From assembly GCA_028278645.1 (NCBI GenBank), contig JANQDZ010000041.1, positions 1-64,000 of the forward strand: a DNA stretch of 64,000 nucleotides, in the 5' to 3' direction. Of the stretch, positions 1 through 64,000 are shown piece by piece. Origin of the DNA: Longimicrobiales bacterium (GTDB lineage: Bacteria; Gemmatimonadota; Gemmatimonadetes; Longimicrobiales; Gaopeijiaceae). The notes beneath the pieces were generated by a model, which was not told the DNA's origin, ran no database searches, and saw only the letters and a program-made list of their open reading frames with translations. The number at the start of each line of letters is the position of its first letter. Position 1 is the stretch's first letter. The position numbers and the translations under genes are program-made.

Positions 1-24
1 GCGGGCGACGATGTTGTTGATCAT
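1..24 (-). CDS. 5' end of a minus-strand gene cut by the window edge
   Basis: On the minus strand an ATG at 24 opens a frame reading MINNIVAR before the window ends. A purine-rich GAGGGA lies seven bases upstream of the ATG, at ordinary ribosome-binding distance. Only eight residues are visible, so no function can be given. The alternative is a chance ATG, but the good Shine-Dalgarno spacing favours a real start. Confidence 0.4.
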
Positions 25-65
25 ATTGTATTCCCTCAAACGAGAGCACCTGGCTCAGGCAGTTC

Positions 66-290
66 TCAGTTGTCTCCGTCCGCCAAGATCTCGTCGAAAG
101 CCGGGTCTTTCTCCAGTGCGATTTGAATGGCTTCATGATCGGGTGGCGGCTGATGGCACTAAAAGACGCTGCCCTCCGACTTTTCTTGATCCAGCTGTTC
201 CGCCAGGTTCCTGATATCCGAGGTGTAGGACTCGTAGTCCGACCCCGGCTCGAACTGTTTAACGATGTATAAGAACGCCCCTTCTGGGAA
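66..290 (-). pseudogene. Decayed small gene remnant with an in-frame stop
   Basis: The minus-strand frame entered at 290, just after a TGA at 291-293, reads as protein-like sequence including SDYESYTSDIRNLAEQL. It meets an in-frame TAG at 159-161, then continues in the same frame with QPPPDHEAIQIALEKDP and ends in a TGA at 66-68, about 40 bases before the next minus-strand start. There is no usable start codon in frame. The composition (charged, low in rare residues, acidic end) looks coding, unlike the other frames here. The family is not recognised. I read it as a gene remnant broken at both its start and its middle; a sequencing error could give the same picture. The rest of 25-476 holds only the inverted repeat at 273-318. 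Confidence 0.4.
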
Positions 291-318
291 TCATGCTTCC
301 CATCCGTTTGGGGCGTTC
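273..318. repeat. Compound inverted repeat
   Basis: Outer arms GAACGCCCC (273-281) and GGGGCGTTC (310-318) are perfect complements. Inside them TGGGAA (285-290) pairs with TTCCCA (297-302) around a six-base loop. There is no T-tract on either side, so it is not a standard terminator. It overlaps the broken start of the remnant at 66-290. Confidence 0.6.
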
Positions 319-476
319 GGGCCAAAATGAAACGTCGAACCAGCCTCCATCACCTGCCTCTCCAGGTTCGAGCCGAATGTACAACGATCGGATGCTCTCC
401 CCAAAGAGTAGTGGAAGGAAACTGTTCGAAGGCAGGTGTGAGGTTCCGTCGGCCACATGGGGTCTCGGCTCTCCCA

Positions 477-1448
477 CTACCTGATTCCGAGCAGATGGGC
501 CAGGTTCGCCTCGTCGGTGATCATGGGTCGGATCTTGCCATCCTTCGAGGACATGAGCGATGTGACCCCGGGCCCGTGTCCGGCAATAAAGCTGTTGCTG
601 TGGGCGATGACGCCGATTGCGATCGAGCCACCTTTGTAGATGCGACCGTAGTCGTGATGGGCGTTGATGATGGCGACGATGTCACCGAAGCGGAGTTCGT
701 CCAGGCCGTATTCCTCAACCACCTCCTCGTCGAACATCTGGATGTCGTAATCGCCCCGGTAAACCTGGCTGGCTCCCAGCCCAGAGCCCATCACCTTGGC
801 CGGGACGATTTTGGCAACCGGGACTCTGAGCATTCCCTCCCCTGTGATACCCATCCCGGCGTCCGTCAGGGCGTCCATGAGGGTGGGACTCATGCTGAAA
901 AGCTTCACGCCGTCGAAGTTGGTCAGCTCCATCCCAAGGCCATGCACATAAACGTGCATCATGTCGTTCACGGTGAGCTTGTCGAAGACGGTGGAATCCG
1001 GGAAGTCCACCATTACGTGCTCGGCCCCGCCATGCTTGCCGATCACGTAGCCCATGGCGCCCTTACCATCACCGGTCAACACCCTGACCCGGTTTCCTAC
1101 GCAGGCAAGGGTGTTCAGTCCGGCGCTCTCACGGCTTGATCGATCACCCGTCGATCCGGGGTTGTAGAGTGAAACCGCTGGTTCCACGTGGTCCCCCGCC
1201 AGGTTCACGGCATTGTCCCCGCTCCGGAAGTTGTAGGTAATGCTCCCGGTTCCGGGCACCACGTGTGTGTGACCGTCAGGATCCACCCTTACCGGGTCGG
1301 AGCCGAACCCGGGTGGTACGATGATTCCCTGGGCGGCCTGGCGAACAAGCTGATCGGCATTGTATCGGACCGGAGTAACCTCCTGCTGAGGAGTCACCGG
1401 CGCGAGTGCAGCAAGAGCGGCAATAACCACTATTTTTGGGGCCGTCAT
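477..1448 (-). CDS. DUF4438 family secreted protein
   Basis: A 323-residue protein beginning MTAPKIVVIAALAALAP, which looks like a short signal peptide. The body matches what is known of DUF4438: an N-terminal segment with PGTGSITYNFRSGD and GDHVEP (about residues 66-90), then a region dominated by Gly and Asp turns (GNRVRVLTGDGKGAMG) and a C-terminal AIGVIAHSNSFIAGHGPG stretch. The biochemical role of the family is unknown to me. The start at 1448 is preferred over the longer frame opening at 1499 because GGGAG sits eight bases upstream and the signal peptide begins there. It is followed at a gap of 63 bases by nothing on its own operon side except the upstream amidohydrolase (1512-2942), so the two may be co-transcribed. 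Confidence 0.75.
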   Translation of the reverse strand: MTAPKIVVIAALAALAPVTPQQEVTPVRYNADQLVRQAAQGIIVPPGFGSDPVRVDPDGHTHVVPGTGSITYNFRSGDNAVNLAGDHVEPAVSLYNPGSTGDRSSRESAGLNTLACVGNRVRVLTGDGKGAMGYVIGKHGGAEHVMVDFPDSTVFDKLTVNDMMHVYVHGLGMELTNFDGVKLFSMSPTLMDALTDAGMGITGEGMLRVPVAKIVPAKVMGSGLGASQVYRGDYDIQMFDEEVVEEYGLDELRFGDIVAIINAHHDYGRIYKGGSIAIGVIAHSNSFIAGHGPGVTSLMSSKDGKIRPMITDEANLAHLLGIR

Positions 1449-1511
1449 TTCCGTTTCTCCCGTTCGGGGTCGTACTTTTTCAGTCGTTGGAAACCTCACC
1501 CTCCGCCTTGA

Positions 1512-2942
1512 CTACCGGACCCCCACAGTCCCTTTCACGGCGGCGAAGAGCTTCGCCGAATCGTATCCCACTCCATTCTTGAAGACCGTCACCACATTCC
1601 GAATATCAGATATGTCGGTCGTGGGGTCTCCTTGGATCAGGACCATGTCGGCCTGTTTCCCAGCCTCGAGGGTCCCGATCCTGTCCAGCTTCTCGAGGTA
1701 GAGAGCTCCGTTGTGCGTGGCGATCTTTATGGCCTCCAGCGGTGAGAAGCCGGCCTCGACCAAAAGCTCGATTTGCCGGAAGTTGCCGAACCCGGGAAGG
1801 ACACCGCCGTACCCCGTGGGATCCGGGCCGGCGATCAGGAGCCCGCCGGCCTCCACGAAGGACCTCTCGAAGGCCATCTCCATGGCCAGCATGTCTCCGG
1901 CAGTACTTCCGGACGAGGCTCCAATCGTGGCCCTCCTCGTCAGGTAAGAGTCACGGGCGGACGGAGCCATGGCGTCAAGCACACCCTGGTCCACAGGAGG
2001 CCGGCCTGGCACCGAGAGCTCAAAAACGGGCAAGGTCGAGGTGATGGCCACACCCGCTTCCACGAGGATACGGATCGTCTCCTGGATCTCGGGGCCGTCC
2101 ACGTCCATTGAGAGGAGGGTCTGACGGTTCTGCCGGGAGGACGGGCACTGATCCGGCTCCTTCCCCGGGAAGAACTCGGTGTTCACCACCAGGCCATGTT
2201 CCAGGTTGTCGATCCCCAACTCGGCGGCTTCCCTGAATCCGATGGAGCAGAGGTGGCCGGTGATCTTCATCCCCCGTGCGTGGATTTCGTCGATGGCCGC
2301 TGCCAACTGGGCCCGGGTGATGTTTGTGTAGGCCTTGAAGTCGTCGACGCCCGTGTCTGCCCAATACGCCACCATACGGCGGGCTTCTTCAGGGCTCTCG
2401 AGCTCGTGCATCTGGAGGGTGAAAGCGCCGGGGCCCTCCAGGTACGGGCTTGTGACGTGCATCTCCGGTCCGGGGATCCTTCCATCCCGGATGGCGTCCC
2501 GTAAACCCATCTCGGCGTAAGGCTCCATGCCGCCGGTTGTACGGATGGTGGTTACCCCGGCTGCTAGATAAAGACGAGGCGCACTGAACTCGAGGGTGTT
2601 GTAATGCCCTGGGCCCGCGGGATAGAAGATGTGGTCGTGCATCCCCACGATGCCTGGAATCAACGTGTGACCCGTCCCGTCCATCACCGTGGCCCCGGCC
2701 GGGATCTGGACTGTGGAAGCGGGGCCCACGGCTTGGATCAGCCCCCCGGAAACCAATACGGTTTGGTCTGCCAGGGCAGGCGAGCCGGTTCCGTCCACCA
2801 CCGTCGCGTGGGTGATCGCAAACACCGGGTCCTCTATGCTGACAAATGCTCGGACGCCGGGGGAGAGGGACGCGGCTTCCTGCCCAGCCAGGTGAGGGCA
2901 AAGGAGGAAAAGGGCCGGAAAAAGAAAGGAGAACCGTCGCAT
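1512..2942 (-). CDS. Secreted amidohydrolase (imidazolonepropionase-like)
   Basis: A 476-residue metal-dependent hydrolase of the amidohydrolase superfamily. Residues 1-20 are a signal peptide (MRRFSFLFPALFLLCPHLAG). The small beta domain (about 40-95) leads into PGIVGMHDHIF, with the HxH metal pair at 102 and 104. KITGHLCS and IDNLEHG further on supply the usual later His ligands, and EAGKQADMVLIQGDP closes the C-terminal beta domain. The substrate cannot be told from sequence; relatives include imidazolonepropionase and prolidase-type enzymes. The start at 2942 has AGGAGG six bases upstream, so the frame opening at 2993 is too long. DUF4438 lies 63 bases downstream on the same strand. Confidence 0.85.
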   Translation of the reverse strand: MRRFSFLFPALFLLCPHLAGQEAASLSPGVRAFVSIEDPVFAITHATVVDGTGSPALADQTVLVSGGLIQAVGPASTVQIPAGATVMDGTGHTLIPGIVGMHDHIFYPAGPGHYNTLEFSAPRLYLAAGVTTIRTTGGMEPYAEMGLRDAIRDGRIPGPEMHVTSPYLEGPGAFTLQMHELESPEEARRMVAYWADTGVDDFKAYTNITRAQLAAAIDEIHARGMKITGHLCSIGFREAAELGIDNLEHGLVVNTEFFPGKEPDQCPSSRQNRQTLLSMDVDGPEIQETIRILVEAGVAITSTLPVFELSVPGRPPVDQGVLDAMAPSARDSYLTRRATIGASSGSTAGDMLAMEMAFERSFVEAGGLLIAGPDPTGYGGVLPGFGNFRQIELLVEAGFSPLEAIKIATHNGALYLEKLDRIGTLEAGKQADMVLIQGDPTTDISDIRNVVTVFKNGVGYDSAKLFAAVKGTVGVR

Positions 2943-3110
2943 GGAGAGCCTCCTGGGAGGTGTCGAGAGCCAGGACCTTCGTTTACTCCCCACATCCTGC
3001 GCCAGGGGCCACGGTCCGGCAAGGCCGGCCCGGCGAGGGCCATCACCTTCTGAAACCAGTGATCCAGGGCACGGCCCCGGCCCAGCCGGTTCCTCAAAGA
3101 TCCGGCGATG

Positions 3111-4151
3111 TCAGTTCCGGCACTTACTCATGATATGGATCCGAGCAGCGTGCTCCCCATCGATCACTTCGAAGAAACCCTCAAGGTATCCCACCGCTCG
3201 CTTCCGGTTCCTCTCCGAGAGGCCTGGAACAGACCCTGGCAGCGCCAGGATGGCCTCCCTTTTTTCCTTAAACCGATCGAAGACCGACGGGTAGTCTATG
3301 GCCCGGTTGCACCACCCCAAATAGAGCCGTTCCCGGACACTATCGATGAGGTTCCCCAACCTCGGGTTCGGGCCTGCGTAGGGTGCGTCCACCAATCCAG
3401 CCCAGTCGAAGTCATAGGGAACCGGATAAAAATCCCGCCCGACTCCCAGGGCCTTGAGGTTATGAAATTCGGTGACGGCCCAATCGGTGTTCCCGATCAT
3501 GAACTGGAAGATGTACATGAGGGCCGCCTGGTTTTGGTGGAAGTGGGAGGGAGGCGCTCCCGGTACATCCATGATCCTTCCTCCCACGCGATCCGCCATG
3601 GCGTCTTCATCCTCGATCAGAAAGGCCATACGGGTGATGGGTTCCGAGCTGCCCCGAGTGTCCACGTAGGTGATTCGGGCTGGTCGAACGAGGAGGCTTT
3701 TGTCGGTGAGAAGGTTGTAGGCGCGATAAGCCAGGTACTCCTCCAACATGTTCTGCTCGTAACTGTCCCGGTCCCGGCAGTGAGTGACCATCTTGACCTT
3801 GTCCTGACCGGAAAAGACGGTCCTTTCGGTTCCGGCCGAGGGGAAATCCAGGCGAACAGGGGGGAAGAAGCAGATGCTCTTCTGCAGACGGAAGTTTCCC
3901 CTCGTCTTAATCTCGATGGGAATGGTGAACTCTTCCCCATCGGGGCTGGTCCACATAACCTGACCGGGTCGCTCGTCGCTCTCCCGGCCCCGGTCGCCGT
4001 CGAGTTCATCCCAGTCCGCCTCGAGCACGAACTCCACAGGGTCATGGGCGGAAAACAGCTCGGCATGGTGGGTTGGGGAAGAGGAGAATCCCAGCAGGGC
4101 GGCACAAAGCACCGTAGACCCCAGGGCTGCGCCAGCTCGTATGCGCCGCAT
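3111..4151 (-). CDS. Secreted CotH-kinase-like protein
   Basis: A 346-residue protein with a signal peptide (ALGSTVLCAALLGFSSS). Visible blocks are FVLEADWDEL (41-50), IKTRGNFR (81-88), CFFPPVRLDF (94-103), VKMVTHC (119-125), MIGNTDW..EFHN (218-231) and YPVPYDFDW (242-250). A GNTDW followed by His-Asn and a later DFDW pair recalls the catalytic Asp loop and metal-binding Asp of atypical secreted kinases of the CotH type, and the TRGN block is also seen in CotH-like proteins. That assignment is inference; a scaffold without activity is possible. The start at 4151 is chosen because GGAGG lies six bases upstream; an ATG at 4157 is too close to it. It stands alone between two minus-strand neighbours. 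Confidence 0.5.
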   Translation of the reverse strand: MRRIRAGAALGSTVLCAALLGFSSSPTHHAELFSAHDPVEFVLEADWDELDGDRGRESDERPGQVMWTSPDGEEFTIPIEIKTRGNFRLQKSICFFPPVRLDFPSAGTERTVFSGQDKVKMVTHCRDRDSYEQNMLEEYLAYRAYNLLTDKSLLVRPARITYVDTRGSSEPITRMAFLIEDEDAMADRVGGRIMDVPGAPPSHFHQNQAALMYIFQFMIGNTDWAVTEFHNLKALGVGRDFYPVPYDFDWAGLVDAPYAGPNPRLGNLIDSVRERLYLGWCNRAIDYPSVFDRFKEKREAILALPGSVPGLSERNRKRAVGYLEGFFEVIDGEHAARIHIMSKCRN

Positions 4152-4308
4152 GGACATCCTCCAGTCAGTACCGCGATAAAAGATCGTGCGCCCTACCTGT
4201 GATTACTATGACGCATTCCCGCCGGGGTTTGTTTTAACCGGATGGTGCGTGAGTCACGCGGACTCAAGGACTGCTCCCGCTGATCCGATCGCTTTCCGAG
4301 ACTCTGCC

Positions 4309-4725
4309 TCATTCCGACGCCGGTTTATTGGTCTTAAAATACGCGGCGACCGGAGGCAGATAGAGGAAGAGCCACATGATCACTGTGAAGATCAGGTTCA
4401 CTATGAGGTTGATCCACCTGGTTGGGTGGTCTTGGTACCAGATCAGGCCGAGGAGAGTGGCGACCACGCAGTAGGCGACGACAAACGGCCTCGCCCAGTT
4501 CTGACCCTTCAGAAGGGCATTCCCGGTCAGGAAGCAGAGGAGGGAGGAGAGGAAGCAGACAAGGAAGATGAGGAAGGGATTTAGGCCCAGGAGGAAATCG
4601 GACCAATATCTTTCTAACCAGGCTTTACCCCAGAGGGCGATGGGGAGCGCGCAAACCATCCCGACCACACCGCCCACCTTCCAGAACCATCCGATAGCCG
4701 TCACCGCCGTTGGTCTGTTTGTCAT
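4309..4725 (-). CDS. Small four-helix membrane protein, unknown
   Basis: A 138-residue hydrophobic protein. Four likely transmembrane segments are seen at about residues 8-30, 45-68, 80-96 and 104-126 (for example LGLNPFLIFLVCFLSSLLCFL), ending in a short charged tail YFKTNKPASE. No catalytic motif is visible and I do not recognise the family. The downstream intergenic stretch (4152-4308) contains a small perfect hairpin, TGAGTC-5 nt-GACTCA at 4250-4266, without a T-tract. No operon partner is evident. Confidence 0.6.
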   Translation of the reverse strand: MTNRPTAVTAIGWFWKVGGVVGMVCALPIALWGKAWLERYWSDFLLGLNPFLIFLVCFLSSLLCFLTGNALLKGQNWARPFVVAYCVVATLLGLIWYQDHPTRWINLIVNLIFTVIMWLFLYLPPVAAYFKTNKPASE

Positions 4726-4869
4726 CCGACTCTCCGCGTCATGGGCTTCTGAATTCCCCTATGTCGGGAAATCCTCGAGTCGATGATGACATCGGTGGAC
4801 CGACCTGGAGGTACCTGATGCCCGCTTCGTCGGTTCACCCATGGAAGGATTGCCTGGGGCTATGGTGGG

Positions 4870-4907
4870 GGCAAGGACTCTCTTCGGGTGGGGTCTCCAC
4901 CCTTGCC
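4870..4907 (+). other. Overlapping alternative stem-loops upstream of a membrane-protein gene
   Basis: GGGTGG (4886-4891) and CCACCC (4897-4902) form one perfect stem; GGCAAGG (4870-4876) and CCTTGCC (4901-4907) form another that shares bases with the first, so only one can form. The gene starting at 5010 lies about 100 bases downstream. Whether this stretch is transcribed cannot be told. The remaining sequence of 4726-5009 shows only an AT-rich patch (TTGAAAATTAAAGTAC at 4912-4927) that may belong to the promoter. Confidence 0.35.
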
Positions 4908-5009
4908 TCGCTTTGAAAATTAAAGTACACTCAGTCAAGGATTTAACGGTACCGGTTGGTGGCATCGGATTTCGGATCGATTCCAGGGGAAGAAGAGAAG
5001 GGGGGTAGG

Positions 5010-5552
5010 ATGCGCTCGACCCGGTCGAGGCTAGTCTTCTTGACAGTCGGAGCCCTCATGGTCGTGGCGGCACTGGTTGGCCAGCAGGTCGTTGGTGAGG
5101 GCGGTTGGGTTGACCGTGTCGCTCAGACAGGGGCGCTGGTTGTCGGCGTCGGAATCGTCACTGAGTTGGTCTCCCGGAAGACCGGGGCGGCTGCTTACCG
5201 AACGGGCATGGTTCTCGCCGTCGTCGCGGCGGTGCTCCTGGGATGGGTGAACGGTGCTGTAGGTCTCCTCGGGGCCGCGGACAACCGGGTCAACCTTTTG
5301 TACGGGGGGGTTGTTGCAGTCGGGGCAATCGGAGCCATCGTCGCGCGCTTCAAACCCGCTGGGATGGTGATCGCGTTATATGCAGCGGCCCTGGCCCAGG
5401 CGGCAGTCGCCCTTGCCGCGCTGACCGGGTTGTTGGGGCCTTCCGTCGGCGGGGTGGTTGAGATCCTAACCGCCAACGGGTTCTTCGTAGTGTTATTCCT
5501 CGGATCTGCTGCGCTGTTTCGGAAGGCGGCAGCCGGCCTCACCTCCACGTAG
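5010..5552 (+). CDS. Polytopic membrane protein, unknown
   Basis: A 180-residue protein, almost entirely hydrophobic, with five or six likely transmembrane helices separated by short Arg/Lys loops (RSTRSRLV at the N-terminus, ARFKPAGMV in the middle, FRKAAAGL at the end). Gly and Ala are very frequent. No motif allows a function. The start at 5010 follows a G-rich ribosome-binding stretch (AAGGGGGG) at normal distance; the frame could open earlier at 4956 but that part is polar and lacks a good site. It is single-gene and divergent from the minus-strand gene before it. Confidence 0.6.
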   Translation: MRSTRSRLVFLTVGALMVVAALVGQQVVGEGGWVDRVAQTGALVVGVGIVTELVSRKTGAAAYRTGMVLAVVAAVLLGWVNGAVGLLGAADNRVNLLYGGVVAVGAIGAIVARFKPAGMVIALYAAALAQAAVALAALTGLLGPSVGGVVEILTANGFFVVLFLGSAALFRKAAAGLTST

Positions 5553-5585
5553 TCTGGAGTTTCCCCGACTGAACCGCCGCTAGCC

Positions 5586-5720
5586 TCACGCGGGCGCCGT
5601 CACCTCGCCGGTTTCGAAGTTGGTGGAGCGAGCGTGGTCCCGTACCTCCGTCCCTGTGTTCATTCGCACGCTCAGGTCAAATGCCGGCACGAACGGATCG
5701 GGGTACCGATAGGCTCCCGC
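5586..5720 (-). pseudogene. Coding-like remnant in frame behind the gamma-glutamyltransferase stop
   Basis: Directly after the TGA of the gamma-glutamyltransferase gene the same minus-strand frame stays open for 44 codons and reads as plausible protein, with YRYPDPFVPAFDLSVRM and RSTNFETGEVTAPA before a TGA at 5586-5588. The glutamyltransferase itself ends normally (AAGDVRRETSSLGF), so this is not its missing C-terminus. There is no clear start codon with a ribosome-binding site, only internal GTG codons. I do not recognise the family. A gene remnant is the simplest reading. Confidence 0.35.
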
Positions 5721-7652
5721 TCAGAACCCGAGGGACGACGTCTCCCGTCGTACGTCTCCCGCGGCAATCAAAACGCCGGTGTCCGGGTCTCTAAGCGTCA
5801 CCGTCGGCGCGCAAGCTTGCCAACTCCACAACCCCCAGCTTTGAACGTCGTGTCCCAGTCGAACTAGGGCTTGGGCAGTTTCGGAGGGGATCCGATCCTC
5901 GATCTTGAGCAAGGCCGGGGTCAGGTTCACCTCTGTTCCTGTCCCCGGGAAGTTGTAGCTCCCGAACCTCGGTTGGTCCACGGCCTGTTCTGGTGACATC
6001 CCCCACACCACGACGTTCAGGAACACCTGGAGGAGCGCCTGCATTTGAAGGTCTCCGCCGGGCGTCGATAGGCCCATGAACGGTCGCCCGTCCTTCATGA
6101 TCAGAAGTGGGCTGTTGGTGTTTCGAGGTCGTTTGTTGGGCGCCATGACGTTGGCCAACGTCGGGTCCAGATTGAACTGCTCCATGCGGGCCCCTAGGCC
6201 GAATCCCCACCCCGGGATCATGGGTGTGCTCAGGTGGCCATCACTCTCGGTCATAGAGAAGAGGTTCCCGTCCCCATCCAAGACATTGAGTGACGAAGTG
6301 TCCAGGAGGCCCCGCCCGGAGTTGTCGTCGGAGGCGTTTTCTTCGGGTGGGGGCTGCGTGGCCGAGCCGGACGTAAACGATCGAGGGGATTCCTCTGCCA
6401 CCGGCAACATGTTCAACGGATCCCCCCACGGCGGCATGTCCTGGAATGCCCTGCTTTCCTCGACCAAAGACATTCGAACTTTTGCGTATTCGGGCGAGTA
6501 CATCGAGCTGGGTATCTCCACGACGTCCGGGTCGGCCACGTATCGATGACTGTCCGACATGGCCAGGCCGATGACCTGGGAGAGGAGATGTATGTAATCG
6601 GCCGTGTTGAAGCCCAGCGACCTCAGGTCCACACCCTCGAGCATGTTCAGGATCATGATCATCCGGGGACCCTGGGACCATCCGTCCCCGGCGTAGACGT
6701 CATATCCCATGAAGGACGTGTGGAGAGGGTCCATCCACCCACCCTCATATCCGGCCATGTCGTCATAGGTGACGAGTCCCCCATGCTCCCGGAAGAACTG
6801 GTCGACGGCTCTGGCCGGGTCGCCGGCATAGAAGGCGTCTCGTGCAGCCCCGATTCCTTCGGACCGTTCCCCGCCTGCTTCCAGAGCCTCGGACTCGGCG
6901 GTCATCATGTATCGAATGAGCCTGCCGAGGTCCCCGTTCACCATGAGGTCACCCAGCTTCTGTTCCCCAATCCCATGTTGGAACCAAAAACTCTGGTTGT
7001 ACGGAAAGCGGAGGACCCCATCTGTTTGATCGTCCAGCAACGACTTCTGCATCTTGTAGAGGTGATACCCGCTTTCCGCCACCTCCAACGCCGGGCCGGC
7101 TGCTTCCCCGAAGCTGATGGTCCCGTACCTTTCCAGAGCGGCTAACCAGACGTCCACGTCCGCGGGCAGGAGCGCGGTGTTGATGGGTGTTTTTCCATGT
7201 TCGAGGAAGTGGTCCAGGGTAGCGGCGGCCGGGCTCGTTCCCGCTCCTATTCGGGTGACGACCCGATCCTCCTCGGCGCTATACAGGATCAAGGGGGCCA
7301 CCCCTGTCCACCCCGCGTATCCCATCTTGGTGACCTTTAGGACCATCGCCGCGGCGACCCCGGCATCGAACGCGTTGCCACCGGCTTCGAGAGCATCGAT
7401 TCCGGCCATCGTCGCCAAATAATGACCCGTGGAGACCACGCCTCTGGTGCCCATGACCCTGGGACGCATGGCTTCGATACTGTTCGGACCGTAGACGTGC
7501 CCGTAGCTGTTGAACGGTTCGATGGTTTCCAGGACGCTTGCCGGCTCTGGTTGGCGCCAGGCTTTGGATGGGAAAAGCCCAGAAGCGAAGCCAACTCCCA
7601 CGAGGACGGAGATCAGAACGAGGGCGGATACAGCCACGGTATGTGTCTTCAC
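5721..7652 (-). CDS. Gamma-glutamyltransferase family protein, exported
   Basis: A 643-residue Ntn-hydrolase proenzyme of the gamma-glutamyltranspeptidase family, which transfers or hydrolyses gamma-glutamyl groups of glutathione and related compounds in the periplasm. Residues 6-25 form a signal peptide or anchor. GVVSTGHYLATMAGIDALEAGGNAFDA (split across 71-97) is the standard N-terminal block. DTSS at 451-454 places the expected self-cleaving Thr at 452, followed by NVLDGDGNLFSMTES. RNTNSPLLIMKDGRPFM and STPGGDLQMQALLQ are the C-terminal family blocks; the Ser-Ser pair usual for substrate binding is less clear. A poly-acidic/Pro linker (430-445) just before the cleavage site is unusual. 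The start is GTG at 7652 behind GGAGGGGAG. It lies 59 bases downstream of the proline-racemase-family gene and is probably co-transcribed. Confidence 0.85.
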   Translation of the reverse strand: MKTHTVAVSALVLISVLVGVGFASGLFPSKAWRQPEPASVLETIEPFNSYGHVYGPNSIEAMRPRVMGTRGVVSTGHYLATMAGIDALEAGGNAFDAGVAAAMVLKVTKMGYAGWTGVAPLILYSAEEDRVVTRIGAGTSPAAATLDHFLEHGKTPINTALLPADVDVWLAALERYGTISFGEAAGPALEVAESGYHLYKMQKSLLDDQTDGVLRFPYNQSFWFQHGIGEQKLGDLMVNGDLGRLIRYMMTAESEALEAGGERSEGIGAARDAFYAGDPARAVDQFFREHGGLVTYDDMAGYEGGWMDPLHTSFMGYDVYAGDGWSQGPRMIMILNMLEGVDLRSLGFNTADYIHLLSQVIGLAMSDSHRYVADPDVVEIPSSMYSPEYAKVRMSLVEESRAFQDMPPWGDPLNMLPVAEESPRSFTSGSATQPPPEENASDDNSGRGLLDTSSLNVLDGDGNLFSMTESDGHLSTPMIPGWGFGLGARMEQFNLDPTLANVMAPNKRPRNTNSPLLIMKDGRPFMGLSTPGGDLQMQALLQVFLNVVVWGMSPEQAVDQPRFGSYNFPGTGTEVNLTPALLKIEDRIPSETAQALVRLGHDVQSWGLWSWQACAPTVTLRDPDTGVLIAAGDVRRETSSLGF

Positions 7653-7711
7653 GGTCTCTCCCCTCCGTTTGCCCGATGCTGGGGTCCCGAGACGGGTCCG
7701 CCGACTCGACC

Positions 7712-8737
7712 CTATCCGGGCCAGGTGTCGGTCAGCCGGTAGCCTCCGGGCCAGGGATCGTCAGGATCCAGCATGTGCTGGTGCGTGCCGGTGATCCACG
7801 CACGGCCGGTGATGGACGGGATTACGGCCGGTTTCCCGCCGACGGTGGTCTCCGCTTCGATCTGGCACTGGAATTCGGATCCGATGATCGAGCGGGCCAT
7901 GTATCGGTCGCCTACTACCATCTCCCCCCGGGCGTGCAGGACAGCCATCCGCGCCGAACAGCCGGTGCCGGTTGGGCATCGGTCGATCTTTCCTGGGCGG
8001 ATAGCGACTGCATTCTGGCCGCTGAGGACCGGGCCTTCCCGGGTAAGCGGTTCGGCATACTGGCAGAACGAGATGTGGCTCCAGTCCGGGTTTTCAGGAT
8101 GATGGAACCCCAACTGCTCGTTCCCTGCGGCAGTAATCCGGACCCCAAGCTCCGCCAAATCCCGCGCATAGGCCGGTTCGATCTCCAGCCCCAACGCCGC
8201 GGCATCGACGATCACGAAGCTGTCCCCTCCATAGGCCGTATCAACAGTCAGCGTCCCGAGACCTTCAACCTCCAAAGGCACCGCGAGTTTATCTACGAAA
8301 GAGGGGACATTGGCGACGGTGATGCGCTCGACCTTCCCGTTCCTGCATGTGGCCCGGGCCCGGACGAGACCTCCAGGAGCTTCGAGGACCAGTTCGGTTT
8401 CGGGCTCTTCCATCGGGATGATGCCGGTCTCCAGCAACACGTTCACAACACATATGGAGTTCGAGCCCGACATCGGCGGAGTATCTTCAGGCTCCATGAT
8501 GAGAAACCCCATCTGGGCTCGGGGATCGACGGGCGGAACCAGCAGGTTCACGTGGCGAAATACGCCACCGCGGGGTTCATTGAGGACAAAGTTCCGCAGA
8601 GTCTTGTCGGACTCGATCCAGGCACGCTGCTCCCAGAGAGTGTCCCCGGGGGGAGGGGCGATACCGCCCACGATCACATCACCCACCTCGCCCTCAGCGT
8701 GGCAACTGACCACATGGATTGTCTTGGAGCTTCGCAT
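7712..8737 (-). CDS. Proline racemase family, likely trans-3-hydroxy-L-proline dehydratase
   Basis: A 341-residue cytoplasmic enzyme of the proline racemase superfamily. Racemases use two Cys as acid and base. Here the first site reads MSGSN with Ser at 90, and the second reads DRCPTGTG with Thr at 256. Thr at the second site is known in dehydratases acting on trans-3-hydroxy-L-proline, which give pyrroline-2-carboxylate; Cys-Cys and Ser-Cys pairs belong to racemases and 4-hydroxyproline epimerases. Dehydratase is therefore the best call, not racemase. Other family blocks are FVLNEPRGG (50-58), APGGLV (120-125), [10 protein letters not shown] (166-175) and the C-terminal [18 protein letters not shown] 8737 follows GAGG at normal spacing. 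With the gamma-glutamyltransferase gene downstream it suggests amino-acid scavenging. Confidence 0.8.
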
Positions 8738-8830
8738 GCGGATACCTCATCCAGGAGTTGGTCAGGGAGAAAGGTGTCGGTGAATACCTAATCCAGTCGT
8801 ACTGTTCCTGCAAACGCGGGGAAGCCTACT

Positions 8831-9481
8831 TTGGTTTCGGCCCCAAAACGAGATGCCTGCTCATGCGCCTCAGAAACCTCCGTCTTCACCTTTACCCCAT
8901 CCCAAGCAGACAGCTTCAGCTTTACCATTACTGACCTGAACATGGGGCCTGGCCGGTTGGCCCTCTGGCTTCCGGCTCGGTTCGGGCGGCCCTACGAGGT
9001 CCTCGCGGAATCCGAGGCAGCCTCCGAGGTGGTATTCTCAGGAGACGGCATACTCCTCACCCCGTCTGAAGGGACGGTCAGCCTCGAGGTGACTGGAGAG
9101 ATCTTCACGGATTGCCGAGTTGATCCCCGACGATCGGTATGGGAGCACGCCAAGTTGAGCGGAGTGGACTTCAGGGCGACCGGGAACGAACCGGGGTGGC
9201 ACCTCGAGATTCGGAGTGACCAGGAGACCGATTCCGGGAAGAGGATCCGGTTTGTGTACGACTATGGGGAAAGGGATGCGGTCCTACACGCTCCGGCTCC
9301 GGTGTCCGATCCAGATCTCCGGCGTACCGAGTACCGTGGTGAAAACGGCGAGCTGACTATCGTGGTTCTGATAGTGGGGGAGGCGTGTACGGACACGATG
9401 AGAGGCGAGCCCTTTGAATCGACGGTCACCGTAGAGTTCCAGCGAAGATCTTACCATGGGTGCGGGAGAGCCCTTCACTGA
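8831..9481 (+). CDS. MliC-like/COG3650-like lysozyme-inhibitor type protein, unclear N-terminus
   Basis: The C-terminal two thirds look like the bacterial C-type lysozyme inhibitor (MliC) core joined to a COG3650-type domain: LALWLPARFGRPYEV and a following VFSGDGILLTPSEG stretch, then ATGNEPGWHLEIRS, and near the end CTDTMRGEPFESTVTVEF with YHGCGRALH. Such proteins are normally envelope lipoproteins that protect against lysozyme. Here no signal peptide or lipobox precedes the domain. The frame is open only from 8792, and its first possible start is TTG at 8831; the first ATG is at 8942. So the N-terminus is either degraded or frameshifted, and the gene may be a pseudogene. Confidence 0.55.
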   Translation: MVSAPKRDACSCASETSVFTFTPSQADSFSFTITDLNMGPGRLALWLPARFGRPYEVLAESEAASEVVFSGDGILLTPSEGTVSLEVTGEIFTDCRVDPRRSVWEHAKLSGVDFRATGNEPGWHLEIRSDQETDSGKRIRFVYDYGERDAVLHAPAPVSDPDLRRTEYRGENGELTIVVLIVGEACTDTMRGEPFESTVTVEFQRRSYHGCGRALH

Positions 9482-9644
9482 ACCGCCCCCCTTGCCCCCA
9501 TCTTATTCGCATCCCATCATTTTCCGCCGTGGCTGACTGGGCTGGACCCGCTGGCCGCTACTTTTCCGGATTGCTTCTGGGGCAGCGAAGTATCTACGTC
9601 TGCCTTTCCTGGCACAACACCGCTGAAGGAGTTGGGATCCCAGA

Positions 9645-10892
9645 ATGAGTCAGTGGGAGCAGATGACGAAGACCCAGTTGATCAACGAGCTGGAGGCGCG
9701 TGGGATCTGGTTGGAGCGCCTCGGAGCCATCGTTGACGGTTCCCGGGACGCGGTTTTTATCAGTGACGAAGACGCTCGGTTCATGCTGGTCAATTCGGCC
9801 GCTTGTGAGCTCACCGGGTATTCGGAAGACGAGCTCCTGGAGATGCGGATCCCGGATTTGCACGATGAGGAGGACTTACACGCCTACAACGACTATCACG
9901 CGGAGATTATGGACGGGCAGGATGCCATGACGGAGGCTGATATCCTGCGGAAGGACGGCACGAAGGTGACAACGGAGTTCAGCAATCGCCGGATCGTCAT
10001 CGCCGGCACCCTCTTCATGCATACCGTGGCCCGGGACATCACCGAAAGGAAACGGACGGCGGAGGCGCTGCGGCTGATGAGCGTCATTACCTATCAGGTG
10101 TCGGATGCGGTGGTCGCCACCGACCTGGACTTCAAGATCACCTTCGTGAATCGGGCGTTTGAAGACCTCTACGGATACACTGGCACCGAGGTCTTAGGGC
10201 GGGTCCCAGATTTCCTCAACGCCGACGCGGATACCCCAAGAATCCAGGAGGACCTCTTCAAGACGGTCTCAGGGGGACGAGAATGGCGAAGGGAACTCCG
10301 GAACAAGAGGAAGGACGGCAGCACATTTCCGTGCGAGCTCACCGTGGTGCCCCTCTTCGACGATGACGGCCAGATCTTCGCCTATGCGGGATCGCAGCGT
10401 GACATCACCGAACGGAAGCGCACGGAAGAACAGCTCCGGCTCCTGAGCGTCATTACCCTGCAAGTATCCGACTCCGTCATCGCCACCGACCTGGATTTCA
10501 AGATCATTTTCATGAACGAGGCGTTTGAGGAATTGTACGGGTACTCCAGTTCCGAAGCCCTCGGCCGCACGCCAGAGTTCGTCAACGCCGAACCCATGGC
10601 GCCGGGGATCCAAAAAGAGATCTATGAGACCGTCTCATCGGGACGGGAATGGCGGAACGAGGTGCTGAACCGACGGAAGGACGGCAGCACGTTTCCCTGC
10701 GAAGTCAGTGTCTTTCCCCTGGCTGACGAAGAGGGCCGGATCTTCGCTTATGCCGGAACCCAGCGTGACATCTCCCAACGCAAGCGCTCGGAGGAAGAGC
10801 GGGAGGGGATCATCGCTCAGCTTCGCGCCGCCCTCAGGCGCACCGAAGAACTCCACGCCGAAGAGTCTGGTGGCGGGACTGCGGACGACTGA
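9645..10892 (+). CDS. Triple-PAS sensory protein without output domain
   Basis: A 415-residue soluble protein made of three PAS-PAC units: about 22-137, 142-262 and 264-384, each ending in a DITERKR or DISQRKR type linker. Each PAS has the usual core (FVNRAFEDLYGY, FMNEAFEELYGY) and a KDGSTFPCE PAC segment. After the third unit there is a 30-residue helical tail, IIAQLRAALRRTEELHAEE, and then the stop. No histidine kinase, GGDEF, EAL or HTH domain follows, although tails like this usually lead into a kinase or a Cys-rich sensor segment. It may work as a free sensor or adaptor that binds another PAS protein, or be a truncated kinase. The second and third units are a recent duplication. Confidence 0.8.
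   Translation: MSQWEQMTKTQLINELEARGIWLERLGAIVDGSRDAVFISDEDARFMLVNSAACELTGYSEDELLEMRIPDLHDEEDLHAYNDYHAEIMDGQDAMTEADILRKDGTKVTTEFSNRRIVIAGTLFMHTVARDITERKRTAEALRLMSVITYQVSDAVVATDLDFKITFVNRAFEDLYGYTGTEVLGRVPDFLNADADTPRIQEDLFKTVSGGREWRRELRNKRKDGSTFPCELTVVPLFDDDGQIFAYAGSQRDITERKRTEEQLRLLSVITLQVSDSVIATDLDFKIIFMNEAFEELYGYSSSEALGRTPEFVNAEPMAPGIQKEIYETVSSGREWRNEVLNRRKDGSTFPCEVSVFPLADEEGRIFAYAGTQRDISQRKRSEEEREGIIAQLRAALRRTEELHAEESGGGTADD
10068..10799 (+). repeat. Intragenic tandem duplication of a PAS-PAC unit
   Basis: Two adjacent 366-base units (10068-10433 and 10434-10799) encode PAS units of 122 residues each that are about two thirds identical by eye, including LRL[ML]SVIT, ATDLDFKI, REWR, RKDGSTFPCE and IFAYAG.QRDI in the same register. 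The first PAS of the protein is clearly more distant. This shows an in-frame duplication after the gene was formed. Confidence 0.8.
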
Positions 10893-10921
10893 CGGGCCTT
10901 TTGGAAAGCAAGGCGAAACGT

Positions 10922-10937
10922 CACCCTTGCAAGGGTG
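10922..10937. repeat. Perfect 16-bp palindrome CACCCTTGCAAGGGTG
   Basis: The two 8-base halves are exact complements with no loop, 30 bases after the stop of the PAS gene. With no T-tract it is not a standard terminator. A protein-binding site or the core of a dispersed intergenic repeat are the likelier meanings. Confidence 0.6.
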
Positions 10938-11015
10938 GCTCTGGCGACACAGTTTATGCGCACCTTCTCGCAACCAGCCCTCCCAAACTGGCCTTGAGGA
11001 AGAAGGGGATCCCTC

Positions 11016-11225
11016 TTGGAAAAGATCATCGCTTTCCGGTGGGTGATGAACGAGGATGGCAGCGGCGTCCTGTTCTCCTTTGTGGATCGCAGATCGGTTC
11101 TGATCCAGACCGAGAACAGCTTCGACTCCTTGATCGACCTACCCGGTTGGGTGTCCGAGGCCATCCGCGACGACGGCAGAGAAAGGGGCGAATGGATCTC
11201 TGGCGATAGCCGGTACCGAGCATAG
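11016..11225 (+). CDS. Possible 69-residue protein, unknown
   Basis: A TTG-initiated frame (LEKIIAFRWVMNEDG...) with AAGGGG about seven bases upstream. The product is mixed alpha/beta in character with FSFVDRRSVLIQTENSFDSL and ends SGDSRYRA. It has no recognisable motif. The competing frames on the minus strand here are less protein-like. It may be real but could also be chance. Confidence 0.3.
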   Translation: MEKIIAFRWVMNEDGSGVLFSFVDRRSVLIQTENSFDSLIDLPGWVSEAIRDDGRERGEWISGDSRYRA

Positions 11226-11378
11226 CAGACCGGCCGTCGATTTTTTCCTGGCCATCCAAAACCGGAAGGGGAAGATTTAATAGAGAGCCCTGCGTCCGAT
11301 CTTCTCGGACGTTTTGCCAATCCCGTCGCAGGTCTCCCACCAGGGGATTGGCTTGAATCCAAACAGGTGACAATACGA

Positions 11379-11897
11379 ATGAGACTCCTACGCTACCTTC
11401 CCGTCCTCGCTGTCCTATCAGCATGTACCACAACTCAATCCCAATCCTCGCCGGGAGTTGCTCCTCCGACGCCGACTCTTTCGGTTGAGAGGTTCCTGCA
11501 GGCCTCCAACGATAGAGACCTCCATGCCATGGCCCAGCTCTTCGGAGATGAGGGGGGTCCAGCGATCGAAACGGGGAACGCCCTTGGGTGTGCTTTTAAG
11601 CGGATGGGCTCTTGGGTTGGGCTTGGCAGTCGGTGTCCGACCTTCGACCAGGTCGAACTGGAGATGGACCTGATCGCGGAGATCCTGACCCACGACGCCT
11701 ACAGAATCGGATCAAAAGCACGAGCTCCAGGCCGGGGAAGGTCAACGACTCGTGTGGAAGTCGACCTGACCATCCGCGGGCGGGAATACGAAAGGGTCCC
11801 CTTCTATGTCGTCCAGCCGGATAACGGCCGTTGGCTGATCCAGGAGATCGACCTCCAGAGGGTCACCGGGGCACGGTCCGGGAGCGGAGTCCGGTAG
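11379..11897 (+). CDS. Predicted lipoprotein, unknown
   Basis: A 172-residue protein starting MRLLRYLPVLAVLSAC, a clear lipoprotein signal with the lipobox Cys at 16. A Thr/Ser/Pro linker follows, then a compact domain with SVERFLQASNDRDLHAMAQLFGD, a pattern seen in NTF2-like and DUF-type periplasmic domains, and a C-terminal beta part YVVQPDNGRWLIQEID. The NTF2-like reading is inference. A GTG at 11367 could also initiate, but the ATG at 11379 begins directly at the signal sequence. It stands alone. Confidence 0.6.
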   Translation: MRLLRYLPVLAVLSACTTTQSQSSPGVAPPTPTLSVERFLQASNDRDLHAMAQLFGDEGGPAIETGNALGCAFKRMGSWVGLGSRCPTFDQVELEMDLIAEILTHDAYRIGSKARAPGRGRSTTRVEVDLTIRGREYERVPFYVVQPDNGRWLIQEIDLQRVTGARSGSGVR

Positions 11898-11989
11898 ACC
11901 ACCGTATCCGGCGGGAACCAACCACACGAATCCCCACGGAATCCCACGGCTGCGGGACCCTGACCCCGAACCTCGCCCAGGGCGTTTCG

Positions 11990-12018
11990 TTGATAATCTA
12001 CTAGCCTTGTAGTACTAT
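11990..12018 (+). promoter_or_regulatory. Sigma70-type promoter of the 12080 gene
   Basis: TTGATA (11990-11995) and TACTAT (12013-12018) are separated by exactly 17 bases, in the only AT-rich part of this gap. Transcription would begin near 12025, giving a leader of about 55 bases before the ATG at 12080. Confidence 0.6.
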
Positions 12019-12079
12019 CTACGAGATCGGACAGGCCGAGTGTGGATCGGTGTAAATAGCCGGGGAAACCGGGGAACCC

Positions 12080-12568
12080 ATGACTGAACTATCCATATTC
12101 GAGGACCTCGGTCCTTTCGTGAGAGAGCGTCCCTCTCTGAAGGCGTGCTTCCGGGGTGTCGTGAAACGGTTCCTCCCCGCCAACTTGCTGGCCTTCGGCG
12201 CGTTGGCGGTTGGGTTGGCCCTGCTGCCGGCTGTCGGCGGAATGACACTGTCTTTGGCCCAGTTGAAGGTGCTGGGCTTGGAGATCGCCGGCCTTACGGC
12301 CGGATTCGGAATCGGGCTCGCACTGGTCAGCTGGTGGATCAATCCGAAAGCAGAGGTCGACGGGGTCCGCAGCACCCTCGCCGGGTTCCTTGCTCCGCTC
12401 TATCTCATTCCAATTTCGCTCCTGACCCAAGGTGCCGGACATGGTGGCATCGCCTTGGCCTGCTTCCTCACGGGACTGCTGGTGGGGATGACCGTGCTCC
12501 TCCCCTTCGGGGGAGACCCGACCGCGGAGGGGGAGGACTTCTACTCTGAGGCGGAGAGGCTCCCCTAA
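12080..12568 (+). CDS. Membrane protein, unknown
   Basis: A 162-residue protein with a soluble 28-residue N-terminus (TELSIFEDLGPFVRERPSL) followed by four transmembrane helices: about 32-52, 62-88, 101-117 and 122-142, and an acidic tail GEDFYSEAERLP. The third loop carries NPKAEVDGVRST. The ATG at 12080 follows GGGGAA. I do not recognise the family and no partner gene is present. Confidence 0.6.
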   Translation: MTELSIFEDLGPFVRERPSLKACFRGVVKRFLPANLLAFGALAVGLALLPAVGGMTLSLAQLKVLGLEIAGLTAGFGIGLALVSWWINPKAEVDGVRSTLAGFLAPLYLIPISLLTQGAGHGGIALACFLTGLLVGMTVLLPFGGDPTAEGEDFYSEAERLP

Positions 12569-12612
12569 CCCCACCGTCTCCGGGCTTACCCCGTTTCAGG
12601 TCGAACCCATTT

Positions 12613-12741
12613 CCAAACCTCATCGCTGCCGTCCGAACCGATCCTGATGCCACCTACGGACTGATGATCGATGTTCTGGACCGGTTGAAAGAGGCTGGGG
12701 CTCAGCGAGTCTCCCTGTCATCCGCCGTCGAAGAACGGTAG
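12613..12741 (+). pseudogene. Remnant of exbD/tolR C-terminus
   Basis: A 42-codon stretch reads PNLIAAVRTDPDATYGLMID and then VLDRLKEAGAQRVSLSSAVEER before TAG at 12739-12741. This matches the C-terminal periplasmic fold of ExbD/TolR, where a beta strand, a Tyr-rich turn (normally V-PYG), a VLD-LK-AG helix and a final strand ending in a short tail are the signature. The N-terminal transmembrane helix and the rest of the gene are missing, with no start codon. It is a relic of a biopolymer-transport gene that once lay here. Confidence 0.5.
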
Positions 12742-12799
12742 GGTTCCCAAGCGGTTGTTATTCGGCATGAAAGCGAAATCTTGACCGATTCCCAGTGAG

Positions 12800-14050
12800 T
12801 CAGCTGGCGTAGAGCGTCATCAGGTTGAGCACGGTACAGAGGGACAGCCCCATGGAGCGGGTTGATACCCACTCGGTCTGCCCGTGGAAGTTCACCCCTC
12901 CGGCGAAGATGTTTGGGCACGGCAACCCCTTTTGTGTCAGCATCGACCCGTCGGTCCCACCCCTCACGGGCTTCAGGTTCGGCTCGATTCCCGCTCTCCT
13001 CACGGCCTCCAACAGGCGTTCAGTGATCTCGGGCCGGTCCTTGAGATGTTCGTACATGTTCGGGTATGAGGGTTTGATCTCAACCTCCACTTTCAGGCGG
13101 GGCTCGTCCTTCAACACCGAGTCGGCGACCTCTTTGATCCGTCCGCCAAGAGCAGAGACCGCGTCGCGGTCAAAATCCCTGAGGATGAGGTGACACTTGC
13201 AGGACGAGGCGTCCCCGGTCAGCTCATAGGGATGAATGAAGCCCTCCCGGCCTTCCGTGCGTTCCGGACTGATCTCAGCGGGGAGCCTTGAGAGGAAGGC
13301 GGCCATGTGGCGGAGGGCATTGACCAGCTTCCCTTTTGCCGTTCCAGGGTGGGTGGAGACGCCGGTGATCGTCACGTAAGCGGAGTCTGCGTGGAAGGTC
13401 TCGATGTTCACCTCCCCGTCGAAGCTTCCGTCGATAGTGAACCCGACGTCAGCGCCGAAATCCTCCATGGGGAATTTTGCGGTGCCCCGGCCGATCTCTT
13501 CATCCGGGGTGAAGGCGATGCGGATGTCAGGCCTGGGCAGCTCGGGCCGCTTCTGGAGGAACTCCAGCACGGACATAATGATGGCGATCCCGGCCTTGTC
13601 ATCTGCCCCGAGGAGCGTGGTGCCGTCGGCGGTGATGACCGTGTCTCCGATGCATTTCTCGAGTTCTGGGTTTTCCCTGACCGAAATCACGACGCCGTCG
13701 TCCAGCTCGATGTCCGATCCGTCGTAGTCTTCGTGAAGAATGGGCTCTACGTTCACCCCTGGAGCCGCAGAGGAAGTGTCGAGGTGAGCAATCAGGCCTA
13801 CGGTCTCTTTGGACTCAACCGTCCCGTGGAGAGTCGCCGTCACATAGCAGTTCTCGTCGACGGCGGCGTCGGCGAGGCCGATTTCCCCGAGCTGTTTCAC
13901 CAACAATTCGGCGAGAACGAACTGCCTTTCGGTGGAAGGACAGGTTTCGGAGTGCTCGTCGGAAGTCGTGTCAATTTTGACGTACTCGAGGAACCGCTCG
14001 ACGAGCGATGTATTGGCCAACATGTCATGGGCGTCAGAGAAGGAATCCAT
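12800..14050 (-). CDS. pepT: Peptidase T (tripeptide aminopeptidase, M20B)
   Basis: A 416-residue cytoplasmic dizinc aminopeptidase that releases the N-terminal residue of tripeptides. Metal and catalytic motifs appear in order: HLDTS (first His/Asp), GADDKAG (bridging Asp), DEEIGRG (Glu base and ligand), FTIDGS (Asp) and GGVNFHG (last His). The dimerisation insert lies between FHADSAYV and the C-terminal RGGTDGSMLT, both family blocks. Length agrees with PepT of enteric bacteria. The start at 14050 has AAGGTGAG seven bases upstream, preferred over the in-frame ATG at 14104. It is separated by 145 bases from the upstream oxidoreductase gene. Confidence 0.9.
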   Translation of the reverse strand: MDSFSDAHDMLANTSLVERFLEYVKIDTTSDEHSETCPSTERQFVLAELLVKQLGEIGLADAAVDENCYVTATLHGTVESKETVGLIAHLDTSSAAPGVNVEPILHEDYDGSDIELDDGVVISVRENPELEKCIGDTVITADGTTLLGADDKAGIAIIMSVLEFLQKRPELPRPDIRIAFTPDEEIGRGTAKFPMEDFGADVGFTIDGSFDGEVNIETFHADSAYVTITGVSTHPGTAKGKLVNALRHMAAFLSRLPAEISPERTEGREGFIHPYELTGDASSCKCHLILRDFDRDAVSALGGRIKEVADSVLKDEPRLKVEVEIKPSYPNMYEHLKDRPEITERLLEAVRRAGIEPNLKPVRGGTDGSMLTQKGLPCPNIFAGGVNFHGQTEWVSTRSMGLSLCTVLNLMTLYAS

Positions 14051-14172
14051 TGCCGGTCTCACCTTTATTGTCACCTCGGATAGCTCTGGGGAACCAATAC
14101 CCATCCTAGGAACGTGCGGACGGGGAAGGCAAATCCCGTTTGGCCCTGGGTGAACGACCTCCAGACCGCAAG

Positions 14173-14191
14173 GCCGGCCGGAGGGGCCGGC
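14173..14191 (-). terminator. Stem-loop just after the oxidoreductase stop
   Basis: GCCGGCC and GGCCGGC form a perfect seven-base stem around a five-base loop, three bases after the stop of the Gfo/Idh/MocA gene. No T-tract follows, so it may stabilise the transcript end rather than terminate by itself. Confidence 0.4.
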
Positions 14192-14194
14192 ACC

Positions 14195-15256
14195 CTATCC
14201 CGAGCCGGGTTCCTTCGATGGGCCATCAGTGGGGAGGGGCTCAGGTTTCCCCCGAGCCAGGGGAAGAGTGACCGTACGTCCCGTCTCCAAGGACCGATAG
14301 GCTCCGTGCACCGCCTCCATGTCCTGGCGGATTCGGTCCAGGGACGGGGTCCACGTACGGCCATGCCCATAATCCCTCACGAACGTTTCCAGCATCGGCC
14401 GGAATCCGAGGAAGTTGCGAGGGGAAATCAACCGCTTCTTTTTCTCCCGTCCGTACACGGAATAAAAAAGGCCGTTGCTCTCGAAGGTGATGACACCCTC
14501 CGTTCCGTGGATTTTCGAGAGGCCCAAACCAAAGAAACGGTTAGGGATTCTCCATGAGTGCAGGAGTTTTCCCACCACTCCGTTGGAATACCGGGCTATC
14601 ACCAGAAGGGAATCTTCCACCGGGATGTCCGACTCGTAACCCACGTCTGGTCGGAAGGCCGTTACCTCCCTTGGTCTCCCCCCGGCCAAGGAGGTCAAAG
14701 CGTTCAGCCAGTGGACTCCGCCTTCCAGGAGAGCTCCGCCGCCCATGAGCTCCGGATCGGTTCGCCAACCCGTCTTCTTCTCCCGGTTGGTTTTGGTGAG
14801 CTCGACATACAGGACCTCGCCGATCAGGCCGGCCTCTACACGGGCCCGCACGGCGGGTATGAGCGGTTTGAAGAAGTAGTTTTCTGCCACGGTGCACCGG
14901 ACCCCCGTCCGATCCACGGTTTCTTGGATGGCGTCCAATTCCTCCAGGGTGCGGGTTACCGGTTTCTCGATGATGAGATGTTTTCGATTCTCTGCGAACA
15001 GGACGGCCAGCTCGGCGTGCAGAGCGTGAGGAGTGGTTATGAACGCCACGTCGGGTTCGGCGGAGTGGGCGGCCTCTTCGTAGCTGTCGTAAGCCTGGGC
15101 CCTGGGAAAACCCCGTGCCAAGGCACGTGCTTTCTCGGGATCGCGGGACGCGAATGAAAGGCGAATCCTGGGGAAGAGCCTGCCCAAGGCCTTGGCGTGC
15201 TTTCGCGCCATCAAGCCGCAGCCGACGAAACAGATTCGAGGGAGCACCCGGTCCAT
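14195..15256 (-). CDS. Gfo/Idh/MocA family oxidoreductase
   Basis: A 353-residue NAD(P)-dependent oxidoreductase. The Rossmann domain opens with ICFVGCGLMARKHAKAL; EKPVTRTLEEL is the conserved EKP motif; the C-terminal alpha/beta domain holds GGGALLEGGVHWLNAL, where the His normally acts with EKP in sugar binding. Substrate is unknown; relatives oxidise inositols and sugars. The ATG at 15256 has AAGGGTGG nine bases before it; a GTG at 15268 is too close to that site. Last gene of a unit with a GMC oxidoreductase 46 bases upstream, so the two redox enzymes may act on the same substrate. Confidence 0.85.
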   Translation of the reverse strand: MDRVLPRICFVGCGLMARKHAKALGRLFPRIRLSFASRDPEKARALARGFPRAQAYDSYEEAAHSAEPDVAFITTPHALHAELAVLFAENRKHLIIEKPVTRTLEELDAIQETVDRTGVRCTVAENYFFKPLIPAVRARVEAGLIGEVLYVELTKTNREKKTGWRTDPELMGGGALLEGGVHWLNALTSLAGGRPREVTAFRPDVGYESDIPVEDSLLVIARYSNGVVGKLLHSWRIPNRFFGLGLSKIHGTEGVITFESNGLFYSVYGREKKKRLISPRNFLGFRPMLETFVRDYGHGRTWTPSLDRIRQDMEAVHGAYRSLETGRTVTLPLARGKPEPLPTDGPSKEPGSG

Positions 15257-15302
15257 CGGCTTTACCACCCTTCTTTCTCGAGCCAGCTGGGAGTCACTAC
15301 GT

Positions 15303-16862
15303 CTATTCCCCCGTCATGATGGCTCCGACCCGGAGCGCGTTTGCGCCGATGGTCAGGCTAGGGTTCACTGATCCTCCCGACGGCATGAAGCTACCGTCCA
15401 CTACATAGAGGTTTTCAAAACCCCACACCCGGCATTCCGGGTCCAGGACCGAGGAATCCCGGTCCTTGCCGAACCGACAGGTGCCTACCGCATGGGAATA
15501 GGTTTCGATCGTGTGGGTATACACCGGGATGGCTCCGGTTCTGCGAAGGATCCGGCGGGCCACACGGGCCAGGGCCTGTGTGGCTTGGGAATCCCTCGGA
15601 AGGTACCTGTGGTGTACCATCAAGGAGGCTTGGCCGAAACGATCCGTTCGTCGAGGATCCACGTATACACGGTTCGAGGCCTGTGGAATGTCCTCGGCGA
15701 TGCATAAAAGCGCGGACAGGTGTGGCTGCGCTGTCGCCGCAATGGATTTCAGGCCTTTCGGAGCCTCGGCCCGAATAAAACCGCCATTTGGGATCTGGAC
15801 TTGCTGGATGATTCCCCACGGCCCCTCGGGTCCACTGTTCCCATTGGGACCACCGTGGTAGTAATCCGGAATCAGGACGTGCTTTTGGAACTCGTTCTCC
15901 GGGTTGTCACGGGTCGCCCGCAGTGCGGTGGACACACAGTTGCTGTGCCGGGTCAGATAGCGACCGATGAGATCTCCTCCTCCCCCAGCACCCTTGATCC
16001 CGGAAGACAGGAGAAGGTACGGAGACCCGAGAGCCCCGGCGGAAAGCACCACGTGGTTGGTGGTGATGGTCCATCGCCTCCCGGACGATTGATGGATCAC
16101 GTCCACGGAGTTGGCTCTGGAGCCGGTTGTGTTGACTCCTAGCACTCTCGTGTCCGCCAGGACTCTGGCACCGAACGACATCGCTTCAGGGAGGACCACG
16201 GTAGAGAGATCGGATTTCGCCTGGATCCGACAAAGGAACCGTTCGCAGGTTGAGCATCGGATGCATTTCCCTGTCTTCCGCCTCCCGTCGAAGTTAATGG
16301 CGAGCGGGAGATGGGAGGGATGGAGACCGAGAGCTTCGGCCGCATCCCAAATGCGTCGAGAGGGGAGAGGAAGCGACGGTGGTTTCTGAGGAAAACCTGA
16401 ACTCCGTGGAGGCTCCGTGATGTCCTCTCCCGAGATCCCCGCCACATGCTGGAGGCGTTCGGCCTCCGCGTAGTACGGCTCGTACTCCTGATATGTCACC
16501 GGCCAGCTGGTCGAAGGATCTCGATGACTTCCGTGTTCTTTGGGCGCTCCGAGGAAGTCCTCCGCTCTCATCCGTAAAGCGACACAGCCGTACATGGTTG
16601 ATAACCCCCCCACCGTGTCCTCGGGCCAGAGCTCCTGGACCGCACCACCGTTTTGGTCGGCCAGGATAGGTGTGTGGCCCCGGTACATGGGGGTGGGGAG
16701 GAGAAGGAGGTTCTCGTCCCAGGAGCTCTCATCCCGGACTGGCCAAACCCCCCTCTCCAGCACCAGGACCTCTTTCCCTTTTTTGGCGAGATGGTAAGCG
16801 AGGAATGCCCCGCCAAAACCGCTGCCGACGATTACGTAGTCACTGCTATGAGGGTATTTCAT
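15303..16862 (-). CDS. GMC family FAD oxidoreductase with Cys cluster
   Basis: A 519-residue flavoprotein of the glucose-methanol-choline oxidoreductase family. YVIVGSGFGGAFLAYHLA (9-26) is the FAD-binding glycine motif; VVLSAGALGSPYLLL is the second family block; SHAVGTCRFG and VDGSFMPSGGSVNPSLTI hold the catalytic His and C-terminal FAD motif. A cluster KCIRCSTCERFLC gives Cys spaced x2, x2, x4, as seen in a subgroup of GMC enzymes. No signal peptide is visible. Substrate is unknown; alcohol or sugar carbons are usual. It begins four bases after the upstream gene ends (16867) and precedes a Gfo/Idh/MocA gene. Confidence 0.85.
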   Translation of the reverse strand: MKYPHSSDYVIVGSGFGGAFLAYHLAKKGKEVLVLERGVWPVRDESSWDENLLLLPTPMYRGHTPILADQNGGAVQELWPEDTVGGLSTMYGCVALRMRAEDFLGAPKEHGSHRDPSTSWPVTYQEYEPYYAEAERLQHVAGISGEDITEPPRSSGFPQKPPSLPLPSRRIWDAAEALGLHPSHLPLAINFDGRRKTGKCIRCSTCERFLCRIQAKSDLSTVVLPEAMSFGARVLADTRVLGVNTTGSRANSVDVIHQSSGRRWTITTNHVVLSAGALGSPYLLLSSGIKGAGGGGDLIGRYLTRHSNCVSTALRATRDNPENEFQKHVLIPDYYHGGPNGNSGPEGPWGIIQQVQIPNGGFIRAEAPKGLKSIAATAQPHLSALLCIAEDIPQASNRVYVDPRRTDRFGQASLMVHHRYLPRDSQATQALARVARRILRRTGAIPVYTHTIETYSHAVGTCRFGKDRDSSVLDPECRVWGFENLYVVDGSFMPSGGSVNPSLTIGANALRVGAIMTGE

Positions 16863-16866
16863 TCCC

Positions 16867-17364
16867 TCACGCGAAAGGCCAAGCGCCGACCTGATACGCC
16901 CGGATAAAGAGGACCACGAACGCTCCCCCTTCGAGAATCCAGGTCCAGGACTGCTGGTACGTGCCCTTCATGCTGGTCCAAGTTCCGGCGCCCGTGTCCG
17001 CCCATAGACGAAGGGAGAACCTCTTCCAGGTGAAAGGGAGGAAAAGAGGGAGGCCGATCGTGCTGGGAAGGTCGGCGGCATAATGGAGGAGCAAACTCGA
17101 GAAGGCGAGTAAGGCCCATCCCACGTCGAACGGAGCAAGCAGCAATGCAACAAGGAAGGCGAAAAGGAACGTATGGGACCAGGTGCAATGGAAGTTTGGT
17201 TTCGCCCATTTCAGCCAGATGGGGATACTGTCCAGGTTGGGAAGCCAGTGTGCGAGGAAGGCCACGGCCAGGGCTTCGCCGGAGAATGCCTCTATCCGTC
17301 CTCCCGTGAGCTCCGGAGCGAAGGACGCGATCACGCAGGCAACAGCCACATGTCCGATCTGCAT
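16867..17364 (-). CDS. YdjM/DUF457-like membrane protein
   Basis: A 165-residue membrane protein resembling the YdjM family of putative membrane-bound metal-dependent hydrolases. The N-terminus MQIGHVAVA carries a family His; LAHWLPNLDSIPIWLK corresponds to the HxxPDxD block; FHCTWSHTFLFAFL is the TH-R block and LLHYAADLPSTIGLPLFLPF the last His-Asp block. Four to five transmembrane helices are evident. Function is not established in this family. Its ATG touches the stop of the upstream gene (TAG at 17365-17367), showing translational coupling, and it lies four bases before the GMC gene. Confidence 0.7.
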   Translation of the reverse strand: MQIGHVAVACVIASFAPELTGGRIEAFSGEALAVAFLAHWLPNLDSIPIWLKWAKPNFHCTWSHTFLFAFLVALLLAPFDVGWALLAFSSLLLHYAADLPSTIGLPLFLPFTWKRFSLRLWADTGAGTWTSMKGTYQQSWTWILEGGAFVVLFIRAYQVGAWPFA

Positions 17365-17592
17365 CTATGTCTGCTCCTCGTAGAAGTTGATCTTCAGGTA
17401 CTCTTCCTTTTTTTTGCGCGGATAGGGGTCCAGGAGCATGGCGAAGCCCATCCCGGGAAGAATGGAAAAGAGGAAGAGGATGGCTTGTTGGCCGAAGCTG
17501 AACGGCCGAGCCGAATCTTCGAACGTTTGGGCCACGGTGAAGGCGATGACGGCTCCGAAGAGGACTGCCAGAATGGGGGTCCGTTTGAGCAT
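17365..17592 (-). CDS. Small two-helix membrane protein
   Basis: A 75-residue protein with two transmembrane helices (about 5-22 and 34-51) and a charged tail rich in Lys and Glu (RKKKEEYLKINFYEEQT), which suggests a cytoplasmic end that may contact a partner. ATG 17592 follows GGAG five bases upstream; a longer frame reaches 17688 but has no site. First gene of the four-gene unit running to 14195. I do not recognise it. Confidence 0.55.
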   Translation of the reverse strand: MLKRTPILAVLFGAVIAFTVAQTFEDSARPFSFGQQAILFLFSILPGMGFAMLLDPYPRKKKEEYLKINFYEEQT

Positions 17593-17706
17593 CTCCACTC
17601 CGATGGGTGAGAAGAAGGGACATCGGGTCAGCCACGGGACTACGGAAAAAGCCTTCCCAATAACCGCAGGAAGACTGTTGCCGGTCAAGAATTTTTCTTT
17701 TCGAAA

Positions 17707-17737
17707 ATTATATAGACTGGTAAGGTGGGCTTTTCAA
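17707..17737 (-). promoter_or_regulatory. Probable promoter of the four-gene unit
   Basis: On the minus strand TTGAAA (17737-17732) and a perfect TATAAT (17712-17707) are 19 bases apart, long but workable. Transcription would begin near 17700, about 108 bases before the first ATG at 17592. The leader contains an AATTTT/AAAATT inverted repeat. Confidence 0.5.
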
Positions 17738-17753
17738 GGATCCCGTTCTCGGC

Positions 17754-19277
17754 TCAATCGGAACTACCGGCCATCTGCCTCAGCCGGGCTGCTTCGGCCC
17801 CCACGATCCTGCGAGCCCTCCAGTCTGCAAGATTCCAGTTTCGCCAATCCCACTCTCGGTTCGGCCCCCACCGCCTGAGAAGCGCCTGGGCTATTTCGGC
17901 TTGGCCCGCGTCAGTCAGCTTCCCGATCCGTTCGACCAGGACGGGAGTCGCATCGCTCCCGAGGCTGGCCAGGTACGTAACGTCCAGCCGAGTCCCCGGG
18001 TCGGGCTCACTCACCCTCGCGGCTTCCGCGCGGTCCAAGTGGCTTCGGGCCACATGGGCAGTCGGATTCAGGAGGTAGAGGCACAGGATCAAGCCGAATC
18101 CGCTCAGCACCGCTCCGAAAACGAACGGGCTCCGTCTGCCCTTCAGAACTGTGGCTCCGAACCACACCACCAACAGGGCCAACCAGATGAGTATGGCAGT
18201 GGCTATGAACCGGTCTTCGCTGAGACCGTAGGCGTCAAGGTAAGCCCGCATCCGTTGAATCGCCGAAGCCACGATTGCCAGGAGGAGCACCAACTGGATC
18301 CCGGCGAGGGCCTTGAAGCTCCATCCGGCAGATTCGTCCCGTTCACCCAGAAGGCTGTCTGTGGCCAAGAGCCACGGAAGCCCCAGGGCCGTGGCCACCA
18401 CCAGTTGGAAAAAGCCCTCCCGGGCGTAGGCCGCATAGGTCAATCCCGGCGTGACCTCCACCGTCTCAGCCCCGCCGAAGAGATAGCGGAACTGCACGAC
18501 TACAAAAACAAGGAAAAGAACGTCCACCAGTCCGAGTGCAACGGCGACCTCACCCTTCCTCAGGGCCGGGGGTTGCCAGCCAAATTCCCGCAGGCTAGTA
18601 AGCCGGGTGCCGGAAGAGAACCCTGTGAGGTATCCGCAGGCGAGCCAGGAGAGGACGGCCACCACGGAGAGGTGCGATGCGAACGACGCGAGGTCGATCC
18701 GCACGAAGTCCCCCAGGATCTCGGCAAAGACCGGGTCCGCCGAAAGGAAAAGGGCGCCGAAGATGCTCAGAGGCACCGCGGCCAACAGGACTCCCAACAC
18801 TACTGAGCGAGCGAGGGTACGAGCGGTCTGCTTGGATTCCTCAGCCCCAACGGTTTCCCACTGAGATCGGTTGAGAAGTCGGGCGGAACCCAACGCAGCA
18901 TGAATCCCGGCGGCAAGTGGGGCTTCCAGAAGATCGGCCACCCCCGCGTTTCGGATCCATGCGCTCCCGGCGCGGAGGGCGGGAAAGGTAAAGGCAGTCG
19001 CCGCCGACACGAATGCCAGGAACCGAAGAACCTCCGACCCTCTCCAAAGAAGACCGGTCCCCAAAACGATACCCACCGCGATCCAAACCAAGGCTTCCCG
19101 GCTCAGACGGCTGCCTCCGTTCAAGGCGACGATGCCGATCGAAGCGCCCAAGCCGGCGAACAGAAGGGTGAAGTTGAGGCCGGGGCTTCCTGGTGCTCGG
19201 AGGAGGAAGTCACCCGCGAACCCCATTCCCACCCCGGCAGCCAGAATCGCGGTAACAGGCAGCTTCTTCGGGATCAT
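17754..19277 (-). CDS. DUF4173-type polytopic membrane protein
   Basis: A 507-residue integral membrane protein with about ten to twelve helices. [17 protein letters not shown] is the block best known from the DUF4173 family; a second block is [16 protein letters not shown]. The C-terminus leaves the membrane near [20 protein letters not shown] and forms a helical tail of about 90 residues ending in [20 protein letters not shown]. Function is unknown. GAGGAGG lies seven bases before the ATG at 19277, and that ATG overlaps the TGA of uppS by four bases, so expression is coupled to uppS. Confidence 0.7.
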
Positions 19278-20116
19278 GATCCGGCCTCCTCGGCACGGTC
19301 TGAGTGGTTTGGTTTGAAGCCGGCTGTGGAAGTGAGTCCCCCGAACCGTCGATCCCGGGCCAAGAACACCCGGACGGCGGCTTCGAGGTCCTTGGCCGTG
19401 AAATCGGGCCATGCTTTGTCCAGGAACATCAACTCGGCATAGGCAGACTCCCAGAGTAGGAAGTCGCTCAATCGGTGCTCCCCGCCGGTGCGGATCAGGA
19501 GGTCCACGTCCTCGGGGCCAGGAGACGCGTTCATGGCTTTTGCCAAGGCGGCTCCAAACCCCTCCCGGGAGGGAATGCCGTCTTTATCCATTCCAGCCGC
19601 CGCGGCGACCAGGGCATCTCGCGCCGAGTAGTCGATGGCGATCCGCAGATGTAGACGGTCGCCCTGTCTGGTCCTGTACTCAACCGCCGCTATGGTGTCC
19701 CCGAGCCCAGCCGGGAGTCGGTCCCGTCGCCCGATCACGTTTAATCGCACTCCATTCTCCACGCACCGTCCGCACTCCGAGTGCAGGTGACTCCGGAAAA
19801 GCCGCATTAGGTGATCCACCTCGGTCCGCGGGCGCTTCCAATTGTCGGCGGAAAATGCATAGAGGGTCAGCGTTGTGATCCCTAAAGCCGGAGCAGCTTC
19901 CACCGTCCGGCGGACCGCCTCGGCCCCCGCCACATGTCCCGCGGTCCGGGGGCGCCTGCGTCTCTGAGCCCAACGACCGTTCCCGTCCATGATGATAGCC
20001 ACATGGAAGGCATCAGGCCGCGACTCCGGGTCCAGCATCCCGGCGTCCTGAGTGCCTGTGCGGGTGCCAGGATGGCGGGTTGGGGCTATCCTCCGTGTCA
20101 AAGTACTTGAAACCAT
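19274..20116 (-). CDS. uppS: Isoprenyl transferase (undecaprenyl diphosphate synthase)
   Basis: A 280-residue cis-prenyltransferase that extends farnesyl diphosphate with isopentenyl diphosphate to the lipid carrier for wall polymers. [10 protein letters not shown] (41-50) contains the catalytic Asp at 44; [24 protein letters not shown] and the late [24 protein letters not shown] and WPDF blocks are all present. A 26-residue disordered leader precedes MLDPE; the ATG at 20116 has GAGGTGA close upstream, but initiation at MLDPE (20038) is possible. The gene overlaps the membrane-protein gene downstream by ATGA. It is not in the usual cluster with cdsA and dxr. Confidence 0.9.
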
Positions 20117-20156
20117 AAAGTCACCTCGCAAATAAAAACGGAGTGGGCCGATCGAA

Positions 20157-20480
20157 TCACTCCCGGACCCGCTCGATCAACGCTTCCATGTGATCCAGAT
20201 ATCGTTCTAAGGCCTTCCGACCGGCGGACGTCAGCCTGTAGTCGGTTCGTGGGATCCGTTTATCGAAGGACTTCGTGACCTCTAAATATCCAGCCTCTTC
20301 AAGGCGCCGGGCGTGCACGGAGAGGTTTCCGTCCGATGTCTCGAGTCGCTCTTTGAGCTCGTTGAAGGTGAGAGATTCTTCGACGGCCAGGGCGCTCACG
20401 ATCCCCAGGCGTACCCGGCCGTGAATGACCTGATCGAACCCGACCGGATTGGTGTCTGTAAGCTCGGCTGCCGGGCGCAT
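20157..20480 (-). CDS. Winged-helix transcriptional regulator
   Basis: A 107-residue regulator: [20 protein letters not shown] starts the winged helix, [24 protein letters not shown] is the recognition region, and [23 protein letters not shown] is the wing and dimerisation helix. This is the small MarR/PadR-like type that often sits next to a membrane protein. The frame could start at a GTG at 20543, overlapping the upstream gene, but ATG 20480 has GGAG upstream. Together with the membrane protein 20536-21147 it is likely one operon, probably controlling its own promoter (see 21185-21205). Confidence 0.75.
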
Positions 20481-20535
20481 TTTTGTTCTTCTCCCGGGCC
20501 GTGGGGCGGATCCCTCTTTCCGGGACCGGGCGCCC

Positions 20536-21147
20536 TCAACCACCGTGCCGCCTGGCTATGATCGTCCCAAACACCACGTGAAGCCCCCCGAAGCCTATCG
20601 CCATCAGGATGTCCCCGGCGTTTGGTGCCAAAAACAATGCCAAAGCCCCCAGGACCATGAAACACACACCCATCAAAGGTACCGCCCGGACGGAGAATGT
20701 GCCCCCCGAGACCACGGCGACTCCGTAGAGGAGGAGCCAAGCACCGGGGATCAGGTCTGTCGTACCGGTCTGCCAGAGAGCCAGGGTGAGGGCGATCCCA
20801 GCGAGGGCGGGAGGGGTGAACCCCAGCAGGACCTTCCGCCCGGTACCCGAAAGCACTGGGAGATCGAAGCGGCGCGCTTTCCGTTCGATGGCCCAGGCGC
20901 CGAGGGCGGCCGCCACCACGGCCTCTACGGCCCAAACGCCGAGCCAACCCTCGGCTGTCCCCTGGCTGACAGCAATTGCCGTTGCCGCCAGAGCGGTGAT
21001 CCCCAAAGCCACGCCGCCCCAGCCTGGAACTGCCGTGAAAGTGTTCCCGTTCTCCATCGTTTGGCGGATGAAGCGTAGATCTTCCATCGCCCGATGACTG
21101 ATGGGGATGGGATCCGATGGAGGATTCACAGGGGCCGGCCTCGTCAT
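20536..21147 (-). CDS. Membrane protein paired with the winged-helix regulator
   Basis: A 203-residue protein. A short soluble part (HRAMEDLRFIRQTMENGNTFTAVPGW) precedes about six transmembrane helices. Such proteins are often found beside this type of regulator, but their role is unknown to me. Its ATG has no Shine-Dalgarno sequence and lies only about eight bases from the -10 element, so it is likely translated from a leaderless mRNA. Base use and length give no sign of decay. Confidence 0.7.
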   Translation of the reverse strand: MTRPAPVNPPSDPIPISHRAMEDLRFIRQTMENGNTFTAVPGWGGVALGITALAATAIAVSQGTAEGWLGVWAVEAVVAAALGAWAIERKARRFDLPVLSGTGRKVLLGFTPPALAGIALTLALWQTGTTDLIPGAWLLLYGVAVVSGGTFSVRAVPLMGVCFMVLGALALFLAPNAGDILMAIGFGGLHVVFGTIIARRHGG

Positions 21148-21155
21148 AATGATTA

Positions 21156-21184
21156 AATATCGCGATTTACATTGGTGTGGTCAA
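21156..21184 (-). promoter_or_regulatory. Promoter giving a leaderless transcript
   Basis: On the minus strand TTGACC (21184-21179) and GATATT (21161-21156) are 17 bases apart. The start codon of the membrane protein is at 21147, eight bases past the -10, so the transcript would begin at or next to the ATG. Confidence 0.6.
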
Positions 21185-21205
21185 GTACTTTAATTAACAA
21201 AGTAC
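21185..21205. promoter_or_regulatory. Palindromic operator candidate
   Basis: GTACTTT (21185-21191) and AAAGTAC (21199-21205) form a perfect inverted repeat with a seven-base spacer directly upstream of the -35 box. The winged-helix protein made from the same operon is the obvious candidate ligand. Confidence 0.5.
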
Positions 21206-21432
21206 AGATCTGCGTCCACCCAAGCTGGGGAGGAACCGGTTTTCCCAATAAGGTTCTTAAGAATAGGTGGATGAACGAAGCCCGGGGTGCTCCCGGCGGG
21301 AGTCTATCCGGGGTCTGGTTCCTGTCTTCCTTCCCGATTTTCTGCAACCGCACGGTTCCCCTACGGACGCACCCCCTCCCGTTGCTCCTGACCGGCCCCT
21401 AAATTTTCGGTCCTCTTCACACCGAACAAAGG

Positions 21433-21879
21433 ATGCCGATTTTGAACACGCCCGTCTTCCTCATCGTTCTCGCTGCATTGGGGGGCGTCGCCGGTACCCT
21501 CCAGGCCCAATTCATGGGCGTGCTGGACAAAAACATCGGGACCTTGGAGAGCGTGTTTATCACCTATGGGGGAGGCGGCCTGGCCATCGGTCTGACCATG
21601 CTTTTTCTCAGGGGAGGAAACCTGGGCGTGTGGCATACCGTCCCCTGGTACACACTCCTCGCAGGACTGCTTGGACTGGCGGTTGTGGGGATCTTGGGTT
21701 TTGCAGCTCCCCGGATCGGCCTTGTGCCGGTCATGACCCTCTTTGTGGCATCCCAATTCATCATGGCTGCGGCTCTGGACCACTTCGGACTGCTCGGGGC
21801 CGAGATCCGACCGTTGGACCTAACACGGATATCGGGAGTGGGGGTGATCCTTTTTGGGGTTTGGCTGGTGGTCCGGTGA
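21433..21879 (+). CDS. DMT-type inner-membrane exporter, YdcZ family
   Basis: A 148-residue membrane protein with five helices, of the YdcZ (DUF606) branch of drug/metabolite transporters. TLQAQFMGVLDKNIGTLESVFITYGGG is the typical N-terminal repeat (internal split), and LGFAAPRIGLVPVMTLFVASQFIMAAALDHFG the C-terminal family block. Such proteins usually act as pairs or dimers; only one is present here. The ligand is unknown. ATG 21433 is used. It converges with the membrane protein at 22003-22650. Confidence 0.8.
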   Translation: MPILNTPVFLIVLAALGGVAGTLQAQFMGVLDKNIGTLESVFITYGGGGLAIGLTMLFLRGGNLGVWHTVPWYTLLAGLLGLAVVGILGFAAPRIGLVPVMTLFVASQFIMAAALDHFGLLGAEIRPLDLTRISGVGVILFGVWLVVR

Positions 21880-22002
21880 GGTAGTCGCGCGGTCGGAAAG
21901 TGCAGCCTTCAGACTTTCCAGGTGCCCCATGATGGCAGGTCCAGTGAGAGTCACCTACGCGTCGTTTATTTTTCGGCTACGACTGATCCTGCGGTGCCCT
22001 AT

Positions 22003-22650
22003 CTACTCGGCCGTGTCGTCCTTAGGCGCTGTGATCTCCAGGCGGACCGTCCGAGTCGGTTCTGAAGCCTCCTCCTTCCCCATAAACTTGAGCATCCACC
22101 CGCCAACCACCGAGGCGATGATGATCCCCGCCAAGGTAGCAATAATGGATTCCTCCCCGAGGTAGCTTGTCACTAGAGCGGATGCCACGGCAAAGCTCGA
22201 CCAGAGCCAGATCACGTCGATGACGTACGGGAGAAGGGCTCTCTCCTTCTTGTGGGACATGACCAGGCTCAGTGACGCACCTGCCAGGAGGATTGCGGCA
22301 AGGGCCGTTGATTCCTCACTGAGATATGGGCCGTCCATGATTCCGGCTATGGTACCGAGGGCCCCGCCGAACGCGATCCCAAGCCCTGTACGGATCAGTG
22401 AACGAACGCGCGGAAGCCGTACGGGGTCGGGAGCAGCCTCTTCGGGTGCTGACTTTTCCTTTCCGAACTCAGCGAGGGCCTGGGAGAACGCCGCGGGGGA
22501 CACGCCGACCTCCATTGCAGCTTCCCTTACCTGCTCCACGGACACCCGGGCGTCCCTGACACCATCCAGCTTGATGGCCCTTTCGAGGATTTCCGCTACG
22601 TCGGCTTCCCCCAGGACCTGATCGCCCGTGGGCTTTTTCTTCTCGGACAT
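22003..22650 (-). CDS. Membrane protein with soluble N-terminal domain, unknown
   Basis: A 215-residue protein: a soluble N-terminal helical part (MSEKKKPTGDQVLGEADVA through VSVEQVREAAMEVGVSPAAF) that looks like a small regulatory or adaptor helix bundle, then four transmembrane helices (about 100-195) and a charged tail KEEASEPTRTVRLEITAPKDD. GGAGG lies ten bases before the ATG at 22650; the longer frame from 22707 lacks a site. No family known to me. Confidence 0.55.
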   Translation of the reverse strand: MSEKKKPTGDQVLGEADVAEILERAIKLDGVRDARVSVEQVREAAMEVGVSPAAFSQALAEFGKEKSAPEEAAPDPVRLPRVRSLIRTGLGIAFGGALGTIAGIMDGPYLSEESTALAAILLAGASLSLVMSHKKERALLPYVIDVIWLWSSFAVASALVTSYLGEESIIATLAGIIIASVVGGWMLKFMGKEEASEPTRTVRLEITAPKDDTAE

Positions 22651-22917
22651 GGGCCGCGCCCCTCCACTCTCACAGAACTTCGAGCCAGAATCACGACGAA
22701 GGTGCATGAAATCTGGCGCCCAGGCCAGAGTCTATTCGACCCCCCCCGCGATAGAGGTAGGAGTTCCCGTTCGGACAGGGGTGGACGCGTTCGGGATCCC
22801 TCACCAAAAAGGTTGCTTGGATGGCGTCCCGACCCAACCCTTAAGCCCATTGTTGCCAACCGGCCTGCGGGCGGATCCGACGGATTCAGCCGGCCATCCC
22901 AACCGAGGAGTTGATCG

Positions 22918-24090
22918 ATGCCTGGAAAACCCTGGAAAACAACCTCTGGATTTGCGGCGGCCGGTCTACTGTTCTCTCTCCCGGGTTGTTCAGGCACACC
23001 GGCCCAGGAGGTAGGTGTGGCAGGGGACGGCAATCTTCAGGGTGCGTTGGAGGAGATCCGGGCCGAGCACAAGCTCCCAGCCCTGGCGGGGATGTTGATC
23101 GTGGGAGACGAGATCGTGGAGATCGCCGTTGCCGGGGTCCGAGCAAAGGGCGACCCGACCCCTGCGTCGGTGGATGACCAGTGGCACATCGGGTCCAATA
23201 CGAAAGCCATGACAGCCACACTGGCGGGCATTTTTGTCGAAAAAGGTCTGATCGAGTGGAGTACGACGATCGAGGATGTCTTCCCGGAGCTTGGGGGAGA
23301 GATCCGACCCGAGTTCCTGGATGTACGGTTGGACGAGCTCCTGTCCCACACCGCTGGAATCAGCAACAACGTTGGGGAGACACCCTTCTGGCAGATCGCG
23401 TGGGAGTCCGATGCCCCCATCATCGAACAAAGGGACGCCTGGCTCCCTCAACTCCTTTCTCTCGAATCCGGCGCCGAACGTGGAGCGTACTCCTACTCAA
23501 ATAGCGGGTACGTCGTGGCTGGGGCCATGTTGGAGCGACTGACCGGAGATTCTTGGGAGACGTTGATGGAGCGGGAGCTGTTCCTCCCTTTGGGGATGAA
23601 CGGGGCCGGATTTGGACCTCCGGGAGATGAAGAAGCCTCAGCGGATCAACCCAGAGGACACCAGGGTGAAGGCAACTCGGCGCGGCCCGTGTACGGGGAC
23701 AATCCCCCCGCCCTCGGTCCTGCAGGGACCGTGCACGTTCCTCTTCCAGAACATGCTCAGTTCTTGATCGCCCACATGAAGGGCGCCCAAGGGGTGGATG
23801 GACTCGTAAGCGCGGGAACGTTCGAGAAACTCCACACGCCGTTCCCGGAAACGAGCTATGCCCAGGGTTGGGGGGTGGCGGAGCGGGAGTGGGCCCGGGG
23901 CGCCGCGTTGACGCATAACGGCAGCAACACACTTTGGTACCACACCGTTTGGGTGGCCCCGATGAGGGACATTGCCATTGCGGTGGCCACGAACGTCGCC
24001 GGGAACCACACGGCGGAGGTGGTCGATGGGGCGGTGGGTATGATTCTACGTCGATTCGAAGCTTCGGTGGGATCGGGGGGCGGGTCCTAA
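22918..24090 (+). CDS. Class C beta-lactamase-like serine hydrolase lipoprotein
   Basis: A 390-residue exported serine hydrolase of the beta-lactamase/penicillin-binding-protein family. MPGKPWKTTSGFAAAGLLFSLPGC is a lipoprotein signal (lipobox Cys 24, shown in two parts here by residue 20 and on). The catalytic set is SNTK (Ser 93, Lys 96), YSNSGY (Tyr 192 to Asn 194) and a late HNGS in place of KTG. D-aminopeptidase, esterase and beta-lactamase roles are all possible; SxxK plus HxG fits peptidases and esterases at least as well as lactamases. GAGGAG precedes the ATG by seven bases. Confidence 0.8.
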   Translation: MPGKPWKTTSGFAAAGLLFSLPGCSGTPAQEVGVAGDGNLQGALEEIRAEHKLPALAGMLIVGDEIVEIAVAGVRAKGDPTPASVDDQWHIGSNTKAMTATLAGIFVEKGLIEWSTTIEDVFPELGGEIRPEFLDVRLDELLSHTAGISNNVGETPFWQIAWESDAPIIEQRDAWLPQLLSLESGAERGAYSYSNSGYVVAGAMLERLTGDSWETLMERELFLPLGMNGAGFGPPGDEEASADQPRGHQGEGNSARPVYGDNPPALGPAGTVHVPLPEHAQFLIAHMKGAQGVDGLVSAGTFEKLHTPFPETSYAQGWGVAEREWARGAALTHNGSNTLWYHTVWVAPMRDIAIAVATNVAGNHTAEVVDGAVGMILRRFEASVGSGGGS

Positions 24091-24278
24091 AAAAGATCGG
24101 GACCAATACCCGACTTCGATGGACGTTCCATCTGCTGGGAGACCTCTTCCTGGTCTACAATTACAATGCCGTGGACGAAAGCCAGGACCCGGACACCCCC
24201 GGTTCAGGCCTGAATCGCGGTAGACGCTGGGTCCTGGATGGGTCCCAACTCATGCTGAAGGTCCAGTACGCGCTCTGA
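24091..24278 (+). pseudogene. 3' remnant of a DUF5916 gene
   Basis: Right after the serine hydrolase stop, in another frame, IGTNTRLRWTFHLLGDLFLV and YNYNAVDESQ then DGSQLMLKVQYAL end in a TGA. NTRLRW.F..L.DLFLVYN and a final L-K-YA strand are characteristic of the C-terminal end of DUF5916 outer-membrane-type proteins, such as the complete one at 59889-62477. The upstream 800 residues are missing. It is a truncated copy whose 5' part was probably replaced by the serine hydrolase gene. Confidence 0.5.
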
Positions 24279-24340
24279 TATTGAAGGCTGGTCGGGAAGC
24301 TTCGCGCCCCGACCGACGCCCAATTCTAGGGAGGACTCTC

Positions 24341-25768
24341 ATGAAGCTCGTTCACACGCCCTGCCTTCTGTTCGCCTTGACGCTTTTGGGCGGCACCACT
24401 TCGCCGGCTTTTGGGCAGGAGAGGGTTTTCGACCCGGAACGGCGACTGGCCGAGCTCGGAATCGAGTTACCCACGCCGCCTACCCCCGTGGCCAACTATG
24501 TGAACGGGGTGCAGACGGGAAATCTGATCTTCCTGGCGGGGAAAGGGCCCAAGTACCCGGACGGGACCGAGTTGCATGGCAAGCTCGGGGCTGAAGTGAC
24601 CATAGAGGAGGGGTACGAGGGCGCGCGAATGACGGCCATCAATCAATTGGCCGTGCTCAAGGCCATGCTGGGAGACCTCTCCCGGGTGAAACGGGTGGTG
24701 AAGGTCCTGGGAATGGTGAACTCCGCTCCCGACTTCGTAGAGCAACCGGCAGTGATCAACGGATTTTCCGACCTCATCGTAGAGGTTTTTGGTGACCGCG
24801 GCAGGCATGCCAGGGCAGCGGTGGGGATGGCGTCGCTACCAAGAGGCCAGTCCGTCGAGATCGAACTTGTGGTAGAGGTGGAGCCTGAGGCCGTCGTGCG
24901 AACGGCGCCAGGAGAGGAACCGCTCGATTTGACCTACTTCGGCTGCGCCGGCTGGCGGATTATGGACGGCAATGTGGTGGTCCTCGTCGACCCCTACATC
25001 TCCCGGTTGAACTACGGGGCCGGGGGTCACCCCGATGACAATCGCACCCATTTTGCCCGGACCGACCTGGCCTGGTCGGACACGGCCCTCATCGACTCCC
25101 ACGTCACCGAAGCCGACTACATCCTGATAACCCACAGCCACTTCGACCATCTAGCCGACGTTCCCTATATCGCCAGGAAAACCGGAGCCAAAGTCATCGG
25201 ACACGAAACCGCCAACTCGATCCTGAGAGCCTACGGGATCCCAGACGAACAGCTCTACACCGTGAAGGGGGGGGAAGACTACCAGTTCGACAGCTTCTCC
25301 GTACGCGTGGTGCCCAGCCTCCATTCGGCCCTGAACGAAAAGCTCTACTACGACTCACGGAGGTACGACGAAGGTTCGAACCTGAAAGCACCGCTCCGCA
25401 TCAACCAGTTCATCGAGGGTGGCACCCTCGCCTTCCTGGCCCGTTTCGATCGTCACACGGTGCTGGCGATGGGAGGTATGAACTTCATCGAGCGGGAGTT
25501 CGAGGGCCTCGAGCCGGATATCCTGTTGGCGGGAATCAACGGCTCACGTATCGGACTCTACGATTATGATAGGCGTTTGTTGAAGGCCACGGGTTTCCCG
25601 CAGGTGGTTCTTCCGACCCACTGGGACAACTTCCGCTATCCCTACGGGTTTTCGCAGCAGGCGAACATCGAGAGGAACATCCTTCCGTTCATCGAGACTG
25701 TGAGGAAGATCTCTCCCGAGTCGACCGTGATTACTCCGGTGCACCTCGAACCAATAAGGATCCGTTGA
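24341..25768 (+). CDS. Secreted fusion of RidA-like and metallo-beta-lactamase-like domains
   Basis: A 475-residue protein. Residues 1-25 are a signal peptide ending near AFGQE. Residues 36-180 form a RidA/YjgF domain: NLIFLAGKGP (61-70) and ARAAVGMASLPRG with Arg at 158, the place of the Arg that binds enamine or imine acids in RidA. From about 196 a metallo-beta-lactamase-like domain (UlaG type) follows, with LTYFGCAGW, VDPYIS and HSHFDH at 265-270, and a late PTHWDNFRYPYG. The fusion of a deaminase-type domain and a hydrolase in one exported chain is unusual; it may act sequentially on one substrate. ATG 24341 has GGGAGG six bases upstream. Confidence 0.8.
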   Translation: MKLVHTPCLLFALTLLGGTTSPAFGQERVFDPERRLAELGIELPTPPTPVANYVNGVQTGNLIFLAGKGPKYPDGTELHGKLGAEVTIEEGYEGARMTAINQLAVLKAMLGDLSRVKRVVKVLGMVNSAPDFVEQPAVINGFSDLIVEVFGDRGRHARAAVGMASLPRGQSVEIELVVEVEPEAVVRTAPGEEPLDLTYFGCAGWRIMDGNVVVLVDPYISRLNYGAGGHPDDNRTHFARTDLAWSDTALIDSHVTEADYILITHSHFDHLADVPYIARKTGAKVIGHETANSILRAYGIPDEQLYTVKGGEDYQFDSFSVRVVPSLHSALNEKLYYDSRRYDEGSNLKAPLRINQFIEGGTLAFLARFDRHTVLAMGGMNFIEREFEGLEPDILLAGINGSRIGLYDYDRRLLKATGFPQVVLPTHWDNFRYPYGFSQQANIERNILPFIETVRKISPESTVITPVHLEPIRIR

Positions 25769-25837
25769 TGGCCCGCCGGATCCTTCTATTTTTGTTCTAG
25801 AAGATTCCCGGAAAAAATCTCCCTCTGGAGGAAATTC

Positions 25838-27907
25838 ATGGACCGCCGAAGAGTGACGCGGCGGGCGGTTTTCTTTGCGATCACCGTCTCCGTTTTAGCA
25901 GTAGCCGCCCTGGCCCCCACCACCGCCGAATCCCAGGAAGCACGGGTTCTGACACCCCGGGACGTGGCCACCATGAAGTCGGTCACCGGCGTGTTCCCCA
26001 GCCCGGATGGGTCCCGGGTCGCTTTCACCCGGTCTGAGCCAAGGGGCCCTGAAGACGCTCCAGGAGGAGCCTATATATCGCTCTTCATGTTGGCGGGGAA
26101 TCATGGACCTCGGCCCCTTGTCACTGGACCTCGGAGTGTTGGTGGCGTGGCGTGGCATCCGGGAGGCGAGCTTTTGACCTTCCTCGATCGGCGGGATGGG
26201 GATTCCGGTCGGCAGCTCTACGCCCTGTCTATGGCCGGTGGAGAAGCTCACCGGATCTTTGAGGCGGAGGACGGCATCAGCCAGTACCGGTGGCGCCCGG
26301 ACGGAATGGCGGTTGCCTTCACCGCAACCATCCCGGCGCCCGCAGGGCGAGCCGCGGCCAGGAGTGCCGGGTTCGATCAGCGGGTCTACGACGAGGACGA
26401 CAGCAGCTTCGGTCTCTTCGTCTGGGACCACGACACGGGAGAGATCCGCCTGTACGAGTTGCCAGGCAGTGTGATTGACCTGGAGTGGTCCCCCGACGGG
26501 GGCGTCATGGCCCTGGCGGTGGCTCCCACCTCCGGAGTGGACGATGCCATGATGTTCAAGCGGATCCGGATCCTGGACATGGCATCCGGGCGGGTCCAGG
26601 CAACTGTTCAAAACCCGGGGAAGCTGGGTGGAATGGCCTTCTCGCCGGACGGCTCCCAGCTTGCCTACATCGGTGCCGCCGATCCCAGGGATTCTCACGC
26701 AGGTATGCTGTTCATGGTGGGGTCGGGTGGTGGAGACCCCCGATCCCTTACACCGGGCTGGAAGGGCATGGCCCACTCGCTGGAGTGGCAAGACCAGCAC
26801 ACGATCCGGGCTAGAATCAGCCGGGGTATCCAGAGCGCGGTGTCGGACTTCGACGTGCGAGACGGTACCTGGTCGGACCTTCCGGGCCTCGACATGGCGT
26901 TCGGCTCCGTGCATACGGCAGGGAGCAGTGTGTTCGCGACGGTTTCGGGTCCCACCCATCCTTCCGAGGTCTACATCTTTGATGGAACGGAATGGTCACG
27001 GCAGTCCGATTCGAACCCGTGGATGGAGAACGTCAGCCTCACGGCACAGGAGACCTACACCTTCGAGGCCCGGGATGGCCTCGAGATCGAAGGCGTTCTC
27101 CTGTACCCGGCCGGGTTCGTGGAAGGGACACGGTACCCCTTGGTGATCGTGGCCCATGGCGGTCCCGAAAGCCACTACAACAATCAATGGGTGACGGGCT
27201 ACAACACCTGGGGCCAGCTACTCAGCAGTGGGGGGTATTTCGTCTGGTATCCCAACTACAGGGCCAGCACGGGCCGGGGCGTGGAGTTCGCCAAGGCCGA
27301 TCACGGAGATCCCATGGGTGGAGAGTTCGAGGATCACCTGGATGCCATCGACCACTTCGTGGAGCGGGGCTGGGTAGACCGGGATCGCGTGGGAGTCGGG
27401 GGAGGGTCATACGGGGGATACACTGCGGCCTGGGCCGCAACCAGGCACACCGAACACTTCGCGGCGGCTGTGAGCTTTGTCCCCATCACCCACGTACCCA
27501 CGAAGTGGCTCACGTCGGACATCCCTTGGGAGTTCTACTATGTCCACTACGAGGAAGTTTGGCCCACCGACGAAGATCAGTGGGACTTCCTCTCCTCCCG
27601 TAGCCCGCTGACATACGCAGCAAACGCTCGGACCCCGCTACTCCTGGCGGGTGGAACGGCCGATCCACGGGTGCACCCGAGCCAACCGTTTATGTTGTAC
27701 CGAGCCGTGGAAGCCTCCACCGATACCCCCGTGCGGTACATCCAATATCCGGGGGAGGGGCACGGGAACCGGGTGAGCACGCACCGATACGACTACATGC
27801 TCCGGGCCCTCCGTTGGTTTGACCACTATCTGAGACCCGGGGATCACCGCGGTGACGCGCCACCGCCCGTAGACGTTGACTACGGCGTCTGGATGAAAGG
27901 GAGGTAA
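25838..27907 (+). CDS. Exported S9 family prolyl oligopeptidase-like peptidase
   Basis: A 689-residue exported serine peptidase. After the signal peptide (about residues 8-30) come beta-propeller type repeats with PDG turns (PSPDGSRVAFT, RWRPDGMAVAFT, EWSPDGGVMALA, FSPDGSQLAY), then the alpha/beta-hydrolase domain from about 430. GGGSYGGYTAAWAATRH sets the nucleophile Ser at 524, GGTADPRVHP the Asp at 609 and GEGHGNR the His at 642. It would act on oligopeptides as acylaminoacyl- or dipeptidyl-type peptidase. ATG 25838 has GGAGG six bases upstream. Confidence 0.9.
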   Translation: MDRRRVTRRAVFFAITVSVLAVAALAPTTAESQEARVLTPRDVATMKSVTGVFPSPDGSRVAFTRSEPRGPEDAPGGAYISLFMLAGNHGPRPLVTGPRSVGGVAWHPGGELLTFLDRRDGDSGRQLYALSMAGGEAHRIFEAEDGISQYRWRPDGMAVAFTATIPAPAGRAAARSAGFDQRVYDEDDSSFGLFVWDHDTGEIRLYELPGSVIDLEWSPDGGVMALAVAPTSGVDDAMMFKRIRILDMASGRVQATVQNPGKLGGMAFSPDGSQLAYIGAADPRDSHAGMLFMVGSGGGDPRSLTPGWKGMAHSLEWQDQHTIRARISRGIQSAVSDFDVRDGTWSDLPGLDMAFGSVHTAGSSVFATVSGPTHPSEVYIFDGTEWSRQSDSNPWMENVSLTAQETYTFEARDGLEIEGVLLYPAGFVEGTRYPLVIVAHGGPESHYNNQWVTGYNTWGQLLSSGGYFVWYPNYRASTGRGVEFAKADHGDPMGGEFEDHLDAIDHFVERGWVDRDRVGVGGGSYGGYTAAWAATRHTEHFAAAVSFVPITHVPTKWLTSDIPWEFYYVHYEEVWPTDEDQWDFLSSRSPLTYAANARTPLLLAGGTADPRVHPSQPFMLYRAVEASTDTPVRYIQYPGEGHGNRVSTHRYDYMLRALRWFDHYLRPGDHRGDAPPPVDVDYGVWMKGR

Positions 27908-27921
27908 GACCACCTCAGCGG

Positions 27922-28485
27922 TCAGCGGTAAACCCAGAGGAAGATCAGGGGGATCAGTACTCCCACTGTCGTGAGCCAGGCCCCACGGCCGGTGATCCCT
28001 TTTTTCCCTTTGATCACGAAAAGGCCTGTGATTGCCAGGAGGAGGAGCGCCACCGCGTAGAGGTCGGCCATGTAGGTCCAGAGTCCGCGAGGCTGGTTCA
28101 GGTGCAGTTGGTTCATTTCCTGGAGCACACGCCGGTCCTGGATAAACTCGACCGAGGCCTCCCCTGACGGAAGGTCTACCGTCACCCGGCCCTCGTCGAG
28201 GAAGATGTCCAGGGTGTTCTCGTCTCTCCGGAACGTGTCCCGGTAGGTGGATCCAAGCCCGCCGGCCCGGAGGATTTCTTCCACCGTATCCGCGCTCCGG
28301 GGATCCTCCGCCGTCACGGGACCTACGTTGAAACTGGACTCAGTGGTCTTGTAGTTGGGGTTCCAGTCGCGTACGTGATTTACGGCCAGCCCTGACACCG
28401 CGTAGACCACAGTGAGTCCGGCGCAGAGGTAACCCAGGTCCCGGTGAATGAGCCGGTTCCACTTCCTCCATTGGATTTTCTTCAT
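27922..28485 (-). CDS. PepSY-associated transmembrane protein
   Basis: A 187-residue protein with an N-terminal cytoplasmic stretch KKIQWRKWNRLIHRDLGYL, a first helix, a periplasmic domain of about 100 residues (PepSY-like: VEEILRAGGLGSTYRDTF, RVTVDLPSGEASVEF, LNQLHLNQPRG) and two C-terminal helices. Such proteins occur with redox or iron functions in the inner membrane. It lies ten bases after the DUF4920 lipoprotein gene on the same strand, so the two are likely one operon. Confidence 0.75.
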   Translation of the reverse strand: MKKIQWRKWNRLIHRDLGYLCAGLTVVYAVSGLAVNHVRDWNPNYKTTESSFNVGPVTAEDPRSADTVEEILRAGGLGSTYRDTFRRDENTLDIFLDEGRVTVDLPSGEASVEFIQDRRVLQEMNQLHLNQPRGLWTYMADLYAVALLLLAITGLFVIKGKKGITGRGAWLTTVGVLIPLIFLWVYR

Positions 28486-28494
28486 GGAACTGGG

Positions 28495-28980
28495 TCAGTC
28501 GCCGTTCTCGATCTCTGCACCCAGGCCCCGAAGCTGATACGTGACCGAGGGTCCCGTGATGGTGGAGGGATCGAATTCCGTGCCGTGCTCCTCTGCCTGG
28601 TGTTCTGCTTGGGCCAGAGCCTCCTCCATGGTGAGCTCGATCTTCTCCATGATCCCTTCCACGCGGGCGTGGAGACCCATGGCGGTCATGGGGAAGACGA
28701 TGACCCCATCCTCCACCTTCACCCGTAGTTGCTCCCCGTCGTTCTCCCCAGCCACGGCCATCCAACAGCCACGCATCTCGCAAACGCCGACGACCGTTCC
28801 CTCGACACGCAGGTGTTGTCCTACGTACGCGTCTGGATCGGCCAGAATGGCTGAGACACTGGTGTTTTCGGTGAGCGTGAGGGCCTCCCCGTACTGGGTG
28901 AACGGTGCTTCCGTAGTGGCGCAGGCGGAAACGAGGGCCACGAGTCCGAGACCGGCGAGAAAAGACGAACGGAAAGACAT
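28495..28980 (-). CDS. DUF4920 domain lipoprotein
   Basis: A 161-residue lipoprotein: MSFRSSFLAGLGLVALVSAC gives the lipobox Cys at 20. The DUF4920 domain follows, with YGEALTLTENTSVSAIL, LRVEGTVVGVCEMRGCWM (the Cys pair of the family) and FPMTAMGLHARVEG. ATG 28980 follows CGGAGG closely; a longer frame to 29289 overlaps the divergent dipeptidase and is not used. Divergent from the M19 gene across a 145-base gap with no clear promoter. Confidence 0.8.
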   Translation of the reverse strand: MSFRSSFLAGLGLVALVSACATTEAPFTQYGEALTLTENTSVSAILADPDAYVGQHLRVEGTVVGVCEMRGCWMAVAGENDGEQLRVKVEDGVIVFPMTAMGLHARVEGIMEKIELTMEEALAQAEHQAEEHGTEFDPSTITGPSVTYQLRGLGAEIENGD

Positions 28981-29125
28981 GTTGCCTCCGTGGTTTGGTT
29001 CGTAAGGGTCAGAAATCATAGGGGATTCTGCCACCCTTGAAAATAGATGCCACTTCCCCAGAAACCGTAAAACGTACATGTTGTGACCTTCCAGGTGTCC
29101 CCCCCCTTCCCGAGGTGAAGTAGCC

Positions 29126-30436
29126 ATGAAGAAACAGCCGTGGTTGGTCATTCCCTTTCTCCTCTCCCTTGTCGTCCCCTTGGGGTGCGGGCCAACGGCC
29201 GACTCCGAGACGGAGGAAGCTCTCGTCGCAAGGGCCCGGGGAATCCATGAACGGGTCATCACCCTCGACACCCACATCGACATCAACACCAGGAACTTTA
29301 CGCCTGAGAGGAACTACACGATGGACGTGGGGACCCAGGTTGACCTGCCAAAGATGGAGGCCGGCGGCCTGGACGTGGCGTGGTTTGTCGTCTATGTGGG
29401 CCAGGGGGAACACTCCGAAGAGGCTTTTGCGGCCGCTACCGAAGGGGCATTGGCCAAGTTCGAAGCCATTCATCGCTTGGCGGAGGAGTTCGCGCCGGAC
29501 CGGATCGAGCTTGCTTACACCTCCGACGACGTTCGGCGGATCGCAGCGACGGGAAAGAAAGTGGCCATGATCGGCGTCGAAAACGGGTACTCTATCGGCT
29601 CGGATCTCGGGAACATCAAGAGATTTCACGATCTGGGAGCGAGGTACCTATCCCTCTCCCACAATGGCCACAGTCAGCTTTGCGATTCCAACACCGGAGA
29701 GAGGGACGGGGTATGGCTCCACGGTGGGCTGAGCGAGCTGGGTCGCGGAGCGATTGCGGAGCTAAACAGGTGGGGCATCATGATCGACCTGTCTCACCCC
29801 TCCCAGGAGTCGAATGCCCAAACCATCGAGCTTTCCAGGGCTCCGGTCATCGCCTCCCACTCGTCCGCAAGGGCACTCAGTGACGTAAGCAGGAATCTCT
29901 ACGACGAGGAACTCCTCGCCATCAAGGAGAATGGCGGTGTTGTGCAAGCCGTGGCGCTCGGGAGCTACGTCAACCAGGAGAAGGGGCAAGCTCGTCGGGA
30001 GGCGCTCAGCGGCGTACGGGAAGAAGTGGCGGAGGAGATGGGGTTTGAGCTGATGGAACGATCGGCCCTCCGGGACCTCAGCGAGGCGGAGATCGAAGCC
30101 TACTTCACCGGCATGCAGGCCGTTGAAGAAGAAGTGGACAAGCGGGCAGAGGAGATGGCTGATGTGGCAGCTCCTGTGGACGTGGCCGACTTCGTCGACC
30201 ACATCGACTACATGGTCGACCTCATCGGCCTGGATCACGTGGGTATTAGCTCCGACTTCGACGGGGGCGGCGGTGTAGTCGGCTGGAGCGACGCGTCGGA
30301 GACCTTCAACGTGACGCTGGAGTTGGTACGGAGAGGGTATTCCGAGGAAGAGATAGGGCAGCTCTGGAGCGGGAATCTTCTCAGGGTCCTGGATGAGGTC
30401 CAGGAGATTGCCCGCCAGATCCAGGCGGAGGGTTGA
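29126..30436 (+). CDS. M19 membrane dipeptidase (lipoprotein)
   Basis: A 436-residue dizinc dipeptidase. The signal FLLSLVVPLGCG gives a lipobox Cys near 19. LDTHIDIN holds the first His/Asp pair, AMIGVENGYSIG the Glu, YLSLSHNGHSQ the His block, and IDLSHPSQ and ASHSSARAL the later His residues; the GLDHVGISSDFDGGGGV block carries the final Asp. It would hydrolyse dipeptides, including some D-amino-acid ones, in the periplasm. GAGGTGA lies upstream of the ATG at normal distance. Confidence 0.9.
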   Translation: MKKQPWLVIPFLLSLVVPLGCGPTADSETEEALVARARGIHERVITLDTHIDINTRNFTPERNYTMDVGTQVDLPKMEAGGLDVAWFVVYVGQGEHSEEAFAAATEGALAKFEAIHRLAEEFAPDRIELAYTSDDVRRIAATGKKVAMIGVENGYSIGSDLGNIKRFHDLGARYLSLSHNGHSQLCDSNTGERDGVWLHGGLSELGRGAIAELNRWGIMIDLSHPSQESNAQTIELSRAPVIASHSSARALSDVSRNLYDEELLAIKENGGVVQAVALGSYVNQEKGQARREALSGVREEVAEEMGFELMERSALRDLSEAEIEAYFTGMQAVEEEVDKRAEEMADVAAPVDVADFVDHIDYMVDLIGLDHVGISSDFDGGGGVVGWSDASETFNVTLELVRRGYSEEEIGQLWSGNLLRVLDEVQEIARQIQAEG

Positions 30437-30478
30437 TCAAGCTCCAAGCGTGATCCCCTTAAACAGGTCGGCTTCCGA

Positions 30479-31012
30479 CTATCCGGGGCCTGCGGCGATC
30501 CAGCTGTCGTAGGCCCCGGATCCGTTCTGGGTGACTTCCTCCCTGCCGTTCATCGACAGGGTTTTCCCGGTTGAATCGATAATGATGAGTGTAGGCACCC
30601 ACTGTACTCCGAACCTCTGGGCCAGGGTATTGGGCCTTCCGCTCTGGGACGAGACCGCGAGCCACGGCATCCCCGAGTCTGTCATGAAGTCGAAAAGGAA
30701 TGTGTCGCTGACTCCGTGGACGGCGAGGACCACTTCGAATGATCGGCCCTGGGTTTCCAGGTCGTTGTAGGCTTCCAGAAGCACGGGGGAAAAGGCTATA
30801 CAGGCCGGGCAGGTCGGGGAGGCGAAGTAGATCCCGATAACGGATGTGCTTTGTAACACACCGATACCCACCTGGCTCCCGTCCGCCTTGTAGAGCTGGG
30901 TCCCGAACAGGTCTGAGAGGGTGACGGGTCCAGTGTCCGGCGTCGTCGGCCCGCCGTCCCCGCACGCCGAAACCGCGCATGCGATCAGGATCGCTACAGC
31001 TATGATTCTCAT
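30479..31012 (-). CDS. Thioredoxin-like lipoprotein (TlpA/nucleoredoxin type)
   Basis: A 177-residue protein with a lipoprotein signal (IAVAILIACAVSAC, lipobox Cys 17) and a thioredoxin fold: VIGIYFASPTCPACIAFSP contains the redox CPAC pair, with FGVQWVPTLIIID the cis-Pro block. A partner in periplasmic thiol exchange is likely. Its ATG overlaps the TGA of the M24 peptidase gene (ATGA), so it is the last gene of the unit that begins with the Asp-box protein. The C-terminal SWIAAGPG is followed by a convergent gene. Confidence 0.8.
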   Translation of the reverse strand: MRIIAVAILIACAVSACGDGGPTTPDTGPVTLSDLFGTQLYKADGSQVGIGVLQSTSVIGIYFASPTCPACIAFSPVLLEAYNDLETQGRSFEVVLAVHGVSDTFLFDFMTDSGMPWLAVSSQSGRPNTLAQRFGVQWVPTLIIIDSTGKTLSMNGREEVTQNGSGAYDSWIAAGPG

Positions 31013-32460
31013 CGTATCAGGTAGAACTTCCTCGGATAGCCATCAACGAATCGAGCCCCTTCGATCGTGAACACGGCCTGTTCCTCCAGGCCCATGGACA
31101 CCTCCACGCCACCCCACTCCGGTATATCTGCCGCCACCGAGAATTCCATGGCGTAAACAGTGTTTAGGTGAAGGGGGTGTTCACCGGTTCCGGGGACGAA
31201 TTCCTGTTTCTCGCTCATGCCAATCATGGTCCCGGAACCATGGCCGTATGGCCCGACAGGGTGGGTATACACCCTGGGTCTCAACCCTTCGGCCCTGCCC
31301 CGCTCCAGAATGGATGCCAGGATCTCGTTCCCCGTCCGCCCTTCCCGCATTTCCTGGAGATGGATCTCTTGGAGCCGATTCCCTCTGCGGAGTAGCTCCT
31401 TCAGTCCCGCAGGCGGTTCCGTTTCACCGAGCCGAAGCACATAGGCGTTGTGCTGCATGTCGGTGTTTAGGCCCAAGTACGTGATGCCGACGTCACAGTG
31501 TAGGAGGTCGCCCCGGCGGATCACATTGTCTCCCCTCCCGTACTCCTCCGCATCAGCCGGCGAACGCCGGATATCGATGGAGGGATGGAACCAGGTATCG
31601 AGGCCGAGGTCGTTGATGCGCTGGCGGATCCACCATCGAACGTCATCGGATGTCGTCACGTCGGGAGTGATCACCTCATTCGAGAAAAACTCCCCGATGA
31701 GATCGTGGGCGATTCCGGCGAGATGCCGGTAGAGGCTGAGTTCCTGAGGGCTCCGGGTCTCGTACCACCGTATGGCGATTGTCTCGCCCGAGACCAGTCG
31801 ATCGAGGTACCGATCGTCCAAGGCTTGTTCGAGCAGGTCCTTGTGGAAAGCTGAGAGCCCGTTCCCATGAGCGAACTCGTCGACGTAGTCGTAGTGGGGA
31901 GCGTAGTTAATGGCGATCCTCTGCGGATCCTGCTCCCTTATGTACTCGGCTAAGGCGGTGAACTGGTGGTTCGCACCCTTTGACCGGTCTGTGAAGATGT
32001 TCTCATACATCGGCCCGGCCGATCCTGAGCCGTGCCAGTTCGCCGTCAATTTCTTGAAGCCGTCGGCGCCATCGTGGAAAGCCAGGATGGAAAGGCGTCG
32101 GGCACTCATGATGGGCTCCGGCACCAGCGTCATATAAACCGGATCCTCGTCATACTCGAAGTTGATGACCACCCACATGTCGACGCCCTCTTCCCGCAGG
32201 ATGGTCGGGAGGATGTTATCGAGTCTCCACTCCAGGATTTCGTTGTAGATGCGGGCACGCTCCCGGAGCGACAGGATCTTCTCGATATCACCAGCGTCTG
32301 AGATCTCCCACCCCGGGGCGAACTGCCTATCGCCGTTGGCCTGACCGGAAAGAGCGGCCCAGGGGAAGCTCAGGGCCAAGGCCAGGGCCAGAAAGACAGC
32401 GACGGTCGGTATCCTGATAGCGGGAATGAATGAGGTCAGGGTACGATCCCGCGCCTTCAT
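31009..32460 (-). CDS. Exported M24 family metallopeptidase
   Basis: A 483-residue Xaa-Pro-aminopeptidase-like protein. N-terminal signal peptide (VFLALALALSFPWAAL), a creatinase-type N-domain, then the pita-bread domain from about 230: HCDVGITYLGLNTDMQHN carries the two metal Asp, PVGPYGHGSGTM the His, and VEVSMGLEEQAVFT plus YAMEFSVA the two Glu. Substrate unknown; relatives release N-terminal residues next to proline. It overlaps both neighbours by ATGA, in the same order as the Asp-box gene and the thioredoxin-like gene. Confidence 0.85.
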   Translation of the reverse strand: MKARDRTLTSFIPAIRIPTVAVFLALALALSFPWAALSGQANGDRQFAPGWEISDAGDIEKILSLRERARIYNEILEWRLDNILPTILREEGVDMWVVINFEYDEDPVYMTLVPEPIMSARRLSILAFHDGADGFKKLTANWHGSGSAGPMYENIFTDRSKGANHQFTALAEYIREQDPQRIAINYAPHYDYVDEFAHGNGLSAFHKDLLEQALDDRYLDRLVSGETIAIRWYETRSPQELSLYRHLAGIAHDLIGEFFSNEVITPDVTTSDDVRWWIRQRINDLGLDTWFHPSIDIRRSPADAEEYGRGDNVIRRGDLLHCDVGITYLGLNTDMQHNAYVLRLGETEPPAGLKELLRRGNRLQEIHLQEMREGRTGNEILASILERGRAEGLRPRVYTHPVGPYGHGSGTMIGMSEKQEFVPGTGEHPLHLNTVYAMEFSVAADIPEWGGVEVSMGLEEQAVFTIEGARFVDGYPRKFYLIR

Positions 32461-35078
32461 GATGGCCTCCTTCTTTTGTCGGGCACAACAATCACGGCCT
32501 GGTCCGTCTCCAACCCTCGGGCCAGGAGCCGAACCGTGAACCGACCCGGTTCCACGTTGACCAGCCGAGGGCGCCGGCTGCGTCCTTCCTCTTCGGCTCC
32601 CACACTGTCGGGCATTATCCGGAGATCCCAGGCGATGCGGTTGATCCCCGGACGGTCGGGGCCCTCCAACTCCCGAATCACCTCACCGGTCTCGTCCAGG
32701 ATCTGGATCGAGACCCGGGCAGAGTCGGGAGGCGTGTCCCGGTGCGGGCCGTCCTTCAGGTAGTAGGTGATCAAGGCTCCGTATTCGGGATTCGGTCCTG
32801 CGTAACGGGCAGCCCTGTTGTGGGGATTCTGTGTCCGGAGATGGTGCTGCTCCGTTTCCCGTATCGGAAAGAGATGGGCGTCCTGGGCCATAACTTCATC
32901 GGTCATCCCTTCGAGGAAGACGATGTCATCCATGATGATGATGCCCCGCCCGTAGGTTCCCAGAACAAGGTCGCCATTCTTGATGCGGATGTCGGTCACC
33001 TGGACCGGCGGCAGGTTGCCCCCAGCCCGGGTCCAACTCTCTCCCCCGTCAACCGTGAACATGAGCCCGGTGTGGATCCCTGCGAAGAGGACATCCGGGT
33101 TCTCCGGGTGCTCCGCCACCCCCATGATCACCGCTTCGTCCGGCATGCCGTGGGAGATCCGCTCCCAGGATTCCCCGGCGTCGGTGGTTTTGAAGAGGTG
33201 AGGACGGAAGTCGTCGTGAAAGTGTCCTGAGAAGGCGATGTAGGCCGTATGCGCTTCCGTGGAGGAGGCGAGGACGTCCGCCACGTATCGCCCCGGCCCC
33301 TCGAGGTCGAACCGGTCGGAGAGGGGATCCCAGGTGACGCCCCCGTCCGTGGTCCGATGGACGCTACCGTCATCGGCCCCCACATAGATCAAACCCTGCT
33401 GCAGGGGGGATTCGGTGATAGCTGTCAGGGTGTTGAATTCCTTCAAGGACGGCTTCAGCCCCATGATCTCCCAGTCCGAGGGGGTCTCGTCCTTCGTGAG
33501 GTCCTCGCTGAGAACCTCCCAGTTTTCACCCTTGTCTGTCGTCTTGAAGAGCTTGTTCCCGCCGAAGTACATGACGTCGGGATCGTGGGGGGAGATGAGG
33601 ATGGGGCTGTTCCAGTTGAATCGGTACCTCTCGGTGGTGTCCGGCGGGGTGGGTTTGATTCCGGAGGACTCACCCGTCACCAGATCCACGCGCCTTAAGC
33701 CACCGAACTGGGATTCGGAGAAGACCACAGAAAAGTCCCTTGGGTCGATTGCGGGCGCGAACCCGTCTCCACCTCCCACCACCATAACGTCCTCATTCTG
33801 GATCCCGTTGCTGGAGTAGGTTCTGGACGGAAGTCCCCAAGTGCCGTTGTCCTGGAGTCCGCCGTACACGTGGTAGGGATCCCGGTCGTCCACTTCGATG
33901 GCGTAGAACTGGGCGATGGGGATGTTATTGAGGAATCTCCAGGTCTTGGCCCCATCATAGGTGATGTGGAAACCACCGTCGTTTCCAAGGAGCATGTGAT
34001 CGGTGTTTTCCGGGTTGATCCATAGGACATGGTGGTCAACGTGAATGCCCCGGGCCGTCCAGTCGTTCTCGAAGGATCTTCCTCCGTCGATGGAAACGTC
34101 CAGCATGGTTCCCATGACCCAGACTTTGTTCTCATTCACCGGATCGACATAGATGTTGCCGTACCAGTACGACGTCCGGATATCGTTGACCCGTTCCCAA
34201 CTCTCCCCTCTATCTTCCGACCGGAAAAGACCACCGTCACTGTCACCGATGGCCGCGTACACCACATTCGGGCTGCTGGGGGCTATGGCCATGGCGATCT
34301 TCCCGAGGTTCCCCTCCGGGAGCCCACCTCCCAGCCTGTCCCAGGTGTCCCCTCCGTCCATGGATCGGTAGATGCCCGAGTGGGGCCCGCCGGTGAGGTT
34401 GCCCCAGGCGTGACGCCGGCGCTGCCATGCCGCGGCATACAAGATCCGGCCGTTCCCCTCCATGGCGACCTCGGTTACCCCGGTATCATCGTTGATGAAA
34501 AGGACGTTCTCCCAGGTCAAGCCGCCGTCGCGGGTCCTGTACAGGCCACGCTCTTCGTTCGGGCCCCACCGGTGACCGGAAGCGGCCACGAAGACGATGT
34601 CGGGATCGGTGGGATGAATGGCGACACGGTTGATGAACCGGGTATCCCTCAGACCCATGTTCTCCCAGCTCTCACCCCCGTCCAAGGAACGGTACACACC
34701 GTCGCCCAGGGATCCGGCCTGCTGTTCCCCGTTGGCCTCTCCGGTTCCGACCCAAAGGATCAGCGGATCGGAAGGAGCGATGACCATGTCACCGATGGAC
34801 AGGGTTGTTCCCGCTTCGTCGAAGACCGGCCTCCAGGTCACGCCGTTGTTTGTGGTCTTGAAGATTCCGCCGGTAGAGCCGGCGACGTATATGACGGCGG
34901 GGTTTTCAGGAACGGCTTCGACGTCGGGTATACGCCCGCCGAAGACCGCAGGGCCGATCTCCCGCCACTCCAGGTGCTGGAAGTAGTTCTTCGGGAGTTC
35001 CTCCTGGGAAAAAGCTCCCGTTGGGAGGCACAGGAGGAGGAGGGTCATCGTCAGCCTGGAGGTGCTCTTTCCGACCAT
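32457..35078 (-). CDS. Asp-box/VPS10-like beta-propeller protein
   Basis: An 873-residue exported protein. After a signal peptide (TMTLLLLCLPTGAFS) it has about eleven Asp-box repeats of the form S-D-G-G-x-[ST]-W (TTNNGVTW, SLDGGESW, TRDGGLTW, SMDGGDTW, SEDRGESW, SIDGGRSF, TTDKGENW, TTDGGVTW, TTDAGESW, TVDGGESW), making sortilin/sialidase-like propellers. The C-terminal part after about 720 forms a beta domain (VSIQILDETGEVIRELEG). Such proteins are very common in these bacteria and their ligand is unknown; sialidase activity is not supported. It starts the three-gene ATGA-coupled unit with the M24 and thioredoxin-like genes. ATG 35078 has only a weak ribosome-binding site. Confidence 0.85.
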   Translation of the reverse strand: MVGKSTSRLTMTLLLLCLPTGAFSQEELPKNYFQHLEWREIGPAVFGGRIPDVEAVPENPAVIYVAGSTGGIFKTTNNGVTWRPVFDEAGTTLSIGDMVIAPSDPLILWVGTGEANGEQQAGSLGDGVYRSLDGGESWENMGLRDTRFINRVAIHPTDPDIVFVAASGHRWGPNEERGLYRTRDGGLTWENVLFINDDTGVTEVAMEGNGRILYAAAWQRRRHAWGNLTGGPHSGIYRSMDGGDTWDRLGGGLPEGNLGKIAMAIAPSSPNVVYAAIGDSDGGLFRSEDRGESWERVNDIRTSYWYGNIYVDPVNENKVWVMGTMLDVSIDGGRSFENDWTARGIHVDHHVLWINPENTDHMLLGNDGGFHITYDGAKTWRFLNNIPIAQFYAIEVDDRDPYHVYGGLQDNGTWGLPSRTYSSNGIQNEDVMVVGGGDGFAPAIDPRDFSVVFSESQFGGLRRVDLVTGESSGIKPTPPDTTERYRFNWNSPILISPHDPDVMYFGGNKLFKTTDKGENWEVLSEDLTKDETPSDWEIMGLKPSLKEFNTLTAITESPLQQGLIYVGADDGSVHRTTDGGVTWDPLSDRFDLEGPGRYVADVLASSTEAHTAYIAFSGHFHDDFRPHLFKTTDAGESWERISHGMPDEAVIMGVAEHPENPDVLFAGIHTGLMFTVDGGESWTRAGGNLPPVQVTDIRIKNGDLVLGTYGRGIIIMDDIVFLEGMTDEVMAQDAHLFPIRETEQHHLRTQNPHNRAARYAGPNPEYGALITYYLKDGPHRDTPPDSARVSIQILDETGEVIRELEGPDRPGINRIAWDLRIMPDSVGAEEEGRSRRPRLVNVEPGRFTVRLLARGLETDQAVIVVPDKRRRPS

Positions 35079-35494
35079 GGTCTGTTCCCGCAGAGGAATG
35101 GGTGGTGGTTCGGGCCGATTCCGAGGGATCGGTGAAAGCGGGAAGATACGAGGTGAGCCCGGCCTGTACCACGACCGGTGGGACGGTTCTCAGCCCCTCG
35201 TTCCGGTTCTTGAGCCCTTCGTTCCGGCTAAGGCTCCAGGATTCGGGTGCCCTGCCAGGCCGCGGCTCATCCGGCGTCGTCGGTTCTCTTTAGAACACCC
35301 TCCCTTCATGGGGCGGACGCGATCACTCCTCAGAGTGTGCCCCAGAACCGCTGGCTTTTTGTGGAACTCATTCCGATTTCCGGGGTCCATTCTGCTTTCC
35401 GCCTTTCTCCCGGCCGATAGTTATGGCTGGTTGGAGGCGCCCCCGGAATCGGCCCGGGCCCTGTCGCGAAAAAAACCACATCTGAGGTTTTGCC
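35079..35494. other. Intergenic region between divergent genes
   Basis: 416 bases between the Asp-box gene (minus) and the permease gene (plus). Apart from the direct repeat at 35192-35229 I see no promoter of good quality and no credible gene in any frame. Confidence 0.5.
35192..35229. repeat. 17-bp imperfect direct repeat, 21-bp period
   Basis: AGCCCCTCGTTCCGGTT (35192-35208) and AGCCCTTCGTTCCGGCT (35213-35229) differ at two positions and are spaced two helical turns apart. They may bind a regulator in the divergent promoter region. Confidence 0.4.
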
Positions 35495-37993
35495 ATGTTT
35501 TCCGATCTGATCGGTGACGTGAAGTATGCGGTGCGTTCGTTCTCCAAACGACCGCTTTTCACCGGTGTCATCCTGGTCACCCTTGCCCTCGGAATCGGAT
35601 GCACGGTCGCCATCTTCGGGGTGGTGAACACCGTTCTTCTCCGCCCGCTTCCCTACGGTGATCCTGAAGAGCTGGCTTTGGTTTGGACCCGGCTACCCGC
35701 CACAAACGTGTCCAGGACCCTGGTTTCCGGTCCGGACCTTCGGGACTACGGTGAAGAGACCACTCTGTTCGAGGGGTTCGCCGGTGCTATGGCCATGGAT
35801 GGTACGCTGACTGGCGATGGCCCGGCGCAACAGATCATGACGGCATACGCCACCTGGAACATCTTCGACATCCTCGAGGTGGCGCCCATGGTGGGGCGGA
35901 CATTCATCGAGGACGATGCCTTCGCAGTCGATCCTGATGCGTTCGGAAGCCCGAATCCTGATCTTCCGCCGGGGATGATCGTCTTGAGCTACGGACTTTG
36001 GAATCAGCGGTTTGGGGGCGATCGGGACATCATCGGGAAGACCGTACAGATGAACGGGTGGGGGTCGGTGGTGGTCGGGATCCTCCCCCCGGACTTCCAG
36101 ATCTATCTCCCAGCCGACGCTGGTATGCCCACGGATATCGACGCTTGGGGTGTCTTGCCGACCAACATGGCGGATTTTGCTCGCGATGCGCCGTGGCTCA
36201 CGGTAGTCACCCGAATGAAGGACGGCGTCTCCCTTGAGCAAGCCCAAGGTGAGATGGACGCAGTGGCTGCCCGGCTCAGGGAGGTCCACCAGTTTCATGC
36301 CAACCAGGACATGGAAATCGTGGTGAACGGCATGCATCGGGATGTCGTCAGCCACGCTCGGACGCCCCTTTTGGCACTCCTTGGAGCCGTCATCTTCGTC
36401 CTGCTCATCGCTTGTGGAAACGTCGCAAACCTCCTCCTGGCAAACGCATCACGGCGCAATCGGGAGATCTCGGTTAGAGCTGCATTGGGGGGCGGGCGAG
36501 GCCGCATAATCAAACAGCTCCTGACGGAGAGCGCGGTGTTGGCCCTGGGCGGTGCGTTGTTTGGTGGTTTGTTGGCTTTCTGGGCGGTTCAGGTGATCAC
36601 GGGTATCAGCCCCGGCAACCTGCCGAGGATCGAGGCGGTTGGGGTCAACCTTACGGTATTGGGCTTCACGGTGGGTGTGGCCCTTGTTTCCGCAGCAGTG
36701 TTCGGGTTGGCCCCGGCTCTACGGGCCGTGGGAGGAGACCTGGCCAGTTCCCTGAAAGACAGGGGAAGCGACTCGGGGGGAGTGAAGGGGAATAAACTCC
36801 GAACCGTCCTGGTCGTTTCCGAGGTGGCTCTTTCCCTCGTCCTCCTGATCGGGGCGGGTCTGATGGTTCGGAGCTTCTTTCAGATTCGGAATGTTGATCC
36901 GGGTTTCAAAGCCGAGAATGTCCTGACCTTCTCAGCGCCGCTGGACTTCTTGAAATACTTCGGTTCCGACGCCCGTGCGACCTTCGTAAACGACCTGGGT
37001 GATCGGCTTGCCGACCTCCCCGGTGTCGAGAGCGTAGGTGGAGTAGCCCCACTTCCGCTGGCTGGAGGAGAGCAGTATTCGGTGGGGTCCTATGGCCGGA
37101 TTGGAGCTTCTGACGAGGAGTATCAGGCCAACAAGGCCGACTACCGGGCGGTTTTCCCGGGATATTTCGACGCCCTGGGGATCACCATGGTTTCCGGACG
37201 GCCACTGGACCGGTCCGACAACGTGCCCGAAGCGGCATGGGTGGCCGTCATCGACCAGAAGCTCGCCCTCCGGGCATTCCCGGGCGAGGACCCGCTGGGC
37301 AAAGAACTGATGATGGACCATTTCAACGAGGAGACGTTCTCCCTTGAGCGTCTGTCGGTTCGCGTGGTCGGAGTGGTCTCGAATGTCCGATCCACTTCAC
37401 TGGCTGCCGATGGTCGAGAAACCATCTACGTACCCTATCGGTTCAACCCGTTCCTGCCTTTGGTCTATACCGTTCGAACAACTGCCGACCCTACCACTCT
37501 CCTGACTTCGGTGAGGGAGGAGGTCTACGCCATGGACCCGGATATTCCCGTCGCCACGCTTGCGACCTTGGAGTCATACGTCTCCAACGCCATGGCCCCG
37601 ACCCGGTTCTTGCTCGCGCTCATCGGTGTGTTTGCCGGGGTCGCGCTGGCCCTTGCGGCCCTGGGGCTCTACGGAGTAATCGCCTACTCGGTACGCCAGA
37701 GGACTCGAGAGTTCGGGGTCAGAGTGGCCATGGGAGCCAGTGACGGTGACTTGTTGGGACTGGTTCTTCGCCAAGGCCTATTGGTGTCCCTTACGGGGAT
37801 CGCCATCGGGGTTGGAGCCTCTTTGGCGCTGACAAGAATCATCGAAAGTCAGCTCGTGGGGGTGGGATCCCTCGATCCCACTACGTTCCTGGCGGTTCCT
37901 GGGGTCCTGCTGGCGGTAGCCGTGGTGGCCACGATTGTCCCCGCTCGGAGAGTGACGGCTCTGGATCCGGTGGAGTCGCTAAGGGACGAATAG
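35495..37993 (+). CDS. MacB/FtsX-type ABC permease (ADOP type), no ATPase nearby
   Basis: An 832-residue permease. The first helix is followed by FGVVNTVLLRPLPYGDPEELALVW (split; typical of the family), a large periplasmic MacB domain, three helices (ALLGAVIFVLLIACGNVANLLLA), a second half beginning RTVLVVSEVALSLVLLIGAGLM, a second periplasmic domain and three last helices (GVALALAALGLYGVIAYSV). RTREFGVRVAMGA is the shared cytoplasmic signature. It lacks the N-terminal prefix domain found in the paralogue at 45075-47711. ATG 35495 has GAGG seven bases upstream. Function is likely export or envelope-stress related. Confidence 0.85.
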   Translation: MFSDLIGDVKYAVRSFSKRPLFTGVILVTLALGIGCTVAIFGVVNTVLLRPLPYGDPEELALVWTRLPATNVSRTLVSGPDLRDYGEETTLFEGFAGAMAMDGTLTGDGPAQQIMTAYATWNIFDILEVAPMVGRTFIEDDAFAVDPDAFGSPNPDLPPGMIVLSYGLWNQRFGGDRDIIGKTVQMNGWGSVVVGILPPDFQIYLPADAGMPTDIDAWGVLPTNMADFARDAPWLTVVTRMKDGVSLEQAQGEMDAVAARLREVHQFHANQDMEIVVNGMHRDVVSHARTPLLALLGAVIFVLLIACGNVANLLLANASRRNREISVRAALGGGRGRIIKQLLTESAVLALGGALFGGLLAFWAVQVITGISPGNLPRIEAVGVNLTVLGFTVGVALVSAAVFGLAPALRAVGGDLASSLKDRGSDSGGVKGNKLRTVLVVSEVALSLVLLIGAGLMVRSFFQIRNVDPGFKAENVLTFSAPLDFLKYFGSDARATFVNDLGDRLADLPGVESVGGVAPLPLAGGEQYSVGSYGRIGASDEEYQANKADYRAVFPGYFDALGITMVSGRPLDRSDNVPEAAWVAVIDQKLALRAFPGEDPLGKELMMDHFNEETFSLERLSVRVVGVVSNVRSTSLAADGRETIYVPYRFNPFLPLVYTVRTTADPTTLLTSVREEVYAMDPDIPVATLATLESYVSNAMAPTRFLLALIGVFAGVALALAALGLYGVIAYSVRQRTREFGVRVAMGASDGDLLGLVLRQGLLVSLTGIAIGVGASLALTRIIESQLVGVGSLDPTTFLAVPGVLLAVAVVATIVPARRVTALDPVESLRDE

Positions 37994-38205
37994 GAGCCTG
38001 CGGTGGTTTTTTTAGCCCGCTATTCTCGGCTCGCCCTGCTCGGGTGAGTCCCTTTCAGCGGACGTTTTCCTTGACTTCCGGCTGGATTCGGCCGAAATAG
38101 GGTCCCGTCACCCCTCAATTCATGATGACGACGGGAACCTCCAGACGGAGGAGGCCATTTCCGTTCGGCGTCAGCTTTCCCGGACCAAAAAAAGGGGAGA
38201 AGGAA

Positions 38206-38652
38206 ATGTCCGAAGACCAAGGCACCGCCGCTGTCCGTACCCCGAAGCACCTATGGGTTGTCGGGATCCTGGCCTTTCTTTGGGATGCTATGGGTGCGTT
38301 CGACTACCTGATGACACAAACCCAGAATGAAGGGTACATGGCGCAATTCACACCTGAGCAGCTGGAATTCTTCTATGGCTTCCCGGCCTGGGTCGTGGCC
38401 TTCTGGGCCATCGCAGTCTGGGGTGGTCTCCTGGGCTCCGTCCTCTTGCTGATGAGGAAGAAACTGGCCGTCGGGGTATTCCTGGTCTCTTTCGTTTCAA
38501 TGATCATCACCACCATCCACAATTGGGGCATGTCCAACGGACTGGAGGTCATGGGTACCACCGGGCTGGTCTTCAGCGTCGTGATCTTCGTTTTTGCACT
38601 CTTCCTGTACCTGTACGCCAGGGCCATGAGGGACCGCGGGATCCTGACCTAG
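38206..38652 (+). CDS. Four-helix membrane protein, conserved
   Basis: A 148-residue protein with four transmembrane helices: WVVGILAFLWDAMGAFDYLM begins the first, then VAFWAIAVWGGLLGSVLLL, VGVFLVSFVSMIITTIHNW and a last helix before ARAMRDRG. The loop YMAQFTPEQLEFFYGFPAW is a recognisable block of a widespread uncharacterised family that is sometimes annotated as a sugar transporter; that label is not supported here. ATG 38206 has GGAGAAGGAA directly upstream; the frame to 38122 is too long. It ends before a good terminator at 38698. Confidence 0.7.
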   Translation: MSEDQGTAAVRTPKHLWVVGILAFLWDAMGAFDYLMTQTQNEGYMAQFTPEQLEFFYGFPAWVVAFWAIAVWGGLLGSVLLLMRKKLAVGVFLVSFVSMIITTIHNWGMSNGLEVMGTTGLVFSVVIFVFALFLYLYARAMRDRGILT

Positions 38653-38697
38653 GAATGGACGTCGGCGGGCGGGAGCCCGCGCGAGAGAGGACCTGTG

Positions 38698-38733
38698 GGC
38701 GGCTTCCTTCAAATGGGAGCCGCCTCTTTTTTT
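38698..38733 (+). terminator. Intrinsic terminator
   Basis: GGCGGCTTCC (38698-38707) and GGGAGCCGCC (38715-38724) pair around a seven-base loop (one G-T wobble) and are followed by TCTTTTTTT. It ends the transcript of the membrane protein 38206-38652. The region 38653-38928 holds nothing else except an AT-rich TATAAA at 38815-38820 that may serve the sigma factor. Confidence 0.85.
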
Positions 38734-38928
38734 CCCCTGGTTTCACGCCGTAGGGATCTGTCGTGGGGGGAAGTGGTGGTGAGGGGAACCTGGAAGTCGA
38801 GTTCCCAGTACAACTATAAAACTAGTACTCAACAGAACTGGAGGTCCTATGCGAGTTCCAGTGCCGGGTTCTCAAGGTTCTTCGTGGGGTTTCGCTCGGG
38901 ATTCCCACGTTCGGGGGAGAATCTGAAA

Positions 38929-39543
38929 ATGGGTGCCGGTCTCGACGGTGCCCATCTGTTGAGGGAGCGAAACTGCGAGGTTTTCAAGCGCGCCGTACAG
39001 GGGGATCCCCGGGCCCTTTCCACGCTACTCCAGGCTGCTCGCCCGGTTGTTCATGACTGGGCCAGCCGCCGGATCCAAGACCCAGATGATGCCGAGGACG
39101 TCACGCAGCTCGTCCTCTTGAAGCTCTACACGAGGCTCCCGGGCTTTCGCGGAGACTCGACGCTCTCGAGCTGGCTTTATCGGGTCACGATCAATGAAAT
39201 CTGCGGCTTCTATAAGAAGAGGGCTAAGGAGCGGGCGACTGCCTATACCTGGCTCGAAGCCTCAAGTGAGCAGGGTACAAGGGATCACGGATTGGATCCG
39301 GTGGACCGAACCAGGGTCAAGAGCTGGATCCTGAATGCAGCTGGCCTCCTTCCTCCACTCCAGCACACCGTCTTCACCCTTGTCGATTTGGCTGGCTTGC
39401 GGCCGTGCGAGGCTGCCCGTGAGTTGGGCCGGACACAGGCAAACATCCGATCCACCCTTTGCCGCGCTCGGAAAAAGATCAGAGAACTGGTGAAGAAGGC
39501 CCGGAGTGAGTTGGTCGAAGATCTGCCCTGGGAAGGCTCCTGA
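38929..39543 (+). CDS. ECF-type RNA polymerase sigma factor
   Basis: A 204-residue sigma factor. Region 2 is VVHDWASRRIQDPDDAEDVTQLVLLKLYTRLPGFRGDSTLSSWLYRVTINEI (shown here only in pieces: DPDDAEDVTQ, STLSSWLYRVTIN), and region 4 ends with AARELGRTQANIRSTLCRARKKIRE. The start at 38929 has GGGGGAG upstream; a longer frame from 38695 would begin inside the terminator hairpin and is rejected. No anti-sigma gene is adjacent. It is convergent with the TonB gene 21 bases away. Confidence 0.85.
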   Translation: MGAGLDGAHLLRERNCEVFKRAVQGDPRALSTLLQAARPVVHDWASRRIQDPDDAEDVTQLVLLKLYTRLPGFRGDSTLSSWLYRVTINEICGFYKKRAKERATAYTWLEASSEQGTRDHGLDPVDRTRVKSWILNAAGLLPPLQHTVFTLVDLAGLRPCEAARELGRTQANIRSTLCRARKKIRELVKKARSELVEDLPWEGS

Positions 39544-39564
39544 CCGACCGCTCCGGTTCTTTTT

Positions 39565-40254
39565 CTACTTCGCTGTAAACGTGATCGGTAGGGAGATCCA
39601 GACGGCTACCCTTTTGTCTCGGTTGAGGGCTGGGGTGAACTCGATGATGTTCGCGACCTGGATGGCGGCGTCATCCAAGGCCTTGTGCCCAGATGTCTGG
39701 TTAACCTGCGTGTTGAGGACTTTCCCGGTCTCGTCGATGTAGAACCACACCAGCACCGTCCCACCGATTCCCGCGTCCCTGAGGAGGGGCGGATATTCCC
39801 TGATCAAAGCCCTTCCCACCTCCCCACGGTTCTTGATCGATGGCCGTACGGTAAAAGGCGTGAAGGGGGATGGTCGGGTGATGTCTGTACCCGTGACGAC
39901 ATCCGGCGGTGGGGACAAGGTTTCCGGCGGATTGCCTTCGAATGTCGTCGTCGGAATCGTGACGTCATCGCCAATGTCCGTTGAGGCGATGATCGGCTGG
40001 GCCGGGGTGCTGATCTCTTCCGGCCTCGGCGGGATATCAACGACCGGCGGGATGTCGAGGACCGTCAGTTGGCCCGACGTGATCCCGATCTCCAGCGCGG
40101 TGAGGTCGGGGAAGAAAAAGAAAAATGAGAAATGGGCTGCGGTCGCCGCGATCATGGAGCCCCAGAACCAACGACCAAAGGATCTTTTGAAGCGGTCGTT
40201 GGCTGTGAGGACACCCGTCGATCCGGTTTCAACCGGAGGCAGGTCTGCGTTCAT
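39565..40254 (-). CDS. TonB-family energy transducer
   Basis: A 229-residue inner-membrane protein. A basic N-terminus leads into one helix (FWGSMIAATAAHFSFFFFF), a Pro-rich periplasmic spacer (PPVVDIPPRPEEISTPAQP, SPPPDVV) and the C-terminal TonB fold (GTVLVWFYIDETGKVLNTQV, ALDDAAIQVANIIEFTPAL). It transfers proton-motive energy to outer-membrane transporters. It overlaps the TPR gene upstream by ATGA. No ExbB or ExbD gene is present here, though a relic of exbD lies at 12613-12741. Confidence 0.85.
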   Translation of the reverse strand: MNADLPPVETGSTGVLTANDRFKRSFGRWFWGSMIAATAAHFSFFFFFPDLTALEIGITSGQLTVLDIPPVVDIPPRPEEISTPAQPIIASTDIGDDVTIPTTTFEGNPPETLSPPPDVVTGTDITRPSPFTPFTVRPSIKNRGEVGRALIREYPPLLRDAGIGGTVLVWFYIDETGKVLNTQVNQTSGHKALDDAAIQVANIIEFTPALNRDKRVAVWISLPITFTAK

Positions 40255-42017
40255 TGTCTTCTCCCTTCGTGGTCAGTTAGGTGATCGTTCCCTCCCCTCT
40301 TGATGATCGCCTCCTGGATTTCGATGAACACAGCGACGTTCTCCAAAAGGGCGACACGATCGTTTTCAAGCGTTCCTTGGGTCCGGGCATAACCGGCGGA
40401 GGCCTGTAGGAGGTGACGAGCCTCTTGGAACAGGGGGAGGGTAGCTTCTGCGGTTTGTTTCGTCCGGGGCTCCTGCCTGGTGATGGCGTCTTTAAAGACT
40501 GCGTACCCGAGGAAGAAGTTCACCTTTTGCTCGATGGTGTCCGTGAGGTCGAACTCCTTGGCCAAGCGGAATACTGTGATCGCATAGCTCCACTCCTCCG
40601 GCTGAACACCTTCCCGATAGCCATACGTGAAAAGGATGTCACCCACGGCATCAGGGGTTTGTTCCCCACGCCGAACGGCGTTCACGAAAGCGGACTTTGC
40701 TTCTTCGAAACGACGCTCTTCTAGGAGCCATTGGCCCTGGCGGGCGCTGACGTTTTGGTACTCGGGATCGAGCTGGGCCGTTCGGTCGAGAGCGGCTAAC
40801 GCATCATCCAGTCGGTCGCTTCGTTTGAGGGCGTCAGCGTAGTACGACCAAATGATGGCTTGATCCTCGTGCGTTTCCAGGATCCGCTCGGCCATAGCAA
40901 CAGCGGCCTCGGATTCGCTCAGGTTGACGTAGGCCTTCACCATATTGGCCAGGAAAGCCACATCCATCTCGGCTCCTTCGATGCTGTAGGCCTTATCGTA
41001 GGATTCCAGGGCCTTTCGAAAGAGCTGTACCGCTTCGGGGGGCATCTCCTCCTTGCCCTGGTTCAGCTCGGCGCCGGCGGTGAATGCGAACCCGCCGTGC
41101 TGCTTCAAGAGGTCGACATTCTCCGGATCGGTTCCGAGGCCTTCCTCTATGATCTGCATTGCCCCCAGAGCGTCTCCGGCCTGGGCAAGATCATAGGCCA
41201 CACGCATGCGGACGTTGGCGTTGGCTGGGTTGAGTTGGAGGTATTGTTGGTAGTACTCCCGGGCCCGTTCGTCCCGCCCCAAGGTGGCCGAAAGGTTGCC
41301 GGCCCATTGCATGGCCTCTTGATGCAACTGGTCGGTCTCCAGAACCCTTTCGAACTCGGCCAAAGCCTCTTCGATCCGGTCCGTCTTCTGATAGACGACG
41401 GCGAGGGTGTACCGGGAGTTTACCGCCAAAGGATTCAACTCGATGGCCCGGGTACACATGTTCTCTGCTTCGTCCCACTGCTGGCTGGTCGCGTAATCTC
41501 CGCAGAACTGGGCGAACCGATCCTGGTCTGACTGGACTTGGAGAGCCTGATAGATGTGTTGGGCGGCTTCTTCCTGGCCGCGTTCCTGCACGGTGATGGG
41601 ATCGACAGGGAACTCCTCTCCGGAGGAACTGATGAACTTCGTTTCCACCCTTAAGCCGTCCCCGTCGGGACCGTAATCTCCACAGAAGACCACCTGAGCG
41701 TTGATGAGGGGGGCCAACTGTTTTGCCATTACGCAGTTGAGGTCCTCCATATCGATGCTGTGTTCCTTCAAGGAGTTCTTCAGCTCACGCTCTTCGATGG
41801 GCTGGTGCGTGTCCATCTGGTTGATGAGGTCCCGTAGCTTGTCGGCCAGGCGTTCGCCGAACTTTTTGTCGGCTCCGTTCAACGCCTGGATCTCTGGGAC
41901 AAGGACCCGGAATCGATCGGTGGGACTCTGAGCTGATGCGGCCTGAGGTTGGGGGACTACGGCCGCAATCCATCCTAGGACCAGGGCCCAAGGCCCGAGC
42001 CGGAACGGTCCGTTCAT
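40251..42017 (-). CDS. Exported TPR-repeat protein with CsgG-like N-domain
   Basis: A 588-residue protein with a signal peptide (LVLGWIAAVVPQPQAASA). Residues 35-150 resemble a CsgG-type alpha/beta domain (FRVLVPEIQALNGADKKF, LAPLINAQVVFCGDYG). From about 160 TPR repeats follow (CTRAIELNPLAVNSRYTLA, FERVLETDQLHQEAMQWAG, YQQYLQLNPANANVRMRVA, DRTAQLDPEYQNVSARQGQW). ATG 42017 has GGGGAG eight bases upstream. It is coupled to tonB by ATGA, so it may organise the same envelope complex. Confidence 0.75.
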   Translation of the reverse strand: MNGPFRLGPWALVLGWIAAVVPQPQAASAQSPTDRFRVLVPEIQALNGADKKFGERLADKLRDLINQMDTHQPIEERELKNSLKEHSIDMEDLNCVMAKQLAPLINAQVVFCGDYGPDGDGLRVETKFISSSGEEFPVDPITVQERGQEEAAQHIYQALQVQSDQDRFAQFCGDYATSQQWDEAENMCTRAIELNPLAVNSRYTLAVVYQKTDRIEEALAEFERVLETDQLHQEAMQWAGNLSATLGRDERAREYYQQYLQLNPANANVRMRVAYDLAQAGDALGAMQIIEEGLGTDPENVDLLKQHGGFAFTAGAELNQGKEEMPPEAVQLFRKALESYDKAYSIEGAEMDVAFLANMVKAYVNLSESEAAVAMAERILETHEDQAIIWSYYADALKRSDRLDDALAALDRTAQLDPEYQNVSARQGQWLLEERRFEEAKSAFVNAVRRGEQTPDAVGDILFTYGYREGVQPEEWSYAITVFRLAKEFDLTDTIEQKVNFFLGYAVFKDAITRQEPRTKQTAEATLPLFQEARHLLQASAGYARTQGTLENDRVALLENVAVFIEIQEAIIKRGGNDHLTDHEGRRQ

Positions 42018-42228
42018 CTTCTGTGCTCCCCTATCTGTGTCCAACTACGCGCAGGGGGGATTACGGAGAATCCGCGGGCCGTCCAGAGGACCTTGCGATC
42101 CCCCATTTGGCGTTTCCCTCCGACGCCCTCTCTGACCGTGAGAATGCTGAGGGGGCCGAACCGTTGCTTCCGGCCTGGCAGTCTCCTCTCGGGCCCCGGG
42201 GGATAAGATCCGGAGGTAGCCCGGGTTT

Positions 42229-44955
42229 CTAACTCCCTTCGTCCCCTTCCTCTTTCGGGGTCGGGGGGATCCAGAAATCGGGGTTTCCTGAGGCGATCCC
42301 AGCTACCTCTTGCGTATACAGGGCACCGTTAAACAGTCCCGGGAATGTGCCGTAGGATTGGGCCCTCCACTGGGGCCGGAACCCCAACAGGATCACGTGT
42401 CCGTCTCCGTGGAATACGTCCAGGGCGGCTGCGTACCCCTGAAGGTGCTCTTCTCCCAAGAGATACCCGCTCAATAGTGGTGTCCCTAACTCTTGGTACT
42501 TCGCGAGAGCCCGTCCTTCGAATCCATCGGTAACGGAAAAAACCGGGCTCCGGGCGAACATGATCTTGGAGCGTTCCGGCATGCCCGTCATGACCGGGTG
42601 CGAAGGATCGACGATCACCTCGAGGATTGATCCGGGGGCGTAGAAGACTTCGTTGTCCAGGCCTCCCACCACGTTCGTCACCGGTAGATTCAGCTGGTCA
42701 ATGGCAAAACCGGTGCTCCCGTTCATGCACACCAGCGTGCCCCCCTCCCGCACGAAGGCGTCCAGCGCCCGAACCCCCAGATCCCCAATCCCCCCGACGT
42801 ACTGGGGCCGGGTGGTTCCTTTTGCCGCTCCTTGAAGGATTTGTCGACCACGCATATCGGGGAGGATGATGACGTCCACCCGTTCTAGCAGTTCTCCGGC
42901 TCGGACATCCGCGTTGTAGAGGTTCACGAATTCGAAGTCGAACCTCTCCAACAACCAGCGTGTCCAACCTTCGTCGATGCTGGCTTGCCATGGGCGGTAG
43001 AGGCCAACTGTCGGTCTGGAGACGGCAGTCCCGGGACGTCCCGATCGCTCTGCCTGGAGGGCCAGGTTCGAGACCAGCCGCTCCATCTGACTGGACCCGA
43101 GCCCGCTGATCACATACCGCCCGCCCGACCCCGGGGCCCCATCATTCCCGGGTTGACCAGGGAGAAAGCTGACACGGGCGCCCATATCCCATGCCTGATT
43201 CACCGCTTTGAATGTGTTGTTCTGAGAGGCGTCAAGTGAGAGGTTCGCCCCACTTCCCGTCAGCCTACCCGGTGGGGGCACTATGCCCGCCGCTGTTCCA
43301 TGGGTGTTGAACCCTGGGCCAGTCACCATATCGAACGGAGCCGCATCGTCCTCGGAAGCCCAACCAACTGCTTCGCCCTCGATGGGGACCATGGCCGAGA
43401 GGACTTCCTGGGTCAGCGGGGATCCAGCTTCAAAAACGCGGACGTCCATCTGGTATGGAAGAGTCCATCCTGCCACGTCATAGGGCTGATCCGCCGGGGC
43501 ATCGGGGTGGACCCGGATCTCCGGATACTCCTGCACCGAGAGAAGGGCATGGGCCAAGCTGGCATTGGCCCTAGCCATGGGGATCACCCAGGTCCCGGCC
43601 TGGAACACCCTTCCCTGGAATTCCACGGCCCGCTGGAGGCGCTGGATCTCGATGTCCTGAAATGCGAGGCGCCGAAGGAGCTCCACGGCGGCCACCGGGT
43701 CCCTTTGATCCTCAGGAACGAAGTAGGCGTAGGGGGGCCCCTTGGTATGCAGAGCGATGACGTCCCGCCCAGCTTGGTACCGGTTGTACAGGATGTTCTC
43801 CCGGTATTTCGCGGCTACGTCCAGCGTCGCAGTGGAGGCCGTGAGCATCACGTCCACTGAGTTCTTGAGCCTCCACCACCCGCCCGGCCAAAGACTAGAA
43901 TGCAACGTCCCCGGGTTAAGCCCTCGGTCCTCCTGAGGAAAATCGTTAACCGAATAGAACCGGGGGGTCGCGTATCCATGGAGGCCCGTCTCGCTGAACA
44001 TGATGACGACATTGTGGAACAGGTTGACGAAGTCGATATAACCCGGGTACCAAGCGTCGTACCCGGTGCCCATGTGGGTCGCACCCAGCATCCCCCGTTC
44101 GTCCAGCATCTGGGCCGCAGCCATGCCCATCATGCTCATGGTTCGATTGATGAGGGGGTGGGCGAAAGGGTGTATGGGGTCGGCGTAGGGTGGGAGCCAA
44201 ATGGTGGCGGGGAAGGGCGACGTCATGTGGTGACTGTAGATCACCTGAGGTTCCCAGTACCTATTGACCCGCACCGCGGCCCTCGACTCGATCATATTCA
44301 GGCCATAACCGTCCCGATTGTTGTCGTGGCCGATGTATTTCTGGTAAAGCCGGGGAAGTGAGGCAAGCTCGTACGGGGTACCGAGATTTGAGTTGTACCA
44401 GTCGACGATCATCTCTTGCCCGTCGGGATTCAGGGACGGCCACAGCACGAGCACGACGTTCTCGAGAATGGCTCGACTTATGTCCCCGTCCTTTTCCGAA
44501 ACCAAATCGTACGCGAGCTGGATCGTGTGCTGTCCGTGGGCGGTTTCGCTGGAATGGAGGCCCCCGTCGATGGCGACGATGGCCTTCCCCTCCTTCGCCA
44601 ACGCCCGCGCCTCGGCGTCGGTAAGCCCCTCCGGGTGGGCGAGGCGTCGGGAGATCTCTCGGTACCGCTCCACATTTGCCAGATTCTCCGGATCCGAGAT
44701 CAAGGCTATATACCAGGCTCGCCCTTCAGAAGTCCTGCCCACCTCGACCAGCTGGACCCTATCGCTGGCCTCGTCCAGGGCCCTGAAGTAGGCGATAGAT
44801 TGGTCATAGCTGGCGAGCTTGAAGTCCTCCCCGATGGCGAACCCGATAACGGATTCAGGGGTGGGCACCGGCTGCTGGCCAAGGACCGGATTCTTGTGGA
44901 GAGAGAGCGTGAACAGAACGCCTGCCACCAGGGCACAGGCCGAGAACCTGGGCAT
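42229..44955 (-). CDS. Exported M14 zinc carboxypeptidase-like protein
   Basis: A 908-residue protein with a signal peptide (CALVAGVLFTLSLH). The metal site begins GGLHSSETAHG with His 134 and Glu 137; DNNRDGYGLN and YSHHMTSPFPA are further family blocks holding the later His. A C-terminal half of about 400 residues (from FEAGSPLTQEV, with GGRYVISGLGSSQM and an ILPDMRGRQILQ Rossmann-like part) may belong to a glutamine-amidotransferase-like fold. Such long M14 proteins are common in this group. GAGGCGAC lies directly before the ATG. Confidence 0.8.
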   Translation of the reverse strand: MPRFSACALVAGVLFTLSLHKNPVLGQQPVPTPESVIGFAIGEDFKLASYDQSIAYFRALDEASDRVQLVEVGRTSEGRAWYIALISDPENLANVERYREISRRLAHPEGLTDAEARALAKEGKAIVAIDGGLHSSETAHGQHTIQLAYDLVSEKDGDISRAILENVVLVLWPSLNPDGQEMIVDWYNSNLGTPYELASLPRLYQKYIGHDNNRDGYGLNMIESRAAVRVNRYWEPQVIYSHHMTSPFPATIWLPPYADPIHPFAHPLINRTMSMMGMAAAQMLDERGMLGATHMGTGYDAWYPGYIDFVNLFHNVVIMFSETGLHGYATPRFYSVNDFPQEDRGLNPGTLHSSLWPGGWWRLKNSVDVMLTASTATLDVAAKYRENILYNRYQAGRDVIALHTKGPPYAYFVPEDQRDPVAAVELLRRLAFQDIEIQRLQRAVEFQGRVFQAGTWVIPMARANASLAHALLSVQEYPEIRVHPDAPADQPYDVAGWTLPYQMDVRVFEAGSPLTQEVLSAMVPIEGEAVGWASEDDAAPFDMVTGPGFNTHGTAAGIVPPPGRLTGSGANLSLDASQNNTFKAVNQAWDMGARVSFLPGQPGNDGAPGSGGRYVISGLGSSQMERLVSNLALQAERSGRPGTAVSRPTVGLYRPWQASIDEGWTRWLLERFDFEFVNLYNADVRAGELLERVDVIILPDMRGRQILQGAAKGTTRPQYVGGIGDLGVRALDAFVREGGTLVCMNGSTGFAIDQLNLPVTNVVGGLDNEVFYAPGSILEVIVDPSHPVMTGMPERSKIMFARSPVFSVTDGFEGRALAKYQELGTPLLSGYLLGEEHLQGYAAALDVFHGDGHVILLGFRPQWRAQSYGTFPGLFNGALYTQEVAGIASGNPDFWIPPTPKEEGDEGS

Positions 44956-45074
44956 GTCGCCTCCTCAGGGGATGGTATGAATCTCCGTGAAAGCAGGAAG
45001 GTACAGCCCTGGTGTTCGTGTGGCACCCGGGAGGTGACGGAACCGCTGGCTTCTTGGATTGAGGGTTTGTGGCT

Positions 45075-47711
45075 TCACTCCACTTTCATAGCAACAGTGG
45101 GCGGAATCCGGGCCGCGTCCCTGGCCGGAATCAGGGTCGCGATGCCGGCAACGGAAACGAGCAGACCGACGGCGCCGAACAACGCCACTGGATCCCAGGG
45201 TCGGATCTGGTAGAGTAGGCTCCCCAACACCTGCCCGCCGGCCAAGGCGCCAGCTACGCCCAACACGGTGCCCAAAAGGACTGGGGTCACGTTTTCAGAG
45301 AGGACAAGAGACAGGATCTCTTTCCGGCCGGCTCCTAACGCGATCCGTATCCCGATCTCCCGTGTGCGCTTCGAGACCAGATAGGCGACGACACCGTACA
45401 GACCCACTGCCGAGAGGATCGTGGCCAGGGTCGCAAAGATTCCGACGAAGCCAAGATAAAACCGGTCCGAGGCCATGAAGTCCCCGATCCGCTCAGACAA
45501 CGACTCGACATGGTAGAGGGGGAGAGAGGAATCCATCTCGCCGACCACTTGGCGGAATGCATCCTCGATCGCTCGGCTGCCAGGCCGTGTTCGGACGACG
45601 GCGGTGACTGTGGACCGCGGCCACTGAGCCATCGGGAAGTAGGCTTCCGGCCAAGTCGCCGTGATGATGTCGGTCGACCGGACATCGCCGACTACACCCA
45701 CAATAGTCCACACCGGTTGGTCCGGGTCGTCGAGATCGAAAGAGAACCGGTGCCCAATCGGATCCTCTCCGGGCCAGTGTCGAGCTGCGGCAGTTTCGCT
45801 GATGATGGCCACTGGCTCGCCATCCTCTCTGTCGCGGGCGCCGAAGCTCCTCCCTCTGAGAAGCGGGATGCTGAGGGTTTCGAAGTACCCAGGGCTCACA
45901 CGGCGGATCAACATGTTCGGATCGGGCCCTTCAGGGTCTCGCTCGTACCCCACAAACTCGAAGCCCATCGTAGTGTGGCTTCGGCCCAGTGGATTTCCAT
46001 TGATCAGGGCCACCGACTCGACCCCCGGTAGGGTTGCCAAGCGCCCTCGGAATTCGGCCTGGAAAGCGATCAACTCAGGGTTGTGGTAACCGGCTTCAGG
46101 AAGAGTGAGGGTGAACTGGTAAATGTTCTCCGGGTCGAAACCTAGGTCCACTCTCCGGAGTTCAATAAGGCTCCTCGACATCAGGCCGGCTCCAAGGAGG
46201 AGAACCAAGGAGAGGGCAACTTCCAACGTCAAAAGACCGGATTGGGTAATCCTGCGATCACCCACTTGGATCTTCTTGTCTTTTCCTTCCCTGATTACGG
46301 CGGCGATGGAGGTATTTGCCGACCGGTACCCCGGAAGGAACCCCACCATCACTGTCACTGTGACGACCAGGCCAAGGGCCACCACCAGGCTGGTCCCGTC
46401 CACCGCGATCTCACCCAGCCTGGGGATCCCACCTGGCGAGGCGGCCAGGAACCCTTTCACACCGAGCAGGGCCAGGACCACACCCAGCGTTCCCCCTAAA
46501 GAGACCAAAAGGCCGGTCTCGGTCATCAGGAGACGGACGATATCCCCATTCCCGGCGCCCAGGGTTGCTCTGACGGCAACCTCCCTCATGCGGGCCGCCC
46601 CTCGGGCCAAGAGGAGGTTGGCAACGTTCGCACAGGCAATAAGGAGGACCATTCCCACGGCGCCGAGGAGGATCAAAAGAGCCAGCCGTACATCCCCAAC
46701 GGTTTGTTCCTTGAGAGGCACGAGATGGATTCCTCTGGCCCGGTTCGTTTCCGGGTGCTCTTCCTCGAGCCTGGCTGCGATTGACGATAGCTCAGCCTGG
46801 GCAGTTTCGATCGGAGTCCCTGGATTCAGGCGTCCAATGCCTCGAAGGAAGTGCCGGCCTCTTGGATGGGTGTCCTCGCTCCAATGCCCCGGAATCCAGA
46901 GGGCGGCGGAACTTGGAAAAGCGAATCCCGGTGGAGCGACACCCACCACCTCGTAAGTTTGATTCGAGAGCCGTAAGGTCCGGCCGAGGACGCCCTCATC
47001 TCCTCCAAGCTGTTCCTGCCAGAAGGAATGGGTGAGTACGGTAACCCGTGGCCCGTTGGACAGGGACTCCTCCGGACGGATGTCTCTTCCCAGGAATGGT
47101 TGGATGCCGAAAGTTGTCAGCATGCCATCCGACACACCCACGGCGTAGATGACTGCCGGGTCTCCGATCCCGGTCAGAGTGACGTCGATCCATCCCCATC
47201 CCGTGAGGGAGGCCAAGCTCACTTGTTCACTGGCTGCGTCCCGGAGGCTCGGAACGGACCATGGAACCTCGAAGTCGCCGTCTTCTTCGTCCGTCATGTG
47301 GGCAGCGACCAGCCGGTCCGGATCGGGGTAGGGCAAGGGTCTCAGTACCACCCCATTCACCACACTGAAGATGGCCGTGCTCGCGCCAATGCCTAACCCG
47401 AGCACCAGAATGATCGCGCCGGAAAACAGGGGAGTTCCCACCAAGGTCCTGGCAGAGAGCCGGAGGTCCTGGAGGAACTTCTCGAAGCCTAATCCCCCCC
47501 GGGCTTCCCTGGCTTGAGTCTTGTACCGCTCCATTCCGCCGAAAGCCAACAAGGCCCTCCTTCTAGCCTCGGCCGGGTCCACCCCTGCCCGAAGGTTTGC
47601 TTCGACTTCCATCTCCAGGTGGAAGCGGATCTCTTCTTCCAGGTCCTGTTCCAACCGTCCTTTTCGGAAGGGGAAGATGATGCGTTTGGCAATTCGTTTC
47701 AGGATCGTCAT
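45075..47711 (-). CDS. ADOP-type ABC permease with N-terminal prefix domain
   Basis: An 878-residue MacB/FtsX-like permease. The N-terminal prefix (MTILKRIAKRIIFPFRKGRL, DLEEEIRFHLEME, AEARRRALLAFGGMER) is the PermPrefix domain known from such ADOP proteins, then helix 1, MacB domain, helices 2-4, second periplasmic domain and the final three helices (RTREIGIRIALGAGRKEIL). The ATG at 47711 has AAGGA seven bases upstream; the longer frame to 47972 runs back through padR. padR ends 12 bases upstream, so they share an operon. No ATPase gene is near. Confidence 0.85.
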   Translation of the reverse strand: MTILKRIAKRIIFPFRKGRLEQDLEEEIRFHLEMEVEANLRAGVDPAEARRRALLAFGGMERYKTQAREARGGLGFEKFLQDLRLSARTLVGTPLFSGAIILVLGLGIGASTAIFSVVNGVVLRPLPYPDPDRLVAAHMTDEEDGDFEVPWSVPSLRDAASEQVSLASLTGWGWIDVTLTGIGDPAVIYAVGVSDGMLTTFGIQPFLGRDIRPEESLSNGPRVTVLTHSFWQEQLGGDEGVLGRTLRLSNQTYEVVGVAPPGFAFPSSAALWIPGHWSEDTHPRGRHFLRGIGRLNPGTPIETAQAELSSIAARLEEEHPETNRARGIHLVPLKEQTVGDVRLALLILLGAVGMVLLIACANVANLLLARGAARMREVAVRATLGAGNGDIVRLLMTETGLLVSLGGTLGVVLALLGVKGFLAASPGGIPRLGEIAVDGTSLVVALGLVVTVTVMVGFLPGYRSANTSIAAVIREGKDKKIQVGDRRITQSGLLTLEVALSLVLLLGAGLMSRSLIELRRVDLGFDPENIYQFTLTLPEAGYHNPELIAFQAEFRGRLATLPGVESVALINGNPLGRSHTTMGFEFVGYERDPEGPDPNMLIRRVSPGYFETLSIPLLRGRSFGARDREDGEPVAIISETAAARHWPGEDPIGHRFSFDLDDPDQPVWTIVGVVGDVRSTDIITATWPEAYFPMAQWPRSTVTAVVRTRPGSRAIEDAFRQVVGEMDSSLPLYHVESLSERIGDFMASDRFYLGFVGIFATLATILSAVGLYGVVAYLVSKRTREIGIRIALGAGRKEILSLVLSENVTPVLLGTVLGVAGALAGGQVLGSLLYQIRPWDPVALFGAVGLLVSVAGIATLIPARDAARIPPTVAMKVE

Positions 47712-47722
47712 TGGCCGGTCCT

Positions 47723-48055
47723 TCAAGCCGATCCGAGAACACGATTCACGGCCACGGAAAAGGCCTCCCAATGGGCCTCCTCGGATGCGAGTTGTTTGGC
47801 TCCCTTCTTGGTGAGTTCGTAGACCTTCGCCCTCCGTCCCGTCTCCGCCACTCCCCATTCGGCCCTGATCCAGCCGCGGTCCTCCAGGCGATAGAGAGCC
47901 GGATAGAGAGAACCCTGTCCGATCTCCAACACCTCCTGGGAGAGGTGCCCGATGTGTTTCGCGATCCCCCAACCATGCAGCGGTTGTAGAGCAAGAGTCT
48001 TCAGAATCAGGAGTTCCAACGTGCCGTGCAGGAGATCGGGTTTTCCTTTTGGCAA
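47723..48055 (-). CDS. PadR-family regulator with TTG start
   Basis: A 110-residue PadR protein: LPKGKPDLLHGTLELLILKTL opens the winged helix (here shown over its first 20 residues only), SLYPALYRLEDRGWIRAEWG is the classic wing block and VYELTKKGAKQLASEEAHWEAF the C-terminal helix. Start TTG at 48055 has GGAGG five to six bases upstream, much better than the ATG at 48118, which lies inside the inverted repeat at 48085-48143. PadR paired with an ADOP permease usually represses its own operon. Confidence 0.85.
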   Translation of the reverse strand: MPKGKPDLLHGTLELLILKTLALQPLHGWGIAKHIGHLSQEVLEIGQGSLYPALYRLEDRGWIRAEWGVAETGRRAKVYELTKKGAKQLASEEAHWEAFSVAVNRVLGSA

Positions 48056-48084
48056 ATCAAGCCTCCGATTTTTCTTCTTCTCTG

Positions 48085-48143
48085 ATACCTCGATAATCGA
48101 CAACAGCCCAATTTCCAATCCTTGTTGTCGATTGTCAAGGTAT
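48085..48143. promoter_or_regulatory. Near-perfect 22-bp inverted repeat, PadR operator candidate
   Basis: Arms at 48085-48106 and 48122-48143 are 22 bases each with a 15-base spacer. They agree at about 19 of 22 positions and share ATACCT at the outer ends and ATCGACAACA inside. It lies 30 to 88 bases upstream of the TTG start of padR and in the gap to the divergent PEP carboxykinase gene. The outer arm on the minus strand includes a TTGACA that could be a -35 box, so a bound protein would block polymerase. Confidence 0.65.
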
Positions 48144-48352
48144 AGCCGGATGACTCGGACCCTGTCTTCAAAAAACCAGGGAACCAGCTGCGACGGGGGC
48201 GATCCCTAGCCAGGATACCGGGCTTTGGGTCAAAGCCGTCGCTCAACCCCTCGACGCGGCGGCCTTTTTCCCGTTAATTACACAACTCTTTTCGTAACAT
48301 GCGGGCCTGGCGGGCCGGGCTCGTCCTAAGGTGCCAACCAAGGAGACCAGTG

Positions 48353-50308
48353 ATGCTGGAGTTGAATAAAGGTGTGGACATCCTCACCGACGTGGGTGGC
48401 GTGACGACCATCGACCAAGCCCGGGCCGTCATCGCAGACAACCTCGACGAAGTGAATCAGGCCAAGCTCGCCCCCATCACCAACGAAGACGCTCTGATCA
48501 AGATCGCGGCTGCCATCAGTATGTGTCAGCCGGACAGTGTTTTCATCAACACCGGTAGCGCTGAAGACCTGGACTGGATCCGGAAGTACTCCTTGGAGAA
48601 GGGTGAGGAGAAGCCACTGGCCAAAAAGGATCACACGATCCATTTCGATCTTCCCCAGGACCAAGCTCGCCTCGTCAATCAGACCTTCTACATCGTCAAC
48701 GAGGATGAGAAGATCAGTGCCCTGGCCAAGAAGATCCTCCGCTCCGAGGGCCACGCATACGTGACGGAGCACATGACGGGGATCATGAAGGGCAAAATCA
48801 TGATGATCGGCTTTTATGCCCGGGGCCCGGTGGGCGCCGCGGCCTCCACGCCGGCCATCGAGATGTCCAGCTCGACGTACGTACTCCACTCCGCCGAGCT
48901 GCTGTACCGGAACTGTTATGACAAGTTCGATGCCGAGGCCGAACGGCGTGGCATCTTCTTCACGAACGTTCACTCCGAAGGCCCCAACAGGCCTGAGGAC
49001 GTGCCTAATGCGCGGATCTTCATGGACCGCTCATGGCTGACCACGTTCTCTACCTTCTGTACCTACGCCGGAAACACGTTGCTCATGAAGAAGGGGAACC
49101 ACCGGTTCTCCGTGGACTACGCGACGTACTTCGGTCAGGACAAAGAGATCTCCGAGCACATGTTCATCACCGGCATGAGGGGTCCGGGGGGTAGGGTGAC
49201 CTACTTCGCCGGTGCGGCGCCGTCCGGCTGCGGAAAGACTACGACGGCCATGGTTGGGACGGATTTTGTCGGTGACGATCTGGCTCAGATTTGGATCGCT
49301 GCCGACGGGACCTGTCGGGCAGTCAATCCGGAAGCAGGGATTTTCGGAATCGTCGAGGACGTGAACAGGGAAGGGGACCCGTTCCTGATGAAGGCCCTTC
49401 GGGACGACGACACCGAGGCGATCTGGTCGAACGTCCTCATTTCCGACGAGGGTGTGCCGTTCTGGACGGGATGTGGTGAAGAGATGCCCAAGGAAGGCGT
49501 GAACTTCCAGGGCGAGTGGTTCGAAGGGAAGACCGACGACAACGGGAATCCCATCCCGCCTAGCCACAAGAACTCCCGGGTCACGGTCAACGCCAAGGTG
49601 ATCGCCAACCACAACGCAGACGCCAACGCCGACCCGGCTGGTGTGCCCATCAAGGTCGTGACCTACTCCGGTCGGGATGCTGACACCATGCCCCCGGTCT
49701 GGGTGGCTAAAGACTCCGACGCCGGTGTGGCCATCGGGGCCAGCATCGTCTCCGCGGCCACTGCCACCGAGATCGGCGCCACCGGCGTGAAGCGTCAGCC
49801 CTGGGCCAACGCCCCGTTCATCCCAGGTGCTCTGGCCGACTACATGAACGTCCAGTTCAAGTTCTTCAACAGCCCCGACCTGAACGATGCCGACCGTCCC
49901 AAAATGGCCGGCCTGAACTACTTCCTCACCCACGAGAACCGTGGCGGTCCAGGCACTGGCCTCCTGGGGGAGAAGAAGGACGTGAGGGTTTGGCTCGGAT
50001 GGCTGGAGCGGTACGTGCACGGTGAGGTGGGAGCGATCGAAACCCCCATCGGCATGATCCCGAAGTACGACGACCTGAAGGAACTCTTCGCTGAGATCGA
50101 CAAGGAGTACCCGAAGAGTCTCTACGACATGCAGTTCGCCCTTTATGTGGACAACATCGTCGCCCGGATCGACCTCCAGACCGAAGCTTACGGCAAGGAG
50201 GAGAATCTCCCCGGGACGCTCTTCGAGGTCTATGAGGAGCAGAAGGCCGGTCTCCTAGCTTTGAAGGAGAAGTTCGGTTCGGTGGTGGACGTGGATCAGC
50301 TGATCTAG
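48353..50308 (+). CDS. pckG: Phosphoenolpyruvate carboxykinase, GTP type
   Basis: A 651-residue enzyme converting oxaloacetate and GTP to PEP and CO2, the entry of gluconeogenesis. AAPSGCGKTTTAM is the P-loop; the usual GTP form is FPSACGKTNLAM, so this one differs. NPEAGIFGIVEDVN is the second GTP-type signature; ATP forms read differently. Other blocks are RGPVGAAAS near 160 and NAPFIPGALADYM and YFLTHENRGGPGTGL. AGGAGA lies six to seven bases before the ATG at 48353; the frame could extend to 48299. A strong terminator follows. Confidence 0.85.
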   Translation: MLELNKGVDILTDVGGVTTIDQARAVIADNLDEVNQAKLAPITNEDALIKIAAAISMCQPDSVFINTGSAEDLDWIRKYSLEKGEEKPLAKKDHTIHFDLPQDQARLVNQTFYIVNEDEKISALAKKILRSEGHAYVTEHMTGIMKGKIMMIGFYARGPVGAAASTPAIEMSSSTYVLHSAELLYRNCYDKFDAEAERRGIFFTNVHSEGPNRPEDVPNARIFMDRSWLTTFSTFCTYAGNTLLMKKGNHRFSVDYATYFGQDKEISEHMFITGMRGPGGRVTYFAGAAPSGCGKTTTAMVGTDFVGDDLAQIWIAADGTCRAVNPEAGIFGIVEDVNREGDPFLMKALRDDDTEAIWSNVLISDEGVPFWTGCGEEMPKEGVNFQGEWFEGKTDDNGNPIPPSHKNSRVTVNAKVIANHNADANADPAGVPIKVVTYSGRDADTMPPVWVAKDSDAGVAIGASIVSAATATEIGATGVKRQPWANAPFIPGALADYMNVQFKFFNSPDLNDADRPKMAGLNYFLTHENRGGPGTGLLGEKKDVRVWLGWLERYVHGEVGAIETPIGMIPKYDDLKELFAEIDKEYPKSLYDMQFALYVDNIVARIDLQTEAYGKEENLPGTLFEVYEEQKAGLLALKEKFGSVVDVDQLI

Positions 50309-50355
50309 AGGACCTACCGACGGAAGTCCTGCTGCGCGAGGACGCGCGACGAAGG

Positions 50356-50385
50356 GGCCGGCCCGCAGGGCCGGCCTCTTTTTGT
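50356..50385 (+). terminator. Intrinsic terminator after pckG
   Basis: GGCCGGCCC (50356-50364) and GGGCCGGCC (50368-50376) are a perfect nine-base stem with loop GCA, followed by TCTTTTTGT. Confidence 0.9.
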
Positions 50386-50462
50386 CATTCCCTAAAACGG
50401 GGAGAAGTGCAAGTTTCTGGGGAGTCCATCCCTTTTTTTCAGGTCTGGGGCACGGAGGCACC

Positions 50463-51059
50463 ATGCGCGGAGCTGGTATTCGAGGCCTTTTGAAAGCCAA
50501 AGGGCCTGAGGTCTTCCTCGAGGCATTGTTTGTAGTATTTGCGGTCCTGGTGGCCTTGGCCGTGGACGAATGGGCCCAGGAACGTGAGCTCAGGGAGCGG
50601 GCGGACCGGGCTCGGTCGGCCGTGATCTCCGAACTCACCAGGAACCAGGAAGAAGTAAAAAGCGGGAGCGTGAGTACCGTTGCCATGCTGGGTTCCGTCA
50701 CCAAGACGTTGGAGAGCATACGTGCCGGTGAAGAGCTGGAGGGCCTCGCCGTGTCCGGGGAGCTTCCCGATTTCACAGATGCGGCTTGGGAGGTTGCCTT
50801 GGTCACGGGTGCCGTAGCCTGGATGGACTATGACTGGGTTCTGGAGACGGCCCGGGTTTATGAGTTGCAGGACCTGGTATGGGAGCTCCAGACCGAGTTT
50901 TTGAGTTTTTTCGCCCAGGTAGCTGTTCGGAGGCCGGGCGAGGAGCCTTTTACCAGGCTCCAGGGTCAGTTGGCCATGCTGGTCTCACTCCATCAGGAAC
51001 TTTCCCAGAGGTATTCGGACCTCCTGGGTGAGCCCGCGAACGAGACGGAAGGGGTGTAG
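50463..51059 (+). CDS. Single-pass membrane protein, unknown
   Basis: A 198-residue protein with one N-terminal helix (EVFLEALFVVFAVLVALAVDEWAQ) followed by a long charged helical region (RELRERADRARSAVISELTRNQEEV) of coiled-coil character. GGAGG directly precedes the ATG at 50463. Its stop is only four bases before the solute-binding protein gene, so the two are likely one transcript. I do not recognise a family. Confidence 0.65.
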   Translation: MRGAGIRGLLKAKGPEVFLEALFVVFAVLVALAVDEWAQERELRERADRARSAVISELTRNQEEVKSGSVSTVAMLGSVTKTLESIRAGEELEGLAVSGELPDFTDAAWEVALVTGAVAWMDYDWVLETARVYELQDLVWELQTEFLSFFAQVAVRRPGEEPFTRLQGQLAMLVSLHQELSQRYSDLLGEPANETEGV

Positions 51060-51063
51060 GGAG

Positions 51064-52590
51064 ATGAAGACGAGCCAGTCCCAGGGGCGACGGGTTCCGG
51101 TTTTGGTTGCCCTCCTCTGCTGCTTTCAGCTTCTTTTCTGGGGGTGTAAGGGAGCTCCGGAAGTAGGCACCCCGGCTACCCTGACGGTCATGCAGTCTTC
51201 TGTCTCGTTCGGGGATCCACATATCGCGAGTGACTCATCCAATCGCCTGAGTATCCTCTTCTCGATCTATGACGCCTTGGTCGAGTTGGATCCTGCCGGG
51301 GAGTTCACTCCATCTCTGGCTGAGAGTTGGGAAGTGGCGGAGAACGGGCTCGCTTGGACCTTTCATCTCCGCAACGGAGTGGTGTTTCACAATGGTCAGG
51401 TGCTTACATCTGCCGACGTGGTTGCCACCCTGGGCCGGGTCCTGGATCCTTCCATCGGCGGCGCCTTCGGGACCCAGGGCGTGTACATCAGCTACCTGGG
51501 AACCGCTGACATCTCCGCTCCGGACGACAAGACAGTCAGGATCGTCACCCCAAAGCCCATGGCTGATCTCCTGGACCTCCTTGTCGCCATGCCCATCAGC
51601 CCCGCTGGTGACCTGGATAAGCTCCCCGAGGTCTATGTAGGGAGCGGCCCATACAGGGTCTCCGAGCAGACCGCGGGCCGCCTCGTCCTCGTCGCTCACG
51701 ATGAATTCTGGGGGGGGACACCAGAATACCAGCAGATTACCTGGATCGCCGAGGGTGATCGGCAGGCACGTGTGGAGGCCGTCCTGAGCGGGAAGGCCGA
51801 TATCGCGGCGGGGATCGGGATCGAGGGCTGGAAAGAAATCACAGAGGGCGGAAGCGCCCTGGCCCATCAATGGGATAGCGGACTTGCCATCATTTTCATG
51901 ATCAATGCCCAGGAAGGGCCCGGGGCGGACCGTCGAGTCCGGCAGGCTCTAAACTACGCGTGCGACATAGAAGAGATCATCCAAGAGATCAAAGGCGGCG
52001 CGGCCAAGCCCCTCAACGGATACCTGACACCCCACCACTTCGGCTACAACCCGGAAACACCGGTCTACCCTTACAACCCGGAGAAGGCACGGAGTTTGTT
52101 AGCCGCGGCCGGCCACGCTGACGGCCTGTCGTTGGTCTTCGACATCCCCTCGGGGATGCCTGATGAGGCTCCGGATCTGGCTCGATTGATGGCAGAGCAG
52201 TATGCCCGAGTGGGAATCTCCCTGGAGATCGTCGAGCATCAGGATCGGGCGGCCTACTCCGAGATGGTTCGGGCGAAGAGGATCAACCATGCGGCCGCCT
52301 TCGATTCCAGCCCGAGGAGCACCTACCGGGTCCTGAGAGAGAAGCTCCATTCGGGGCTTCAGGGTCCTTGGTGGGAGGGTTACCAGAACGCGGAGGTGGA
52401 CGCCCTGATTGACCAGGCGGAGGCAACTTTCTCAGACCCGGAACGACAGGCCATCTACCGCCGAATCTACTCCATGGTCACCGACGATGCTCCCTGGATC
52501 TTCCTTTACAGCCCGACCCGGTACTGGGGAGTGAGTTCGGAGTGGCCTGACTGGAAACCGAGGGCCGACGGCCTTCTCATTTTTTCTTGA
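51064..52590 (+). CDS. Extracellular solute-binding lipoprotein, family 5, orphan
   Basis: A 508-residue peptide/nickel-type ABC solute-binding protein. VLVALLCCFQLLFWGC gives the lipobox Cys near 28. SLAESWEVAENGLAWTFHLRNGVVFHNGQVLTSADVVATL (in pieces here: AESWEVAENGLAWTFHL, VVFHNGQVLTSADV) is the family signature, GSGPYRVSEQTAG the second, and FMINAQEGPGADRRVRQALNYA the third. Permease and ATPase genes for it are absent in the window. It could deliver peptides to a permease elsewhere or act as a sensor. Confidence 0.85.
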   Translation: MKTSQSQGRRVPVLVALLCCFQLLFWGCKGAPEVGTPATLTVMQSSVSFGDPHIASDSSNRLSILFSIYDALVELDPAGEFTPSLAESWEVAENGLAWTFHLRNGVVFHNGQVLTSADVVATLGRVLDPSIGGAFGTQGVYISYLGTADISAPDDKTVRIVTPKPMADLLDLLVAMPISPAGDLDKLPEVYVGSGPYRVSEQTAGRLVLVAHDEFWGGTPEYQQITWIAEGDRQARVEAVLSGKADIAAGIGIEGWKEITEGGSALAHQWDSGLAIIFMINAQEGPGADRRVRQALNYACDIEEIIQEIKGGAAKPLNGYLTPHHFGYNPETPVYPYNPEKARSLLAAAGHADGLSLVFDIPSGMPDEAPDLARLMAEQYARVGISLEIVEHQDRAAYSEMVRAKRINHAAAFDSSPRSTYRVLREKLHSGLQGPWWEGYQNAEVDALIDQAEATFSDPERQAIYRRIYSMVTDDAPWIFLYSPTRYWGVSSEWPDWKPRADGLLIFS

Positions 52591-52612
52591 TCCCGCGACA
52601 ACGGGTTCCCGG

Positions 52613-53131
52613 TTAGCCGGATTTACGCCGCCAGGTCTGATATTCGAAGGTGATCTCCTCGCCGGTCTTCCGATCGACTCCCGAGGCTGTTTCCCTCATT
52701 TCCAAACCCCAGACCTCAGGGTGGACCACGGGGAAAAAGCAGTCGCCTTCATAGTCACGATCGAGGCGGGTCAGCTCGATCGTGTCCACGACCTCCAGTC
52801 CCAACGTGTAAATGGTCGCGCCCCCACAGATAAACGCCCGGTCGGCGTCGAGGGCGCGCACATAAGCCATCGCCTCTTCGAAATCCCTGAAAAGGGTGAC
52901 TTCCTCCGGTTGATATCCTGGATCCAGGCTGAGCACGATGTTCTCCCGGCCTGGGAGGGGCTTGGATTGGGGCGGGAGGGACTCGTAGGTGATGTCGCCC
53001 ATGATGCAGGGCGAGCCCTTTGTGACCGCTGCGAAGTGCTGGAACTCCTCTTTGATGCTCCAAGGGATGTCCGGCCCATTCCCGATCACGTCGTTCTTTG
53101 CCGCGCAGGCGATCATGACGATTTCCGGCAT
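52613..53131 (-). CDS. folA: Dihydrofolate reductase
   Basis: A 172-residue NADPH enzyme that restores tetrahydrofolate after thymidylate synthesis. ACAAKNDVIGNG is the N-terminal strand; DIPWSIKEEFQHF replaces the usual catalytic Asp by Glu (the eukaryote-type choice), and CIMGDITYESLPPQSKPLPGRENIVLS is the NADPH loop region (partly shown); FICGGATIYTLGL is the GGxxIY block. It starts 11 bases after thyA ends with AAGGGG upstream, so both form an operon. Confidence 0.85.
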   Translation of the reverse strand: MPEIVMIACAAKNDVIGNGPDIPWSIKEEFQHFAAVTKGSPCIMGDITYESLPPQSKPLPGRENIVLSLDPGYQPEEVTLFRDFEEAMAYVRALDADRAFICGGATIYTLGLEVVDTIELTRLDRDYEGDCFFPVVHPEVWGLEMRETASGVDRKTGEEITFEYQTWRRKSG

Positions 53132-53142
53132 GATGGCCCCTT

Positions 53143-54009
53143 CTAAACCGCCACTTCGAATTTGATACGGGGGTGGTTCTGATAGTCAGCTACCTGGCTG
53201 TCTTCATACTTCCAATCGAAGATGGACGAAAAGGGCTCGGTTCGGATAGCGGGTAGGCCGTAAGGCTCCCGGCTCAGTTGCTCGCGGAGGCCGTCCACAT
53301 GGTTGACGTATATGTGTGTGTCGGCCAGGAACCCCACGAGGCGGCCTTCGCCCAGGCCGGCTTCGAGAGCGAGCAGGTGAAGAAGGAGGCCGTAGCTGGC
53401 GATGTTGAACGGTAGGCCCAAAGCGACATCCACAGATCGTTGGTTCCAAAGCAAGTTCACCTTCCCCTCTGTGACCGTCACCTGGAAGGAGTAGTGGCAG
53501 GGTGGTAGGGCCATCCTGTGAAAGTCCACAGGGTTCCAAGCCGAAACGATCATCCGTCGATCGTCCTGATTCTCCTTCAGCATATCCACAACACGCCGAA
53601 GCTGATCAACTCCGTCTCCATCAGGGCTCTTGTCCCAGGCTCGGTAGCGGGCTCCGAAGTGGCGCCATTGGTACCCGTAGATGGGCCCGAGCTCCCGCTC
53701 CGCGGCCATCCTTGCTTTGGTTTCCTCATCATGACCGTAAGGGACCATATCCGGGCTGCACCATTCATCCCAGATATGATTGTTTCTGGAGCGGAGCCAT
53801 TCCTTGTCGGTGGTGCCCTGGATAAAAAACTCGAGCTCAGAGGCCACCAGTCTGAGCGGAACGCTCTTTGTGGTGAGGAGAGGAAATCCTTCCCCCATGT
53901 CGTGCTCGAACATCATGCCCGGGACCGTGATTGCATCCACACCGGTGCGGTTTTTTTTGGTCCATCCGGTGTCGAGGATGGTGCGAACGATGTCGAGATA
54001 CGTCTTCAT
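53143..54009 (-). CDS. thyA: Thymidylate synthase
   Basis: A 288-residue enzyme making dTMP from dUMP and methylene-THF. RRMIVSAWNPVDFHRMALPP precedes the catalytic Cys 171 (PPCHYSF). DWLRSRNNHIWDEW-like and LLHLLALEAGL blocks are present, as is GFLADTHIYVNHVDGL near the C-terminus. MKTYLDIVRTILDTG is the usual beginning. The ATG at 54009 has no good Shine-Dalgarno sequence; upstream extension to 54195 has poor protein character. folA follows after 11 bases. Confidence 0.9.
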   Translation of the reverse strand: MKTYLDIVRTILDTGWTKKNRTGVDAITVPGMMFEHDMGEGFPLLTTKSVPLRLVASELEFFIQGTTDKEWLRSRNNHIWDEWCSPDMVPYGHDEETKARMAAERELGPIYGYQWRHFGARYRAWDKSPDGDGVDQLRRVVDMLKENQDDRRMIVSAWNPVDFHRMALPPCHYSFQVTVTEGKVNLLWNQRSVDVALGLPFNIASYGLLLHLLALEAGLGEGRLVGFLADTHIYVNHVDGLREQLSREPYGLPAIRTEPFSSIFDWKYEDSQVADYQNHPRIKFEVAV

Positions 54010-54359
54010 GGGCTGGGGAACGGATTCGTCGTGGATCGGGGGACGTGCACGGCATAGGGTAAAGGAAAGGAGGCAGTGAGCACAAGGTTGATGTGCCGGG
54101 GCGGAGAGGAGACCCGGGCCCGGCCTACGGGCTAGACCTAACACAACGGATGTTTCCCTTGCGATCGGGCTGGGAACGGGCAACTCTAGAACCAACGGAG
54201 ACGGGCGGATGGGCTGGTCCGCCTCTCCCTCATTCTTTCAAAAGCACGGAACCACGGCGGTTTGCCGATAGGGTCACTGGCTCCAGGGACCCGTTGTGTT
54301 CTTCGCTTTGGCCTTTGTGGGCTTGGATTGACTGACTGTCCCGCAACAAGGAGGCACGA
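54010..54359. other. Intergenic region between divergent thyA and a TPR-like gene
   Basis: 350 bases with no credible gene, clear promoter or repeat. The last bases before 54360 hold the AAGGAGG of the next gene. Confidence 0.5.
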
Positions 54360-55241
54360 ATGAGGATTCCACGACTCTTCTTCACGATAGCTGGGGTGAT
54401 CTGTGTCGGGATCCCCGGCGCTGGATCATCTCAGGTTTCTGAAGGAACCCTGCGGGAGCGGATCGACCAGGCCCGGGTGGACGCTCACGCCGAGAACCTC
54501 ATTGCTGCCGCGGACGCCGCTCGGTTGTTGAGAGACTTCCCCTTGGCGGAGGAGCTCTTGGATGAGGCCGCTACAGCCGTGGCGAACGCCCAATTCGACG
54601 CCCTATGGAGTCGGATCTCTCTGGAGTTGGCCTCCGGGGGGGGTGTGAATGGTGCTCAAAGAGCTCTCAGGGAAGAAAGGAGGGTCCGGGAAGTACTCCC
54701 CCTTGAGCTTGCCTACTGGGTAAATAACTTCCCCGTTCTACTGACGGGTGGTGAGTTCGATGAGATGATCGAGAGGCTCTCGGCAGACGCCGAAGATCCC
54801 AACTACCAGTGCGCTTGTTTTGATCGGAAGGCGTGGGCCCTGAGGATGTCGGGCCAATGGGAGGAGGCCCGTGTCTATTGGGATTCACTGGTGGCATTTC
54901 AGGAAGCCTCTCCCCCCCAAACCGAAGATCCGGACGAGCTTGCCCAATCCCGGGGCCAACTGGCCCGGAACTATGCTCGGGCGGGAAGGGAGGCGGAAGC
55001 TCGCATGACTCTGGAATCGGCCATGCGCATGCCCGTCTCCGACGAAGCCATGCCTTCGGTCCGACGCCGCTGGGCCCAGGCATACGCCGAGTTGGGGGAA
55101 GCGGAGGAGGCAGTGGAGCAGCTTGAGCACCTGCTATCCTCGCCGAGTCTCGTCACGGTCCACAGTCTCGAGGTAAGGGTGGCCTGGGAGCCCATCAGAG
55201 ACCACCCGGCCTTTATCGCGCTTCTGGAGAGACACAGATAG
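54360..55241 (+). CDS. Exported helical-repeat (TPR-like) protein
   Basis: A 293-residue protein with a signal peptide (LFFTIAGVICVGIPGAGSS) followed by helical repeats: AADAARLLRDFPLAEELLDEA, RKAWALRMSGQWEEARVYWD, NYARAGREAEARMTLESAM and QAYAELGEAEEAVEQLEHLL (each in pieces here) with TPR-type spacing. It has no catalytic motif. AAGGAGG precedes the ATG at good distance. A bidirectional terminator follows. Confidence 0.7.
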   Translation: MRIPRLFFTIAGVICVGIPGAGSSQVSEGTLRERIDQARVDAHAENLIAAADAARLLRDFPLAEELLDEAATAVANAQFDALWSRISLELASGGGVNGAQRALREERRVREVLPLELAYWVNNFPVLLTGGEFDEMIERLSADAEDPNYQCACFDRKAWALRMSGQWEEARVYWDSLVAFQEASPPQTEDPDELAQSRGQLARNYARAGREAEARMTLESAMRMPVSDEAMPSVRRRWAQAYAELGEAEEAVEQLEHLLSSPSLVTVHSLEVRVAWEPIRDHPAFIALLERHR

Positions 55242-55269
55242 GGCCCTCCCGATAGGGCATGGCTGAGGA

Positions 55270-55318
55270 AATAAACGCTGGGGACCGCCCATCAAACGAG
55301 CAGCCCCCAGCGTTTATT
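55270..55318. terminator. Bidirectional terminator between convergent genes
   Basis: AATAAACGCTGGGG (55270-55283) and CCCCAGCGTTTATT (55305-55318) pair perfectly over 14 bases. AT-rich ends on both strands let it work for the TPR gene (plus) and the amidohydrolase operon (minus). Confidence 0.75.
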
Positions 55319-55357
55319 GTTCCCAGGTAGATACTGTCCACCCGGGGATGAGGATGA

Positions 55358-56599
55358 TTAACCTCCAGCCCGGGCCCTGTATCTCCTCAATAGACGGTTG
55401 AACTTGTCGTCCCAAGGCACCTTCTCACCCCGGACGAACATCGTCTCGACCTGGCTGGTGTAGTCCACCGGGTTCCCGGTGGTGATGAGGAGGTTGGCCA
55501 CCTTCCCTTCGTCGATGCTTCCCAGGCGATCATCCACGCCCAGGATCCGTGCCGCATCGAGGGTGACGGATCGGAGGGCTTTGTCCATCGGCAGCCCGAA
55601 GGCTACGGCCATTCCGACCTCGTAGGTGAGGCTGAACACGTTGGCGACTCCGCCGGAGTAGATGGCGAAGTCGACGCCGGCCTCCTGCAGAAGCGCCGGA
55701 GTGGCGTAGTGGGCATCGTACGGCTCATCCTGCCCAGGCGAGGAATGGACCCCACTGAAGAGGAGTTTTACATCGTGCTCCACCAGGAAGTCGGTCATCT
55801 TCCAGGCATCCCGGCCGCCTCGGATGATGTACCGAAGGCCCATCTCCTCGGCGAACTCGACGGCTGACCTGATGGCGTCTTCCTCTCTCGCCTCGAAGAT
55901 GACCGGCACCTCGCCGGTCACCGCCGGGATCATCCCGTCCATACGGACGTCCCAGTCGAACTCGACCAGCTCGCCGGCTTCGGCCATTTCGGCCCTTTCG
56001 GCGTAGGCTTTCGCCTCCAGGAAGTAGGTTTTCAGGTCATCGGCCCGGCCCTCTGACCAGTTGACCCGTAACCCGATCCTTTTCTCCACGGCCATGGCCT
56101 GGGGCGTCCACCCCCAGAGGTCGATCATGCTGTCATAGCCGGGAATGGGCTCGCCACGACCGTTCAGGCCGGTCACGACCGTTGTAAAGCCCCCAACCCT
56201 TTGCACGCCGAGCATCTCACTAGCGTGGTCGATGCCGATGTAAGCTTCGATATGGGGGTTGTATGGCCCGAGTTCGTAGTTGTCGACTGGCCCGGCCATG
56301 CCGCCGGCCTCCTGCAATCCGAGGCCGGTCCCGCTGTCGATGAGGCCAGGGTAAACGAATTTCCCGGACGCGTCGAAGCGCTCAACGCCCGCCGGGATCG
56401 TGACGTTCGATCCCACCGCAGTAATGAAGCCGTCCTGAACCAGGACTGTGCCGTTCTGGATGGTTTGGCCGGAAACAGTGACCACCGTTCCGCCGGTGAT
56501 GGCGTAATCGTCATGTTGGGCTTCAGCGACTCCTGGAAGCGCCAGTATCAGAGCCAGAGTCATTGCCCCGGCTGCGCGTCGTATGCTCCATGTATTCAT
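55358..56599 (-). CDS. Amidohydrolase-like protein without HxH motif
   Basis: A 413-residue exported protein (signal MTLALILALPGVAEA) with the beta domain (GTVVTVSGQTIQNGTV) and the barrel. At the HxH place it reads GLIDSGTG, with Gly at 90 and 92 in place of the metal His. SVTLDAARILGVDDRLGSIDEGKVANLLIT (in pieces) is the C-terminal closing block. It is likely metal-poor or not catalytic. A longer start at 56629 overlaps the upstream gene by ATGA; ATG 56599 has GGGAG eight bases upstream. It is third in the trio. Confidence 0.7.
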   Translation of the reverse strand: MNTWSIRRAAGAMTLALILALPGVAEAQHDDYAITGGTVVTVSGQTIQNGTVLVQDGFITAVGSNVTIPAGVERFDASGKFVYPGLIDSGTGLGLQEAGGMAGPVDNYELGPYNPHIEAYIGIDHASEMLGVQRVGGFTTVVTGLNGRGEPIPGYDSMIDLWGWTPQAMAVEKRIGLRVNWSEGRADDLKTYFLEAKAYAERAEMAEAGELVEFDWDVRMDGMIPAVTGEVPVIFEAREEDAIRSAVEFAEEMGLRYIIRGGRDAWKMTDFLVEHDVKLLFSGVHSSPGQDEPYDAHYATPALLQEAGVDFAIYSGGVANVFSLTYEVGMAVAFGLPMDKALRSVTLDAARILGVDDRLGSIDEGKVANLLITTGNPVDYTSQVETMFVRGEKVPWDDKFNRLLRRYRARAGG

Positions 56600-56625
56600 G
56601 GTCGCGTCTCCCTCCTTGCCGGGGT

Positions 56626-57966
56626 TCATGGTGTCTCCTTTCCGCTGTCCGGATCCAGCACCCAGTTGGCGGCGACGTCTGCCTCACTCCGGTCGAAATA
56701 GACCTCACCCTCGATGATTGTCATCTCGACGCGGGTCGCGGTGTCGAGGGGATAATGGCTGAAGATGGCGATGTCCCCGTCTTTTCCGACTTCGATGCTC
56801 CCCACCAGGTCTTCAATGCCTAGGTTCAGGGCCGCGTTGATGGTGATCATCTTCAGGCACTCATTCTCGGGAACACCACCGTATTTAACGCCCCGAGCGG
56901 CCTCCTGGTACAACCGGCGTACCCGTTCGGCTGAGTCCGAGTTGATGGAGGTTCTCACACCGTTTTCATAGTGGATGAGCATTTTATAGGGGATGGCCTC
57001 GTAGGCCTCGATCTTGTATCCCCAGCTGTCGGCGAAGACGCTGGTTGCCCAGCCGTTCGCTGCCAGCTCCGGCGCGATCTTGTAGCCGTCCAGCGCGTGC
57101 TCGAATACCCCTCCGGGAATCCCGAACTCATTTGCCACTTCCATCATCATGGCCATTTCATCGGCCCGATATCCGTGGACCCGAAGGATTGTCGTTCCGT
57201 TCAACGCCCCGGCCAGGGCCTCGAGTTGGAGATCCCGCTTAGGGGGTAGGGGAGCCACGCCGCGGGTACGGCGATTGGCTCGGTCCCAAGCTGCCTTCTT
57301 GGCCTCATACTCTTCCCAGGCGTCGAGATAGTTCTGCGCCTTCTGGAACGACTCCCTCATCACTTCGGCCACTCCGGCCCGACTCCGGGGATACCGCGTA
57401 GGGTTGTCTGACGAGGAACGCCGCACGTTCTCTCCCAGGGCCAGCTTGAGAGTGATGGGTGCTTCCTCGATGACCAACTCTTCCCACGGCCGTCCCCACT
57501 TGAGCTTGATGACCTCGTTCTGGCCGCCGATGGAGTTGGCGGAGCCATGCATCGTGTGGATGGTGGTGATCCCGCCGGCCAGCGCCGTGAAGAAAGAGGG
57601 GTCGTCGTGTCTGATCACGTCGGCGATGCTGACTTCCGGAACCACCGACCGGGAACCTTCGTTGATGCCTCTATCAACCCCCATGTGTGAGTGATCGTCC
57701 AGTATTCCAGGCATCACGAAGCGCCCTTGGGCGTCGATGATCCGAACCCCGTCGGGGGCCGTCAGGTTCTCGCCTATCTCGGTGATTTTCCCGTCTCTAA
57801 TGAGAACGTCCGTATTCGGCAGATCGCCGTTGGTGATGGTGATAACGGTTCCGCCCCGGACGAGTAGGTCCTGAGCCGATGCCGGACCCGAGCACGCGAG
57901 CGTCATCAGGAAGGCCAAGACCAGGCCGGGCACCTTCGATCGTTCCAACCATTGGGCTGATCTCAT
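56626..57966 (-). CDS. Amidohydrolase with intact HxH motif
   Basis: A 446-residue lipobox or signal-bearing protein (LVLAFLMTLACSGPASA) of the amidohydrolase superfamily. DDHSHMG places the metal His at 92 and 94. EVIKLKWGRPWEELV, ILRVHGYRADEM (His ligand) and DLVGSIEVGKDGDIAIFSH close the fold. It is the only member of the trio likely to bind metal normally. It overlaps both neighbours by ATGA. Confidence 0.8.
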   Translation of the reverse strand: MRSAQWLERSKVPGLVLAFLMTLACSGPASAQDLLVRGGTVITITNGDLPNTDVLIRDGKITEIGENLTAPDGVRIIDAQGRFVMPGILDDHSHMGVDRGINEGSRSVVPEVSIADVIRHDDPSFFTALAGGITTIHTMHGSANSIGGQNEVIKLKWGRPWEELVIEEAPITLKLALGENVRRSSSDNPTRYPRSRAGVAEVMRESFQKAQNYLDAWEEYEAKKAAWDRANRRTRGVAPLPPKRDLQLEALAGALNGTTILRVHGYRADEMAMMMEVANEFGIPGGVFEHALDGYKIAPELAANGWATSVFADSWGYKIEAYEAIPYKMLIHYENGVRTSINSDSAERVRRLYQEAARGVKYGGVPENECLKMITINAALNLGIEDLVGSIEVGKDGDIAIFSHYPLDTATRVEMTIIEGEVYFDRSEADVAANWVLDPDSGKETP

Positions 57967-59621
57967 CGTCCGGCCCTCCTTTCTCCGGCCAGGTCACTTG
58001 GGTCTCTCGTCCCGGTGAAGTCGGCGGTGCCGATGGGGCCCAGGTTGAGGGTACCGGATATCTCATCGCCTTCGACGGTGGCTGTGAGCGTAACCCCTCC
58101 CATTTCGGGGATGGAGCCTTCCATTTCCAGCGTACCTCCGCTGTATGTGCCCTCGAACTCGATGGAGTTGTCTTCCGCCGTTAGCTCTCCGGTGACCGTT
58201 TCACCTTCTTGAGTGAGGACGAGTGTCCCGTCGGCCGATTCGCCCATGATGGAGAGGGTGATGTTCCAAGTCCCTCCAACGACGCCGCCACCACCGGCGG
58301 AGGGTGGCTTGGGTTCATCGAAGGTGTCCTTCCAGCCGTCCACGAAGACGTGGGCGACCCAAGCTTCCTCGTCGGTGAAGATGTCCCCGCTGGTTACCGT
58401 GAGGTTGGCGATCTTCCCGGGCTCGAGGGTGCCCAGCACGGCATCGACGCCGAAGATGGTGGCCGGGTTGATGGTAAGGGCTTTCAGGGCTTCTTCCGCA
58501 GGAAGGCCGGCCTCAACCGCCAGGCGCAGATTCTTGAGGAAGTCGTTCATGTTCGATATCCCGCTTGAACCCAGTGCCAGAGGAACTCCCGCCTCGTACA
58601 CAGCCGCCGGGTTCGACTGGATTGCCGCCTTGTCTCGGTCGTCCAGTGCCTCTTTCTCTTCCTCTGTGAGGTTCTTGTAGGCCCGGTCGAACTGATAGCC
58701 AGTCACCTCATTCGGTGAAGGAAAGTCGAGGGAGACCAGAACGGGGACGCCGGCGTCCTGGATGAGACCAGAAACCCGGAATGCCTCGGCCGCTCCGGCG
58801 ATCCAATAGTCGAGGTTGTATTCGGCGGCCAAGTTCCTGAGGCGCTTGAAGTCGTTCTCGATCTCAACGAGCCCCAAGACAGGTGCTTCCCCCTTCGCTA
58901 CCGGGATCAACGCTTCCAGGTTTGGTTCCGCCGGGGGGCGAACCATGGACCGTGGAGCTTCTCGGTAGCGGTTCTGGAGGAGATCGTGGTACGCGGCGTC
59001 GATCAGCGTCTGACGTTGATATGCGACCACCGCCATTAGGGTACCTGGGTAGTCGTTCTGACCCTGATATCCCATAACCTGGACCACCGGGGCTTTCACG
59101 GTCATGGATGGGATGTTGTCTCCCATGAGGTTCATCAGGACTGCTTTTCCACCGAAAACGCCGTCGGCTCTCGCGACCAGGGCCGAAGTCAGGCCCTGCT
59201 CCCGGTAGTCGCCGAGCTCTTCTGAAGCTGGATCGAAGAACTTCGTTGCTAGTTGATCGGCAATGTTGCCGGCATGCTCTCTGTCATCCCGGTCTGGGAG
59301 AACCAGCCCGGCTTGGGAATAGGCGTCGATGAATCCAGGGTAAACCGTCAATCCGGTGCCATCGATGATGACCGCGTCCGCCGGGGCGCTGACTTCAGCT
59401 CCGAGGGCCTCGATGAGACCTCCCCTGAGGACGATGGTCCCGGTCTCGATGGTCTGACCGCTAAGGGTCACGAGACGGGCATCGGTAATGGCGTATGTCC
59501 GGCCTTCGTACTGGGCCGCGACATCGGAAGCGGAAAGGAGGATTGCGAGAGCGAGGATTGGCGCAAAGGAACGCACCGCTCTCGTGAACATCGACCGATC
59601 CCAGTTGATCGTTGGTTTTGC
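57963..59621 (-). CDS. Amidohydrolase-like protein with degenerate HxH and C-terminal beta domain
   Basis: A 552-residue exported protein. GFIDAYSQAGL replaces the HxH with Tyr 102 and Gln 104. AVLGTLEPGKIANLTVTSGD is the closing block of the fold. An added C-terminal domain of about 105 residues, from WNITLSIMGESADGTL to TADFTGTRDPSD, is rich in beta strands and Gly. GGAGG lies eight bases before the ATG at 59621. It opens the trio with ATGA overlap to the next gene. Confidence 0.75.
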   Translation of the reverse strand, partial: AKPTINWDRSMFTRAVRSFAPILALAILLSASDVAAQYEGRTYAITDARLVTLSGQTIETGTIVLRGGLIEALGAEVSAPADAVIIDGTGLTVYPGFIDAYSQAGLVLPDRDDREHAGNIADQLATKFFDPASEELGDYREQGLTSALVARADGVFGGKAVLMNLMGDNIPSMTVKAPVVQVMGYQGQNDYPGTLMAVVAYQRQTLIDAAYHDLLQNRYREAPRSMVRPPAEPNLEALIPVAKGEAPVLGLVEIENDFKRLRNLAAEYNLDYWIAGAAEAFRVSGLIQDAGVPVLVSLDFPSPNEVTGYQFDRAYKNLTEEEKEALDDRDKAAIQSNPAAVYEAGVPLALGSSGISNMNDFLKNLRLAVEAGLPAEEALKALTINPATIFGVDAVLGTLEPGKIANLTVTSGDIFTDEEAWVAHVFVDGWKDTFDEPKPPSAGGGGVVGGTWNITLSIMGESADGTLVLTQEGETVTGELTAEDNSIEFEGTYSGGTLEMEGSIPEMGGVTLTATVEGDEISGTLNLGPIGTADFTGTRDPSDLAGERRAGR

Positions 59622-59742
59622 CATAGGACCTGCCTCCGTGGACACTGATCAGGGAACGGCTGTGGGTCCGAGCGTAGACCGCGCCTGGTGCGGTGTCAAT
59701 ATCTGTTAATCCAGTTAATGGTAAATCGAATGGAATGAGGCT

Positions 59743-59860
59743 GAGAGGGTCCAAAAGCGGGTTTCCGGGGTCCCTGTCATTACCGGTGAGAAAGCTTATG
59801 TTTGGCCGGTCTTGGTGCACGACCGAGAGGGTCCGTTTCCGGGTCTCTCGGTCCTTTTTT
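59743..59860 (+). promoter_or_regulatory. 5' leader with intrinsic terminator, possible attenuator
   Basis: GACCGAGAG (59821-59829) and CTCTCGGTC (59845-59853) form a perfect stem followed by CTTTTTT (59854-59860), only 29 bases before the ATG of the DUF5916 gene. A direct repeat GAGAGGGTCC occurs at 59743-59752 and again at 59825-59834, each followed by GTTTCCGGG. The first copy could pair with the CTCTC of the terminator and prevent it. No other plus-strand gene precedes it, which suggests a regulated leader. Confidence 0.55.
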
Positions 59861-59888
59861 AACCGACTGCTGTACTTGCGAGAGCGAT

Positions 59889-62477
59889 ATGGGACCACTG
59901 CGGCCTTTTACGATATTTCCAGCCATACTCCTCCCGTCGCTCCTCGCGGCACAAAACACCCAATCCGCCCAGAGCGCGCCCGGGATTTTTCCCACCATCC
60001 GCCCCGAGGTGACCGCCCAAAGGGTCACCGGCGGGATTCAGGTAGACGGGAGGTTGGACGAGCCAGCTTGGGCGGAGGCCATCCCGGTCACGGACTTCAC
60101 GCAGGTTGATCCTGAAGAGGGGCAGCCTGTCAGTGAGGCCACCGAAGCCCGGGTCCTCTTCGATGAGGAGGCGATCTATATCGGGGTCCGTCTCCACGAC
60201 CGGCAGCCCGTAAGCGAGCGGTTGGGTCGTCGTGATATGAACCTCTTGGACTCCGACTGGTTGGGCGTTGTGATCGACTCGTACCACGACCACCGGACCG
60301 CCTTCTCTTTTGATTTGAATCCCGCGGGAGTCCAGAGGGACGCGGTGAAATCCATGGGACCCGGCGGCCGGGAGCAGGACGATCTCTCGTGGGACCCCGT
60401 TTGGGAGGGGAGAGCCACCACGGACGATGGTGGCTGGACCGCGGAATACCGGATCCCTTTCAGTCAGCTGCGGTTCGGAGACGAGGAGGAGCCGACCTGG
60501 GGGATCCAGCTCGAGCGGGTGATCGGACGCCGCAGAGAGTATGCGGTTCTCTCATTCACGCCGAAGGCTGAGCAGGGCGGGATCCCCACGTATGGGCACT
60601 TGGTCGGCCTCCGGGGTGTGGAGCCGGGAAAACGCTTGGAGATCCTGCCTTATGCCATCACTCGGGCCGAGCATGTCGATCCCGGACAGAACCCCTTCCG
60701 AGAGGACTCAGAACACTTCGCGTCCGGTGGCGTGGACCTCCTCTACCGCATCACCTCCGACTTTGCCTTGAACGCCACGCTGAATCCCGACTTCGGGCAG
60801 GTCGAGGTCGATCCGGCCGTCATCAACCTTACGGTCTACGAGACCTTCTTCCAGGAGAAGCGGCCCTTTTTTATTGAAGGCAGCGAGATCTTCGATTTCG
60901 GCCGGAATACCAGCGGTGGGCAGCTGTTCTACTCCAGGCGGATCGGACGCCGGCCCCAGGTACATCCCCCCACATCGGCGGCCGACATGCCTGAAGCCAC
61001 CACCATCCTCGGTGCCGGGAAGGTGACAGGGAAGACTTCCAATGGATGGTCACTTGGCATCCTGGAAGCGGTTACGCAGGAGGAAACGGTCCGGTACCTG
61101 GACGGAATGGGAGCCCCAACCGAGGCGGTTGCCGAACCTCTGACCAACTATTTCGTTGGGCGGATACGGAAGGATGGCCGGGGTGGACAGTCATCTATCG
61201 GTGTCATGGTCACAGCCACCAACCGGGACTTGGGGACCGATGTCCTCAGGGCCACCCTTCGAGAGAGTGGGTACGCTGGCGGAGTAGACTTCCGCCACGA
61301 GTGGGCAGACAGGAGCTGGGCCCTGCGGGGGAGTGTCGTGGGGAGTCGGGTGGCTGGGGATCCGGAGTCCTTGGTTGCCGTGCAGCGTTACGGAAACCAC
61401 TTCTTCCAGAGACCGGATGCGGACCATCTCGAGGTGGACTCGACGGCTACCTCCATGAGCGGGTATTCGGTCGGTGTGGGTGTGGCCAAGCAGGCTGGGG
61501 AACACTGGCGGGGAGATCTGGCGTTGGCCGCCACGAGTCCCACGTTCGAGGTGAACGATCTTGGATTTCAGGTCAGGACCGACCGAAGGGATGTAGCTGC
61601 CAACCTCGCCTATCTGGAGACCCAACCCGGCGACTTTTTTCGGAGCTACAGCGTGGCGGGAATCGCTCGCTACGAGCACAACTATTCCAATCAGCGGATC
61701 CTGGGCCTCTGGTCCCTCATTGGACGTTTCCTCCATCTGGAATACTGGTCGGTCACCGCGAACCTCCGATACCACACCACAGCCAACGATGACCGTGCCA
61801 CCAGAGGCGGGCCCTTGATGGAACGACCCTCCCTCTGGAATACGGGGGTGGAGTTCGCATCGGACCCGCGGAAGTCGGTGACCTTCGGTGCCGGAATGGG
61901 CGGCGGAAAAGACGCTTATGGTGGGTGGACCTTCGCCGCGGGCGGAAGCGTGGGTTTGAAGATTTCGCCGCGATGGAGCCTGTCGTTGGGTCCAGGACTC
62001 GAGAAGGCCTACACCCTCGCCCAGTACGTGGGCACCATACCGGATGATGCGGCCACTCATACTCATGGTGCGCATTATCTCTTCGCGCCCCTGCGGCAAA
62101 CCACGGTCAGCCTGGAGACGAGGTTCGAGTTCACCTTCAACCCGCGACTCAACTTCCAGCTTTATGCCCAGCCTTTCATCTCCAGCGGGGATTATGGCGA
62201 GGTCGCGGAGTTGGCGGCCCCGCGGTCGTATGAGTTCGATCCTTGGGTAGGGGAAGTGCCGAACCTCGACTTCAACTACCGGTCCCTTCGGGGCACGGCG
62301 GTCCTGAGGTGGGAGTGGAGGCCGGGATCGACTCTCTACCTGGCCTGGCAGCAGGCCCGGGCTGACTACGCTCGAGGGATCGGTGACTTCGATTTTGGAA
62401 GGGACCGGGAAGCCCTTTTCGGTGCACGGCCGGACAACGTCTTCGTGTTGAAGATGAACTACTGGCTTTCGCCCTGA
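59889..62477 (+). CDS. DUF5916 protein with CBM9-like N-domain
   Basis: An 862-residue exported protein. After the signal (TIFPAILLPSLLAAQ) the N-domain resembles carbohydrate-binding module 9: GGIQVDGRLDEPAWAEA, RVLFDEEAIYIGVRLHD and FSFDLNPAGVQRD. From about 250 the DUF5916 part follows, with FALNATLNPDFGQVEVDPA and EKRPFFIEGSEIFDFG, likely an outer-membrane beta-barrel. The end NVFVLKMNYWLSP is the final strand. The ATG at 59889 has only a weak site (GAGAG), consistent with regulation in the leader. Confidence 0.8.
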   Translation: MGPLRPFTIFPAILLPSLLAAQNTQSAQSAPGIFPTIRPEVTAQRVTGGIQVDGRLDEPAWAEAIPVTDFTQVDPEEGQPVSEATEARVLFDEEAIYIGVRLHDRQPVSERLGRRDMNLLDSDWLGVVIDSYHDHRTAFSFDLNPAGVQRDAVKSMGPGGREQDDLSWDPVWEGRATTDDGGWTAEYRIPFSQLRFGDEEEPTWGIQLERVIGRRREYAVLSFTPKAEQGGIPTYGHLVGLRGVEPGKRLEILPYAITRAEHVDPGQNPFREDSEHFASGGVDLLYRITSDFALNATLNPDFGQVEVDPAVINLTVYETFFQEKRPFFIEGSEIFDFGRNTSGGQLFYSRRIGRRPQVHPPTSAADMPEATTILGAGKVTGKTSNGWSLGILEAVTQEETVRYLDGMGAPTEAVAEPLTNYFVGRIRKDGRGGQSSIGVMVTATNRDLGTDVLRATLRESGYAGGVDFRHEWADRSWALRGSVVGSRVAGDPESLVAVQRYGNHFFQRPDADHLEVDSTATSMSGYSVGVGVAKQAGEHWRGDLALAATSPTFEVNDLGFQVRTDRRDVAANLAYLETQPGDFFRSYSVAGIARYEHNYSNQRILGLWSLIGRFLHLEYWSVTANLRYHTTANDDRATRGGPLMERPSLWNTGVEFASDPRKSVTFGAGMGGGKDAYGGWTFAAGGSVGLKISPRWSLSLGPGLEKAYTLAQYVGTIPDDAATHTHGAHYLFAPLRQTTVSLETRFEFTFNPRLNFQLYAQPFISSGDYGEVAELAAPRSYEFDPWVGEVPNLDFNYRSLRGTAVLRWEWRPGSTLYLAWQQARADYARGIGDFDFGRDREALFGARPDNVFVLKMNYWLSP

Positions 62478-62490
62478 AGGGAGGTCCGGC

Positions 62491-63480
62491 TCACTCCCGC
62501 CTGTTCACGCCCTTGATAGCTCCCTGAATCAAACGGACCGCTGCCTGGCGGGAGAGGTGATCAGGGTCTCTGGGGCCGTAGGGTGTGGACGCGATTCCGA
62601 TGGCCGCCGCCTTGGGATAGGTGAAGATCATCTCTAGGCAGTCGGCCAGTTCCTGGCTTGTTGGCCCGTCCGGTGCCGTCAAGCCGTGGCCGCTGACCTC
62701 TTCCGGAGCGAGCACGTCCATGTCGATGTGGACGTAGATGACGTCTGTGATGGAGCTGAGGCGATCCATCTGCCTCCGTACGTTCTCAGAGATGGTCCTG
62801 ATATCGTCCGTTGAGATCGCTTCAAAATGAAGCCGGTCGATGAGCTCCTGCTCCCTCGGATCGGTGTCCCGAACATCCGCCAAGAGGACGTAGCTGGGTG
62901 GCAACGGCGGATCGAGGCCAGTGATCAGCCGGTTGTTATCGTTGTAGAGCCCGGTGGCCAGGGCCACATCCATCCCTCCGTACATCCCGCTCAGGGTGGT
63001 TTCAGGGGTGTTCACGTCGGCGTGGGCGTCGAAGTAGATCAGGCCGACCCTATGGGGAATGGTTGCGGCGAGGTGATAGACCTGCTCCTCCTGGCCCGGC
63101 CCCATGTTTTGCAGCCCTGAAAGAACTCCGGGTAGATCGCTGCAGCTTCCCAGCAAAGCGACTGTGAAGAACTCGTTCTTCCCGTTGGCCGAGATGAGGT
63201 CCGCCAGGTGCCTGCTGACTAGAGCCTCTTGGGCCCACCCGGAATAGGCGCTCTCCGCCTCCGTGAGGCGGAAGCTCTGGTTGAGACCGATGGTGGCACC
63301 GAGGGCCGTGAGGCTATCGACCAGTCCTTCCGCCATGATGCTGCTGGACGCCATGAACGGGTTTCGGACGATTGCCACGTTCACCCCGCCGGTATCCCTA
63401 TATTCCTGGGCTTCGGCGGCCGTTGCGAAGGCGGTGAGAAAGCCCAGGAGAATCCACGTGGTCCTATTGACTGAAGTCAT
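62491..63480 (-). CDS. Exported arginase-family protein
   Basis: A 329-residue protein of the arginase/agmatinase fold with a signal peptide (TWILLGFLTAFATAAEA). The metal motifs are DAHAD (Asp 151, His 153, Asp 155) and HIDMD (Asp 253, Asp 255). The first His block (GGDHS in known enzymes) reads GSCSD at 111-115, so one metal ligand is missing. An exported guanidino- or formimino-hydrolase, or a binding protein, is possible. It overlaps the second paralogue by ATGA. Confidence 0.75.
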   Translation of the reverse strand: MTSVNRTTWILLGFLTAFATAAEAQEYRDTGGVNVAIVRNPFMASSSIMAEGLVDSLTALGATIGLNQSFRLTEAESAYSGWAQEALVSRHLADLISANGKNEFFTVALLGSCSDLPGVLSGLQNMGPGQEEQVYHLAATIPHRVGLIYFDAHADVNTPETTLSGMYGGMDVALATGLYNDNNRLITGLDPPLPPSYVLLADVRDTDPREQELIDRLHFEAISTDDIRTISENVRRQMDRLSSITDVIYVHIDMDVLAPEEVSGHGLTAPDGPTSQELADCLEMIFTYPKAAAIGIASTPYGPRDPDHLSRQAAVRLIQGAIKGVNRRE

Positions 63481-64000
63481 CGGCTTCGCACACCTCCTAT
63501 CGCTCCCTGGATCAATCGGTAGGCCGCGTTAACGGAGGATTCGCCGGAGCCGTTCGGGAGTCCTGCGATCCCGATAGCTGAGGTTTTCGGGAACGTGAAG
63601 GCTATCTCCAGGGCCGCGGCCAACGCTTCGCTGGTGAGCCCCTCGTAGGCCGACGGTGGAAGCCCGGGCATCTCGGCCCGGTCCAGGATACTGACGTCCA
63701 CATGGACATAGATCACGTCCGTGAGCCGGCTGAGTCGCTCCATCTGGGCTCTCAAAGCACCCGATGGGGTCCTTAGTTCCTGGACCGACACTCGTTCGAT
63801 GAAGGAGTTGTCGATCGCCAGCTCTTCATAAGGGTTGGTGTCCTGGACCCCGGCCAGGACGATGTGTTTGGTGGAGATCGCCGGATCGAGACCTGCTTGT
63901 TGGCGAAGCATGGTGTTCGAAAGGCCGGCGGCCACCGCCACATTCATCCCGCCCATGTCACCCTGCATGGAGGTGTTGGGTGTGTTGAAGTCGGCCCGCT
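63477..64000 (-). CDS. Second arginase-family paralogue, cut by window edge
   Basis: At least 174 residues of the C-terminal half are seen. The frame continues past the window with RADFNTPNTSMQGDMGGMNV, matching the DAHADVNTPET region of the first copy. VHVDVSILDRAEMPG is the second metal block (HVDVS, changed relative to HIDMD: the second Asp is Ser). The stop overlaps the ATG of the first copy, so this gene comes first in the operon. The N-terminus lies outside. Confidence 0.7.
   Translation of the reverse strand, partial: RADFNTPNTSMQGDMGGMNVAVAAGLSNTMLRQQAGLDPAISTKHIVLAGVQDTNPYEELAIDNSFIERVSVQELRTPSGALRAQMERLSRLTDVIYVHVDVSILDRAEMPGLPPSAYEGLTSEALAAALEIAFTFPKTSAIGIAGLPNGSGESSVNAAYRLIQGAIGGVRSR

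Follow-up and report, generated by a model that had tools for sequence, protein, structure and literature searches.

A single intact open reading frame of 475 amino acids, with no internal stop codon in its translation, was found at positions 24341-25768 on the forward strand of the window, the whole stretch of 64,000 nucleotides that was analyzed. GGAGG is located about 8 nt 5' of the ATG start codon. Based on the reading frame, Pfam matches and a structural model, the gene was divided into a signal peptide, a Rid1-like domain, a linker and a domain with metallo-beta-lactamase (MBL) fold, followed by the stop codon. The putative Sec signal peptide is encoded at 24341-24418 (+), with an approximate cleavage site between MKLVHTPCLLFALTLLGGTTSPAFG and QE, an assignment based on visual inspection and a hydrophobicity rule. 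The AlphaFold2 model contained two confident domains (mean pLDDT 89.2) joined by a low-confidence linker at residues 184-190 (pLDDT below 50). A fold search with this model returned Rid structures (3d01 and PA0814) and hydrolases of the UPF0173 type. Judging from the putative Sec signal, the gene product may be a single exported bifunctional hydrolase, located in the periplasm or on the cell surface.

Upstream, positions 22918-24090 (+) encode a predicted exported serine hydrolase (PF00144, the beta-lactamase/esterase family, 2e-42), a possible partner of the fusion. Downstream of the fusion gene by 70 bp, and perhaps co-transcribed with it, is a gene for an S9 prolyl-oligopeptidase-family peptidase at 25838-27907 (+) (PF00326, 3.8e-45). 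A lipoprotein-like M19 membrane dipeptidase, a relative of renal dehydropeptidase, is encoded at 29126-30436 (+) (PF01244, 2.8e-87), and M19 genes also adjoin predicted exported Rid genes at two other loci (L224 and L225). A short frame 5' of the fusion gene, at 24090-24278 (+), matched no Pfam family. Its end is beta-barrel-like (LVYNYNAVDE...LMLKVQYAL), and the frame is perhaps the remnant of a gene for an outer-membrane beta-barrel protein. At 30479-35078 (-), thioredoxin-like, M24 peptidase-like and sortilin/BNR propeller genes lie in a row, and relatives of these genes adjoin the fusion gene in G001 (L163).

The two domains

The Rid domain (residues 29-182, 24425-24886, +) passed the Pfam cut-offs of both YjgF_endoribonc (PF14588, residues 33-166, E = 3.6e-21, 75.9 bits against 35) and Ribonuc_L-PSP (PF01042, 4.4e-13, 49.7 bits against 27.3). 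Together with the fold match to 3d01 and PA0814, this places it in the Rid superfamily. In an alignment with 3d01, PA0814, ACIAD3089 and 3k0t, Tyr53, Arg158 and Glu173 of the fusion coincided with residues that are conserved among Rid proteins of known structure. Arg158, the equivalent of RidA Arg105, was invariant in the wider alignment A3, as expected of the deaminase-competent group formed by RidA and Rid1-3. A score of 38 bits with TIGR00004, against a cut-off of 106.25, excluded RidA proper. RidA (YjgF), the archetypal enamine/imine deaminase, shares the fold and the conserved Tyr, Arg and Glu with the Rid half, but is a cytoplasmic single-domain protein. The nearest characterized relatives were PA0814 of P. 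aeruginosa (4.5e-27) and ACIAD3089 of A. baylyi (3.2e-18), and by pairwise nearness to these two the Rid half is closest to the Rid1 proteins, in which the Arg is also kept. According to the available part of one report, PA0814 and ACIAD3089 act in vitro as deaminases of 2-aminoacrylate and amino-acid imines, and a ridA mutant is rescued by them (PMC5619798). Rid1 proteins are small and single-domain, and the same part of that report mentions neither export nor an MBL partner for them.

The MBL-fold domain (residues 191-475, 24911-25765, +) was assigned from alignments, fold matches and the Pfam families Lactamase_B_3 (PF13483, 6.8e-11, residues 197-403) and Lactamase_B_2 (3.5e-9). The metal motif H265-x-H267-x-D269-H270, followed by H328 and H427, was invariant or nearly so in alignment A2 and has the HxHxDH and two later histidines of MBL-fold hydrolases. 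The best sequence and fold matches were UPF0173/UlaG-like hydrolases (TM_1162, 7e3v and Igni18), which have HxHxDH and the later histidine ligands in common with the fusion. The identity to them was about 20%, however, and the bridging Asp of UPF0173 (GD motif) is replaced by Gly379 in the window fusion and by Ser in most relatives. Predicted export and fusion to Rid also distinguish the domain from these hydrolases. Assignment to the UPF0173/UlaG type with bridging Asp was rejected on the missing residue and on a PRK00685 score of 57 bits, where the cut-off is 144. By motif inference, the metal-ligand layout without a bridging Asp recalls class B3 metallo-beta-lactamases, but a class B beta-lactamase was likewise rejected (25 bits, against 100 for the core model and 240 for B3).

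The initial annotation had described a RidA domain with its binding Arg and an intact HxHxDH metal domain within one secreted chain. The single reading frame, the predicted signal, the Rid fold, Arg158 and the metal ligands all agree with this description, and the RidA label was changed to Rid1-like.

Recurrence of the fusion and its separate relatives

The same fused frame was found in four more Gemmatimonadota genomes (G001, G014, G006 and G123), giving five genomes from three genera. Among them are a second genome of the window genus, with a fusion 82% identical to that of the window, one genome of a second genus (G014) and two single-contig genomes of a third (G006 and G123). A predicted signal with clear n, h and c regions was present in all five fusions, as read by eye and with a home-made hydrophobicity rule. 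Comparison between the fusions gave dN values of 0.07-0.14 for the Rid half and 0.08-0.19 for the MBL half, and dS was about 1.1 or higher in each half. Both halves, with dN/dS of about 0.05-0.1, are under strong purifying selection. The linker (residues 183-190, 24887-24910, +) had a high dN between fusions and was unconstrained, and no second signal peptide was found at the Rid-MBL junction of the fusions.

In Bacteroidota, Rid and MBL are encoded by separate neighbouring genes, in the order Rid then MBL, at no fewer than 11 loci. Each usually carries a predicted export signal, mostly a lipoprotein lipobox for Rid and a Sec signal for MBL. The functional link between Rid and MBL is strengthened by these more distant relatives, because their genes are separate but adjacent and mostly predicted to be exported. 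At one locus (L002) the Rid and MBL genes are in frame, with a single stop and a few codons between them. This pair and the separate Bacteroidota genes are what a merger of two genes by sequencing or assembly error would predict, but the chance of such an artefact is negligible, because four other genomes have the same fusion and purifying selection acts on both halves, and because two of the five genomes are single contigs and the junction has no second signal peptide. No frameshift between the domains was found, and the concern that all near relatives might have separate genes was met by the nearest relatives being fused, with separate genes in more distant ones.

Identity between the two phyla was 73-87% for Rid and 55-63% for MBL, the Rid half being the better conserved. 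Among 55 related Rids with at least 54% identity, a simple hydrophobicity/lipobox rule predicted a signal in 49. Of 12 Rids at 44% identity or less, none genuinely had a signal, the one that was flagged (L063) being an over-extended frame. In a quick tree, a clade of 20 rows (support 98) united the fused Rids with those Bacteroidota Rids that adjoin MBL, and was nested within a larger group of predicted exported Rids with modest inner support. The position of the fused Rids in this tree and their identity between phyla suggest a transfer between the phyla, the direction of which is not pressed. Many flavobacterial genomes carry MBL without a nearby Rid, and the MBL protein can therefore presumably work alone. 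Rid without MBL was seen in some cases, such as L053 and G380.

Gene families around Rid and MBL

Gene families were clustered around 72 loci. In 40 of these, a gene for a predicted exported FG-GAP propeller of about 373 aa was found near MBL, usually directly adjoining it, and in 11 a creatininase-family gene. In two Saprospiraceae (L012 and L045) the FG-GAP, Rid, MBL and creatininase genes form one run, and in G014 and G006 the start of the FG-GAP gene overlaps the stop of the fusion gene. In the window genome no FG-GAP gene adjoins the fusion. On contig 19 of that genome, an FG-GAP gene adjoins a predicted exported creatininase-family gene (L180:6472-8875), as is also the case in G001, and the module is split over two loci in the window genome. 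Rid and creatininase genes are neighbours in six Gemmatimonadota (G007, G192, G202, G258, G280 and G299), and MBL, FG-GAP and creatininase genes in G163. Rid, MBL, the FG-GAP propeller and a predicted exported creatininase constitute a recurring module.

Among 395 Gemmatimonadota genomes, all module pairs co-occurred above chance, in counts that ignore relatedness. Counted in the same way, without regard to relatedness, MBL at 69% identity or more was present in 13 of the 395 genomes and was accompanied by Rid in all 13 (2 expected), and by FG-GAP and creatininase in 10 each. Creatininase relatives and FG-GAP occurred together in 35 of the 395 genomes, against 6.3 expected, relatedness again being ignored. 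The module neighbourhoods also contain predicted exported amidohydrolases, M19, M20 and M28 peptidases, and transporters of the DASS, TRAP and amino-acid permease types.

The FG-GAP propeller was 40-70% identical between the two phyla and gave a confident model (pLDDT 91). A strictly conserved NGRHW motif was observed in the propeller at L164:6092-7231 (-) and at 40 related loci. Assignment to a known enzyme was rejected, as the fold search returned generic propellers (CRTAC1, fungal lectins and integrins, with aldos-2-ulose dehydratase lower). No substrate was adopted from the creatininase, for which the best models, MftE, creatininase and IolN, were all below cut-off. In G006, a gene for a PLP dehydratase (PALP) without signal peptide ends on the start of the fusion gene. 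Its best model was EutB, and a hydroxyectoine pathway was rejected on the score (324 against a cut-off of 413) and on its occurrence in only one genome. A tryptophan dioxygenase gene and a flavin monooxygenase-like gene on the opposite strand in G006 were judged to be chance neighbours.

Possible roles of the fusion

Rid proteins are familiar as protectors of the cytoplasm from enamines formed by PLP enzymes, and are not known to be active outside it. A conserved exported Rid clade tied to particular hydrolases would, if true, place enamine chemistry outside the cytoplasm, as a pathway step rather than as housekeeping. The initial annotation had proposed a two-step or protective reaction outside the cytoplasm. 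What was borne out of this is the pairing itself, which is real, conserved and, as far as the sequence tells, extracytoplasmic. A survey of the Rid family describes subfamilies and tandem Rid fusions, and mentions neither the periplasm nor metallo-hydrolases (PMC4433059). An exported Rid, a Rid-MBL fusion or a Rid-creatininase link was not found in the open-access literature, and subscription papers may differ. Both folds are known, but as far as we can tell there is no earlier description of the predicted export, of the fusion or of the module. The in vivo substrates of Rid1-3 proteins are a stated gap, being largely unknown (PMC4433059; PMC9714295), and the exported fusion and its module bear on this gap. 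The fusion and the four-gene runs provide a short list of partners, which opens the substrate and the pathway to direct search.

A plausible, though still tentative, explanation is that the exported fusion couples metal-dependent hydrolysis to imine hydrolysis, within an extracytoplasmic module for amide hydrolysis and enamine deamination. Exported amidohydrolases, dipeptidases or a PLP lyase would release an enamine or imine outside the cytoplasm from a compound of the amide, lactam or dehydroamino-acid type. In the Rid domain, Arg158 would bind the carboxylate during hydrolysis of this intermediate, which would yield ammonia and a carbonyl compound. The MBL domain, with its three-His plus Asp-His-His site and no bridging Asp, would perform the adjoining hydrolysis of a ring, ester or amide. 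Fusion would keep both steps together and secure their joint export, and the products could be taken up by anion, TRAP or amino-acid transporters of the kinds found in related clusters.

With somewhat more hesitation, a whole extracytoplasmic enamine/imine pathway may be proposed for Bacteroidota and Gemmatimonadota, in which the intermediate would come from exported amidohydrolases or from a PLP ammonia-lyase exported by Tat, and a distinct exported Rid clade, fused to MBL in some lineages, would deaminate it. Predicted exported Rids of a sister clade, 66-68% identical to the window Rid, were found in three flavobacterial genomes. In each, a lipoprotein Rid directly adjoins a DgaE/SelA-like PLP enzyme with Tat signal and a second Rid with Tat signal (L220:4115-5824, L221:3540-5326 and L226:6101-7858), the Tat signals being read by eye from motifs. 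Apparently, an exported PLP ammonia-lyase-like enzyme is here accompanied by two exported Rids. If the signal motifs are read correctly, Tat would export the PLP enzyme folded and with its cofactor bound, and such an enzyme would be a direct source of enamine outside the cytoplasm. A comparable set is the ong cluster of marine chitin-oxidizing bacteria, in which a Rid (OngD) is accompanied by a de-N-acetylase and by a PLP enzyme that releases ammonia; the available part of the report states that growth on one amide substrate requires OngB, OngC and OngD (PMC9537276). Unlike the proposed module, OngB and OngC are predicted to be cytoplasmic, and MBL, creatininase and FG-GAP are not mentioned in that part of the report.

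RidA is reportedly an oxidant-activated holdase chaperone. It is conceivable, but unlikely, that the exported Rid acts in this way or only quenches incidental enamines and imines outside the cytoplasm, with an independent MBL domain that merely shares its signal. The known roles of Rid proteins are in damage pre-emption (PMC4433059), and the occurrence of each protein without the other also fits such protection. However, Rid and MBL are fused or adjacent and, in both phyla, occur together with the same creatininase and FG-GAP genes, which argues for one pathway, and the PLP-enzyme targets of 2-aminoacrylate are mainly cytoplasmic. That the Rid half is a non-catalytic trimerization or ligand-binding module for the MBL enzyme is improbable. 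Rid proteins form trimers (PMC4433059) and MBL is the part most often found alone, but Tyr53, Arg158 and Glu173 are kept, and Rid is better conserved than MBL between the phyla even as a separate protein. Drug or toxin defence, in which MBL would open a lactam ring, for example one of carbapenem-like type, and the enamine or imine product would be hydrolyzed by Rid, is brought to mind by the B3-like metal ligands and by the PF00144 and M19 genes on either side of the fusion gene, but is very improbable given class B scores far below cut-off, a UPF0173-like MBL domain and module partners that look catabolic.

Returning to the proposed coupling of the two hydrolytic steps, not all steps need take place in one compartment, because two flavobacterial Rids that adjoin a predicted exported MBL (L028:949-1434 and L048:4980-5474) have no signal peptide, like the PLP dehydratase of G006. 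At L048 the neighbouring creatininase and racemase are also without signal, although related loci encode the racemase with a lipobox.
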